Shown: in pieces, positions 1 through 64,000 of the stretch
Position numbering within the stretch: the first letter of the stretch is position 1
How the letters are laid out: each line of letters begins with the position of its first letter
Assembly: GCA_038087015.1 (NCBI GenBank)
Contig: JASBNA010000048.1
Location: forward strand, 186,001 to 250,000
Source of the DNA: Cerrena zonata
Lineage: Eukaryota; Basidiomycota; Agaricomycetes; Polyporales; Cerrenaceae
Direction: 5' to 3'
Length of the DNA: 64,000 nucleotides
Program-made: the position numbers and the translations under genes
Notes under the pieces: model-generated
The model's database searches: none
What the model saw: the letters and a program-made list of their open reading frames with translations, nothing else
Told to the model about the DNA's origin: nothing

Positions 1-35
1 TCGGAATCAAGACCCGGCAATTCGGAATCAAAACT

Positions 36-160
36 AACAAAACATCACCTGAGTCAGAATGACAAAACATCATCTGAGTCAGAGTGACAAGACATTATCT
101 GAGTCAGAATGACAAAACATCATCTGAGTCAGAGTGACAAGACATTACCTGAGTCAGAGT
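36..160 (+). repeat. 25-bp tandem array in 5' LTR (5 units)
   Basis: Five head-to-tail 25-bp units of the form (g/a)acaaaacatca.ctgagtcaga.t lie in the U3 part of the LTR. The 3' LTR has only three units (15719-15793). Each unit contains CTGAGTCAG, a palindrome around the AP-1-like core TGAGTCA, so the array may work as an upstream activating sequence. That role is inference. Confidence 0.85.
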
Positions 161-311
161 GATGTGTTTAAGGTTCATCATATCAAAGTATCAGGGACAA
201 ACAAGACAATAATATCAAAGACAGTATAGGAATACAAGGTTACCATGACAATATTTATCTGAAACATGTTTCAAGTCTGAAACATAGTTACCAAAAACTT
301 TAACTTTATTC

Positions 312-319
312 TATATAAG
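312..319 (+). promoter_or_regulatory. LTR TATA box
   Basis: TATATAAG stands in the 5' LTR and is conserved in the 3' LTR at 15945-15952. A second TATA-like stretch (CATAAATAGAGC, about 404-415) lies about 90 bp downstream. Either could position the start of the genomic RNA. Confidence 0.55.
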
Positions 320-920
320 TACATCTTTGTATTTTTACTTAGCAACAAGTGGAGTAGACACTTGTCACAACCTGATTGGCTAGAGAAAGGAGGCTTCCAA
401 AAAGCATAAATAGAGCCCCTCTCTTCCCTCTAAAAAAAAGAAGGTTGGAAGCAGTTTCCAAGCAAGCCTCTGAACTCCAGTATTTTTCCTGTATTTACCT
501 TTAGATTAAAGTAATCTAAAAGTGACTCACTAGAGCCTGTCTAGTAGTCTTCCCCTCTCAGTTATAAGTCAGTAAACTAGAGACAAAGTGTCTCTCTTGT
601 TTGTCAGTCATATTGTTCAGCGTTTAAGAGTCATATCCTGCTTTAAGTGGACATAAGTTTGTTCAGTTAAAGTCTTTATCCTTAGCTTTTATATTCCAGT
701 CTCTTTCCTAGTCCTAAACCCTTAAACTCTCCTATATTCTCCCTACTCTACCTACCCTATCTACTCTTTCACAACACACAAGTGGGCAAGTAGATAAAAA
801 CAATCCCAACTCAACGAACAACAGGGAATATTCGGTGTAACGTCTCACCCAAGATTTCTCTGCGAGGAAAGTTCGTATTTAGTCCTATATAGACTAATCA
901 CTTTCTGAGACCGACATCAG

Positions 921-938
921 TGGAGCCCACCGCGAGGG
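921..938 (+). other. Candidate tRNA primer-binding site
   Basis: TGGAGCCCACCGCGAGGG starts one base after the LTR's terminal CA and begins with TGG, complementary to a tRNA CCA 3' end. Position and start fit a minus-strand primer site. I cannot name the tRNA from sequence alone. Confidence 0.6.
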
Positions 939-974
939 ATTGGTTATCTACTTTAATTGTTGTGTTTCCTTTAT

Positions 975-3900
975 ATGACAGATTCAGATACAACCTCTAC
1001 TGTGTCTAGTCTCACAAATACTCCAGTAATACTTAACTCAATATCTAACTCTCCTCAACCTTATCTCCTTAACCCTTCAAGTAACATATCATCTACCTCT
1101 ACCACTCCTACTCAATCAACCTACTCACTTAAATCAAGTACTACAGCAACACCTACTAATAGCAGAAGATCAAGTAGCACTATGACAGCAATCAATCAAA
1201 CAGGAGTTCATCACTTACCTGTTCCTGGGACCAAGAGTGCCCCCAAAAAGTTCAAAGGAAAATTCTCTCAAGTCAAACTCTTCATCAAACATTACGAGAA
1301 GCTATGTGCTCAGAAGTTAGTTACTGATGAGGAAGAAAAAATTCAAAATATAACTCAGTACTGCTCTAGAAGTGTACGTGAGTTCATGGAAGGTTTACCA
1401 AGCTATTCTGGTAAGAATTGGGAAGTCTTTGTTCAAGATCTTCTAGAATACTTTGACGCCGAAAGATATACTAAGCGCTACAAACGTGGAGATCTAGAAG
1501 CGTATTGTAAGCGTATGAGACACAAGAAGTCAACAATGCGAATGCCACATTGGAAATCCTATAACAGGAAATTTATTCGTATTGCAGGATGGCTTGAGTC
1601 TCATAAGAAAATATCTGAGGATGAAAAAGATTTATATTTCTGGAAAGGTATACCTCAGGATTTCAGAGACAAGCTAGAAGCTCGTCTATTGGCTATATAT
1701 CCTGACCATGACCTAGAAAACCCATTCAAGACAGATAGTGTCTGCAAGGTAGCCAAGTCCCTTCTTCAGCGTAATCGGTTTGACAATGAGCGCACCTTAT
1801 CGGAGGATGAAACTGACTATGATAGCGATTCAGAGTCAGATGATGAAGAGGATGAGGATAACTCTGATTCTGATTGGGACACTGATCATGAGTCTGTCAA
1901 GAAACATAAATCTCGTCTAACTTCTAGGGATTCAAAGAAAGTCCGTTTCAAGCCCAGACTGAAAGAACACAAGGAAGTAGTCAAGTCTGAACCTAAAGCA
2001 ACAGAAAATAAAATTTCTGAGGACAAATCCAAGTCAAAGGAGGTAGAAGACTTAATTGATCAAATGAATCGTTTGTCTATTCATGATCAAAGCTACTCAT
2101 CACTGTATTATAGAGCATATAGTTTGGATCCCATGGTAGCCGATATCATGATGAAGCCTGTTGAACGTCAGCAAATAGCTCAGAGAGTATCAAGTCAAGC
2201 AGCCAATCGTGCAGCACCTGCTGCCAGCCCAGGTCCACCTCTATCTTTTAACCGTTCGCCTCCTCCACATTTAAAACCTGGAAATAATGCTTTCCAGCAA
2301 GCTCCTCTCAATCCAGAGGATCGCAGATGTTTTGGATGTGGAGGGACAGGACATACTATGTTCTTCTGTTCTAAGATAAGTGATCTGGTCACTAAAGGTA
2401 TTATCACTAAAGATAGTACAGGCAAATATATTATGGCTGATGGAACTTTTATTCGAAGAGCTACATTTGATGAACCTTTAATAGCTGCCATCGAAAGACT
2501 TCGACCCATTCAGAATCACTATATTTCAATAAGTCCAGCAAGAGTAGAGGATTATGAATCAGATTCCAGTGATTCAGAAGATGAAGACTCAGAGGAAAAT
2601 GTTTTTGTAGCTACACGTTCTTCAGCGAAGAACAATCAATTCAGAAAAACCACCTCTGAAAAAGTTTTCAACCCTTCTAGGAAAAAGCATGAAGAATCTC
2701 ATCCCAGGTTTGGAGATAAAAAGAAGACAGACAAGAAGGTTCAACCAGAAGAAATACTTCCAGTACCTACTAACCCTGTCCCAATTTCTGTGGATGACAC
2801 AATATTTAATCCTCAAGATGATGATGCTTTAATGGAAGATACTAGTGAAACTATTAAGCAAAAAGACCTTTCAGTGGTAGCAAAAAGGATCCCAAAACAG
2901 TCTGAAGTACAATCTCAGGTAGACCAGAGAAATGTTCTGAGTAGGATTTTAAATCAGCCAGTTACCCTAGCCATAGGAGAAGTGTTTGGGATTTCAAAAG
3001 AAATGACCTCAAATCTGAGAGAAGTTCTTAAACCCAAACCACCTTCAAAATTGATCTCAAACATACCTGAAATCCCAAAGGTTAATCTAGGTCAAGTAAA
3101 TCAGCCAATAGTTGCTGCAGCCATGGTATACAGAGCAAAAGAAACACTCATTAAATTGAAGATGGAATGTGAAGGTATGCCTATCACAGCAATTATAGAT
3201 ACAGGATCTCAACTAAACATTGCTCATAAAAATGTATGGAAAGAAGTCCTTTCAAGACCCTTGGATACCCAAAGCACAGTCAATATGAATGATGCTAATG
3301 GGGGAGCAAGTAAACTTAAGGGATTAGTTCCCAATGTACCTTTAATTTGTGGGGGAGTAAAGACCTTTGCAAGTTTGTATATTGGAGAGAAAGTACCTTT
3401 TGATTTATTATTAGGAAGACCCTGGCAAAGGGGAAATTTTGTTTCTATAGATGAAAGAGCTGATGGAACCTACCTCATATTCAAGGATCAAGAACTAAAT
3501 CCAAGGCATGAAATACTGGTCACCCCTGATGAACATTTAGTTGAGGATCCTAATATTGCAGACTTCTTACAGAAAGCTCGCAGTAATAGGTTCTATGCTC
3601 ACTCATATTTCATTGAGGAAGAACCAGAGGAAAATACATTGATAGAGACAACAGCATTTATTGAGGAAATACCTATCGAAAATACCGAAGAAATTCCCTC
3701 CATAATTCCAGAAAAGCGTAGTATAACACCGCCAGAAAATCCTCGACCTTCAACAAGATTAAGGACAGATGACTTAGGACGTGAAGAAATTGAGTTAGCA
3801 AGCAAATCTGAGAATCAGCAAGACGATGACTTACCTCCAGGACTAGAGTGGCCTACTACAAGTTTAGGTGTAGAACGTTTGAACCAATTGTGGTCCAGTA

Positions 3901-4814
3901 CAGAGGGAAACGTACCAAATAATAAAACCTGTGAAGAAGACTTAATACAAACCCGAGGGACCGAAGAAAGTACAGTATTTGACAAGCAGACCTTCAGTCC
4001 ATTAAAAAAGTTGAAGTTAGTGCAGGTACTTACAAAAACGAGTACATCAAAGTGGAGGGAGAAAATAAAATGGAAAGGGGACGAACCCCATCACCAGCGA
4101 GCGGTATCTAAATCCAAACGAAAACATAGTCCAGCAAGACTATTGGTGAAGGCCGTCGAGAATACCAGAATAAATCGATTTTGGGGCCTATTGAAACAGC
4201 TCCGCAGTTCTGACGACAATACAAGTGGATCTACACACAATATATCAAATGATAGGCACGTACCGAATAATGATGAGAACACACAAGACTCCGATGACTT
4301 ACCGGACATCTCAAACCAAGAAATCGAAAGTTCTAAAGGAAACAAAGTTGAGGAACAAAAAGCCCGACCAGAAGAACAAGAAAATGAATCGGGAAGATTA
4401 AGTTTCGAAGTTGATGCAGTTGGTGTTGATACGGGCAAAGGAAAAGCTGCGGGACCTAGTCAGATGTCTGAATTGATAAACTGCGGGAAGAAAGAAGCAG
4501 TAACAATAAGAGAAACGTCAGTGGGTAATGAGGAAAACGTCATAGAAAGCTTAACTACTCACCGAAAAGAGTATCGAATGGACAAAGTTCTCGGACAGCA
4601 GAGACCAGACGAAGTCATAGAACCACAAGATGATCAAGACGTAGCAAGATACCCCCTATTGGCAGAGAAAACATTACCAGCCAAGTTGAAAACCGAGAAC
4701 CAGAACACGTCAGAACAAGAGCAAGTGACGTCGATAGACTCATCACAAGACAGCGAGGGAGTTATTGAACAAGTACGCCAGACGCTCGAAGAGTTTAGCA
4801 TCCTAGAGGAATAG
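975..4814 (+). CDS. gag-pro: Gag-protease polyprotein
   Basis: This 1279-aa product is the structural and processing part of the retrotransposon. The first ATG in the frame is at 975; the frame opens slightly earlier at a TTG. The N-terminal ~75 residues are Ser/Thr rich. Residues ~80-260 look like a retrotransposon Gag domain, followed by an acidic Ser/Asp stretch. A CCHC zinc knuckle has Cys452, Cys455, His460 and Cys465. The aspartic protease has the catalytic DTGS at 742-745 and the second-strand LLLGRPW at 811-817. The last ~420 residues are polar and low in hydrophobics, with no recognised domain. The frame ends with a TAG and pol does not follow; it lies 6.7 kb downstream. That is unlike ordinary Ty3 elements, where pol overlaps or is fused. 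Confidence 0.93.
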   Translation: MTDSDTTSTVSSLTNTPVILNSISNSPQPYLLNPSSNISSTSTTPTQSTYSLKSSTTATPTNSRRSSSTMTAINQTGVHHLPVPGTKSAPKKFKGKFSQVKLFIKHYEKLCAQKLVTDEEEKIQNITQYCSRSVREFMEGLPSYSGKNWEVFVQDLLEYFDAERYTKRYKRGDLEAYCKRMRHKKSTMRMPHWKSYNRKFIRIAGWLESHKKISEDEKDLYFWKGIPQDFRDKLEARLLAIYPDHDLENPFKTDSVCKVAKSLLQRNRFDNERTLSEDETDYDSDSESDDEEDEDNSDSDWDTDHESVKKHKSRLTSRDSKKVRFKPRLKEHKEVVKSEPKATENKISEDKSKSKEVEDLIDQMNRLSIHDQSYSSLYYRAYSLDPMVADIMMKPVERQQIAQRVSSQAANRAAPAASPGPPLSFNRSPPPHLKPGNNAFQQAPLNPEDRRCFGCGGTGHTMFFCSKISDLVTKGIITKDSTGKYIMADGTFIRRATFDEPLIAAIERLRPIQNHYISISPARVEDYESDSSDSEDEDSEENVFVATRSSAKNNQFRKTTSEKVFNPSRKKHEESHPRFGDKKKTDKKVQPEEILPVPTNPVPISVDDTIFNPQDDDALMEDTSETIKQKDLSVVAKRIPKQSEVQSQVDQRNVLSRILNQPVTLAIGEVFGISKEMTSNLREVLKPKPPSKLISNIPEIPKVNLGQVNQPIVAAAMVYRAKETLIKLKMECEGMPITAIIDTGSQLNIAHKNVWKEVLSRPLDTQSTVNMNDANGGASKLKGLVPNVPLICGGVKTFASLYIGEKVPFDLLLGRPWQRGNFVSIDERADGTYLIFKDQELNPRHEILVTPDEHLVEDPNIADFLQKARSNRFYAHSYFIEEEPEENTLIETTAFIEEIPIENTEEIPSIIPEKRSITPPENPRPSTRLRTDDLGREEIELASKSENQQDDDLPPGLEWPTTSLGVERLNQLWSSTEGNVPNNKTCEEDLIQTRGTEESTVFDKQTFSPLKKLKLVQVLTKTSTSKWREKIKWKGDEPHHQRAVSKSKRKHSPARLLVKAVENTRINRFWGLLKQLRSSDDNTSGSTHNISNDRHVPNNDENTQDSDDLPDISNQEIESSKGNKVEEQKARPEEQENESGRLSFEVDAVGVDTGKGKAAGPSQMSELINCGKKEAVTIRETSVGNEENVIESLTTHRKEYRMDKVLGQQRPDEVIEPQDDQDVARYPLLAEKTLPAKLKTENQNTSEQEQVTSIDSSQDSEGVIEQVRQTLEEFSILEE

Positions 4815-4832
4815 CAACTACAGGGGAATCAG

Positions 4833-4839
4833 TATAAAA
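4833..4839 (+). promoter_or_regulatory. TATA box of internal accessory gene
   Basis: TATAAAA lies about 110 bp upstream of the ATG at 4950 and just past the gag-pro stop. It suggests an internal promoter separate from the LTR. Only 135 bp separate the two reading frames. Confidence 0.5.
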
Positions 4840-4949
4840 GGGAGAGGGAAAAGTCAGTACAGAAACCAGAACCACAGCGCAATTGTCTAACCTACCCTTC
4901 AAATCACTCACCACACTTTAACTATAAACCTCTATCGCTATATAGCAAT

Positions 4950-7051
4950 ATGGTCGGTATGTCTCCACGTAAAGAATACTCACCTGATGTCATGGTCTTC
5001 GACGACGGAAGGATTGACATCAACCGTGTCTTCTTCGTCGACGAAGTCTTCGCTCGTGTCCAGGACTCGAAGTCCTTCGAGGCCTTAGCTCCTATAGGCG
5101 AAATATCACTCGGTATGAGTGATGTCGAGTTCGTCCAAGAAGTTATAGGCGAATTGGACCAGTCTCGTCGAGAAGACCCAAAGTTCCTAGTCAACATTAG
5201 TACACGGAAGATACTGAAGATCAAATTACCTCGAAGTGTACCCGAAGGTACTATGAACTTCATTACGAACGAGGCCACCGTCGCAACCTTCTTCCCGGGA
5301 GTCGATCGAGTACCGAACGTGGGCCTTTACCAGGCTACGATCCAGCTCATCCCTCGGCAAGATAAGTTCGCGTGGGAGGGATGTCAGATGTTGATGAGGG
5401 AAGATATGTACGAGGGAAGCGATGAGGAGGTCGACAGTGAGAAGGCAAGTACGAAGGTAATTAGAAAAACAAAGTCTAACGTTCTTATCAAATTCACTCA
5501 CCGAGATCGACAGGCTTCCGATCCGGGCGATCACGATCGACGGGACGGAGTTCAGGAACCGCAGATCTCGGGATCTTCAGAAGCTTCTGACTCCACTTCG
5601 AGCATGCCGATCACACCACGTGGATCTGAAAGCCCGAAACCGCCGGGTATGCTAGTGGATGACGCAATCGACAGCAACCGCAGGACATCTGGTGACAATA
5701 ACGGAAGTGAGTATGATGCCGATACCGAATCCCTCCCCGAGTATGAGTTTGCTGATCATCATCTTATATGGTCTACAGATCCAAACCATAATCCCTCGGT
5801 CGAACAACTCGAAAACGGATCGAAGAAAGGTGCGGTACGTCCTGACGACGTACACATTATTGAAGAATTATTAGGTCTAGGACAATATTCTTCTCCTACT
5901 ACTCTGTTCGCTTCGGGGATCCCTCACCCGAATCCCTTCCTTGTTCATGACAGGGAAACTTTCCATTCGGTCGATTGTCCCTTGTTACCCTTCAAGAAAT
6001 CTCACCAGGTTATTCCTCGTCCTCCTACACCACACCCCACGCCTGCGTGTAAAGGATGTAACCCTGACCGTAAGTCGATCTATTTTTACTTCCCTCAGTT
6101 AATTGACGTCGATGTGGGAATGTTACAGACAGTAGTATTCCAAATGGGACCTCTCAAACTGATAAGATATTAGATTCTATCATGGAGGATCTCAAGAACC
6201 TCTCAGTCGAAAACACGAAGAACTCTACTACACAAGATACCGCTGATCGACTTGCTACCAACGTAGAGTTCGATCCTGACCTTAGGAACTCGAACAAGTC
6301 GCGTCGACTTCAGCCAGGACCGCTATATGTAGTCCCAGGGAGTCCTAGTAAGCATTCTGTCTACCAGAATCAAACGATATCGACTGATCAATTTATTATG
6401 CTGTCTCTCTTTAATATCCCAGCCTCAAATCCTGACAAACGAGACGCACGACTAGTCAAAACTCCAGAAGACTTATTACCTCCCGATATCGGCGTCGCCT
6501 TTCGAATCTTTATCGACAATAACCGGGACATACGGCTAGAGGATTATACCCTCTGGCTACGATTTGTTCACGTATTCCTCTTCAAGGTCGCTATCGAAAT
6601 CTGTAACCAGGAAGGACGCATTTCTTACTTGGAAAAGAACACAACATTCTGGGCAATGTGGAAGGAATGTCCGAGGATGCTCAAATATGTCAACCCCGTC
6701 GAATGTGATTCTCCATTCGATCTGGTCCACAACGTCTATCTTTTCCCTTCGGAGCGAAGAAGCATTCAACAATGTCTTGACTTCATCGATTCTATCGACG
6801 ATCTGGACTGTGATAGCGACCTAGGAATCGCCTACCTCGTCTTAAACCATCTGTTGAATTATCGTCCCAGTCCATCTAAAGCTGCCGGCCTTAACGATCG
6901 ACGACTTAATGGTGAATTCGGTCATCCCGGGGAGTATCCACCCCCTCCTGGATTCAGTGAGTCCCCACCACTTTCCCCTCGTTCCGATTGTTCCACCGAA
7001 CCTTTTGTGTTGGACGACGACGATCTAACAGAGTTTCCAGACTCGTATTGA
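4950..7051 (+). CDS. Accessory protein of the retrotransposon, 680 aa, one intron, function unknown
   Basis: Two apparently separate ORFs (4950-6173 and 6182-7051) become one frame when a 59-nt intron (6070-6128) is removed. It has a GTAAGT donor, a TTAATTGAC branch-like site and a TTACAG acceptor. The exons (1120 and 923 nt) give 680 aa. Residues 1-150 are compact and mixed, about 160-260 acidic and Ser rich, and a PACKGCNPD stretch lies at the splice junction. The C-terminal part (~430-600) holds a hydrophobic, probably helical region, and the end is Pro rich and acidic. I do not recognise a family; it is neither an env-like glycoprotein (no signal peptide or membrane anchor seen) nor part of pol. 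A TATA box lies 110 bp upstream. A sense intron would be lost from any spliced genomic RNA that was reverse-transcribed, so its presence implies a separate transcript or recent acquisition. Confidence 0.75.
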
Positions 7052-8811
7052 GGGTCGCAAAAGTTTATTCATATCGACCCCACCCTCGATACCAACGTCC
7101 TTGGTGGAAACGACTTTATTCAAGTATTATTCGCAAACCTATTTTCTCGGCGATCCTTATTTCTATTCTAGCCAATTTCCGCGATATTTCTTCGGCCATC
7201 ACACCAGCATTCTCCTTTATTTCATCGTTCACAAATTCTTCCATGCCTCAATCCACATCCCTCGTACCTTCGAACGACCTCAAAATCTTCGTCCTCCCTT
7301 GGGTAATCCCTCATGAAATAGTCCGTACTCTCGTCAATTCACACCCTTATCCTATGGACAATCTCACCGTTTCAACTCTTGGCTAAAGTCTCGCGTGACT
7401 TTGATCCAATGAATACAACACAGAATAAACAATTTTATTCGTGTTTAATTCAACTTTTTTCGTTTCTTCTTTCTAACAGCATCACCATAGTACATACCAA
7501 AGAGGACATATTTTATGACCGATGTGGAATGGAACCTTCGACTCCCGACTCACATTTTTCCATCCAATTTCGTTCCCTCGAAGTATTGGATCGTTTCTTT
7601 CGTATTCTTTCTGTTTTGTTTTGTTTTTCGCTTTATTTCCTTTGACGATCTCGACTATGAATTAATTTGACTTAAAGACAATCTTTCTTCGTCTCTCAAC
7701 CTGTTTTTACTTTTGTTCTTTTCTTTCTTTCCGTGCTTTTTATGTTTCTCAACTTATGACTTATATTCGACATTTTTTTAGACCTTCTTTGCATATTTTT
7801 CTATTTGATTGGACTTTGTTCTATGCTTACGACGTAGTATCGATAGTTTGATGCACACGTGGACTTTATTCAGTGAATAGACACTTCATTTTGGTTGTAA
7901 CATCGACTCAGAAAAATGAGTGACTTACCAACCAAACTAAAATACAAGATCGAAAACGAAAAAGCGATATCGGTTGTAGACATGTTTGACGATTTTCTTT
8001 TATTTCCTCGCTTTTCTTTTCTTTCTTTTCTCTTATGACGTTCATACTTGTATGTTCATATTTTATTTCGTGTGCATTTTATTTACTGCACTACTGATTG
8101 GCCCATCGCGTAACACGAGATCGAATCCCTTCAATCCCTTTATTTTAGGACTACTAGACCAACGACCAGGTCTATTGACAAGACCTTTAGTTCGAATCCG
8201 GGAAGTCGTATTACTTTTCTCTAAAAGTACGACCTCTGTTAGTTGTCGGTTCGAATACTCGACGGCACAGTTTGTTTTGTCATAATTCTCAAAAAGTCGG
8301 ACCGCACTTCGGGTTATTTAGACCGTCAGTTCAAATCCCCCAAGTGACTTTTGTTTAAATTTACCCACAGTTTCGGAAGCTTTTGCGGAAAACTCCGAAC
8401 GTCAAAGTTGAGTTTGACTCGAGTCAAGGACACGTTCCATCGCGTGTCATCTGTAACACGTCATCGAGCGTTAAATTTGCAGCATCAGTCCGCCGACGTG
8501 GCAGTTCGAATCCTTGACAGAGCAAAACATTGCTTTTAACCTAGTGGCAGGATCGAGACCAGGATGTTACGATATTCGCTGGTTAATACAAAATACAATC
8601 GCGGTTGGTAATTACGAATCCATAGGGCTATTTCAAAACCCCCGACAATACAAGATATAATCAAGAAATAAACGTCCAGAAAATGGTAGCGATAAAGTCC
8701 AATTTAACAAAAAGTCGGTAACGAGAAAATATGACAAGATGAAGATTTCGTGAGAGCAAGAAAGAGGTCGAGAGTAAAACATCAAGAAAAGCAATGACAG
8801 GTATTGCAAAG
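7052..8811. other. Accessory-region spacer with tRNA B-box-like motifs
   Basis: These 1.76 kb lie between the 3' ends of the converging sense gene and the first antisense gene. The + strand is pyrimidine rich around 7400-8080. ORFs here are short and in T-rich low-complexity sequence, and I do not accept any. Between 8119 and 8515 five motifs resemble the tRNA B box (GTTCGAATCC type) at about 8121, 8191, 8251, 8331 and 8505. Confidence 0.5.
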
Positions 8812-9644
8812 TCAATCAAAAAGTAACTCGTGCCTAAATACAAAGAATCCTCGTCAAGAAATGGTTATAACAATGTCAAAAATTACGTACCCCTTCAGGA
8901 ATGTTGGCCGCAGCCTCCGCAGGTATTTCGATGATATAAAAGAAAGCTGCATACAACTGACAATATATCAGCAAATTATTTACAAAATAAATCGAAGAGA
9001 GAACATACCTCTGGATAGGTAATGGGATCGATAAAAATGACAATTCGACTGGGAGTACAACGCAGACGCATTAGATTGGCTTGAATAATGCGGTAGGTTC
9101 GACTCCATTTGGTCAGATCGTCATCCACGTTTTGGACAACTTTGGCCCGGGCTTCAATATTGTCGATAGACATGTACGACCAATACTGAATATTTCCAAG
9201 CGTATACAGTAAAGGAGGACAGCGAGTTTTGTCAACGTAGTTGTTAAGCACATCCAAAAAGATAATTTGGAGTGCTTTTTCGAATACACCCAGGATGACA
9301 AATTCGACAAAGTCTGAAGTCGCGAAGTGAACCCCAACAATCCAACCCCTGAGAGAGTAGAGGGATGGTTCCCTAATGAATTCAGGATCAGGAACACCTG
9401 CTATACGCAACCAAATTCTATCGTTAAATCCAATGAACGGATGATCCACGAAGGGACGGAAAAGACCAATGCGATGAGGGAATTGAAGCGGATTCTTGCT
9501 ACGATACATAAATTCCCCCTCGATTATGATCCCTGGGACCTGATCTAAATTGTCAGAAGAATATTCGAGGTTTGGTACTTCGGGAGGAGGTTCGGGATAA
9601 TAGTGCGCGAGACCAGAGGCCTGAAGAAGTCGGTGCCCTAACAT
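8812..9644 (-). CDS. Antisense accessory protein A, 237 aa, three exons
   Basis: The gene runs against the retrotransposon. Exons are 9644-9009, 8946-8891 and 8833-8812. The introns (62 and 57 nt) have GTATGT...GCAG and GTACGT...TTAG borders, in phases 0 and 2. The ATG at 9644 was chosen because the frame further upstream has no ATG before a stop at 9702-9704; an extra 5' exon reaching 9856 is possible. The protein shows no signal peptide or known domain. Motifs shared with the paralog at 10256-11081 include GVF..(R/A)LQI and an A.....VD..(L/M)..WSR stretch near the C-terminus. The pair clearly arose by duplication. Function is unknown. Identical exon architecture in two diverged copies argues for real, selected genes rather than chance ORFs. 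Confidence 0.72.
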
Positions 9645-10255
9645 TATAGAAGATGGGAGTCGAATGACAAGAAGAAACAAGTTGTCGACAGCCAAGTCAC
9701 ACTATATATTAGAACAAGAAGACTCACTGGTAAGCGGGATCTTGATCGGACGGGTTGTCGTAATCCGCTTGCGAACAAAGAAGGACCGGATATTCGGCCA
9801 GAAAACCCCATCCTATTTCCGACATAAATCAAATTCGAGGCACCAGATGCTTGCAAGCCAATAGGTATCAGTCAGAACAAGAAATACGTTCACTGCCAAG
9901 ACCATAAAAAGTGTTATCCTATGTTCATCGATATGTTCTAAAATTAACTTGACATCGTGGATTAAAGTTAAAGCTATTTCTATCCTCGGAGAACAAGTCT
10001 AATTACAACAAAAAAAAAACTCTTTTTGCATCACACAGCAATTCAGAAATAGTGCATGCCTTGCAGTTTCTGAACAAAAGACAGAAAATCTCATAGCAAC
10101 ACCATATAAATTGAAGTCCGCTCAGAAAGCAAAAAGATTGGTACAAGTACAATCGATCCAAGAAACCTAACGGGATGTTTGACCCTTGTATACTGTTACA
10201 AACTGGGATACAGGTAAACTTTGGGAGCCCAAGAAAAACCAGCAATAGCAGGCAA
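9645..10255. other. Spacer between the two antisense genes
   Basis: This should hold the promoter of antisense gene A and the 3' flank of gene B. A frame at 9856-9735 on the minus strand could be an additional 5' exon of gene A, but the implied intron (26 nt, 9734-9702 region) is too short to trust. No other feature is seen; an A9 run lies at about 10011-10019. Confidence 0.4.
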
Positions 10256-11081
10256 TTAAAAAGTCAACTTATCCCTACAAATAATGAATATCAGCAAAAA
10301 ATACCTTAAAGAAAACCTTGGTGATCGTACGACTACCGAATCTCCGAAAAACTCCTATTAAAAGATTAATTATTGTTCAAATCTAAAATGGGAAATCATT
10401 TCTTACCGAGGAAATAGAGGTTAAGACAGAACCCATCTGCAAAAGTTCTGACGTCCCCAGAATATGTGTCTCCATTCCACGAAGAGCAGGAAGACCGGTC
10501 TTGACAAATCTAGACCAGTTGGACATAATAGAATCCACCAAAGGAAGAAGTGCGGATGCACGGGCTTTGTAAGAATGATAGGGTAGGAATACCCATTTCG
10601 GATGACCATTTTCCCATTGAATCAATTGAGGGAGAATTTTGTGGTCAATACGACGTCGTAAGGATACCAAGTAGAAGATCTGGAGACGGCCTCGAAAGAC
10701 CCCGACCATGGTAAAGGTAATGCGGACGGGATTTGCATCGGCAACTCTAACAACAAAACACTCGATTTCTCTGGACTTGTCCCTTCGGAGAGAGGTTGAA
10801 GGATTGTCATCAGGCAGCACCAAGACTAAGGACAGACCCAACTTCAATATAGGGACCACTTTTGTCAAAGGGTCCACCTGAAAGAAGTGAGGTCCAAGGT
10901 TATCTTTGGCGCGGCGATAGAAGTAGATGGGCAGAAACACCCTATCATTGATGATTTGATGGGACTTGAAGCGATTGAGAGAGAGTTCAAATCGAGAGGA
11001 TACTTGATGTCTTTCAATCAGTTCAAACTGATCTGAGACGGGTGAAGTCGATTTGGTACCACAGCAGCAAAAGAATGGCAT
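10256..11081 (-). CDS. Antisense accessory protein B, 247 aa, three exons
   Basis: Exons are 11081-10407, 10354-10305 and 10274-10256. The introns are 52 nt (GTAAGA...ATAG) and 30 nt (GTATTT...GTAG, with an internal CTGAT branch-like site), in phases 0 and 2 exactly as in gene A. Both genes end in a tiny third exon (19 versus 22 nt) of similar sequence. The protein starts MPFFCCCG and has GVF.GRLQIFYL near residue 150. No known domain, signal peptide or membrane segment is evident. The ATG at 11081 is the first in the frame; the ORF opens further upstream only at a TTG. The 30-nt intron is unusually short, but the paralog supports it. It is transcribed divergently from pol. Confidence 0.72.
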
Positions 11082-11558
11082 AGTGGAATTCGGCAGTAAG
11101 GGAGAGTTAAAGTAAAAGCACGTAGCAGTGGTTTTAGAAGAGATGACTGAAGTCGAAGGCAAGAATGCACGGTAACAACTATTGTGCGCTAATCAAAATT
11201 CCATCGGCAAAAAGAGAGCATTTCAAATAGGACCCACAAGAAATCGAAGGGCCCAGTAGAGCACTGGCCAGCTACATTCCCATCAGAAAAGTCCTTGATG
11301 TCATTTGTTTCTAAACCTGTACCTGAAAAGTGAGGCAGCAGATACATGAGTTGTTGACCAGGCGATTTGTATGTATTCTCAGCACTCTATATACCCTGTT
11401 CACCTTATGCTCGAAAGAGTGACAAGCATACAACAATCCTAACAACTTACGTACCTGCATATCTCAATCAACACATTTAACCCTTTCCCTCAACAACACA
11501 CTAATTGATTCAAACCCCAAGCAAACTACTATTATCATTTGATTTCACTAGACCAAAT
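11082..11558. promoter_or_regulatory. Divergent intergenic region between antisense gene B and pol
   Basis: About 480 bp separate the two ATGs, which point away from each other. A TATATA stretch at about 11388-11393 lies 170 bp upstream of the pol ATG. With gag-pro ending 6.7 kb upstream, pol probably depends on this internal promoter or on splicing from the LTR transcript. I cannot decide which. Confidence 0.45.
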
Positions 11559-14500
11559 ATGGAGCAAAAATGTAACGCCCATCAATTCCGTCAGAACAAA
11601 CTTATCCATCTAGTTAGGGAATCTCCGAAGCGAGTTGATCCGAATGAACCACTTCAATGCATCTATGCGTACCTGGAAAGCGATGACGACATTATTATAG
11701 AAATGTCAAGTACAGTCAATACTGCTTACAAACGAGTGGACAAAAAGATCAAACCAGTCCCAGGAGTGTTTCCAGAAGAATCACGAGTACATAGACGATT
11801 TCCAGAAGACCCTTTGAAAAGTCTTCCTCCGTTAACCCAACAACCTCCAGAGTTTAAAAGCAATGGGAGACTAACCAAAGAACGTTTAGAGAAATTGAAT
11901 ATAAACTCTGACAAATTCTTATGGCCAGAAGAGGAGAAGTTGTTCTCTCATATACTTCAACTTAACCAGCATACCTTGGTATTTGAAGAAGATGAAAGAG
12001 GAACCTTTCGAGAAGACTATTTCACGCCGTATATAATCCCAACCATACCTCATGTCCCATGGGCATTCCAGAACATACCTATTCCTCCAGGATTAAGAGA
12101 ACAAGTTGTAGACTTACTGAAAGAAAAGATGGCAGCAGGAGTTTATGAACCAAGCCAATCCTCATATCGATTGCGTTGGTTCTGTGTCCTGAAAAAGAAT
12201 GGCAAACTGCGAATTGTACATGATTTACAACCACTCAATGCCGTATCTATTCGAGACGCTGGTTTACCCCCTATTTTAGATGCATTTGTAGAACCCTTTG
12301 CTGGACGTCAGTGTTACACAGCATTCGATCTACACTGGGGATTTGATGCTAGAAAAATACATCCAAAAAGTAGAGACCTGACAGCGTTCATGTCTCCTCT
12401 AGGATTGCTTAGACTGACATCACTCCCTATGGGATTTACAAATTCACCTGCTGAATTTCAAGCTACCATGGCTTTTATCCTCAAAGATGAGATGCCTCAC
12501 AAAGCTGATATATTCATTGATGACCTACCAATCAAAGGGCCAGTAACCATTTACCCTGATAAAGATGGAAAGCCTGAAGTTCTGAAAGATAATCCTGGTA
12601 TTCGACGATTTATTTGGGAACATGCTTGTGACGTTCATCGTATAATGCATAGAGTTGGACATGCAGGAGGAACATTCTCTCCATCTAAAATTCAATTAGC
12701 ACGAAGAGAAGTAATTATTTTGGGACAAAAATGTTCACCAGAAGGAAGATCACCAGACCCTGCAAAGGTAGATAAAGTCAAGAACTGGCCACCATTGAAG
12801 ACACCCAAGAATGTTCGAGAATTCTTAGGACTATGTGGGACCGTTAGAATCTGGATTAAGGACTATTCCAGCAGAGCTCGTCCACTAACAGAATTAATTC
12901 GACATGGAACTATCTTCGAATGAGATGAACGAAGACAAGCTGCCTTTGAAGACCTCAAGAGTGCTATAACTTCAGCTCCTGTACTCAGACCTATTGACTA
13001 CACATCAGACAATCCCCTGGTGATGTCAGTAGATACAAGCAAGATTGCAGTAGGATTTATACTATCCCAAAAAGATGAAAAAGGAAGAAAGCACCCAGCA
13101 CGTTATGGTTCGATTCCTATGAACGAAAGAGAAGCAAGATATTCTCAACCCAAATTAGAATTGTATGGCCTATTTAGAGCGCTACGTGCTTTTCGTCTCT
13201 ATTTGGTAGGAGCCAAGAAATTAGAAGTCGAGGTGGATGCTAAGTATATCAAGGGTATGCTTAAAGAACCTGATTTGCAACCCAATGCATCTATCAACAG
13301 ATGGATTCAGGGAATACTCTTATTCGATTTTGACCTAATACACGTACCAGCAGACAAACATAGAGGACCAGATGCATTGTCACGAAGAGAGCTAGGAGAT
13401 GGGGAAGAAATTGAGGACTTTGATGACAGCTGGCTAGATGAGGTGGCTTTATTTATAAGTGACCCCCAGGCCATTTCTGATTATCATTGTAATCCTTTCC
13501 AAATAATTCCTTCATACCTAGTCTCTGACTCACCTCAAGATAAAGTAATGCATCAGATCAAAGAATATCTCATGACAAGAAAACTCCCTGAGTATATGAA
13601 CAATCAGCAGAAACAAAGACTTGTGACCAGAAGTAAAAAGTTTGTGATCAGAAAAGGAGAGCTATTCAAGCGAAATGGATTGAAACCACCATTAAAAGCT
13701 ATCTTTTCTCTTAATCAGAGACTTGAAATCCTAAAGGCAGCACATGAAAAACTAGGACATAGAGGAGAACAGGCAGTAATGAAAACACTACAGCTGCGTT
13801 TTTACTGGCCAAATATGTGGAAAGATGCCCAACATCATGTTCGTTCATGCCATGAATGTCAACTTCGAAGCACAAGAAAAGTTGAAGTCCCACTAAAAGT
13901 ATCATTTCCTAGTACACTGTTCACTAAAATATATGTGGATATAATGTATATGGAAAAAGGTATGGGATTCCAATATATTGTAGCAGCAAGAGATGATTTA
14001 TCACGAGTATCAGAAGGACGAGCACTGAGAAACATTAAAGCTAAAACACTTGCTTTATTTTTCTGGGAAGAAATTATCTGTCGATATGGAGCTGTTGGAC
14101 AGGTAGTCACAGATAATGGTTCAGAAGTGCAAGAGGCCTTTTCTGAATTAACAAGAAGATATGGAATTCCCCATATTCGAATTTCCCCTTATAATTCCAA
14201 GGCAAATGGCGTAGTCGAACGCGGACATTTTATAATTCGAGAATCCATAATGAAAACTTGCCAAGACAAACCAAAACAGTGGCCAATACATGTCAGACAT
14301 GCCTTCTTTGCTGACAAAATCACTATCAATCGATCAACTGGGACATCACCATTCTATCTTTTACATGGAGTTCATCCTGTCCTTCCATTTGATTTAATTG
14401 AAGCTACTGCAATGGTTGATGGATTCTATTCCGGAATGCCTACATCAGAGTTATTGGCACTGAGAATGCGCCAGCTAGAGAAAAGACCAGAAGACTTAGA

Positions 14501-14954
14501 GAGAGCTGCAGAATTATTGGCAAAAACCAGAATCAATTCTAAAGAAAGATTTGAAAAGAAGTTCAAAAGAAGACTATTCACAGAAAACCACAAAAAGGGA
14601 ACCCTGGTATTAGTACGCAATACCACTATAGAAAAATCCATGAACCGTAAAAGTAAACAACGATATTTAGGACCATTCGAAGTCGTACGGAGAACTCAAG
14701 GAGGATCATATATTCTCAAAGAATTAGACGGATCGATATGGAGTCAAAAGGTGGCAGCTTTTCGTATTTTGCCTTATATCCTCAGAGACGATAAACGATT
14801 AAAGGAGTTAAAGAGACATAAACCAGACGTACCTCCAGAACCCCAAGTTATAGATGAATGGAAAGAAGACAATAACGAAGATGAATCAGACAATGACGAA
14901 ACTGATTTGTTCTTTGACAGTGAAGAAGAAATCAGCCCTGAACAAGAATTCTGA
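11559..14954 (+). pseudogene. pol: Pol polyprotein (RT, RNase H, integrase) with one in-frame TGA
   Basis: The first ATG is at 11559. Reverse transcriptase: catalytic Asp257 in an AFDL motif, the LP.GF.NSP motif, and FIDD at 319-322 (the YxDD box with Phe). A TGA at 12921-12923 (codon 455) interrupts the linker between RT and RNase H, where Ty3/gypsy proteins usually have Trp. The same frame then continues to 14954. RNase H follows (SVDTS, KLELYG, EVDAKY). Integrase has an HHCC zinc finger (from about 13741) and a DDE triad with Asp codons at 13938 and 14112 and Glu at 14217. Its C-terminal GPF module is YLGPFEVV; there is no chromodomain. Domain order is Ty3/gypsy. Only one lesion is seen, so the break is recent, or the stop is read through. 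Confidence 0.92.
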
Positions 14955-15658
14955 CCCACAAGGAATGATCACAGACAAAAGCACATATATGACAACAGAA
15001 ATTTCGCGATTAAGAGAACGTATAAGGACGATTAGATTCTGCTCCAAAATGCTTCTGGTGGGCATTAGGAGAAAAGAGAGACTGACCAGAATATTCAACT
15101 GGAATATTACTGGTGAAAGTGATACAGTAACTGGTCAAGCTACTTCTGGTGGGTAGACTTGATGAACGATAACTGGCCAAGATATTCATCTGGAATATTA
15201 TTGGTGAACGCAACGTACCTGAAGAACTGGTCAAGCTACTTGCAATAAGTAGACTTGATGAAAGATAAATTGCCAAAGTATTTAAACAAAAAAAAAAATA
15301 ATTTGGTAAACACGACGTATTAACCTGTCTGTGTACATGCCTTAGGAAAATGAATTCGATCAAGAACATCCTGTTATAATCTCATCCCCTTTCCAAGTCA
15401 AGTAAGCAACTGGGGACAGTTGCAATTTCAAGTGACCCCCACATGTCCTGCATGAAAATGGTTTCATGCATGAACATAACAGCAAGAGACTCACTATCAA
15501 TCCTCAAAGAGAATATTATTCTTGATAATATTTAATTATCAAATATGGATTTTACATTACAGAAGTCAACCCTAGACTTATCTGTGAAGACAGTAGCTGG
15601 AAACTGGTACTGCAGATCTCTAATGATGGGACTTTACTACTCTCACAACAAGAACCAG
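14955..15658 (+). other. Element 3' untranslated region up to the 3' LTR
   Basis: No coding region is seen. It holds an imperfect tandem duplication (15081-15267), an A10 run near 15290 and an AT-rich hairpin-like stretch (about 15509-15543). A clear polypurine tract is not obvious; the A-rich purine stretch just before 15659 is a weak candidate. Confidence 0.5.
15081..15267 (+). repeat. Imperfect ~93-bp tandem duplication
   Basis: Two copies, 15081-15171 and 15172-15267, share the blocks (g/a)atattca.ctggaatatta.tggtgaa, actggtcaagctact and gtagacttgatgaa. They lie in the 3' untranslated part of the retrotransposon. Confidence 0.7.
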
Positions 15659-16548
15659 TGTTTCGGAACCAAGAACCATTACTTCGGAATCAAGACCCGG
15701 CAAATCGGAATCAAAACTAACAAAACATCATCTGAGTCAGAGTGACAAGACATTATCTGAGTCAGAGTGACAAAACATTACCTGAGTCAGAGTGATGTGT
15801 TTAAGGTTCATCATATCAAAGTATCAGAGACAAACAAGACAATGATATCAAAGACAGTATAGGAATACAAGGTTACCATGACAATATTTATCTGAAACAT
15901 GTTTCAAGTCTGAAACATAGTTACCAAAAACTTTAACTTTATTCTATATAAGTACATCTTTGTATTTTACTTAGCAACAAGTGGAGTAGACACTTGTCGC
16001 AACCTGATTGGCTAGAGAAAGGAGGCCTCCAAAAAGCATAAATAGAGCCCCTCTCTTCCCTCTAAGCAAGAAGGTTGGAAGCAGTTTCCAAGCAAGCCTC
16101 TGAACTCCAGTATTTTTCCTGTATTTACCTTTAGATTAAAGTAATCTAAAGTGACTCACTAGAACCTGTCTAGTAGTCTTCCCCTCTCAGTTATAAGTCA
16201 GTAAACTAGAGACAAAGTGTCTCTCTTGTTTGTCAGTCGTATCGTTCAGCATTTAAGAGTCGTATCCTGCTTTAAGTGGACATAAGTTTGTTCAGTTAAA
16301 GTCTTTATCCTTTGATTTTATATTCCAGTATCTTTCCTAGTTCTAAACCCTTAAACTCTCCTATATTCTCCCTACTCTACCTACCTTATCTACTCTTTCA
16401 CAACACACAAGCGGGCAAGTAGATAAAAACAATCCCAACTCAACGAACAACAGGGAATATTCGGTGTAACGTCTCACCCAAGATTTCTCTGCGAGGAAAG
16501 TTCGTATTTAGTCCTATATAGACTAATCACTTTCTGAGACCGACATCG
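15659..16548 (+). repeat. 3' LTR
   Basis: 15684-16547 matches bases 1-918 of the 5' LTR. The start at 15659 (TGTTTCGG) is inferred from the TG rule, because the left copy is cut by the window. The last base reads G where the 5' copy has the terminal A. It contains three 25-bp units (15719-15793) against five in the 5' copy. It directly abuts a Helitron-like coding fragment, so that fragment was probably the insertion target. Confidence 0.88.
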
Positions 16549-17106
16549 GCTATGACAGATGCTGTCTTGATCAAAGCCTATGTGCATCGTTGTGGCGTCC
16601 ACTGTAAGCGCAAGTCCACAGGTGACTGCCGTGGTCGCTTTCCTCGTGAGTTGTGTGAGCAATCAACATTCGACGACATCGGAGCTCTCCGACTTGCTCA
16701 CAGAGAGGAGTGGCTTAACACATTCACAAGGGACCTTGCTTATTTACTGTGCTGTAATTCTGACACGGCATGTTTGCTTTCTGGTACCCAGGTCCGGGCT
16801 ATCATTGCTTACGTCACCGATTACATGACTAAATGCCAACTAAAGATGTACACCCTCTTTGGTGTTATCAGAGCAGTCATGGAAAAAAATGCGGATCTTG
16901 TTAGTGAACAGGATGACAAAATGGTTGCTGCTCAGAGACTGCTCACAAAGGTGGTCAATGCTCTAAACGCAAAAATGGAGACCGGGGGCCCTATGTTGTG
17001 TGCCTCACTACTTGGATTCCCCGACCATTACACTAGTCACTCTTTTAAGCTCTTTTTTTGGTATCCTTATCTACGCTTCGTTGCTAACGTCTGGAACATG
17101 CACTAG
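16549..17106 (+). pseudogene. Helitron helicase-like N-terminal region fragment
   Basis: An open frame of 184 aa begins right after the LTR. Hallmarks of the Helitron_like_N region of fungal Rep/helicases are HRC...C....CR.RFPRE, EEWLNTF, (L)LCCN.D....LSG.Q, YVTDYMTK and LLGFPDHYTSHSFK..FW..Y. In a full protein (over 1300 aa) this would be an internal segment, so the Rep nuclease and the Pif1-type helicase parts are missing. The 5' side is cut by the LTR and the 3' side by the KDZ element. The frame stops inside the ACTAGT target duplication. It is a relic and not expected to function. Confidence 0.8.
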
Positions 17107-17107
17107 T
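17102..17107 (+). repeat. Left target-site duplication of the KDZ element (ACTAGT)
   Basis: ACTAGT precedes the AGCTGACAGG terminus here and follows the inverse terminus at 31179-31184. Because the site is palindromic, the exact split between duplication and TIR could shift by one or two bases. Confidence 0.75.
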
Positions 17108-17394
17108 AGCTGACAGGATTATGTATAATATTGCCATAGTATTGGCAAAGGTTCGTATGGATAATCATGAGTCATGATAGATAACATATAGGTCACAGAT
17201 ATATATAAGATTCATAATCACTGATCACTGATATACATATCTATAGACCATATATTATGAATCTAAATCTTGCAATATAATGTATGGCCAATAGATTGAT
17301 ACATTATGTAGACAATAAGACCAGACATTATGTCTAAATATACTATGTATAATGTATGATCTTGTGATATATATATTATGATACCTTTATGGTG

Positions 17395-17935
17395 GCTTAT
17401 TATCTTCAGTTTACACTCAACATAATCAATAGTCTTAGAGTGTGTATAAGTTATATATTGTTTCAATCATTCATTATGATTCATCTACCCTCAATATAAC
17501 CATTGGTCTTAGTATATGTAAGCTGTATATTTCTCTCCACCACTCATTATATTCAGTCTATACTCAATATAATGAATGGTCTCAGCTTGCATAAATAATA
17601 TCTTTTTCCCCACCACTCATTATATTTGCCTTATACTCATATAATCAATGGTCCTAGGGTGTACAAATAATATATCTCTGTTCATCACTCATTATGTTCT
17701 TCCCACCCTCAATATAACCATTGGTCTTAGTATGTGTAAGCTATATATTTCTCTCCACCACTCATTATATTGGCCTACACTCAATATAATAAATGGTCTT
17801 AGTATATATAACTTGTATATTTCTTTTCATCATTTATTATATCTAATTCATACTTATTATAACCAATGACCATAGCCTCTGAATATAATATATTTCTATT
17901 CATCACTTATCATATTGAGCCTATACTCAATGTGA
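17395..17935 (+). repeat. ~73-bp tandem array inside the left TIR
   Basis: About seven degenerate units share (c)caccactcattat, actcaatataa..aatggtct and a following tag...gt...taatatat stretch. The mirror copy is at about 30351-30891. Subterminal arrays of this kind often hold transposase binding sites; here that is inference. Confidence 0.75.
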
Positions 17936-18033
17936 ATTGGCAGGCTCACCTCTTTCTGCTTACAAATCTGGTTCCACAGCCACATGTATACTTTCTAAAT
18001 TGGGTAGGTGGCCCTGGAGTGGATGGCTGTGGC
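17934..18033 (+). repeat. 100-bp block shared by two TIR elements
   Basis: This 100-bp sequence (gaattggcaggctcacc ... ggatggctgtggc) is identical at 38305-38404. It recurs inverted at 30253-30352 and, with a few changes, at 40672-40771. It lies 826 bp from the KDZ terminus and 161 bp from the terminus of the 2.8-kb element. Confidence 0.9.
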
Positions 18034-18483
18034 ACCTGGACCTCACACATCCCTTATCTTACAAGCCTTATCGATCATGCCATCAAACTAGCTTATTAGG
18101 CCCCAAAAGCCCTCTGCACGCATAGTCGCAATATCTTGTGTATTTTCGAATCCCTTGCCTTCTATAGTAACGTCCTCTGGAGCTGTTTTGGGCAAGCCAG
18201 AAGTGATCCAGTTGAGACAAAACATAGCCATCAAACATATGAGATATGATCGGGAGTCCAGACTGCCGGCCCATCAACGTCCACATGTGTGAGTTACTCC
18301 GCCATGCTCCCGCCCGTTCCATGCGTCCGCGCCCTATTCCCCGCCCGCCCCATCACTCATTGGTGCTTGCTCGCCGGCGCTTCGACTTCCCCGCCGCCCT
18401 ACCCTTCCACATCGCATAACTCCCTCGTAACTCAACGGTTTCGCACGATATTATGTGCGTTCGAAAGCGGCTTGCTTACATAG

Positions 18484-19118
18484 AATACCTTACTACTACG
18501 ATAGCTCTTTTGTCTGCCATTTTGTGCTTATATACAAGTTTGTTATTAAATCCATAAATAATGTCATTATGATTTGATTTGAGTATCCGGTGTGCATTAA
18601 GTACCCATGGAAGCCTTCTAATAGGTGCTTGCCATGCCCTGATGTAAGGGGTACCCAATATTATATACACCTGAGTCTTTGATAGCATGCTACGAGACCT
18701 GCGTCATCGTAGCGTACCGATCTCGAATCCTAGGCATGCAAGCGAACAAACAACTTGAAAGCAACCTCCTAGTTATTCAAATGGTCAGCCTATTGGAATT
18801 GACGGGTGGCGAAAGTTGTATTATACTCAATGACCCGCAGCGCGAGAAGCGTCGGACACCCGGGACCAATCAATGACCGTCGTTATGTCATATTTAATTA
18901 TACGCTGTAGTGTTCTTTCATACATCATTATTCTCACGAATACAAAGTAACTGCTTGATGCTTAATACAATCCTTTATTCCCACAATCACAAACCTTATG
19001 GTGCTTAAGGCATGCTCAGGAGACTTTTAAAAAAACGGACTCAAGATGTATGTCACACAATGTTGTAGGATCATATTGACATATATAAAAACTCTATTGA
19101 AATTGTTCCAACACCTGT
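18484..19118. other. KDZ internal spacer
   Basis: About 635 bp lie between the left TIR and the 3' end of the HMG-like gene. Only short ORFs are present and no gene is supported. Confidence 0.6.
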
Positions 19119-20997
19119 CTACATTCCTGCATTCTCACCGCCCCCTGAGTTCCTAGCACACTTTTCTGCTGCTCGCTTCGCCTGTTTTTCTGCCTGAACT
19201 TTTCGCTTTTCCGCTGCCTTTGCTGCCTTTGCTACCTCCCTCTCTTCCGCTGTCTTGGCGTTGGACCGCTTCGCGCGGGGTTTTAGGGGGACAAGGACGG
19301 ATTGTCTTCCATCGAGAGATATCACGATCCTGCCGCGAGCGTGAAGAGCAGCGGGCGGAGCAGCAATTGTACTCGAAGTCGATGGAGCTGCGGAGGTGAG
19401 AGCGGATGAGGTGGACGCGTGAGGGGGAGTTGGAGCCAAAGACCCGGCTGTGGAGCCTGGGAGAGTCGAAATCGAAGAGCTCGCCGAGGGACTGGGTGGA
19501 CATGTTGTGCCTTGCAGAGGCGAAGCGGGTACAGCAGGGATGTTGGTAGCCTCCCTGGAATTCTCGGGCACCGAGTTATTGGGTCCATGTAAGAGTGTGG
19601 GAACTGGAATATTTATGGGAGGCGGTGGGGGCAGTGTCTGGAGAGTTCCCTTTGTAATAGTTGCTTCAAATAGAGCATATTCGGCATTAGTCAACTTGCG
19701 GAATAGAGGAGGGGGATCGGAACCGTGCAATAGGTTGTGGAGAGTATGAAGTTCGAGAACGCTCAGTCTGACCGGGGAACAAAAGCTGACTGGCCAGTTC
19801 TGATAGACGATTCGAGAACGCTTGGTAATGCTCCCAAAGTTCTCGTAGTTCATCCTCCCCACACTGCGGGGTGCGGCGGCAAGTTCTGTACGTAAAGATC
19901 GTTAATGTGAGAAGCAATTCCAGACGACTGAGTACACGCACGCAGCTGTTCAAAGATCTTCGCGGAACACTCGGCTTGCAAGGTTTGCAAGTCTTCTGCA
20001 TACTTATTCTTCACGCCTGTCCATCAGGGTGAACCGGTAAGCAACCAATGTCTCCCTCATGGTGACCGAGTAAACTCACCCTCCATTCCATTGATACAAT
20101 GTGCCTCTAGGTTTAGTACCCACTGGGACGGTAGTTGGTTAAAGCAGAACTTGAAGAAGTTCTTCACACGCGGCGAGGACTCCACTACGGCGGGTCGATT
20201 GTACTGCTGGACGCTCGACCTAACTACAAACAGTAGGCATTCAGCGCCGGTACGCATCCAAAGTTCACGAAGCTAGTTTCGAAAGGGTAGGTCAGCATGA
20301 AGTCATTTTAACAACACAAATATTACTCACCATATTCTCCATTTTAATTACAGTGTTGCTGACGTCGTGGAAAGCGTTGACCGTGACGGTGTGGGCCCCG
20401 GTGGCCTTCATCTCGCGATCTTCCGTAATCTCTTTTCTACGATCTGAGGTATAGGCATCGCGCTCCTCTTCGCTCATCTCCGCCCATTCTAGTGCAAGCA
20501 GGGCTATGAAACCCGTATCTTTTACGCTGACCTTTGGTTCACCGTCTCGGAGTGCTGTAAGGATAATAAAATTTGTGAGTCTTGAATATTGAAAATTAAT
20601 GGGTATGCCACTAACCGGCATTCTTTTCTGCGGTTCTCTTTGACACATAGGCGTTCCATTGGCTTGTTTGACGCGTTGACTTCGCGAGACGAGCCAATTG
20701 CATCAACGTCTGGTGCCAGTGATCCGTGGTCTTCCCAAGATCTTCGGAGAGGCCTTCTGCGATCTTCCAAACCTTCTCTTGGGCCTCCGCAAGCTTTTTC
20801 GCTTCGAATTCCTTCTTGTCGGCTTGTCTCTCTTTTCTCGCCTCTTTCTCGCCGGGGGTGAGGACACGAGGCTGGGTCGTCGATTTCGTCTTCTTCAAGT
20901 GTAGGTCCTCTTGCTTCCGGCCTGTGACCTCTAAGCTACGATGTTGTACGGTAAGCTTTCGTGTATAGACACGGTTTGTCTCGACTACGCGCGGCAT
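19119..20997 (-). pseudogene. HMG-box-like accessory protein of KDZ elements, apparently frameshifted
   Basis: The four-exon model is 20997-20616, 20554-20331, 20272-20080 and 20016-19119, with introns of 61, 58 and 63 nt. Exon 1 encodes MPRVVETNR.. and ends with QTSQWNAYVSKR. Exon 2 has EWAEMSEEERDAYTSDRR, NAFHD and related motifs of a widespread fungal transposon-associated protein with an HMG-like fold. Exon 3 has VVRSSVQQYNRPAVVE. Exon 4 ends in a Pro/Ser/Thr-rich region and a Lys/Ala-rich basic tail. The exon sum (1697 nt) is not a multiple of three. In exon 4 the frame would meet a TGA near 19855 unless one base is added just before MNYENFGS, so a 1-nt deletion is likely. Expected role is DNA binding in the transposon complex, from family context. 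Confidence 0.72.
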
Positions 20998-21431
20998 GGC
21001 GATCTGGTCGGCGGACTATACAACAGTGTAAAAATGGGGAGGTGTTGGTCTGGGGGTTTTTCCACCTTTGTGGATCGATACTGATCACTTGGTGGCTTGT
21101 TGGGTTTCTCACAGTTTATTCTCCATGGCTGCCTGTTCAACATATGTTCAAATGTCTTGTCTACTTATTTGTAGGCGTGGGAAGTGAAGGGAGTTCTGAC
21201 TCATCCCCACCAAAACCCAACAACCTGAAGTATGACCTATCAGTAGTTGCAATGCTAGACTGTTCTGTTTCTGAGCTATACAATATATGTTTTATTTCTA
21301 TGCTATAAACACTGTGTGAACCTTTGTAGGATATCAACCAGCTAGCTTTATGTTAGATTGGTATATTGTGAGAGGTACATTAGGAAGAGGTGCGAAAATA
21401 TTGACATTTGAAGCATCACTTTTACCTAATA
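20998..21431. other. Spacer, no gene seen
   Basis: This is presumably the promoter of the HMG-like gene plus the 3' flank of the next leftward gene. The short ORFs are not convincing. Confidence 0.5.
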
Positions 21432-22551
21432 TTAGAAGCCATAGAGTCGACGGAACTCCCGTCTATTGACCCTGAGAACACCGATGAGATTAGATAAAGG
21501 TAACGAGCAAAAGGAAGTCAAAACTCACCGATTACCGTAAGGAATAGACATGCGGGATTGAAAAGCGAGCAGTGGTATGTCAGACCCTTGCTCGATGAGC
21601 TCTCTCTCCTGATGATGCAGGGCGATCATACGGCGTGACCCATGTACGGCCTCCATCCAGTAAGCAGAGTCCCGAGCATCAGGTGCTTCCTTGAAGTAGA
21701 GCCGAATGTCTCGAAGCTCTGAGTCGATTCGCCCGGAAAGTTCCTTCATATATTTACTAACCCAGGCGTTTGGGTCACTTCGATAGGCGTACTCATCGGA
21801 CAGGGCGACTTTGCATCTCTGGAGGTATTGAAGTTCCTTATCTTCGCGAGACTTCATGCCCGTTGAGCGGTGAGGGTCAATAGCACCATCTCGGCAGCAT
21901 ATAGTATTATCGAAGATACTGGACCCGGCGAATGAGACGATTAAGAATATACAAAATGTAAAAATAATGACTTACGGCCGGGTCCCTTCCACTTCCTGCA
22001 ATTTGTTTTCTCGCAGCGCGGCCAAGTCTGCCTTGCTCAGCTTGCGGCGTGTTGCACGTCGGACTCTGTTGTATTGTAGTTGATACTCGCGGCGTGCGAC
22101 CACATTTCTGCAAGTGCGTGAGTGTTGTGTTAGTTAGTTAGTCTTTTTTGTACTTTAGTAAGAAGGCGTACCTTGCATAATATGTATCTTCGTTATTTTC
22201 AGAGCGCGAGCTGCGTTTGCACTTGCCGTTGCTTTTCAAGGCTAAAAAAACAAGAAGTTAGAGAAAATAGTATATATATAACATCTGTGACATACCTGGC
22301 ATTATAAGTGTTGATGTAGCACCAGAAAAAGACACACTACGATCCGAAGAACTTTTGGAAAGAAAGCAGTTCAAACTCCGCGAATTTGGCGCTCGGAGGT
22401 GAGTAGCATAGTGCAATTGTCGGGACCGTATAGTATGCTCGCCAAAGGATTGCGATGTGCATGCGAACAATATCTGGCGTGATAAATGTACAAGTAAATG
22501 TACAGAGCTCTTAGGTAAGAGAGTCGAGGTCCAATCATAAGTACTCACCAT
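21432..22551 (-). CDS. Conserved-type KDZ-associated accessory protein, five exons
   Basis: Exons are 22551-22296, 22241-22172, 22107-21976, 21918-21529 and 21471-21432, with introns of 54, 64, 57 and 57 nt. The sum is 888 nt, an intact 295-aa frame. The middle is basic (REYQLQYNRVRRATRRK, SKADLAALRE). Exon 4 has IFDNTIC, DPHRSTGM, ELQYLQRCKVAL, AYWMEAVHGSRRMIALHH and LAFQSRMSIPYGN. I recall this pattern from hypothetical proteins accompanying fungal transposons, but I know no assigned function. The 5' end is uncertain: the ATG at 22551 is followed at once by GTGAGT, so exon 1 may really be an upstream exon plus an intron. It lies in one leftward series with its neighbours. Confidence 0.68.
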
Positions 22552-23385
22552 GTATTGTAAGCGCCCATGCGAAGTCAAGAGTTCAAAACATATATATGTT
22601 GGAGTCTCTTCAACAGTACTTATTCATACTTCATGGAAGGGTCAGGGTAATATGAGAAAGGTTCGAACTACAGCCGCAACGTATTCTATGGCTGTAGTAC
22701 ACGAAACGAGTGGCTGTACTCACCTCACCATACAAGTACTCGATAGTGGAAGCGACGGAAACCACTTGGAGACGCGGATTGTATCTGCTACAACACATTC
22801 CATGGTATCGGCAAGTATGTGCGAGTATCCCCAGCCGTGCCCAAAGTACCGTCACAAGTCGGGAGCGAGTTAGTGAGGTTTAAGATAGATGCCGGAATCG
22901 AGACTGTGCTCCGAAGTGCAAGGCGTTGATGGTCGAAAACATTATGCCAGTTTCATAGAGCGGGCTGTAGCCAAGCAGAGCCGACGTGATGTCTTTCAGG
23001 ACATTCCAGGACATTGCCCACAGTCTAGGATGACCGGTGTACGACGTGGCAATCACGCGGTAATATCTGGTGTGCAGTTTGGCAGCAAAATGGCGTTTAT
23101 AAGGAGTTTGAAGGTTCCATCTATGTACGTATATGAGATTTCAATGACATCCTTTCGATTTTTCAACCTCTTGGGGGAAAAATTACTCCTCGCTGTCTTA
23201 AACAGCTAGTAATGACAAGTATAACAGAGTCTGGTAGTATATGGTGGGTTTGTGGTCAGCTTATTTGTTTCTTTTGTGTATCTTGACTTGATTCCGCCTA
23301 AAACCAACTCATAATGGGGACATTCACACATTGCCAGGCAATTAGGGACACAGAAGTTTATTCAATCAATACAGAGGTCTGCTAA
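22552..23385. other. Spacer, possible upstream exons
   Basis: No gene is supported. A minus-strand frame at 22855-22720, ending at a GTGAGT donor-like site, might be a 5' exon of the 21432-22551 gene. Confidence 0.35.
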
Positions 23386-24627
23386 CTACTCAGTGAATAT
23401 ATACATCTCCCTGTACTTGAATGTAGTGCCATTAGGGATGTGAATAAGGTCCCAGAACATGGCGGCTTCCACAAGGGACATGCCATAGCCACCCATCACA
23501 TTCAGAAACTGCCCATTATGAGAGGGAGACAAGAGGCAGGCATCGATAAACATTGTGTGAAGACGACGGATGGTGTTAGGCGTGAAACCGAGTCCGTCCA
23601 CTACAATATCCACCACTGCGCCCAGAGAAGGGACAAGAACCATGGTCGTGGGAGCAGCCCGCGTGTAGTTGTGAATACGCTCCCCCTTGATGCTCCTGGT
23701 ACGGTAGAGTACAGTATCTACCGGCAACTTCTCATGAGTACAAGAACAAGATGATGAAGGGAAGTACATACCGTCTGCTATATCTGCATTCTGGAGGATA
23801 TTCGACACCCATGTAGGGATGCTCGATACCTTGTGCTCTGAGTGAGAGGAACTCACGGGAGCAGGGGCCTCATCATCCGAGCTGTCACCGACAACCACGA
23901 CATGTGGCATGGATGTAGACGTAGACGCCATCGGAGGGGATGCTTCTATCGTACGAGATGTTGTTTGCATGGGAAGGCTCTGATGGCGACTTCCAGCCAA
24001 CACGATGTGTTCCGGCGGTGGGGGTCGGACGAACTCGACTGCATAACTGAGGTTTGCAGGAGTCCTAGGGGAAAGCCAGAGGTAGAGTATAGCATCAACG
24101 AACGTCTTGGCTCGTTGAACCCGCATATCGGGAAAGCACAGGGTGTATCGGTGTACATCAGCCCTACCGGCATGATTAAGAACCTCCGAGCTGCGTACGT
24201 AAAATCCGACTCACCAAGAAAAGAATATCATCGGCCGGCGATAGAACCCAAGTAAGGCAGCGTGGAAAACTGCTGTCTGATCCTTGGTGAAGAGGTGGCA
24301 AACAACAACGTTCGTAATGAACACTGCAGCAACCTTCTTTTCTGCCTCCTTCTCCACGATCTCAACCAGCCCTTGAAGCTGCCATACCTTCTCCGCTTCT
24401 GCAAGAGAGCGGCAATAGATGGAGATGGGGAAACAAGGGCCGGCAGGGTTCATTAGTGGAGACATGCCTTGCCTTGTTGTACGGTAAGCATGGCTATTAC
24501 TACCTTAAAAAATGTGTACTCACTCGTTTGCTACCAGATGGATTCCTGCCTCTGATCCTCCAAGAACGACAAGATGTACGTCCTCGAAGGGGGTCGGTTC
24601 AGTTGTCAGTTTGGGGTAGGCAGGCAT
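23386..24627 (-). CDS. KDZ-associated protein with viroplasmin/RNase H1-like N-terminal domain, three exons
   Basis: Exons are 24627-24524, 24472-24215 and 24163-23386, with introns of 51 and 51 nt. The sum is 1140 nt, an intact 379-aa frame from the ATG at 24627. Residues ~20-65 (VLGGSEAG, SPLMNPAG, then CRSLAEAEKVW) resemble the small N-terminal nucleic-acid-binding domain of RNase H1 and caulimovirus viroplasmin. No RNase H catalytic domain follows. Next come a segment of mixed helices, a Ser/Pro-rich acidic linker with VVVGDSSDDEAP, and a C-terminal region with FVDACLLSP-like and MGGYGMSLVEAAMFW motifs. It starts 162 bp from the transposase ATG, in the opposite direction, so the two may share a promoter. 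Binding of RNA-DNA hybrids is the inferred role. Confidence 0.7.
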
Positions 24628-24789
24628 GATGCACGCTCGAGCCAAGCAAACGCGAGAGGCTATCGATGAAGCCCGTGCTCGCAGTCGTATGGTCTATCAC
24701 TATTGTCGATCGCGCCTTCGATCACCGATCATATGCCACTAAGGTCAGTGTTCTAAGTAGTATACTCTCGTGCCGTCCAGTATTTAATC
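24628..24789. promoter_or_regulatory. Bidirectional promoter region of KDZ transposase and companion gene
   Basis: Only 162 bp separate two divergent ATGs. No canonical TATA box is seen on the + strand; ATTTAATC lies about 10 bp before the transposase ATG. Confidence 0.4.
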
Positions 24790-27700
24790 ATGCCAAAGGT
24801 CAGGGATAGATTGCCCCGCGGAGGGGTAAGCCAAAGGGTTCGTCAGACTACCTTTGTACATCCTTCACAACAAAGTGGCCCAACTGTAAGCACTTCGCGC
24901 AAGCGAAATATCAGGAACGAGAAAATCACGTTGGACCTTGGACCTTGGGCGCGCGAGGAAGAAATCCGGAAGTCCAATGTAATGATGAGGGAAACCCTAC
25001 AGAGTAGGTTGTTCAAATCATAGTCACTTTTTTGTTTATTCATAATGTGTCTAGACATGGACCGCTCAACTCGACAACTCGTCCAAGATATTCAAGAGCA
25101 ATCGGGGGTAGTCACAATGGATGAACAGTACGCGATCGATGACTACGATTCGACGTTCCCCAATCCCTATGAAGACGATGACGCTTGGTTTGATAGTGAG
25201 GAGACAAACCTGCTGGCAGAAACAAATATCATTGCCGCCGTGCATGACTTACGCCGGTATTTGTAAGTTCCTATTTTCTTTATTATTTAAACCTATTAAT
25301 TGATACTGCTTTACCTACATATAGATTGAAGGGGCATCGTAGAATTGATAACTGCACTTGGAAGGAGCGTTGAACGCGCGAACTACACGCATGGAACCCG
25401 CTGATTGATGCATTGGCGGAATCCTATATGCAGTGGAAGCACAGTCCTCGACACGAGACCCCCGATCCCAGTACCGACACACGTAACACACAATATCCTT
25501 ACCATGTCTCTGTTGTTGAGATATTCACCATGGAGGAGGATCTAACAATCTTCCAGAGGCCTGACAGTACCTGTGTTGCCATCGATCTGGCTCTTCACGG
25601 ATTCCTGGCGAAGACACCTTCTAAACCACAGGTTGCCGTCGGTTTCCGCACTCTAGCGATATTCCATCAAATCCGTCTTCGTAAGGCATCTCTGAGTGTG
25701 GAAGCCTTTACCAGAGTTATATGCGACTACTACGATGTACGTGTCATATCCTTTTCTTGCCGACATGTACTTATGACTGTATTCTGATTCTTAGATTCCA
25801 TTTCGTCGATACCTTCGTACCGTGCTCTCTGAGACGTACGAAGTGTATATTTGTATTATTAATGCAGTCCAAAAGCGTATTCATGACGTACTGGGTTGGA
25901 ATACACCCAATTGGAGGGTGAAGAATGCCTGTAAGGCATGTTGCTATAATGTACCGTCATTCCCTAAGTTTATTCCTACTCATGCTAATGACCTAAAAGC
26001 TCCAGGATGAGCCAGAAATGACATATAGTCGTTTATGGGCTCACGACGGGAACAACAGTCTAAAGCGGATGTGTCTCGTGCAAGATCGAGTCGCAGCTGA
26101 TACCCGTCTCTTCGGTGAAAGCGATTACTTCCTCCCACGACCGTTTGTAGACAGGTTCGCAAACAAAGTCAAGTCACGGCCGAAGACCCAGCGCCACCAC
26201 GAAATTCGCAGCGCTGGCCAAGACTCCGAAAGCGAAGATGAACCCGAAGAGGAGACTGGTGGAGAGCAAGGAGGCGACCCGACTGATGGTGCGGAAGAGA
26301 CCTCAGCGAGCGGCATCAACCAATGTGTTACGCACTGGAAGGCTGCCACATCCAACGGACAGAAGCAAGCTCGTAAGGCCTACGAGGAGACCGGAATCTA
26401 TGCTGGTGCATGTCGGCATGGAATGATGCTTTGGATCTGCGATATGGTTTGCAGTGGAGAATTGTAAGCTGTTGTTTACATATATAAACCTGTTTTCTTA
26501 CTGATTGAATGTATGTTAGAGCTAAATATCCACTTGCAATGCTCTCGATGGCTTTGGATGTCCTACCATCCCACTCCGCCAGTGGTATGGACATCAACTG
26601 TGGGTTTGAGATAACCGCAGGGAGATCCAGTCTCGCCGAACGAATCAAAATGAAATCCCACAAGTTCGTCGTGAATGCTTTTCATGGCTACGCTCACAAC
26701 TACCAGTGTCAAGTGAAGAACCACCCCACAATTATCCCAGGGGTTGGCATCGAAGACTTTGAGACAATGGAGCGTGTTTTCAGCGCGTTGAACGCCCTCG
26801 CAATCATCACCCGATACGCATCTCCCTACCGACGACAACTCATTATCGATGCTTACTTTCGCCAATGGGACCAAGATAAGTATGAGAACTTGGGGACATT
26901 TATCCTCAACAATTACAAGCAAGCCTTGGAATCCCTTCACCGCGATACCCCCGCCCTCAAATCCGCTATGGAAAAGTTCAACCTCAGTGATGCTGACCTG
27001 GACCGCCTGGAGAAGGAGGAAACCGACTTTCTCTCGCAGCTGGGGAAGGAACCAGAACACAACACCCTCCAGGTCGAGTACGTGGAACTTCTACAAGCCC
27101 TCCAGGCTGCTGCTCACGAGAAAACAAATGCAGAGTCATCTTACTATGGCCACTTGACATTTGTTACCGAAACTCCAGAGTCTATACAAGGGAGTTATTC
27201 CCAACTCGCATCGGCAACCAATCAGAAGGAGAAGCGGCGCCACCTGGCTCGCGAACGTCATAATACAGCACAATATGATGTTGTTCAGATGGAGCTTCGA
27301 TTAGGTCTCGAACGTCGATGGGAACCAACGGATCCCGAGTACCATGACACCATGAAGTATGTAAGGGACCGTAAGTATCATCGCGCCCTGGATAAGGTCC
27401 ACCAACTGGTAGTTCAACGCTTGTTCGAGCTCTCCCGGATGAATATATCTGGTCTCGGTATGTCGGACATCTTCGCTTTTAATAATAGCTCATATTTTTA
27501 TTTTTAGGATACAAACTACGTACTCAGATGGCAAAGTCCCTCCAGACACGAAGCAAGACGATTAGAGCGGCCATTGTTGTATATAACAAGGCGGCTTCAG
27601 ACTTGGTACCTCCCCGTCCCCCTCTCAATTGGTCCGATGTCTCGCACTATGGACTCATTGAGCAATACACCATGCTCAGGGCTACGAACACAGATGTCGG

Positions 27701-29604
27701 TAGCCAACGATGGTCACAACCAGTCTATCGCGAGATCATTAAGTGCCGACACCGTATTGCTCGTGCCAAGGAAGAGCTTATTCGTTGTAATGTCGAGACC
27801 CGGCGACTTCACACCTCTATTTACGATGACACCGTTCACTTCAGGACTTTACTTGGAAAACTGAAGGAGGAGAAGAGCACTATGTACGAGCCAACGAAGG
27901 CGTTTGTGAGGCGCCGTACCCGTATCGACCAAGCCCTCTTAAAACGCGTTGTCATGCGTGAAAGTTGTTTCACACTATTTTTCACACATTTGACATTGAA
28001 TCAAAGAGCATACAAGGAATTACCCTAGAGACTGATAGTGCTACAGTAACTGCATACAACAGGAGCTTAGTATTACCCACCTGTCTCTCTCAATGCTCAA
28101 AACACCTACCCTTCACAAGGATCTTTAAAGTTCTTATAGCTGTAACTAACTCCAATGAAACCGTGGGAAAACTAATATGCTTATTCATGACCTTTAGTAA
28201 TCACGCGAGAAGGAACATGCCTAAATGAGTATTAGCACTTCCCATTTCAAATACCATGGGAGAATGTTACAACTGAGGCTTTAATGCTATTGGCTACTAC
28301 CATCGTAGCTTACAAACCAACTATTGAGGCTTTAATGCTATTGGCTAATGCAAGTGCAGCTTATCAAGCATCTTGGATTCAGCTTACCAAGCACCACAAC
28401 TCAGCTTATAAAGCACACTTTCTGGCTTATGAAGCACATTCCCTGCTTACTCAACACTGATTTACAAGCAAATCAGCTTACGAATACTCACCCCTCAAGA
28501 CATCCTATTGGTCAGTTGGAAGGAAGGGATTGGTAATCTGGAAGAAGGCGTGGGAACACGAGATGTGATTGGTTGAGAAGAGAGTTGCACAGCCACAGCC
28601 AAAACAGCATAAAAGGAGCTCAGTTTCTGAAGTAACAGACAGACATTCCCAGTAGGAGTCTCACCCCAGGAGACATTCTCACCCTACGAGACAGTCTCAC
28701 TCTGCAAGGTCTTCCGGTAGAAGTCCCACCAGAGAGTGCAGTCCAGTTCAGTCAGTGTTGTGCTGTTCTTCCTTGACGTACGTGGTCTACAGTGACCCAA
28801 GGATCCAGTTCTACATTCAGTTACACTTCAGTTCTTAGCTTCTTTCTACTGTTAGCACCAGGCTCAATAGTAGATAGTAGTTACTCTAGCTTTACTCAGA
28901 ATACGATCATCTTTACTTTTAAAACTTACTTGCGAGAGAACATTCAGTCTTACGTTGTTGAGTTCTAACCTTTGAGCACTCCTCTTAGTTGTTAGTCTTT
29001 TCACCGTTGTCCTTCACATTGACTAGGCATCTTTGTGCAGAACTAAAAACACGGTATAGTTAGTCAGTCATACGGTTACACTTACAGTTTAGTCTTTTCT
29101 AGGTTATTTCATTGGCTTGGATAAGATCAGGTTCTTACCTCAGTTCTAGGTAACAGCAGCTACGGTTATTCTCTCTGACCAGTTTGTCATACGACTTTTG
29201 ACCAGTCAGTTATATTCGTCCCACCTGAACAACAGGGGATATCTGGTAAAACGACCTACCCGAGACTCTCTTGGAAACTGCCATTTACTTGCATACTGTT
29301 GTGTAGTCTTTTGATTGCATATACAGAGTTATTTAGTGAATCACCAGTTTCAATCGACAGCGTCCGACAAGTTATCGGTCTAGTCGGGTTCACAGGTGAA
29401 TCAACACGCGGTATTCGTATTGGGGACGGAAACATGCCCCTCGCTGATGACGATGCGGGTACTAATGACGAAGGTGAACCAGGTGACCGAGGTCTGACGG
29501 CTCTGCATAATGAAGATGACAACGGGGACAACTTCGAGGACGACGACAAGCTTCACAATGAGATAGATGGTCTTGAAAGATTTATGGACAATGTACGTGA
29601 TTAG
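24790..29604 (+). pseudogene. KDZ transposase, disrupted
   Basis: Exons are 24790-25003, 25055-25262, 25325-25736, 25795-25950, 26000-26463, 26520-27457 and 27508 to about 27965. The introns are 51, 62, 58, 49, 56 and 50 nt. The 3' coding end is at about 29326-29604, beyond an inserted LTR. KDZ hallmarks are the cysteine cluster region with NACKACCYN, the HDGNNSLKR block holding the first catalytic Asp, ACRHGMMLWICDMV, GMDINCGF, NAFHGYAHNYQCQ, FETMERVFSALN and NLGTFILNNYKQAL. The end piece has VRQVIGLVGFTGES.RG and an acidic tail. Lesion 1: TGA at 25371-25373 in exon 3, in an otherwise open frame. Lesion 2: LTR insertion. This copy cannot make a full transposase. The assignment to KDZ is firm. 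Confidence 0.88.
27966..29325 (+). mobile_element. Solo LTR (gypsy type) inserted in the KDZ transposase
   Basis: The insert separates transposase codons (about ALLKRVVMRE) from its C-terminal part. Its 3' half resembles the LTR of the element at 1-16548 in order and sequence: GATTGG then GAGAAG/A, AGCATAAAAGGAGCTC against AGCATAAATAGAGCCC, and AACAACAGGGGATATCTGG against AACAACAGGGAATATTCGG. It is therefore a related LTR family. A 24-bp block (tgaggctttaatgctattggcta) occurs twice at about 28275 and 28324. The ends are approximate: TG at 27966 and CA at 29325 fit the frame break, but TGTTACAA at 28265 is another possible start. No target duplication was identified and no internal genes remain. 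Confidence 0.65.
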
Positions 29605-29773
29605 CGGCGTAGTCAATTTGTTTTTGTAATTTGTTTGCTACTATTACTATATGCATAGAATAATACTCGAACCGTGGATTGACCGTGAGAAGTTTAGTTT
29701 ATGTATATTACTATTTGTCGAGAATACTCTAAACTACAGCAACATGAGGTATATAGAAGTATATATATCAATG
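29605..29773. other. Spacer between transposase stop and right TIR
   Basis: This short AT-rich stretch should contain the transposase 3' end. No gene is seen. Confidence 0.5.
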
Positions 29774-31178
29774 ATATAAGTAAGCCGCTTTTGAACGCAT
29801 ATAATATCGCGCGAAACGGTTGAGTTACGAGGGAGTTATGCGATGTGGAAGGGTAGGGCGGCGGGGAAGTCGAAGCGCCGGCGAGCAAGCACCAATGAGT
29901 GATGGGGCGGGCGGGGAATAGGGTGCGGACGCGTGGAACGGGCGGGGAATAGGGTGCGGACGCGTGGAACGGGCGGGAGCATGGCGGAATAACTCACACA
30001 TGTGGACGTTGATGGGCCGGCAGTCTGGACTCCCGATCATATCTCATATGTTTGATGGCTATGTTTTGTCTCAACCGGATCACTTCTGGCTTGCCCAAAA
30101 CAGCTCCAGAGGACGTTACTATAGAAGGCAAGGGATTCGAAAATACACAAGATATTGCGACTATGCGTGCAGAGGGCTTTTGGGGCCTAATAAGCTAGTT
30201 TGATGGCATGATCGATAAGGCTTGTAAGATAAGGGATGTGTGAGGTCCAGGTGCCACAGCCATCCACTCCAGGGCCACCTACCCAATTTAGAAAGTATAC
30301 ATGTGGCTGTGGAACCAGATTTGTAAGCAGAAAGAGGTGAGCCTGCCAATTCACATTGAGTATAGGCTCAATATGATAAGTGATGAATAGAAATATATTA
30401 TATTCAGAGGCTATGGTCATTGGTTATAATAAGTATGAATTAGATATAATAAATGATGAAAAGAAATATACAAGTTATATATACTAAGACCATTTATTAT
30501 ATTGAGTGTAGGCCAATATAATGAGTGGTGGAGAGAAATATATAGCTTACACATACTAAGACCAATGGTTATATTGAGGGTGGGAAGAACATAATGAGTG
30601 ATGAACAGAGATATATTATTTGTACACCCTAGGACCATTGATTATATGAGTATAAGGCAAATATAATGAGTGGTGGGGAAAAAGATATTATTTATGCAAG
30701 CTGAGACCATTCATTATATTGAGTATAGACTGAATATAATGAGTGGTGGAGAGAAATATACAGCTTACATATACTAAGACCAATGGTTATATTGAGGGTA
30801 GATGAATCATAATGAATGATTGAAACAATATATAACTTATACACACTCTAAGACCATTGATTATGTTGAGTGTAAACTGAAGATAATAAGCCACCATAAA
30901 GGTATCATAATATATATATCACAAGATCATACATTATACATAGTATATTTAGACATAATGTCTGGTCTTATTGTCTACATAATGTATCAATCTATTGGCC
31001 ATACATTATATTGCAAGATTTAGATTCATAATATATGGTCTATAGATATGTATATCAGTGATCAGTGATTATGAATCTTATATATATCTGTGACCTATAT
31101 GTTATCTATCATGACTCATGATTATCCATACGAACCTTTGCCAATACTATGGCAATATTATACATAATCCTGTCAGCT
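29774..31178 (-). repeat. Right terminal inverted repeat of KDZ element
   Basis: Reverse complement of 17108-18483 with few substitutions. It is longer because of a 31-bp tandem duplication (29911-29941 and 29942-29972, gcggggaataggg...) that the left TIR has once. ACTAGT follows at 31179-31184. Confidence 0.92.
30253..30352 (-). repeat. 100-bp shared block, copy in right KDZ TIR
   Basis: Reverse complement of 17934-18033; see that entry for the other copies. Confidence 0.9.
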
Positions 31179-31184
31179 ACTAGT

Positions 31185-31663
31185 GGGTATCTTGTGGCGG
31201 TTAGCGTTGAAATCCAAGGTGGATTTCGACCAAGTGAACTCCGTGACGGGGATTAACTACGTCGGAGGCCTGAGGATGGCTTACCTTGGAAGATCCTTAA
31301 TGGTGTATGATGAATTACCTTTCGACATCGCTGAGACAGTGGTCGGGGTATACAAAGTGTTCACTGGTAAGTAGCACTTGGTCGCGAATCCTCAGCCTTG
31401 TCTACATCGTTGATGGTTGGTTTAGGGAAAGGCGAGCAGACTGCAGATGTTTCATGGTGGCCGAAGCAGAGCACATGGAATGCCAGCAGTTTCAACTGTG
31501 GGCATTGGACGACACAGTGCGAAGAGTGGTTTCGTCGAAGGTGTGATGCTATCGCGAAAGGAGAGGCAGTGCCTCGAAAAACCAAAGAATGGCACAGTGC
31601 TCTCAAATTGCGTCTGTCGGCAATGAAAGAGTTGAGGCATAGCATGGAACAGGAGCTGTAGTT
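31185..31663 (+). pseudogene. 3' part of an unidentified fungal gene, two exons
   Basis: Coding starts at the KDZ right junction without an ATG. The open frame to 31369 (WRLALKSKVDFDQVN, GGLRMAYLGRSLMVYDELPF) is followed by an intron of about 59 nt with a GTAAGT donor and TTTAG acceptor. The next exon (VSWWPKQSTWN, CGHWTTQCEEWF, PRKTKEWHSALKLR) ends at the stop at 31661. The WWPK...W....W...CE.WF pattern is familiar to me from hypothetical proteins of basidiomycetes, but I know no function. The 5' part is absent, so the gene is broken. It may have been carried as a fragment together with the Helitron piece on the other side of the KDZ insertion. Confidence 0.6.
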
Positions 31664-31893
31664 GCACAGCGGGATAATGGCGGCTTGGGCAGCTTTGTCT
31701 TCAAACCTTGTTTAGTTACCCTTTTTCAAGTAGCGATATAATGTCTTTCGTGATGCAATTGAAACAAAGACAGTATGGTAGTAAGTAATTATTATGGAGG
31801 CCAGTATCGATTGAACAGTCTTGGTACAGCCAAACATGACCACCACACAGTTAACTACGCCTGGGGGTACCTATGTATATCGAAATGTCGAGC

Positions 31894-33652
31894 TCATGCT
31901 AGGACCGCTGTTGTATTACTCCCTTCTGCAAGATAACCATCAGGCCGCAGGAGCCTAACTGTGCTACTAGCTGCAGAACAGTGCAGAAAGCACCATCTAT
32001 TACCACAAGCCCTCCCACCAAGTCTCCAGGCTGTTGTGAATTCGGCATTGGGTTCAGCCCAGTCTGCGGGGTTGTACGTTACGTCCCGGATAGGTACAGT
32101 CAAAGTCTCCTCATCTCCGAAGTACCAATCACAACGAGGGCAAGCGCTGAAGTGATGACAAGAGACGGATAGATCTGCTAGGTCGCGAGTGGATGTGAAG
32201 ATCGCAAAGCCGCGTGCCTGATACTTCCGCTCGAGGGACCTGATGTTCGTCTGTACTGTACAAGCGCTTGGTGATGGTACGTGAGCTTGGGGTAGGGACA
32301 GATGAAAGTGTCGGAGGTGAGGGCGTTCATGACGTGAGTGCCCCAGTACGACGGTAGAGGGCCGAAAGGGGACCGAGAGGAGCTCTGCATCACGTCAATG
32401 GTACCGTGGAAAGTCTGTACTTGCACCAATCGCGTATACCCTTTGTTCAATATCAGGTACACTGGATCGTAGCCCAAATTTTAGGCTCCATAAAAGTAAA
32501 GTAAAATTCTATAAAAAGTCTCTTACAAAACATACTTTTTAGACCCAAAAAATGATATAAAAATTCAGAATTGCAGCAGAAGTTGATGAATCACAAAAAC
32601 CTATATAAATTCTGACCTTTGTATCCAGTTTTTAGAGTTCAAAAAAGCTCAATTTTGATACATTTTTTGTTAGAGCAAAATTTGGAATACAAAATTCAAA
32701 GTTTTGACACACATTTATTTTTCCTAAACTGATATAAAATTTAAACTGCTAAATTGGCAAGATGCATAGTATTGTATACCAAAATACCTCCATCAAATAC
32801 TCTTATTGACAAGGACTATGATGTACTAAGAATAGTAGTCTATATCTTCTCTTTAGACTGTCTATTCATGAAATTTTATTTTAATATATATAATTATATT
32901 ATAATTTTTGACAAAATAAAAGTGTATTAGAATGTTGAATTTTGCATCCTGAATTTTGCCCTAGCAAAAAATATATATAAATTGAGCTTTTTTGAACTCT
33001 AAAAACTGGATACAAAGGTCAGAATTTATATAGGTTTTTGTGATTCATCAAATTCTGCTGCAATTCTGAATTTTTATATCATTTTTTGGGTCTAAAAGGT
33101 ATATTTTGTAAGAGACTTTTTATAGAATTTTACTTTACTTTTATGGAGCCCAAAATTTGGGCTACAATCCAGTGGTAGGGAGTGACTGCCTCATCGGCAC
33201 TGTCGAAGATAACATGGGCCCCCGAAAGCTCGGTGATGAATGTCATGGCAGTTTGGAAATGGTGAACGGGTACCACGAGATCGGTATCAGATGGTTGCCA
33301 TTGGCTCAGCTGTCAGAGAATGTAGTGTAAAGCTGTGGATCCTGTAATGATCGACTGGGTAAGCCTCATCATCTCTCGAAAGCTACTTGGGCGATCGGTG
33401 ATCTTTGCTAATACCTTGAGCAAGCTCAAGGTCAGCTCAATCTCGACGGAACCTTGCCAGTCAGTATCATGCAACAGCCCAACGAGAGTGGGCATGTCGC
33501 AGAAGTGGACAATCTGGCTCTTCAGTTCATTGGGTAGACGGCTGCTAAGAACATGAGCATCACATCATTTAGGCAACTCAAGGTACGTACTGAACGGCAT
33601 GAGTTTTTGGGAAGAACGTGTAGCACCATGTGCTGCCATCGAGAACGGGCAT
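31894..33652 (-). pseudogene. Nucleotidyltransferase-like family gene, broken (copy 1)
   Basis: Exon 1 is 33652-33591 and the intron 33590-33545 (46 nt). The main exon runs to 31894, with a 715-bp MITE (32460-33174) inside it. Compared with the intact paralogs at 37151-38144 and 42023-43062 it has three lesions. There is an in-frame TGA after TGSTALHYIL, the MITE inserted with a GTA duplication, and a frameshift between about 32250 and 32180, just before the ACPRCDWYFGDEE block. Exon-intron structure and the phase 2 intron position match the paralogs, so the gene was functional before decay. Confidence 0.8.
32460..33174. mobile_element. CACTA-like palindromic MITE, copy 1 (715 bp)
   Basis: Termini are CACTGGATCGTAG and CTACAATCCAGTG, with a GTA duplication on both sides. 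The outer ~270 bp on each side are inverted copies, so the transcript would fold into a long hairpin. The CACTR terminus plus 3-bp target duplication is the signature of the EnSpm/CACTA superfamily. No coding capacity. It lies within the nucleotidyltransferase-like pseudogene. Confidence 0.88.
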
Positions 33653-34068
33653 TGGAGCTTGTGGTTGAGATAACAGTGGCCCAACCGTGAGTATGAGTGG
33701 TTGTGAGCAGAGTATAAATACGGCTCCTTTAGGGGCTTGGTACGTGCGAGGCGATTAGTATATCACTATTGTCATACACACGCATCCGCGATACAGTCCA
33801 TTGCGGATAAAGTGCAATGCAGAAACATTTTTATCATCCGATGCAGCGGCACGGTCATATTTCAATACTACCTGCGCCAAGCGGTTCTATATTTTCGCTG
33901 CAAACTTGCAACAATCGCAGGACATCCCGGCTTCTACAACGACGTGGAGGTCAATGTGTTCTCGGTCCAGAGCAGATTTTCAATGTGATAGGCGAGATGT
34001 GCGGTATCCTCTAGAAGCCGGGTACGACCGAGATGCCCTTCCGAGCAGCGGACCGCCTGATTCACCAT
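33653..34068. other. Region with an uncertain ORF interrupted by a MITE
   Basis: A + strand frame from about 33801 stays open into the MITE at 34069. It could be a gene fragment, but no family is recognised and the opposite strand is not obviously coding. Confidence 0.35.
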
Positions 34069-34783
34069 CACTGGATCGTAGCCCAAATTTTAGACTTCAT
34101 AAAAGTCAGGTAAAATCTTATAAAAATTCTCTTACAAAATATACTTTTGAGCATTATAAAATTGTCAGAAAATGCTAAATTGCAGCAGAATTTGATAAAT
34201 CATAAAAACCTATATAAATCCAGACTTTTGTATTCAATTTTTAGACTTTGAAAATGTTGAATTTTCATATATTTTTTATAAGAGAAAAATTTACTATACA
34301 AAATTCAAAATTTTCATACACTTTTGATTCTCCAAAAGTAATATAAAATTTAAACTGCTAGTTTGGAAAGGTCAGTGATATTGCATACTTCAATATCTCT
34401 ATCAGATAGTATAATTGACAGAGACTATGATTTACCAACGATAGTAGTCTATATCTTCTCATTAGGCTCTCTATTTATAAAACTTTATTTTCATATATAT
34501 AATTATATTATGATTTTTAGAGAAATAAAAGTATATTAAAATTTTGAATTTTGTATAGTAAATTTTTCTCTTATAAAAAATATATGAAAATTCAACATTT
34601 TCAAAGTCTAAAAATTGAATACAAAAGTCTGGATTTATATAGGTTTTTATGATTTATCAAATTCTGCTGCAATTTAGCATTTTCTGACAATTTTATAATG
34701 CTCAAAAGTATATTTTGTAAGAGAATTTTTATAAGATTTTACCTGACTTTTATGAAGCCTAAAATTTGGGTTACGATCCAGTG
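34069..34783. mobile_element. CACTA-like palindromic MITE, copy 2 (715 bp)
   Basis: CACTGGATCGTAG...TACGATCCAGTG with CAT duplicated at both flanks. Same length and layout as copy 1, about as diverged from it as the other copies are. Confidence 0.88.
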
Positions 34784-35180
34784 CATTCCACCATGATCGT
34801 GGCGGTGCTTCGTGTACCCCTGTGTGTGCTAGTGACGATAGGAATGGACTTGGATCGTTATTTGTGCGAACCCATCCGAACGCTGAAAACTTTTTCGACC
34901 ATGTTCGTGATGACCATCAGGGCGAGCGCGGGCAATAGTCACGGCTTGACTGGGCCTGATCATGAGGTATGAAACAGAGGATGGTGATCTTTCGTTCCCA
35001 AAGTGTGTGACCCGCTGAGAGCACAAAATGCTCTCAACGGGCGTCAACCTCTTATCCACAACGTTCACGTCTCCGGTGCAACCTGATTACTATTATGGAG
35101 TACTGGCTGAGAGCGGTGGGTGGTCGTCGATTTCCACAGTGACATGAACACTAACGTCCACACTTAGCACTTGGAGGGTG
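34784..35180. other. Spacer between MITE copies 2 and 3
   Basis: About 400 bp with short ORFs on both strands; no gene is supported. Confidence 0.5.
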
Positions 35181-35895
35181 CACTGGATCGTGGCCCGAAT
35201 TTTAGGCTTCATAAAAGTAAGGTCAAATTTTATAAAAAGTCTCTTACAAAATATGATTTTAAGCACCTAAAAATGGTCAAAAAATGCAGAATTTCAGCAA
35301 AATTTGATGAATCATAAAATCCTTAGCTAATTCAGACTTTTGTATCTAATTTTTAGACTTTAGAAATATTGAATTTTTGCTTATTTTTTATTGGAGAAAA
35401 GTTTACTATGCAAAATTCAAAATTTTGACACACTTTTGTTTCTCCAAAAGCAATATAAAATTTAAACTGCTAATTTAGAAAGGTCAGTGATACTGCATGC
35501 TTAAATATCTCTATCAGATAGTATAATTGACAGAGACTATGATTTACCAACAATAGTAGTCTATATCTTCTCTCTAGGCTCTCTATTTATAACACTTTAT
35601 TTTGATATATACAATTATATTATTATTTCTAGGGAAATAAAAGTGTATCAAGATTTTGAATTTTGCATAGTAAACTTTTCTCCAACAAAAAATAAACAAA
35701 AATTCAATATTTCTAAAGTCTAAAAATTAGATACAAAAGTCTGAATTAGCTAAGGATTTTATGATTCATCAAATTTTGCTGAAATTCTGCATTTTTTGAC
35801 CATTTTTAGGTGCTTAAAATCATATTTTGTAAGAGACTTTTTATAAAATTTGACCTTACTTTTATGAAGCCTAAAATTCGGGCCACGATCCAGTG
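35181..35895. mobile_element. CACTA-like palindromic MITE, copy 3 (715 bp)
   Basis: CACTGGATCGTGG...CCACGATCCAGTG with a GTG duplication. It is most similar to copy 4 (same AAATATTGAATTTTTGC and AAAGTTTACTATGC blocks). Confidence 0.88.
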
Positions 35896-35933
35896 GTGAC
35901 CGTTTTTTAGGGAACGTCGGAGCTTTATCGCGC

Positions 35934-37019
35934 ATGACATGGGATCGAGATACCTCGGGCATTCGTAGGATCTACACACTGACCCACCCACTCAGCGATG
36001 ACATAATGTTATGTGATGCAGTGTCCCCCGAGCCCAGAGAATTTGTGGCAGTTGGTATACTGTTGGGAGAGTCATTATTTGACTTTAGACGCTACAGAAC
36101 CATGACCGAGACACCCCCCACTGCCGTACTAATGCCCTGCGGCGGAAGTCCTCATTTGTTGGCGTCCGAGCCACACGTCGCCGAAGTTTGTCATCGGTTG
36201 CAGGCAGCGGCAACCACCAAGGGCTCCATACTGTCACACACGTTGGCCACTGGTGCTGGCTACCCCGTCCTGCACTTCCCCCCACTGCTACGAGTGAGTC
36301 GGCTGCCTTCTATGTGTTTACTGCCACATATTGACTTCATTGAACAGGACCTCTCAGACAGTGGCACCAGCTTTGGGGACGGATCTCCGAAGCATAATTT
36401 AAACATGTTCGCATACATGAGGTTAACGGAAGCAGTCTCCCAATGTGATTGGTATGAGGTTACTCTACCTGAGGGCAGCCACGGCAAGAGCGTAGATACA
36501 TTCGAGGGGGAGAAGTGGTCATTCACTCTGTTGCCTATCTATGATGAGCAGTTCAGGCTGATACTGCCTTCTGAGTATGAGGATAGCTTGAAAGGTTCCT
36601 TGGTGAAAGTTCACATGACAGCAGTTTGCAGATCAGATGCAGAGAAGAACGAACAAGCCTTTTTTTTTCGATGTGCAAGAGTTGACAGTGATGAAAAAGA
36701 ATGTGGGGCTGTAGCGGTTGGTGTCACCGCTGCTTGGGGGTACCGTCTCGATAAATTATTACATCGTTCACTAAATAGCATAAATGTATCAATTCGCTGT
36801 CCGTGTTCTACGCTCAGCCGCAGGCATCTGATCCATCAACTGCTCTTACGGATAATGTGGGCAGAGCTTTTGGATCATTGTGTGGGAGACTGCGCTATCT
36901 GTTGGGCCGATCGTTATACTGCCATTACAGCCCATCGGCGTGGTTCGAGGGAAGAATGCACACTCCTGCTCGATTTCCGCATTGGCCGCGCTACATCCTC
37001 TTCCGCTCCAGTGCGGTGA
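35934..37019 (+). CDS. Hypothetical protein, 361 aa
   Basis: This long open frame has an ATG at 35934, 39 bp after MITE copy 3, so a MITE-truncated 5' end is possible. Composition looks protein-like up to about residue 240 (LMPCGGSPHLLASEPHVAEVC, PHIDFIEQDLSD, WYEVTLPEG). The rest is less convincing and may be read-through past a missed intron. No domain, signal peptide or membrane segment is recognised. It is followed 130 bp later by the nucleotidyltransferase-like gene on the same strand. Confidence 0.5.
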   Translation: MTWDRDTSGIRRIYTLTHPLSDDIMLCDAVSPEPREFVAVGILLGESLFDFRRYRTMTETPPTAVLMPCGGSPHLLASEPHVAEVCHRLQAAATTKGSILSHTLATGAGYPVLHFPPLLRVSRLPSMCLLPHIDFIEQDLSDSGTSFGDGSPKHNLNMFAYMRLTEAVSQCDWYEVTLPEGSHGKSVDTFEGEKWSFTLLPIYDEQFRLILPSEYEDSLKGSLVKVHMTAVCRSDAEKNEQAFFFRCARVDSDEKECGAVAVGVTAAWGYRLDKLLHRSLNSINVSIRCPCSTLSRRHLIHQLLLRIMWAELLDHCVGDCAICWADRYTAITAHRRGSREECTLLLDFRIGRATSSSAPVR

Positions 37020-37150
37020 TGCCATGAGACCGGAGCATAAAGCCTCTTCCTCCCGATAGCTGTGAGTCCTGGTCCCTTCTCTTGTGTCCCACTTTGACCT
37101 ACCAACGACGAATGAGTATGGTGCATTTACCGTTTGCTAAGACAAAATTC

Positions 37151-38144
37151 ATGTACTTCGCCAAGAATCATGCAATCCAGTGAGTTGGACGACTTGCGTC
37201 GATGGCGGATGCTCTAACTCTAACCAACCCCTTATAGCTGGCTGCCGAACGAGACCAAGAGCCGCATCGTCCGTTTCTGTGACTTGCCAACACTGATGGG
37301 GCTGTATTGCGATCCCGACTGGCGTGAGTTGGTCGGCGTTGAGTTGTCACTCTCTTACCACAAAATGTTGGGATCGTTCACGCCTGATCCCATTGCTTTT
37401 CGGAAAATGATGGCGAGAACTAGCGCTGTCATATCGGGTTCTACCACTCTACACTTCCTTCTACGTGAGCCATCCAGTTGGAAACCACAAGACATCGATA
37501 TCATTGCGGTGGGGGCGGGCTATGACAGGATGTTGTTGTTTATACTGTCGCTCCCTGGTGCTCAAGTGGTTTCGGATACGCTTGACGAGACTGGAGGTGA
37601 AGAAATTGACTCACACCTGTATGGTGGGCTCCGCCGTCTGGTCAAAGTCCATACCAACATGGCAAAATTCAATGTCATCGAAAGCGTGGGCTCTATCGTG
37701 TACAACACCATTGCACACTACTGGGGAACACACGTTATGAACGCTATCACAGCGGACACCATCTTGTGCGCGTATCCTACACTTACGTTGTCCCACAAGG
37801 TCATTCAGGTTCGCTACGCAGCCACTGGCAATCCAGTAGCAAAGTACCAGGAGCGAGGATTTCACATTCTCAACAGGCGTCTTCGGGATTTGACCTTATC
37901 AGACAGTTGCGAAGATTCGGTGTTATGTTCATCTCGAAATCGGTACTTTGGAGACAAGGACACATTGGTAGTAGCAGTGCCTGGTGTTGTCACTACAGCT
38001 GCTAGTCATAACGTTGATGCGAATCAGTCTGGTAGGGTGAGTGCATGGAAACTTGGAGGTTTGGCCTGTGGGACGACCGATTGCTATCTGTCATCGTCAC
38101 CCCGATGTCAACACCTTTGGCAGTTAAATATTTGTAAACTATAA
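37151..38144 (+). CDS. Nucleotidyltransferase-like family protein, 311 aa (copy A)
   Basis: Exon 1 is 37151-37179, the intron 37180-37237 (58 nt, GTGAGT...TATAG) and exon 2 37238-38144. The frame is intact and the ATG is at 37151. The core ISGSTTLHFLLREP..W.P.DIDI fits the GS-x(n)-DxD pattern of polymerase-beta-fold nucleotidyltransferases, about residues 65-95. Conserved family blocks further on are HYWGTHVMNAITAD, CAYPTLTLSH and YFGDKDTL. The C-terminal block AWKLGGLACGTTDCYL is shared with copies 1 and B. The fold call rests on this motif only, so activity and substrate are unknown. The stop codon TAA coincides with the junction of the TIR element at 38144, so the native C-terminus may be truncated. 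Confidence 0.68.
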
Positions 38145-38304
38145 GGCAGAATGCCCTAAAGTGTTTTACAAACTTTTAGGCATTCTGCCATGCTTTTTCG
38201 ATTTGTGTTATGTAGGGCAGACTGCCTATATGCTTAGTCATCTGTATAGGGCCCAGTGTATTGCCTAATAGGGTATATAGGCCCTATTTGGGCGCTTCTT
38301 TTGC

Positions 38305-38404
38305 GAATTGGCAGGCTCACCTCTTTCTGCTTACAAATCTGGTTCCACAGCCACATGTATACTTTCTAAATTGGGTAGGTGGCCCTGGAGTGGATGGCTG
38401 TGGC
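38305..38404 (+). repeat. 100-bp shared block, left arm of 2.8-kb element
   Basis: Identical over 100 bp to 17934-18033 in the KDZ left TIR. Confidence 0.9.
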
Positions 38405-40671
38405 TACTACTCACCTTCCGCTTACTGTGGGTGCTTATGTCAACACCCCCTATTGCCTATTTGGGAAATTGGTTTGGGATAGGGTGGGGGATAGTGCAGG
38501 GGCCTATACTGGGCATTAGAACATGTACTAGGAAGTAAAAGAACGGCATTTTTACGCTGAATCTATATCTGAAACCCCATGTCATTTGGATAAGAACTGG
38601 GGGAGTTATGACAGAAATAGTAGGTATAAATCGATAAAAGGGGGGTTGTAATTGAAATAGGGTAGGAAGGAGCGGTCAGAATATTGAGCAGAGGTAGTAT
38701 GTTCCTCTACTATGTTGGGAAAGGGTGTGTACAAGATCCCAGGTCGACTGGATAAGAACTGCATGTTCTGTGTTTGGAATACCCCCAAAATGCGAAATTA
38801 GGGGGGTACCCTAGGCTATTGTTGGGGAACCAGCCATTCCCTTGACTATCAATGATAGTAAGTTCGAGATATAGTATGGGGAAGCTCGCATTTCAGTCCA
38901 CTTGGCATCAGTACAATGTATGGGTATGCTATGGTCAAAATATTCTATTTAGGTACTAGGAGGAGAACATCTATTGTATCTTCTGTTCTAATGGATATAA
39001 TATTCCGTAATACTCATATTATGTTGGAATATACTATCCTAGGTGATACCCAACACCGCTTTGTGATAGAATCAATACTGAGTGATAGGGGGAGGAGGAG
39101 GAGGGATGGGATGGGACAGTAATATGACGTGTTAGAGCGTGTCTTTACGCGTCAGGATTACTGTTAGACGTGTCAAATAGGCAGGAAATGATATCTACCA
39201 ATTGGCCTGGTTATTGGACGCGAAATGGTAGAGGGGGAGTGAGGATACCCCTGGGGAGGAGGAGGAGGTGCAGATATTTGTATCTCACCAACCCCTACAC
39301 CAATGGGGCTCTACTTCTGGATATTGGGAGTTCTAATATATACTGGATGATATCTAGGATTACAGAGCTGCAAGTCAGGAGGTACCCCTATAAATCACCT
39401 CCCAATATACCCCTATTACTGCATGCAAACCAGCATACACCCACCCAAAGACATATAGAGCAACATTCATGGAGAAAGAAGACTGCTTGTGGAGGTTTTC
39501 AAGTATCCCTCACAGCTCTATCCAGCTGCCCTGGCCATAGGACATACTTTTTGTTAACACTAGGGTTAGTGTACCCTACATGCAAGTTTCACTCAAATTG
39601 CAATTCTCTAAGACACTCCTTCCTCTATACCATTGGTCAGGCTGGAAGTTCTATAATGGTGGCTGGGGATTCAAGAAGTACTTACTGTCCCTCATCCAGG
39701 CTATCCCCCCTCTTGTTATTTGGTCTAGTAGTAAGACCTGTAGGTCCCAAAAGAGGTGCAATTTGGGGTATTTCTGAGTCAGGAGGAGAGGGGAGATGGG
39801 TAGCATTTTGGAGGGTCACCTCTATGTCTGAGGACAAATGGAGGGACAAAATTGGAGTACTTCCTAAGGGCTATAGGCACAAGAAAACCGCTTATTAATA
39901 TCATAGGTATATCCCTAGAAATTGTGGACACAAAAATAGCTTTTTCGCCCATGTTCCACAAGGTGGTTAAGCTATGTAGGTCCAACCACTGGTATTTAGG
40001 GCCTGCGGAGCTACATACCTCTAGAGGAATACTACATCTATATTTGTACCAACTGGACCATCCATAGAGCCTTCCCTTCCATAGTTATTTGAGTATATGT
40101 GGAGGTAATAGCCTATTTTCGCATTTTTCACCCTGTTAAAGAGGTATTAGTATGAGGGATGGCTCTATGAGGATGTGGGTTGGAATATGAGCTTCCCCAT
40201 ACTATATCTCGAACTTACTATCATTGATAGTCAAGGGAATGGCTGGTTCCTCACCAATGGCCTAGGGTACCCCCCTAATTTCGCATTTTGGGGGTATTCC
40301 AAATACAGAACATGCAGTTCTTATCCAATCGACCTGGAAACTTGTACACACCCTTTCCCAACATTGTAGAGGAACATAATACCTCTGCTCAATATTCTGA
40401 CCGCTCCTTCCTACCCTATTTCAATTACAACCCCCCTTTTATCGATTTATACCTACTATTTCTGTCATAACTCCCCCAGTTCTTATCCAAATGACATGGG
40501 GTTTCAGATATAGATTCAGCGTAAAAATGCCGTTCTTTTACTTCCTAGTACATGTTCTAATGCCCAGTATAGGCCCCTGCACTATCCCCCACCCTATCCC
40601 AAACCAATTTCCCAAATAGGCAATAGGGGGTGTTGACATAAGCACCCACAGTAAGCGGAAGGTGAGTAGTA

Positions 40672-40771
40672 GCCACAGCCACCCACCCCAGGGCCACCTA
40701 CCCAATTTAGAAAGTATACATGTGGCTGTGGAACCAGATTTGTAAGCAGAAAGAGGTGAGCCTGCCAATTT
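40672..40771 (-). repeat. 100-bp shared block, right arm of 2.8-kb element
   Basis: Reverse complement of the same block with a few substitutions (ccacccacccca for ccatccactcca, and the last base). Confidence 0.88.
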
Positions 40772-40934
40772 GCAAAAGAAGCGCCCAAATAGGGCCTATA
40801 TACCCTATTAGACAATACACTGGGCCCTATACAGATGACTAAGCATATAGGCAGTCTGCCCTACATAACACAAATCGAAAAAGCATGGCAGAATGCCTAA
40901 AAGTTTGTAAAACACTTTAGGGCACTCTGCCTTA

Positions 40935-41100
40935 GGATTTCCAAAAAGTTTACAGCAAAGGCTGATGTCAAGAGTTGACGGTGATGCCGAAAGATCAAAA
41001 GGATGTCTATGATGAGATTAGCATGATGGGGACACCGTAGCGGACCCGTCATTAGTGCTTCAGTGATTAGGACCCGTTCACTTTGCCGACTCTGTACGGT
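40935..41100 (-). pseudogene. Probable remnant of a nucleotidyltransferase-like gene 3' end
   Basis: Read on the minus strand, the 60 bp next to the element resemble the last coding bases of copy A next to the other end of the same element (catcaccgtcaact.., cctttgctgtaaa against catcgtcacccc.., cctttggcagtta). The remnant is cut off at 41101 by MITE copy 4. The homology is short and imperfect. Confidence 0.4.
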
Positions 41101-41815
41101 CACTGGATCGTAGCCCAAATTTTAGACTTCATAAAAGTAAGGTCAAATTTTATAAAAAGTCTCTTACAAAACATAATTTTAAGCACCTAAAAATTGTCAA
41201 AAAATGCAAAACTTTAGCAAAATTTGATGAATCATAAAATCCTTGGCTAATTCAGACTTTTGTATCTAATTTTTAGACTTTAGAAATATTGAATTTTTGC
41301 TTATTTTTTATTGGAGAAAAGTTTACTATGCAAAATTCAAAATTTTGACACACTTTTGTTTCTCCAAAAGCAATATAAAATTTAAACTGCTAATTTAGAA
41401 AGGTCAGTGATACTGCATGCTTAAATATCTCTATCAGATAGTATAATTGACAGAGACTATGATTTACCAACAATAGTAGTCTATACCTTCTCTCTAGGCT
41501 CTCTATTTATAACACTTTATTTTGATATATACAATTATATTATGATTTCTAGAGAAATAACAGTGTATCAAAATTTTGAATTTTGCATAATAAACTTTTC
41601 TCCAATAAAAAATAAACAAAAATTCAATATTTCTAAAGTCTAAAAATTAGATACAAAAGTCTGAATTAGCTAAGGATTTTATGATTCATCAAATTTTGCT
41701 AAAGTTTTGCATTTTTTGACAATTTTTAGGTGCTTAAAATTATGTTTTGTAAGAGACTTTTTATAAAATTTGACCTTACTTTTATGAAGCCTAAAATTTG
41801 GGCTACGATCCAGTG
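41101..41815. mobile_element. CACTA-like palindromic MITE, copy 4 (715 bp)
   Basis: CACTGGATCGTAG...CTACGATCCAGTG with a GGT duplication. Same length as the other three copies. Confidence 0.88.
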
Positions 41816-42022
41816 GGTAGCACAAATGTTAGATGTGACGTCATGAGTGCCCTAACACATTGTTGAATAATATTACGCTGACTTAGACACTGCATATAAG
41901 TAGTTAAAGGAGGAGAAATACTACAGTATTGCCTACGAAGCTATGGCACACGGACTCCTTGGTATTCTAGGTTTCTAACATGCGAGCGTGTCGACGGGGT
42001 GAGGATGAGCTGGTGGTGGAAG

Positions 42023-43062
42023 TTACTGGTCTTGGACGGCTTGCAGGCCCGCTTGCCATCCGCCGTTGAGCGTCATCATCAATGCTACATGTGGGGTAGG
42101 TATGAAGCAGGCGATGTTCCCGCATGGTTTTCCTCCCAATTGCCATGCAGTAGTGATGTTCAATTGCACAGTTTTCGTGTCGTTACCACTCGGTGAGACG
42201 TCGTCATCAATAATAGGGAAGACAAGGCAATCGTCATCGCCAAAATAATGTTGACACCTGGAACATGCTATGAATCTTGCACAAGACTGATTGGGCTGGG
42301 CGGGTGGTCCACCGGGTGTGAACAATTGGAAGCCGCGACTAGTGTACTTCTCGAACGGTGCGGGGGGTACATAACGACTTTTCATAGCGCCTCGATGAGA
42401 GAATGTGAGGAAAGGGTAGGCACACACAAAGAAGTCCGCTGTAAGTGCATTCATGACGAGAGTCGTCCAGTAATGGGCAACAGAGTGGTATGGAGAAGCT
42501 TCTCTGCTCATCATGACATCAAACTTGGTCATGAGGGTGGTGACCTTCACCAGGCATTGAAAGTTGGGACGAATTGCCTGATACGTTCCTGGAGGTGCCT
42601 TACGGCTGTCATAAGTTATGGTTGCGCCTGGTAATGCCATGATGAAATCAAGAGCTGTGTCGAAATGGGCAGGAGACACGAGAATGTCGGTGTCGCCCGG
42701 TGTCCAAGTACAGGGGCTGCGGAGAAGAAAGTACAGTGCTGTGGAGCCTGAAATGATGGTATTTGTTCGCCTCATCATATGTCGGAATGCGGCGGGATCG
42801 GGGGAGAAGGTGGTCAATAGTAGTCTGAACGACGCGGCTATTTCCTGAAGTGTGCTGTCACACCAGTTTTCATCATGGCACAGGGCGACAAGAGTAGGCA
42901 TGTCGCAGTATCGCAGGATGAGGCTGCGGACTTCCAACGGCAATTGGCTGTGGGTTATGTTAAATGTGCTGGACCGTGTGGGGCTCGTCGCGGTACGTAC
43001 TATATAGGGTGGTCAATGTCAAAGTATTGCACGCTGCGGTTGACAAAAGGGGTGAAATGCAT
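42023..43062 (-). CDS. Nucleotidyltransferase-like family protein, 328 aa (copy B)
   Basis: Exon 1 is 43062-43001, the intron 43000-42948 (53 nt, GTACGT...CACAG) and exon 2 42947-42023. The sum of 987 nt is an intact frame. The intron lies at the same phase-2 position as in the other two copies. The key block is IISGSTALYFLLRSP..W.PGDTDILV (GS..DxD). Further on are HYWTTLVMNALTAD, CAYPFLTFSH, CSRCQHYFGDDDCL and AWQLGGKPCGNIACF. The paired Cys in CSRC are kept in copy 1 (CPRC) but not in copy A. No signal peptide or membrane segment is seen, so probably intracellular. Family function is unknown to me; the nucleotidyltransferase fold is inferred from the motif. This looks like the healthiest copy of the family here. 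Confidence 0.72.
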
Positions 43063-43889
43063 AATTCCCTGTTGAAAATGGTAGGTTGGAGCGTGACAAG
43101 GACGATACTGGTGACAATCGGCGGTGAGTTCCAACAGTCGTTTGAACGGTCATGACCTTCGTGTAGAGGCTGGCAAATAGAAGCTAACTCTTCTCCCAAT
43201 CGATTGGCATTACTATAAAAGGATAATCTGCAGCGGAGACTGAACACGTTTGTGTGGAGTTCTCTCTACCCATACATTGATGATTGCATCTACGAGTGGG
43301 TGACCGGAGTATCAGGTATCGGGACGGCTGAGTGTTGTTGGTGAGTATAAAGCTTAGCCCAGACTTTTCCAAGTGCCTGTATACGGTGGGATCATTTTCT
43401 CAGCTTTCAACTTCGAGAGAGCTGAGGATGGTAGGATCAGTAGACCACACATGCAGACAATGTATAATTCAGTATGAGTATTCAATAAGTTGATAGATTG
43501 GCATGATCGGTCGTTGTTGGAATATCGTGTCGAGAGAGACGTGTGGGTAAAGGTGGATGGCATGATATAATGTCTAGGGTCTAACAAGTTCAGAGATAAG
43601 AACAGCATCGACAGCGGCTGGAAAACTAAAACGTTTCTAGTTAGAGATTTGGAAGGTTGCATGGGTGCCCTGCACTTCGTGTATGTGCAGCCACGCAAGC
43701 AGCATTGGATTTTAGCCTTTGATATCGAGACTCAAAGGGTTAAAGATGTAGTGTGCCAAGAAAGGTATCTATTGACAATTGAGGAGATGTGTGTGTTCCA
43801 AGTAATACATACATTGCACAGGAGCCGGTAAGTGTGAGTGTACAGGTTAGGAGACTAATAGCGAGGTTGGTAGATATGCCCTGGTAAGT
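43063..43889. other. Spacer with a short coding-like remnant
   Basis: A + strand frame at 43649-43831 (LEGCMGALHFVYVQPRKQHW..) looks protein-like but is isolated and only 60 codons long. The rest shows nothing. Confidence 0.35.
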
Positions 43890-45029
43890 CTAAGTTCGGT
43901 CGTTTACAACACTGTACGCGACCCGGGCTTCACGATTCCACAACATGAATCTCTGTCGAAACTGTTCAGGGCTGTCAGACTCAAGAATAAGGGATAGTCT
44001 GCATGGCGGAATGCCAGCAATGACGAGGGAGTGCCTGAGGATGAGGAGGTTAGGCGAAAGAGGAGGTGGATACAGCAGAGTGGCAAACACTGCATCCATG
44101 CAGGATATTTTGGAGGGTCTATTGATGTGCCTGCGTTCGTCATTAGTGCAGGCAGCAATTTCGTACCTGCATGTTGTACAGTAAATAGACAGTGGTAGAG
44201 GTGATTGCTCATAACTTACAGCATGATAGAATCTCGTCGAATGGTGAGTATGCTGCCAGGTTTTCTTCGAGATGGATTTGTAGAACTGTGCGTTCTACCT
44301 TGGACGGCATCCATGTATCTGCGTAATAAGCAATGGTGGCTAACAAATGGTTAGAACAGTTTGTGCCGATAGCGGTTGCTCACCTGCCCGGTCAAATGTC
44401 ACTTCGCTTGCGCGAGCGGGAGATTGATGTTCATGAACGAAGCCCAGCATGTGGCTGCATTCGTGCAAAATTGAGCGGAGTTCATGTGAGGTTAAACAAG
44501 ACTCAGATTCGTCGATGCCGCCTAGTTGCATCGTGGGCCTGTCGGCATGGACAATTTGGCAATTTGTACCGACGTAGCTCCATGATGAGACAGGAGAAAA
44601 CTTAATTCGTATGGCACCTCCGAGAGCCACTTGTTCAAGTTGAAGATTGGTATGTTGAAGCCACTTGCTGAGGCCCATCAGCACCTTGCAATGTTGAATT
44701 GAGTTGCCGTTTAAAAAAGAGAAGGTAATAGTCTGAAAGATGGTCAGAGGGCGAATGGAAAGGAAAGGATGACAAACAGAGCCAATGTCCCACAATCGTG
44801 AGGTTAGAGACACGGAGTACTGAGGAGAATCGTCATCGTTTGGGGGTTCTACATTTGCTAATTGTGCACAACGGCACTGCTTAACTACAAGTGTGGTGAG
44901 TGAATGCGGGGTGAGTAGGCGAGAATGAGTACCAATGGCACAGTCTGGGTCGTCATGACTCGGATTCAACAAAGGTATGGGCTCAGATGGACTCAGATAA
45001 GCGATCTGCAACGGTTGGTCGTGCTGCAT
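43890..45029 (-). pseudogene. Astacin-like zincin metallopeptidase, frameshifted (copy 1)
   Basis: Exons are 45029-44933, 44884-44778, 44732-44384, 44339-44220 and 44166-43890, with introns of 48, 45, 44 and 52 nt. The zinc-binding HECSHMLGFVHE is at 158-169 (HExxHxxGxxH). All four intron positions match the copy at 47318-48522. Exon 4 is 120 nt against 121 there. The missing base falls in the Met-turn codons (SIM motif of the paralog, read as EILS here), so the total (950 nt) is out of frame and the C-terminal 90 residues would be misread. The call is therefore a recent pseudogene or a sequencing error. No signal peptide is evident. Confidence 0.78.
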
Positions 45030-45439
45030 ACCGGAAGTGTGGAAAAAATTGAGATGGGTGCGGTCGTGAATGCTTAGCAAAGTGGTTCGGAGTGATCGAG
45101 GCTAGCGAGTATGCTGGCACGACAGCGCTGGGCGTGACCCAAATAGGTAAAGACTGAGAGTTGAGGTTGTCTAACCGGCGGTGCGTATACATTCCATGGC
45201 CTGGAGCTCATGTACTGTACAGCCGCGACCATTTGTTTACGCGATGTGACCAGTGTTCACCTAAACCTCCGTTCACAAATCTCTATGACCTGTGACATCG
45301 ATCTCGGAGGGACGCCTAGGACGGACCATTCCAAATGAGGAAACCACTTTAGTACAACGTTCGAGAAATTGTCTTGGAAAGTGTCTGTATAGTGGAGCAG
45401 TACAGAGCTTCTCATCACCTCGTCTTTCGACATTACCAG

Positions 45440-46380
45440 TCGACCCTCGTCAGAGATCTACCCTTCTCTTTGCTGTGATTTCATATCCTGCTCTCCCGCT
45501 AGCAAACTTGCTCTCTGTCTTAAGGTTGTAGGTGTTATTGACCCGGCTATCAAACGTGCTACTGGTGTCCTCCAGAGGAAGTGCGATAGTGTCGTCCGCT
45601 CTGCTACAAGAATGCCCATGTTTCCAAGACACTCGATGATTATGTCGCTTCCTTCGATCGCAAGAACCCGCCGAAGGCATTCATTGTAGACTCTAATCTG
45701 ACAGTGCTGGCAACAATTGCTCGTTATGCTTGTGCCTACAATGCAATCGCTAAGCCAGATTGGTAAACCAAATCTAAGAGGTTGGTGGTATCTTGGCTTC
45801 ATGTAAACAATATGAAATCTTCGGATAACCCATACAGTGCCGGTCCTATCGTTGAACAGAATACCCATTTCTGTGACTTATCTCGCTGCTTTGGTGGTGA
45901 TGTCGATATTGCTTCCGTGTCTGCCCATTCCGGCGAATAGTATGAGAATGCTGGATACCTTTCAAAGCAAAGTTTCGATAAGACTGCTATTGCTCCTGAA
46001 GATCGTATCTCTGGTGTAATTGCGGCTACCTGGTATGACGTCTCAAACTCGATTTTTGTCGGAAAGCTAAAATAAAGTATATCAGGAAAGACGCAAGTGG
46101 TGCGGTTGGCAGTTTCCTTGTTGCTTTGCAAGGCCATGATTATAGCTGTAAACTTAAAGTTTATGCTGACGAATAGCCGCTTCCCTAAAGACGACCCCTT
46201 TTGCTTTGAGGCAAGTCCAAGACATCTAGATAGCATGGGATAAGTCAACTGACCTTGCGCAGATTTCTGTTTGGTTTGACAACATTGAGGACATCGAAGG
46301 GGATCCCGAGACCTCGCCGATTCTCTGTACATGTGAAGGTAAGCTATTTGTTAAAGATAACAACGAACCACCAATATGAC
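45440..46380 (+). pseudogene. Decayed gene of unknown family
   Basis: Clear coding-like stretches appear on the + strand in changing frames, interrupted by stops: VVGVIDPAIKRATGV near 45525, VDSNLTVLATIARYACAYNA near 45690, GPIVEQNTHFCDLSRCFGGD near 45840, GYLSKQSFDKTAIAPEDRI near 45955, and WDKSTDLAQISVWFDNIEDI near 46240. They are collinear, so this is one gene eroded by stops and indels. I do not recognise the family. Confidence 0.5.
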
Positions 46381-47317
46381 ATCATCAAAGGTGCTTGCAA
46401 GTCATATGAGTTGACCTGGGCGATTCGAGAAGCCAGCGAACAGACTTGTAAGATCAAAAAGGGGGGGTGAGGTCTCCGAATTATCCCACTGCTCCTGAAG
46501 GTGGGTTGTTGGGAGTGGCAGGTTTTTGATACTTGGTTTACACCGGAGGCGGACAAGGTCTTCATTGAGTAGTGGTTCATACTGCGACTTCTTCATGTCA
46601 GATATCTGGGCGAAACGTACGTGACAAGGTGGTTGCTTATTTGGAACCGTGTCGGTGGGCATCAGGCTGCTTTTTTCGACACCTGTTGTATACGACACAG
46701 ATTCTAACTCAGACATTGAGCGGCAGTAGTACACATCTCATGCTGACGACTATGTATTACATCATTAAATGACATCAACTCGGTCGGAGACCAGTAATTT
46801 AGCCCTCGGTTCACAACTCGTTGGGACCAGTGACACAGGGCGAAACCCGTTCATTTTGATGGCCTGTGACGTCCGACGGTTCGAGTCTGTACAGTGAAGC
46901 ATTGTTGGACAAATGATGGATAGCGAACTGTTCCGTTTATAAAATCGGAAGACCGGAAAGGTGAGGACCGATTTGTGTGATGCGATCGATCGATCGGGGC
47001 TAAAGCATAGCTCATTAACAAAGTTCATGTAGGGTGTCAAGAAAAAATAGATTGCGATCTACGCTACAAGTTGTTCGATTGGTGTGAAAATAGCCCGTCA
47101 AGCGTAAGCGGTCCAAGAGGAGGTGCACAAATAGTGAATGCAAACGTGCCAAGAAAGGTACATGAATAGTGAATGCAAATGTGCCAAGAAAGGTACATGA
47201 ATAGATGCTGGCCTATGTGAGAACTACAAATTGAGAGTTGATGCTCCTGATCTTCGAGTGGTTGAGTAAATGTGGACGATCTTCGAAATGTGTGTGAGGC
47301 AATGGTTTGTGGTGCAT
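46381..47317. other. Spacer with a 35-bp direct repeat
   Basis: No gene is supported. A 35-bp unit (atagtgaatgcaaa.gtgcc...) is repeated in tandem at 47131-47165 and 47166-47200. GATCGATCGATCG occurs near 46985. Confidence 0.5.
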
Positions 47318-48522
47318 TTAATGAAACTGATTGCATGGAAGCAAGAGCTGGAGAAGGCAGGTTAGCGAAATAGAGGTGTGCGAACAAGGAACCGTCGACA
47401 TGTACCTCTCGCCATGGGTAGCGCGAGCCTCACGGTTCCACTCTTTAAATTTTGCGCGGAATTCTGTCGGTCCATTGGCAGCTATGATAATATTTTGTCT
47501 GCCGAGTGGGACACCAACAAGACGTAGGGTGTGCCGCAAAGTGGCTTCATGTGATGTAGTAGTGGATGGATAGAGCAAGGTGGCATATGCCTTGTCGATT
47601 GCCGACAACTGTGAGGGGCGGGGTATGGTCTTGCTCTGCGTGTTGATGCATGCGGGTATTTCGTACCTGATCAGAAAAAGTCAGTTACCAAACGCCGACA
47701 TGAAAGGAACGGGCAAACAGCATGATTGACATATCGTCGAATGGTGAGTACGCAGTGAGGTGCTGTTCGGCGTGGACCCGCAGCACGTTGTCCCAGATGA
47801 TGGTGGGTGACCAGGTATCGGCGTAGTAGTGAATGGTAGCTAAAAAGTGGTTGTATGTTGTGCGTGGCCCGTGTTAGAAAATGGTTACCTTTAGTCTTGT
47901 ACGTAAACTCATGGACTCTGGATGGAGATTGGTGCTCATGAATAAAACCCAGCATATGGCCGCATTCATGCAAGATCGAACGTAGCTCAGAAATGGATAC
48001 AGTAGGGTTGCTACCGTCGATGTTGTGAAATTGCATGGTAGGCTGTGAGGGGTGAGCATTCAGAAAGTTAGTTCCGAGGTATGACCAGCAACAAGAGCCT
48101 CCGAAACGGACTCTAACGTCGCCAGAGTCATTCGACCATTGGACACGCAAGTTGGTGAACTGCAGCCAAAGGTGCAGGCACTGTTTGAACTTAGCATGTT
48201 GTATAGAATTTCCATCTAAGAACAAGATACTAATGACCTACAAGCTGCGAGATGAGGGGAGAAATGGCGGAATGTATGTGTTGTGCACAAACCGATTCAT
48301 TCGGCCATAGTTTACCGTCAACACACGCGGCAGCAAACACCAAATGATTGTTGACAGAGGGATGGTGAACGTCGGATGGAGTGGGTGGAGCGTTGAAGAG
48401 TTGTACGCAATGACACACGTTGACTAAACATAAGTAGTAGGCGTGCAAACAGACAAATGAGTGGTCGAAGGCTCACCGATGTGAGAGTAGTCGAAGTTTT
48501 GACTAGTAAAAATTGCACGCAT
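47318..48522 (-). CDS. Astacin-like zincin metallopeptidase, 331 aa (copy 2)
   Basis: Exons are 48522-48477, 48423-48293, 48237-47889, 47839-47719 and 47666-47318, with introns of 53, 55, 49 and 51 nt. The sum of 996 nt is an intact frame. HECGHMLGFIHE is at 149-160, giving His149, Glu150, His153 and His159. It is followed 60-70 residues later by the Met-turn FDDMSIMLY. This combination fits zincins of the astacin/M12A type. The C-terminal part (ATLLYP, LRHTLRLVGVP, EFRAKFKEWNREAR) is a domain shared with copy 1 and outside the classical catalytic fold. No signal peptide is seen; the start is uncertain, since the frame continues upstream of the ATG at 48522 without another ATG before a stop. 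Intracellular action is possible. Confidence 0.75.
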
Positions 48523-49109
48523 AGGAACATTAGCGGGGATACGTTTGATGTAAAGTAGGCTGGAGATGCTTTGGTTGAGGTAGGCGGTTCATGACGAGGG
48601 GCAAACAGAGGCCTGAGGAACGCGTCCGAGAGCGCCTTTCGATAAAAGCACACGGTTGACGTGGAGAAAAGTCGATGATGAAGAGTGAAAAAATGAAGCG
48701 AAACATAGGCTAAAAGCTACGAGCAGCAACAGAAGGAGAGAGGGGTGAGTATGGGGTATATGTGAGGACGATGTAGGGTGTGACTACAGATGATTGAGAA
48801 AAAATTACAACGTTGAGTACTGTCAGTAATGCGTCGTAGCGTGTATGCGAGCATTGATAACTGGAACTACTAGAGACGTAAGCATCATTCGCAGTGATTG
48901 TGGTGCCAAAGTACAACGATATGTTTTTTTTTGGAATGAACAGGCGTCTATTACGTGACAACAATGTGTAAGGTACAACATTTTTTTTGTTGTGGAGTTA
49001 ACGAACATCTATTACTCGACAACAATGGGTGAGAGGGCACGAGAATAACTTAAGTATAAAAATATATGTATTGGGCGGGCTGTTAAGTAGGTAGCTGAAC
49101 ACAGAATAT
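48523..49109. other. Spacer with a tandem duplication
   Basis: A ~66-bp degenerate direct repeat (about 48940-49005 and 49006-49050: tctatta.g.gacaacaatg.gt) occurs here. No gene is seen. Confidence 0.4.
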
Positions 49110-52100
49110 TTGGGGGTCGGATATGTGCGCCCGGCGCCGCTTTTCACTAGTTCTACTTTCAGAGTGGATGTATCCGTGATAGGCCACGTGATATATCCAC
49201 TCCCAAGTGCTACATTGCGTGTGCGCACTACGAACCAAGTTCACGACTCACGCTGGACTCCCTTGCTCTTGGCAGCCTCTACTCATAGTCCGTGGACGAT
49301 ATCCTTCTCAATACAAAACTCTGTTCAATGGCTCTCGTCATATTCAGCCCCTATGTGTGTCGATAAGAACCCAACCCTTAAGACCTCTGTGTATCGCTCT
49401 TGGTATGGCCGCTTTCCTCAGCACCAAACCCACGATCGTCGATATAGATCTAGCTATCATCAGAGTCAGTCGGATAGAGCGGAGGGGAAGGATACATGTT
49501 TTTGGTGCAGAGTAGGGGTGGGAGGATTACTAGGTACGTCTCTCGAAACTTGTTGACAACTCGTTTCACTTGCTCCCTACCCTCATGACCTCTTTTTGTA
49601 CTCACACTCCGTCCCAATCCCTTGCTGTCAGGATAAATATGGCCGGGGCATGTCCATGCGTACTATCAACAACCCTACCATACATACCACAACTCGACAA
49701 GAAAACCACCTTGTTCCTGCGCTCGGAGAACTCTGCACGTATCGAACTTTCCCTTCTCACTCAGATGCAGGTCCTTCAGTGTTCTTACCACCTCCCTATT
49801 CTTTCGTGGTATGGTCATACCACTGGTACTCTATATAGCAGATTCTAACATAACGCCGATCTCTCTATTGCTAAACGATCACTCCAACTGGCGTATTTAT
49901 GACTCGGCCATTCACGCGATCCTTATCTCTCGTCGACTTCCTACTCTGCTCTCACAGTAGAAAATACCTACGTACCACTGTCGAGGTTAAAATCTTTGTG
50001 CCAGCAATAGCGATCTGGCTTAATCGATGTATTCGGTGGTCGACTTGGTTATGAGCACTGGGACCTCGAGGGGGTGATGTTGTTGTGCGGGGTGGGAGGA
50101 GAACATCGGCACTGAAGAGAGGAGTCGGTGATCGAGGTGTCCGCAGGCTATGTCAGGCTACGATCGGGTAGGACGACCGTGACCCTTAGCTTGACCAGTC
50201 AACCACTCAGCTTGCTTGTTTCTGTCTGAACCTGAACATGGAGCTCGAGCCTGAATCACCTAAGCCTAAATTCTTCGACTATCTAGCTACCCTTTCGCCA
50301 CTACGTTACCTGACTCCATGGAGCCCTCGTCCCCAGTGCCTTTGCTTGTCATGCACCCTTCTAGCTGCCGATTCACGTCCGTTCACTTGTGCCCTCAGCT
50401 TCTGGTCATCCCTCCTCTACTAAGTTCCGACGTGGTCAGAACCTGAAAGCGATGCGTGCTTTCTCTGGCCCGGGATCTCCCTTCTACCGAACTTAGATTT
50501 CCGTCGTTTCCTCTCTCTTCGATACCCGCAATTGTATCCCACTGAAGAAAAGAAACCATGCTTGCCAACTGATGTCAAACCCGCTTGAGACCCATGCGCA
50601 ATATCCCTCGGAATCTGCACCGCTAGTATGGATCCTCATTAGGAGGGGGGTGGTTAGCGTGAGCCCCGCTTCCTTCAAGTTGATTGACCACATTGGAAAT
50701 GGCAGGGACTTCACATCGTAAGCCACTACTGGCAATCGACTCAGACTAACATGTCCTAGTTGTCTCCCTCTTTTTACGCTCGTATTCCTCTCAATTGCTC
50801 CGCCCGGATTAGTATGGCTGCAACATGTCTATGCGTACCACCAAGCCTGCCGTGCCTATCACAACGCCTTTTCTCAGCCTCTCACGCTCAACACCTCCTA
50901 TTCTACGTACGCGTGTTCCTCTCTGCATGACGAGCTCCACGCATGTCGAATCTTCCCTCTACACTCAAACACGGGTACTTCGACCCGACGGTATGGTTAT
51001 ACCATCGGTTCTCTATACCACAGACTCCAACATTGTGTCGGATACTCTGTTCCTATCTGCTAACCTCGAATGGCCTCTCCACGACTCGCCCGTTCTCCTT
51101 GATAGTACACTCAATCCCTTCTCCTTCGGCGATTTCTCACTCCACTCGGACAGAATAAACACTTCCACATACTATTGTCGACGTTGCAATCCTCGTGCCG
51201 GCGATCCTGCCTAATCGAAGCATTCGATGGTCGGTTTGGCCATGGGTAGTGGGGTCTGGAGGGAGAAGGGATGCTGTTGGGCGGGATGGAAGGGAAATCG
51301 AGACTGTAGATCGTCATGTAATAGGTATGTGTATTGGTGATTCATTTTATGGCAGTTGAGCTTAAGTAGATGAGTGCATCAGTCCAAACAACTGTCCACG
51401 TACGACTGGGTGATGACGCTTCCTGAAAATGTTGAAGAATACGTCCATGACTCCGAGTTGACGGCAACTCGACGTCTTGCGAGCCTTTTGCATATGTTGC
51501 TCGCCTGTACTAGACTGTCGTAGCTATTCCCTCACACCTTACATGATATCGGAAAGACGATGATCTTTCTCGGAGTCCGTCTAAGCACATGCGCCATGGT
51601 GCTTGTGCCTGCTTGTGCCTAATAAACGTCGTCTCCTTCCGATTTCTAAAACTCGGTTGATCTTGTCCTTCCGATGGCGCAAGGGACATCTCATTCTCGC
51701 TCCTAGAATGTCTTACCCACTCGTTAGGTCAATATATTTTCCGCTGATACTTATTGAGAACGGCTTTGCGAATGTCGAAAACATGTAACATACCTCGCTG
51801 TTGAACGTCCGCTCCCCCGCTGCCCAAGTATAATGGTCTTTCATTAGTATTTCCGCGTGGAAAGCCCATGACCTTCGGTTTCCCTTTCCCACCGCAGTCC
51901 AAGTGATCAATGACTCGAAATCAATAGCTCATTAGCAATGTTCCATTCGCCTAGTAAAAATATATTCGTTCGTCTCGCAATGACACCTAGTACAATTTAG
52001 TACACGTTTGGTGGTGATGCGTATTCGATCGATCCCCTCACATCAGTGGAACCACGATATAGACGTGCAAATGTGGAAACATCAAAACGGAGATGGTATT

Positions 52101-53930
52101 CGAGCGATGGGATAAGCCTTGAAACACGTGAACATGACACTAGGTACAAGGGTCAACGCAGGGGTTCCCGGGTACAGAGCATAGTATCAGTTTTCATACC
52201 AGGTCCGAAAAACAAGGTCGAGGATGAAATATGAATGCGTGTCTCCCAACCGGAAGGGGATCAGTGGGTGTATGCAACCAATGACGGAAGAGAGCGCGCT
52301 AAGAACAGGAGAGGCAATGGGCTTTCTGTCCATTGTGGTCATCACATCAAGAAGGTATCTTTAACGTCTGTCGTGCACATCCGAGGGGTCGTTGGTACCT
52401 TGATTCTATGGTCGCGTATTGAGTCTGAATCAAAGAGTCTAGTTCTTGTCTTACTAGGAGATGTTAGGTTGGTTGCGAGGTCAATGTTAGCGTGAAGGAC
52501 TTACTTAAACATGACGCCTCCTTGGTGTATAGATTGTACATAAGATCCGCTTTTCCAACCATCGTATAAGCTACCAATTGTACTTTGGAGAAATCGCCGA
52601 ACGAGGCATGTATCAAGAGTATCCGCCTTTAGAGCAAGTGCTGGCGGAAAGAGAAAGGGAGAGACGTTCAGTGAGTTATGTCTGGCTGGAGGTAAGCACA
52701 CGACAGCAGGTATCAAGATGGTAACCGGTGGAGGAAAAATGACTAGCAAAGTCAAGATACCGGGGAAGCGACACCAACCTGGCTCAACAGCCGCCATCTT
52801 GAGGCTGAGATGAGGAGGTTTAGAGTCCGAAGTTTGAGCTGCTATAAAGACCGGTGGGTGTAGAGGTTGAGTATCTTGAGTTGAAGTTGAGCTGCTAGGC
52901 AAGGTTTGGTAGGATGTCTTCGAGTTCGACGTTCATCAGGGTAAAGGAGATCCACCATGAGATACAAATGAGGCATGTAGCCAGGTAGTAGTAGCATCAA
53001 GAGCAATTTGGGCTGGGAGGTCGGATAGCCTATGGGTGTATATAGTCTATTATGAAAGCATGTTGTTAACGCTTCCGCGATAAATGGGAGCTTGGGAAGA
53101 TGTACAACCGATAAAGGATGTCCAACAGTCTCTTATTATGAGCAGGGCGCATCGAATCAAGATGAGAGGCACTAGTTAGATGATGCTTTCCGACGTTTGA
53201 GATTGTGTGTTGCGCAGGTGGTGATAATAAGGAGAATATTGTGCGAGGGTAAGTGCAATTGATGATTTGCTGATAGTGACTTACGGCATGAGGCCCCAAC
53301 CTTCTTTAACTCAGTGTCCTGATAATGCGACGAGTGTCCATCCCAAGGACACAATTTCTCGGGGAGTAAGCACGATTTCGTAGGGTGTAAGGTAGTAGTC
53401 AGTTGAATCAAGGACCTTCATCTTGAGAGCGAGATATGGGAGGAGAAGACGAGAAGTTACGTTCAGTAGAAGGGGGACCTAAAGCCTGAGAGAGAGTACA
53501 TCACTTTCAAGATTGTTAGTGGTCCTGGGTAGAGGAGAAGACCGTCAAAGTTGAAGCCACAAGAGAACCGACGTGGTTCGACAACCAGTAAGAAAGGGCT
53601 TGGGACAAGCTTGAAGCTATCAGGGAAATGAAGGATGCATGGAGTAAGGTAAGCTTGTGGAGGACCTGGAGAATGCGTAATCGAAGACTTTATGTTCAGG
53701 CGGATCGAGCTCGAGCTTTATGTTCGAAGAGATACAAGCAAGAGAGGAGCAGGAGTGAAGTGGTCGAACTCGATCGTAACCTGACGCCCGGCTCTCGATC
53801 GTCGACTCTTCCTCCTCCTCGATGTTCTACTCACTCCGAGTCTCTCACTCCGAGCTACTCGCCGTCGATAACACGGTTTGCCTCTTACACCCCGAGGTTC
53901 TTGATCTACAATTCATATTAGGTGCCGACT
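49110..53930. repeat. Degenerate repeat unit R1
   Basis: Several blocks recur in the same order in 54180-57660. 49190-49330 (agtgcta..tgcgtgtg...acaaaccaggttca type) matches 54480-54600. 51840-51960 (agtatttccgcgtggaaagcccatg) matches 56215-56340. 52570-52720 (tttggagaaatcg...ggagagacgttcagtg) matches 57260-57420. 53770-53810 matches 57595-57630. Within R1 there is also a weak internal copy (49600-49860 against 50800-51060). ORFs are short and collinear coding is not maintained. I annotate no gene; eroded gene or transposon copies are likely. Confidence 0.55.
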
Positions 53931-54179
53931 TGGGCAACAACTACTGGCACTGACTCACGCATCCTCTCTGCTGCTGTCTCCCACTCACCTCATTTAATGT
54001 CTCATTTATTAGTCTTTCTAGCATACCTGTCCCGTACCAACTCAGCATCTCTCCGTACCTTACACTAGTCGCCATCAGTACTCCTTCGCGTTTATCCTCG
54101 GCCTGGTACTATCTAAAACTTGAATCACAAAGATCGTTGTATGCTCCTTCTTCCCCTAACTGCCCGTCTGATGTCTGAT

Positions 54180-57100
54180 GGCTCTTTTCTAGTAGTACAT
54201 GTTGCGACTGCTCCGCCAATGTGACTACTATACAAGAGCATCTCTACGTTATTATATCACACCACACACCAAGCCCTCGGCTGGATTGACCTACTCGTTG
54301 ATCCACGTCTTACTTCATAACGCGCCGCGCTCTCAGGCAAGGGGAATCCGTCGACACGATCGGATCTCGTCCTCGTATGTCTTCCTAAAACCCTTGTATA
54401 TTCCCATATCACTGGCAGTCCGCACAATCTCGCTTTCCGAGTAGACTTATCACCCAAAGGTCCGCGATCCATCCGCTCCCAAATGCTACTTTGCGTGTGT
54501 GGATCACAAACCAGGTTCATGGGCATGCTTTCCCCTTCTCTCAACGGCCCCGACTCGTAGTCTGCCGTCGATATCTCGCTCGATGACCTTCTACGCAACT
54601 CTGTTCCGGCTTGTTTCACTGCATTCAAACTTGAGCGATGCCATTCCTCAGCACCAAAGCTCCCGTCGTCGATCTTGTCGGAGAGTGTTGACCTGGATAA
54701 AGTGGAAGATGTGGAGGTGCTTTTGCTACGGAGTAGGAGTTGCTAGGTACGTCTCTCGAAACTGTTTAACCACTCATTTCACTCGCTCTCTCTACGAAGG
54801 TTTTAGTGTAATCTACTCGTATCCAAGTCAATCACCAAATATCCGCCTATCTTGGAGTCTCGAACGGATCTATGATGCTCTCCTGTAGTCCTCGGTGCTT
54901 AGCGGACCCATAAAAATCACCGCAGAACGTATGTCTCCTCAGTATCTATCGTGCTGGACTCGCTCTGTGACATAGTGCTCTCAACGACTCTCCGTACTGC
55001 TGACTCAAGCTTACAGTCACTCCGGTGTTATTTTGTCACTCCAAAGAGACTCATACTCCCCTCTTTTGCATCCTGCGGTGTTCTATAATCGAATGAACGA
55101 CTATACAGCTGTGGTTATAGCAGCAAACACTAAGCTTCTCTATTACCCTACTCCGCGCCCTTACGACTTGCTCGCTCTCAACGTGACTATTGGAACAGGA
55201 TCACCAACGTCGTCGATCCCGTTTGTACTCGACCCGATCGAGTTCTTGCATGGACAGAAGAATGGTTGCACATATCTGTCTCAATGTCATATTTCCCTAT
55301 CCAGTCAACAACAATAATCGGCACATTGCGGGTTCGACGGGCTCATGTATTGGACCATCGAGGAGGATGACGAGAAAAGGGAAGGAGTCGGAACCCGTAT
55401 TTCGTCTTCAGCATGGTATGTGAGTTCACTTACATTCACGGTTGCCGTTTTCTTATAAGGTGACTTTTTTTGCAAGGCTCCGCAGAGTGTGCCACCGTCG
55501 ATCACAGTCACCTCCGTGATCGTTCTATCAAACTTAGCAACCCCATTGCAAACGATGGGATACAAATGTCCAGACCATCTGAACGCTCGAATTCTCCGTC
55601 TTCCTACCGGATCCTCATTACCAACATATCCCTGTGGCTCACCTGCGCACCGATAGTGCAAACATTTCCCAACCTCACCAAGATTCGCCTATCGTTCTTG
55701 CTTACCCCATTCCACTGCCTTACCTGTTTCATTCGACGTTCTCTCCTGACTCTGAATAGCAGATCTAGTATCTCCGGCGTATCTTTCTCGTATCAGCGGG
55801 TCATACTTAACAATCTCCATCGGCTGTCCGTTAATAACGAACGTCGCTACGTTCAAGCTGCTTTCGACGTCGAGGCCGATAACATCGCCGTTGGCGATGG
55901 TGATCATATTTATGGTGGTCACTCAACGTACGGCATGGATTAGACAGACCCAATTGCTCGGGTTTATCTTTGACGAGTGTAGTGGCCCTTGACAGGCTCC
56001 CATCACGAAGACGAATCTGGAGCCTGCTTATGTTTGGATCTTATTGAAGATATCCCATTGTACTTCAGCCTGTCTCTGTCTATGCGGTCGAGCAACCTCG
56101 GGACCGTCTAGAGTGCCACCAATGGCAGGTTGAACTTTATAGGATAACTCTGACTGGATTCCAACTGTAATACCCTTTATATCATGGCCTTAACTGTTTC
56201 GTACTCGCCGTCTTGCATCAATACTTCCGCATTAAAAGCCCATGGCTTTGTTCTTTTTTAGTCACCATTGTGTAGCCTCAGCGACTGCCCTGCCCAATTA
56301 TAATAATCATCCATAATAAAACAATGTTCCATTTGCGCAGCTAAAGAAATATTAATTTATCTCTAAACGGCACTCAGTATAGCGGCGTCCAAGATCGATG
56401 GTAGAGTTGGAAAGGGATTAGGAGATCTAGGGATACAAATCATGAACGTCACAACCAAAAGGGCGGGTATGAGTCTACCTAGGCTGTTTGGGTGCAGAGC
56501 GTACTCGAGAATCAAAGTTTCACATCACTTGGTCGTAGATCTCAAAAGGTATCGGTGACTCCAAATGGATAGAGAGCACCCTGAAAGCTGCTATGTGTTC
56601 TTCGATGCATGAAGTTATCGGGAGGAAATTCGAAAATCCCTACTTATAGGTCCTTGGCCGTGGTCATAAACATCCATGGGATTCTTGATGAGGATGTGGT
56701 TCAGGGCCAGTGTGTCGAGATATAGCGTGCAGTGCTGGGTTTGGTGCATGTAGTCGATGACGAAAGGGGATGCGTCGATGGTCGACAGTGCAGTTCGTTA
56801 CATAGTGAGACTGTGACGCTGGTTGTCTGGTGGCTGCAGTCGCATGCGACAGTCTTTCAGTGTCTCAAGGACACGGTAATCGTAGCATCACCCGTCTTCT
56901 GGATTTCAAAAAAGTAGCTGCAAATGCGTGCAAGGGGATATTGGGATATACCTCAGAGTCGGTAGGTGCGAGTATGGAACGCAAAATCACAGGTCGATCA
57001 TCGAGAACCAACTGAGCTGGGGATGATATTGTGTGGGGTTTACGACCTGGAGTAAAAGAACAAGGATGAAAAGGAGCTACGATAAGTTTGAGGCGAGACT

Positions 57101-57670
57101 CACTCGTTGTACACTTCCACACAATCTCCATGTCCCGCCCTATGAGAGATCAAGTTGCTTCCGAGGGCAGTGTTAGCAAGGACTTACAACGTGAGTCCTG
57201 CGATATTGAAATCTGCATACAAAGTCCTCTTTCCCAAGGAATCTCTGTCATATGAGTCGCTAGTTGCATTTTGGAGAAATCGTTAAAAGAGATATGTACA
57301 TGTATCGAGGGTGTCCAGACTCTACCTTGAGGGCAAGCGTTGGAGGTACGAGATGGAGAGACGTTCAGTGGACTAGGTCTGGCTAGGGGAGCGTACACAA
57401 TAGCACGCATCAAGAATGAAAACAGCGGAAGTCATGGTGTAGGAGAAACAACCGAGACTCAAGAGGCAAATATAGGAGATGCTACTTGTAGGGTAGGTGT
57501 TAAGAGGAAGAGGATGTATGGGCCGTCAAAGAGATTCCGACTAACGTTCCTGCAGAGATACAACTTGAAGTATAGGCGAGAGATGGAGATGATCCCCTCG
57601 ATCGTATTCTGATGTCCAGTCGGGACGCCTCCTCTTCGATCAACTAGTATGGTCGACTACTCATCATCCT
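54180..57670. repeat. Degenerate repeat unit R2
   Basis: Second, shorter copy of the R1 unit, with blocks in the same order. On the minus strand at 55922-55689 and 55661-55305 there are frames with protein-like composition (ITIANGDVIGLDVESS, FVINGQPMEIVKYDP). These may be exons of an eroded or unrecognised gene. A third partial copy begins near 58230 (agtgctactttgcttgtgcggg). Confidence 0.5.
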
Positions 57671-58654
57671 CAGTGTTCTGCTCTATGGTCACCTCAGACT
57701 CCAGAGCCATCAGGCAAACTGGCCAGTCTCATAAACCTGAGCTTGTGAAGATACTTGTCTGATACTGATCTGGATAACGACTACGGATTTGTGTTTCCCT
57801 TCTGCTGCTTCCGTCGTATCTCGAGTTTAGCCTATCTGGTCTCAACCGAGCTCTCCCTTGGTGCTTACTCATAGGTAGCCTCTCCTCTAAGACTTTCCTA
57901 ATCATGAACATCACATTAGGCTCTCAGGCTCCTCTCGCAACTGCTGGTCGGATGGGTCTCTGTTCCACCATCCATTTACACGCCCTCGTCCAGGATTGCC
58001 ACTCATCTATAGGGCAGACTGACGGTACCATGTCAAACATATTAGTCTACTCGTTGACCTTCATTTTCCTCCTCTATGACTATCTGCTGTGGTTGTAGGC
58101 AGCAGGATGCATCGAAACGATCGAGACGATTGAATCTACTTCCCGTATGTCCAGAAACCCTATTTATTGTTGCATCATTGACAATCTGCACAGTTCCTTC
58201 AGAGCTTACAGAGCGCAACGTCCTACGCATTCAACTATCGCCAAGTGCTACTTTGCTTGTGCGGGACTTTGGACCGTGTTCATCTCCCACGCTTGTTTGT
58301 GGATCTGTCACGGAAGATAACTCTCTGATGAACCTTCGGAGATCTGGCGTTGATACGGGACCTTTGTATGGTGGATAATGGTAAACGTCTTTGACTTTAC
58401 CCGTTACATCTCTCTTTCTTGTATGTCATTCTACTAGGTTGAATATGCAAATCTTGTTCGAAAATATTCTTGACATGAGCGGTTAACGAGCGGTAAAGCA
58501 GGCGTCATCCCATAGCCATTGGGCATATTTGAGTTCAAACGATCCTCAGAAGCCTAGGACCGCATATCACACGCTATACACCTGAGGCGTACTTAACGGC
58601 CAGCGCACCCAACTATTGCCCCCCACCTTCTTACTCGCTACTATCATCTACACT
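57671..58654. other. Repeat-derived spacer upstream of the F-box gene
   Basis: Contains a partial third copy of the degenerate repeat (58230-58380) and about 200 bp of promoter sequence for the F-box gene. No gene is seen. Confidence 0.4.
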
Positions 58655-60935
58655 ATGCCTCGCTCTCGCTCATACTCAACGTCCTCTGTGCCCTCCAACC
58701 TCCAATCTTCATGGTCTCTCCAGTCACGATCGGTCACACCCGTTGACGATCAAGTGGAAGAACCAGTCAATTCCTCATTTATCGATCCTGTCCCTAGTGA
58801 TCATAACCAACCCCTGGAGGAACCAAGTTCCTTTGATGATCCGCTTTCACTCCTCAATATGCCTTCCTTTCCTTCCTTGGACAACAATACCTTGCCCACA
58901 TTCCAAGAACAGACACCTGCTTTTTTCAATGAATCATGGGATGAATGGTCTCCAGTTGGGTTGGATGATACTCATTTTCCCCCATCACAAATCCCCATAC
59001 CTCTCATTCCACCCTCCATTCCACCAGGTGGAAATTACCTTCTCCCACCTGATCCACCATATTATCCAAATCCAACTCCTCCCCAAGACCACACAGCCTA
59101 CTTTGAGCCAATATCTCAGCAAAATATGCAATTCTCAGATTCCACTTTGCAAGCTATGCCTTCAAGTTATTTTCCACTCTCTGCTACTAGGCACATATCA
59201 AATTCAGCATCATCACCTTCTTTTTCTGATATCACATATCCACCTCTACTACAGGGACCATCTCCTGACCTAACCTATCTGCAATATGTTGCTAATGCAC
59301 AAGATTGGGCTGGTGTACAAAATCTTATGTTATATAGATATGGGTCCTGGGAAAGTCTCTTCCAATGCTTGTCATCAAAATATGTAGCAAAAAGGTACAT
59401 AAATATAGCATTATTATTGATTTTCTGTTACTGATAGGTGTTGATTTTTCAGGAGATTCTGGACAGGATGCTTGCCAAATGAGATCTATCTTATGATTAT
59501 ATCTTGGCTTCCATATGTTGATTATTCTAATACTACAAGCACTTGTCAGAGGATGTTGTGCCAATGTGCTCTTGTATGTCATGAATGGTTGAAAATTGTC
59601 AAAAAGACAAGGTTTTGGTATGTCTCAAGGCCAATCTATCTTGTCAGACCACCTCTATTGAGACAGTATGTCCCATCAATTTATTGCATTCTTTATGTGA
59701 TGTTTAATTTCTTATTTATATAGCTCATTCTCAAATGGTTGTCTTCCCAATGAAATCTATGATGCTATAATAGACTGGGTTGCATGTTGTCAAAAGTCAC
59801 CACAAAAACACTTGGGTGTTTGTGCACAAGTATGTCACATATGGTCAGAAAGAGCTAGAAAACATTACAATGTCAATGTCATTCTTGATAGCAGAAACAT
59901 CTGCACATATGCTATGTTTATTCACAAGCATCCTTCTACTTGCAGCTTGGTACAAAGTATAAGCTGGAAAGACTTTGATTTTGAAGGAGAATTTTCAATA
60001 ATCACACAGGTTATGTTACTAGTACATAGGCTGCCCAATATCAAGCAGCTTACTTTAAGAACTTGTTTCTCCAATGATGTACATCCAAGCATATTCAAAT
60101 ATGCTATCAACAAAACTATACAGAGTCTTGATATTGGTTCGAGTGATGATGAGGGAAGACCATGTTCATTACATTGGCTTTGGCAATTTGTGGCATGTTT
60201 TCATTGTTTGAGAGCACTCTCTATTGATCTATCAGATACAAATCTTACTGAGAATACATCTTCACTCAAGTCTTTATATCAAAACAAACTCAAATGCTCA
60301 TTGACATCACTGACATTAGTGATAGATTCTGCTAATGTAATACTTCTAGAGTCACTAGTTGAAGCAGGAACATTTACTTCAAATTTGAAAATCCTTGATA
60401 TTTGCATAGATGATGTAGATGAACAGTCTGAGATGGATCACTTGTACAGGGCAATTCAAGCTCTTGTGATACACTGCAGTGATAACCTACAAACAGTTAT
60501 CTTCAACTTTCTGCCATTACTAGAGAATATGTTTGCTCAAAGTAAGTTGGTTTCAATAAAAGATGGTGATATATAGATTGTGGCTGATATTCTGACTTAG
60601 TCTCATTGGAGAGTTGCAGCAATCTAACCCAGTTCAATCGTACAACTGGTTATCCTTTCCAGACAGAATACATACTCAATCAACTTCAAACTATCACCTC
60701 AACTGATATTGCTTACATCTCTGTAACATTTGACAAAGTTTATGGGATCAAAATCAGTGATATTGATATTGAGCTTTGGAATAGGATTGACACTCTTCTC
60801 ACTTCCCCTCAATTTGCATCACTCCACAAGGTTACTATAACACAGAAAAGCATTTTTGAAGATTTCACCTTTCAGGCTGATCTCTTACCCAAGTTACATA
60901 AATGTGGTCTTTTGGCTGTGCTTAATTGGACCTAG
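58655..60935 (+). CDS. F-box-like protein, 685 aa, four exons
   Basis: Exons are 58655-59394, 59453-59617, 59724-60541 and 60601-60935, with introns of 58, 106 and 59 nt. The sum of 2058 nt is an intact frame. The N-terminal ~245 residues are Ser/Pro rich and disordered, starting MPRSRSYSTSS. At about 250 begins an F-box-like segment (LPNEIYLMIISWLP..., CALVCHEWL), and a second similar one follows (LPNEIYDAIIDWVA..., CAQVCHIWS). The C-terminal ~330 residues have leucine-rich-repeat-like spacing (LTLRTC, LRALSIDLSDTNL, LTSLTLVIDS, LKILDICIDD). Basidiomycetes have large F-box families of this layout, taken to select SCF ubiquitin ligase substrates. The intact frame and lack of repeats in this stretch suggest a real host gene. 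Confidence 0.8.
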
Positions 60936-61205
60936 AATACAGTGTAAAATAGCAAATTGTGTATGATGTTTGTACAAGGTGATATATGTTCCCAGTCTAT
61001 TGATATAGGATGATCTACATGGAACAAGGAGGAACTCAAGTGTAATATATGTGTCAGATTGTGTGGTAAATAGATATACATAGTAGGTGATATGCAAGTA
61101 TGTGGAGATGTCAAAATTGAGGTTTGAGGGGAGATATTGCTCCTCTTCTGACAAATATTCAGGTTCTTGCTCCCAAGATTTATCAAGAACAATGTTGTTG
61201 GCTCT
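60936..61205. other. Convergent intergenic region
   Basis: 3' flanks of the F-box gene and the leftward hypothetical ORF. Nothing else is seen. Confidence 0.5.
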
Positions 61206-61838
61206 TCAGATGGAAAATGCATGTTGGATAAAGATGAGAGATGGCTTTTTGAGAAAATCAGTTTCCATAGGACCTTGACTTGAGGGACCAAGTATGGGAT
61301 CAATATTGATGGAAGTGTGATCAGCCAATTCTTCAGTCTGATCATTCATAACAAAGGATAGTGGGGGGTTGAGGCAATAAGTGTGTCCATGAGTGCTGTT
61401 CTCAGGACAAGAGGAGACTCCTTGGGCTTCTAAATTGATCCAAGTGTGATTTGTACATACATCTAGAGATTTTACATTGAGGTCAGTGTACTCAAGCAGG
61501 ACTAATGCAACCGAAGTGTGAGATAAGGCCTCATCAAAGAGTAAGAGAAAGGAAGGTATGCAATGGCTGCCATGAATCCTGGTAACCGATACAGGGTCAT
61601 CGTTCACATTGATCCGCTTAAGGGCACCTAAACACCCAAGGTTAGTGTACATGTAACCGTACACATGGGATCCGATCAAATAGACGTACTTTTCTGGAGT
61701 CGGTCTGCAACTCTCTTTCAATGTTAACAAATACACGGTCAGCTTAGATAGAAAGCAATATTGTGATCTTGATAATGGAAATTGACCATCTTCCGCTGGA
61801 AAGTTTGAGTACAGCAGTTCAACGAGGGAGGGGATCAT
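61206..61838 (-). CDS. Hypothetical protein, 210 aa
   Basis: An open frame runs from an ATG at 61838. Composition is protein-like (LSKLTVYLLTLKESCRP, SHCIPSFLLLFDEALSH, VALVLLEYTDLNVKSLDVC). No signal peptide, membrane anchor or known domain is recognised. A possible intron inside (GTACGT...GTTTAG, about 61692-61630) would shift the frame, so I keep the unspliced reading. It converges on the F-box gene. Confidence 0.45.
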   Translation of the reverse strand: MIPSLVELLYSNFPAEDGQFPLSRSQYCFLSKLTVYLLTLKESCRPTPEKYVYLIGSHVYGYMYTNLGCLGALKRINVNDDPVSVTRIHGSHCIPSFLLLFDEALSHTSVALVLLEYTDLNVKSLDVCTNHTWINLEAQGVSSCPENSTHGHTYCLNPPLSFVMNDQTEELADHTSINIDPILGPSSQGPMETDFLKKPSLIFIQHAFSI

Positions 61839-62506
61839 AGTGACGCCGAGTGCGAAGGTGTATCAATTGAGGTGACCAGAGGGGCACAGCAGAGTGATGA
61901 CAGTAAGACACCTGGTATAATATATTCAGAAGTACCGAGATATTTGGTACATGGCAGCGTACAGTCTTATGAAAAGGATCCAAAGCGGAATAGAAATGAC
62001 GCTAGCAGGGGTGCTTCTCGCTGCAGAAGGCGAATCCAAATGATTGTGAAGGTCCAGTACGCACTCTAGTGATAAGGGTTACGCACATACGCAGAAAGGT
62101 CACAGGCAACCTGACAAAGAGTGAGTACATCAGTGTAGATCGTAGTGAGAGAATTTCGATAGGCATACATAGTCGTGTTCTATCCCCACCGAAAATATTC
62201 CTCGGAATTCTCGCTCTATCCGAGTTATCGTCTGCAAATAGTTGTATCGGCTCGGAAACTTATGCTCTGAGGTTCGATAACAAAAAGGATCTACGAGGTG
62301 TGGTTTATCAGGGGTAGTCGAGCGAGGAGTCGAGGTCAAGTCATGGCTAGTGCCTGTTGAGAGCAGCGAGAAGATGGCAAGCTGCAATACTACATGAGAC
62401 GAGTAGCATATGATCTATATTCTGAGTGTAAGTGATTAGTTCTTGGCAATATAAAGGATTTCAAAGCGCTAGGGGTAAGGGATGCAATACTCACAGCGAA
62501 TGTTCC
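61839..62506. other. Spacer, no gene seen
   Basis: Upstream region of the hypothetical gene. ORFs are short and overlapping on both strands. Confidence 0.45.
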
Positions 62507-63378
62507 GAGGGTTAACAATTTCACTTTTTCGTCTCACTTGCCCCTTATAAAAGTGACTTGCTCTCACTTGTCGCGCTACAAGTGAAATTTCCCACGTGAA
62601 TCTAAATACTCCTTCAATCTTCACTTGCTCGCTTTCTTTCACTTGGTCAATGTTCTGCCCTCTGTGATGTTATGTGGTTCTTAATCTGGCTGCGACATCC
62701 TGGTTCACCATCTAGGAGTGTACCAGCTGCTCCTGGATATAGGATTTCACCTGTATATCTTGGCTGTGTCCACTCGCTATCAACAAGACATCATTTTCAC
62801 TTGTGTCGCCTTCCTTTATTCGGACATCAATAAATACATAAATACATGTTTTTTTGTACTAGAACTACTAGATGTGTATTGTAAGATTGCGCATTGCGTT
62901 GATGTTCTAGACATTATTGTGATTCATTCCTAGGATTAGGGATAGTGGAATGGTGGAAGCTGAGCGGGGGTGTCTTGGTCGGCAGAAAACACACTACAAG
63001 TACGGGGGTAAGTACAGACAGAGGAACCAGCAATCATCGAGTTGCCCAGAGGTATAGGTAACGTGTGTTGTGTACAACGTACTGAACAAGTTTGCAGTTG
63101 TTACATAGGACAAGGAATACGGGGGTGAGAGGACCTAGGAGCCACCGGACACCGTCTCTGAATGAGAGAATCAATGATTCAAGATGAACTTATGTTAAGA
63201 GAGGAGACAGATGTGCATGTAGTACTAGCCCTGGCAGCCCTAGGAGAAGTCATCAAGTGAGCAAGTGAAGGCAAGTGAGGCGTGAGTGAAGTGCGTGCCA
63301 GTGAAGCCAAGTTGATTCGCAAGAAATGGCAGGCGCCAAGTGAGACAAGTGTACGAAAAAAGTTACTTTGTACAGCCT
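62507..63378. mobile_element. Mutator-like MITE (872 bp) with CACTTG arrays
   Basis: A 10-bp direct repeat CGAATGTTCC stands on both sides (62497-62506 and 63379-63388). The ends are imperfect inverted repeats: gagggttaaca.tttcactttttcgtctcacttg, against the reverse complement of the right end, aggctgtaca..aacttttttcgtacacttg. The terminal regions carry many CACTTG/CAAGTG motifs pointing toward each other. A 9-10-bp target duplication fits the Mutator (MULE) superfamily. No transposase is encoded. Confidence 0.65.
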
Positions 63379-63388
63379 CGAATGTTCC

Positions 63389-64000
63389 TGTTACAAGCAA
63401 AGCATCTCATAGAAAAGTGAGACACGATGTACCAGTCGGTGCGCCGATTCGAAAGGGAGCAATGGGAATGAGTTGTGATGGAATGTTGATTCATCGGGGA
63501 GGGTGTGCGAAGGGATGCTTGACACAGATGCACGAGAAAAGCAGATGCGGAACGTGAGGCATGCCGTGCAAAGGTTTCAAGCAGTTTCGACACTGATCGA
63601 CCAGCCTAGCCTCTTCGGTGAGGATTTGCATCCTTGCGAGCGAGTATTTGAAGGTATGAGATGAGAAGCAAGTATTAAGAGCTATGTTCGGTAGAAGACC
63701 TGGGGCATGAGGGAATATACATCGTTTTCGAGGAGTCGGTAGAGGAGGGATGGCTAGCAGAGTTGGAGGCACAAGCGAACCGATGTGTTTGGCAACGGCG
63801 TAGGACAAGCAAAGCTACGACAGAGCCGAGAAATCCATAGAGTCAGACAAGGGAAGAGCATAGATAGCCAGTCAAAGACTTCGGGCTCAGGCAAATTGAG
63901 CTCGAGCTTCATGTTCAGAGATACAAGCAGGAGACGAGCAGGAGTCAGTGCTTCTCCTCGTCCCGATCGTATCCTGATGCCCGGCACCTCGATCAATCGT
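63389..64000. repeat. Degenerate repeat, partial copy
   Basis: From about 63690 to the window end the sequence resembles 53480-53810. Shared blocks are ttgagctcgagctt.atgttc, gagatacaagca(a/g)gag and cgatcgta.cctgatgcccgg. It belongs to the R1/R2 repeat family. No gene is seen. Confidence 0.5.

Follow-up and report, generated by a model that had tools for sequence, protein, structure and literature searches.

A conserved gene block between gag and pol in a clade of giant Ty3/gypsy elements from Cerrena zonata

As a rule, although not a strict one, the gag and pol of Ty3/gypsy elements lie side by side, overlap or are fused. A 16.8 kb element on contig C48 of Cerrena zonata, a wood-decay polypore, does not follow this layout, as 6.7 kb and three genes separate its gag-pro from its pol. 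This raises the question of whether the intervening block belongs to the element and what its genes might do. The window analysed is a 64,000-nucleotide stretch (G000:C48:186001-250000) of an assembly of 55.5 Mb in 171 contigs. A previous sequence-only reading had the order, frames and coordinates of the block right, with the gag-pro stop at 4814, the block at 4815-11558 and the pol ATG at 11559. The features of the element, in window positions, are as follows.

1 to 918, plus strand: left LTR, which starts 240 bp before the window, at C48:185761
917 to 940, plus strand: probable primer binding site TCAGTGGAGCCCACCGCGAGGG, directly after the LTR, read by eye
975 to 4814, plus strand: gag-pro coding sequence (frame 957-4814, ATG 975)
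4815 to 11558: block between gag-pro and pol, with sense gene S and antisense genes A and B
4833 to 4840, plus strand: TATA box TATAAAAG before S, at -117 from S
4950 to 7051, plus strand: gene S, exons 4950-6069 and 6129-7051, 680 aa, intron predicted
6961 to 7386, plus strand: candidate extra sense frame X, with RPWW and a hydrophobic stretch
8899 to 9644, minus strand: gene A, ATG 9644, exon 1 9644-9009, short predicted exon 2, end approximate
10320 to 11081, minus strand: gene B, ATG 11081, exon 1 11081-10407, short predicted exon 2, end approximate
11559 to 14954, plus strand: pol (reverse transcriptase, RNase H, integrase), ATG 11559
15444 to 16547, plus strand: right LTR

The left and right LTRs are 93.6% identical over 1158 columns, with 20 mismatches and 5 gap openings. 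Their ends are of the TG...CA type, and no matching target duplication was seen at the ends of the C48 element. Upstream of gag, TCAGTGGAGCCCACCGCGAGGG is identical by eye in C48 and in two further families, C16 and C37. The gag-pro frame matches DUF4100 (28.9 bits, cutoff 27.9) and contains a zinc knuckle recognized by eye, while a retroviral-type protease is indicated weakly, by models scoring below their own cutoffs. The pol domains follow one another as RVT_1 (E 2.3e-6; 27.9 bits, just below the cutoff of 29.6), RT_RNaseH_2 (2e-20), Integrase_H2C2 (1e-16) and rve (7e-10), which is the Ty3/gypsy order of reverse transcriptase, RNase H and integrase. No chromodomain, the mark of the chromovirus branch of Ty3/gypsy, was found at the integrase end at E <= 0.1, a search in which divergent ones could be missed. 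The window pol contains an in-frame stop at 12921-12923 (frames 11505-12923 and 12924-14954), at a point where the pol frame of the C21 copy is open.

The introns of S, A and B are predictions. The exon junction of S is the same in the deposited protein P0006 from the C21 copy, and the deposited models P0002 (A of the C21 copy) and P0004 (B of the window) have a long exon 1 and a short exon 2. A and B are diverged duplicates (E 9e-8 in one comparison), and when A was used as a genome query, four B genes were hit, with E values between 3.3e-6 and 7.6e-4. The block proteins matched no known fold or family; for A (P0002, P0005) and B (P0004) no Pfam match was obtained at E <= 5, hence no TRP28 domain (PF04195). 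Relatives of the block proteins on other contigs are P0003 (52%), P0005 (53%) and P0007 (47%), the last of these a relative of S. A combined A and B profile matched five proteins, three of them from Cerrena, and S matched two, one of them from Cerrena. The absence of relatives elsewhere is weak evidence because the search needs shared 5-residue words.

Four copies of the window family were located, in C48, C21, C157 and C4, and close matches to S, A and B are present in every one; other copies lacking the block, the outcome named beforehand as the one that would speak for a one-off insertion, were not encountered. In the C157 copy B is interrupted by the contig end, and the pol of the family was located at three of the four copies. 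The same gag-S-A-B-pol order is seen in families C16 and C37, with all five frames open in C16 and one stop in the gag of C37. The S proteins of these families are 31% (C16) and 24% (C37) identical to that of the window. The LTRs of C16 (TGTCC...CGACA, with a CCGT target duplication) are 99.7% alike over 1086 bp, and the block therefore moved with the element; those of C37 agree at 99.4% over the 691 bp available. C1 and C32 contain older remnants in which A and B are both present. In the element C21b, B has been lost entirely, along with most of A and part of the reverse transcriptase.

It could be envisaged that the block is a one-off host-gene insertion or the debris of a nested element in the window copy. 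Nested insertions do occur in the C21 and C4 copies, and the A (364392) and B (342655) of the C21 copy are separated by another element. The presence of the same block throughout the family and in two other families rules this explanation out, and we give it practically no weight. The claim that the block belongs to the element is upheld by the same observations. The structure and conservation of the block are solid, and within one clade of giant basidiomycete Ty3/gypsy elements it is very probably a conserved component passed on by inheritance.

A profile of the S C-terminal region was built from four ends (C48 type, P0007, C16 and C37) and run against 45 proteins. Two of these matched at E <= 0.001, namely the end of the 2,011 amino acid Gag of family C11 (P0017; E 1.1e-15) and, weakly, the end of a Gag from Pleurotus ostreatoroseus (P0026; 9e-4). 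P0017 was also matched by an S N-terminal profile, at 1.4e-3. The Gag frame of C8 ends in an S module (E 3.9e-8 for the domain, with 0.092 for the whole sequence in a reversed-sequence control), and the N-terminal profile gave no match on the C8 piece, the reversed piece giving E 0.076. When the S of C37 was used to query the genome, the module was found in the frames of C50 (2014 aa), C2 (2111 aa) and C14 (2017 aa) and also in C21c and C11, with E from 1.5e-12 to 5.1e-5 across the five. The S homology in the long Gags is positioned after the protease motif, so that it does not correspond to the capsid part. In sister families the Gag frame accordingly extends over about 2,000 residues and ends in S, the gag frame of C37 and C21b continues into S, and in the C48 and C16 families S is a separate reading frame. 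Its homology to the ends of long Gags therefore identifies S as a Gag C-terminal module and not a captured gene. The earlier view of the block as an added accessory cassette fails for S on this account, and only A and B look added.

The distribution of A and B was placed on a pol tree of 23 of the 30 loci L022-L051 (L041, L043, L045-L047, L050 and L051 were left out). The six A/B-type rows group together as a single clade (100/99), recovered in 98% of bootstrap trees, with the long-Gag families outside it, on labels that are partly assumed: C50a was assigned by closeness in pol, S is demonstrated within the 'gag2200' group only for C8, and C21b was counted as A/B type despite the loss of most of its A/B pair. 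Genome searches with A and B gave no matches inside the C2, C11, C14, C21c, C50 and C8 elements, and in C21c less than 2 kb, with no A/B frame, extends from the end of S to pol. Gag relatives number 45 at E <= 1e-10, some of them from Pleurotus, Fomitopsis, Phlebiopsis, Tricholomella, Irpex, Trametes and Rhodofomes. A gag tree was calculated by a quick method from the 36 of the 44 proteins P0008-P0051 in which an LLGRPW motif occurs past residue 450. In this tree eight short-tail Gags, two of them from Cerrena families, form one clade adjoining P0017 (SH-aLRT 100); short tails are also found elsewhere in the tree, and tail length alone is therefore no proof. Judged from these sequence comparisons, A and B look to have been gained once. 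The simplest history would begin with a Gag-S fusion, followed by a stop (C48) or a frame change (C16) before S, with this single gain of the A/B pair.

Selection on the block genes was estimated as dN/dS by the NG86 method in ten comparisons, of which seven were saturated, with one usable comparison per gene. For A, comparison of C16 with C26 gave dN/dS 0.05 (dS 0.90, dN 0.044), with changes distributed 16/9/74 over the three codon positions. The corresponding ratios are 0.19 for B (C48 versus C16; dS 2.0, near saturation) and 0.11 for S (C37 versus C21b; dS 2.1). A and B are under purifying selection. Taken with the relatives at other loci and on other contigs, the ratios mark all three frames as more than chance. 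In the C48-C4 pair, synonymous and nonsynonymous changes number 10/20 in A, 13/20 in B with 2 stops, and 82/88 in S with 8 stops, and the gag and pol frames contain stops as well. The excess of nonsynonymous changes together with the stops therefore reflects decay, not selection.

The same comparisons bear on the possibility that the block matters as RNA, with antisense transcription over S and A/B giving dsRNA or sense interference and the A and B frames arising as by-products. The available text of PMC7264820 considers dual antisense roles in plant elements, and between C16 and C26 the conservation of the DNA preceding A matches that of exon 1 (84.2 versus 84.4%) although the dS of A is 0.9. 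Such an origin is, however, hard to reconcile with the codon-position pattern of A, with the low ratios of A and B, and with a protein similarity that outlasts mostly lost DNA similarity. We regard the RNA explanation as distinctly improbable.

Each expression unit had been suggested to have its own promoter. TATAWA was looked for within 300 nt upstream of each gene. The sequence TCAGTATAAAA precedes S at -117 in C48 and -129 in C37 and is also present in C21b; within the 300 nt upstream of S in C16 there is no TATAWA, and TTAAAAG is found there instead. Under a first-order model of the block, 110-nt stretches contain TATAWA in 5% of cases and TATAAAAG in 0.3%. The TATA before S lies inside the continuing gag-S frame in C37 and C21b, where it could be kept as codons. 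A TATA precedes A at -64 in C48 and -48 in C37, and only at -290 in C16. No TATAWA was found in the 300 nt upstream of B in three families, and the TATA before pol is inconsistent (-171 in C48, -145 in C21c, -20 in C16 and none in C37). The suggestion is thus borne out only in part: a TATA box is seen for S in two of three families and for A in part, but not for B or consistently for pol. Since 6.7 kb and two genes in the opposite orientation separate pol from gag, there can be no simple gag-pol frameshift across the block.

S is hypervariable between some of these elements. C37 and C21b are 98.6% identical in the LTR over 961 bp and share 631 of 636 pol residues, but only 523 of 796 residues in S. 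In their Gags, identity falls from 99% in residues 1-800 to 78% in 800-1000 and 43% in 1000-1300. C11 and C21c similarly share 629 of 632 residues in pol and 254 of 366 in the S part, such that in both pairs pol is 99.2-99.5% identical and S only 66-69%. The C48 family is without excess S divergence, its S being 98.8% identical to that of C21 and 98.3% to that of C157. S and the Gag tail form a hypervariable segment that differs among near-identical elements, the pattern expected after an exchange. The data are best accounted for if elements have swapped old S versions that selection had maintained.

We propose that transcription of S starts at an internal promoter and that the protein recognizes Gag of its own type, so as to tune or block the assembly of particles. 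The S type would then decide which elements restrict each other, in a manner that works like Ty1 p22 without S being a p22 relative. In the same scheme pol would be made from its own RNA, and A and B from antisense transcripts to act as regulatory or host-countering proteins; the antisense orientation would let the A and B introns survive the cycle through genomic RNA. That A and B are regulators, their mode of action aside, is most likely. For S, a Gag-directed, type-specific regulator is our first choice, with a structural role close behind. The structural account of the block and a Gag-directed S together have roughly an even chance of being correct, and a restriction role for S, drawn by analogy, is rather doubtful.

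If structural, S would be an additional particle component with a scaffold, surface or RNA-binding role that is mostly made as a Gag fusion and is separate here for dose; its divergence would reflect host-factor adaptation or loose constraint, and the mosaics would reflect template switching. The sister families include S in their Gag frame; S is acidic (106 D+E versus 70 K+R) and mostly without predicted order (model mean pLDDT 36), and all of this suits such a protein. By eye, a knuckle-like CX2CX4HX4C motif is present in the S of C37 and C21b, but it was not seen in the S of C48, and the dN/dS of S is at odds with loose constraint. We consider this structural role a serious possibility, somewhat short of even odds. 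The preferred reading of S as a Gag-directed regulator can be extended to an allotype and control system, in which a Gag C-terminal part would have turned into a separately transcribed, hypervariable self-recognition factor with swapped alleles and own-type restriction, and a duplicated antisense pair would regulate or shield the element. In this full form the proposal is unlikely.

Antisense accessory genes in LTR elements are already known, without explanation, and the comparisons made here draw on the available portions of the papers cited. The plant Gypsy elements Grande (gene23), RIRE2 and Retand have extra antisense ORFs between pol and the 3' LTR, and an antisense promoter of its own has been reported for Grande (PMC7264820, PMC11963269). 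Like A and B, these genes are kept across copies and families (PMC7264820, PMC11963269); they are located after pol, whereas A and B form a duplicated pair between gag-pro and pol, and the Retand antisense protein is a TRP28 (PF04195) protein, in contrast to A and B with no Pfam match. In fungi, the Botrytis elements Boty and BcGypsy1 have an added antisense gene, brtn, comparable in this respect to A/B (PMC7264820, PMC8365987). Set side by side by description, brtn lies between pol and the 3' LTR (PMC7264820) and A/B upstream of pol. The giant planarian Gypsy element Burro resembles the C48 element in being very long with extra coding between gag and pol, although this is an env-like region in frame and C48 has separate genes on both strands (PMC6431247). 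The statement of the sequence-only reading that gag and pol are adjacent in known elements was, in view of Burro, too strong. The words 'antisense' and 'additional orf' do not occur in the available text of a survey of fungal LTR elements (PMC3248453). The literature searched, most subscription papers being outside its reach, yielded no account of antisense genes placed between gag and pol.

Ty1, with which S invites comparison, is a Copia-type element. The Ty1 proteins p22/p18 come from a transcript begun inside GAG (PMC8458377), and copy number control by p22/p18 is also the subject of PMC4599808. Ty1 elements exist as mosaics with swapped gag, whose breakpoints fall close to the gag frame, and the gag type decides restriction (PMC7055915). 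S resembles this system as a C-terminal Gag piece, putatively from an internal start, and in the mosaics, in which the gag part differs and LTR and pol are near identical (PMC8458377, PMC7055915). However, p22 is a capsid piece, whereas S lies after the protease and has its own ATG, and a role of S in restriction is presumptive. The parallel would thus be one of expression and mosaicism only. CERV of the Caenorhabditis elegans element Cer1 also shares coding with gag; it arises by splicing, and the export of genomic RNA requires it (PMC10309623). Both CERV and S are accessory proteins that share gag coding, CERV being spliced and S being a C-terminal module (PMC10309623).

In the present elements A and B appear to be a single gain, are under purifying selection and occupy a position between gag and pol not found described in the literature searched, beside a Gag-derived protein that differs sharply among near-identical elements. 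This makes it testable whether self-restriction by Gag pieces has arisen outside Ty1, and what role antisense retroelement proteins have. The overlapping frame X is possibly an additional sense gene. As a gauge of a membrane-spanning protein of the env-like kind, peak hydropathy over 19 residues was calculated and is 1.5 for X, 1.5 for S, 1.9 for A and 1.8 for B.

The two LTRs of the element copy in the window (window 1-16547 plus C48:185761-186000, C48 being the contig from which the window is taken) are only 93.6% identical, and no matching target duplication was found at this copy, for which the flanking tetranucleotides are CCGC and TCGG. Its right LTR and the left LTR of the same-family copy on contig C157 share 99.9% identity. 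Judging from these sequences, the copy may be a recombinant between two insertions.

Within the element, a possible further sense frame, X, follows the sense gene S:

6961-7386, + strand, possible sense frame X, with RPWW and a hydrophobic stretch

A similar candidate frame lies directly downstream of S in loci L019 and L021, giving three families in all with that of the window, among which its reading frame relative to S is not constant. Between C48 and the family copy on C4, changes in X are distributed as 6, 10 and 19 over the three codon positions, a third-position excess.

An isolated segment of C16 type on another contig, C26, about 1.8 kb long (L052:5008-6797), contains gene A with its frame open. 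No match to gag, B or pol was found around it in the fetched 9.5 kb, and the stretch may be either a fragment or a retained stand-alone copy.

Further features lie beyond the element:

16525-17103, reading frame directly past the 3' LTR, resembling a Helitron-type protein as judged by eye
17494-17921, 138-nt repeat present three times, at a spacing of 145 nt
18286-18481 and 29774-30000, inverted repeats with 93-95% complementarity, separated by about 11.3-11.6 kb

A Pfam search of the reading frame past the LTR returned no match at E <= 0.1. The inverted repeats are possibly the termini of a DNA transposon.
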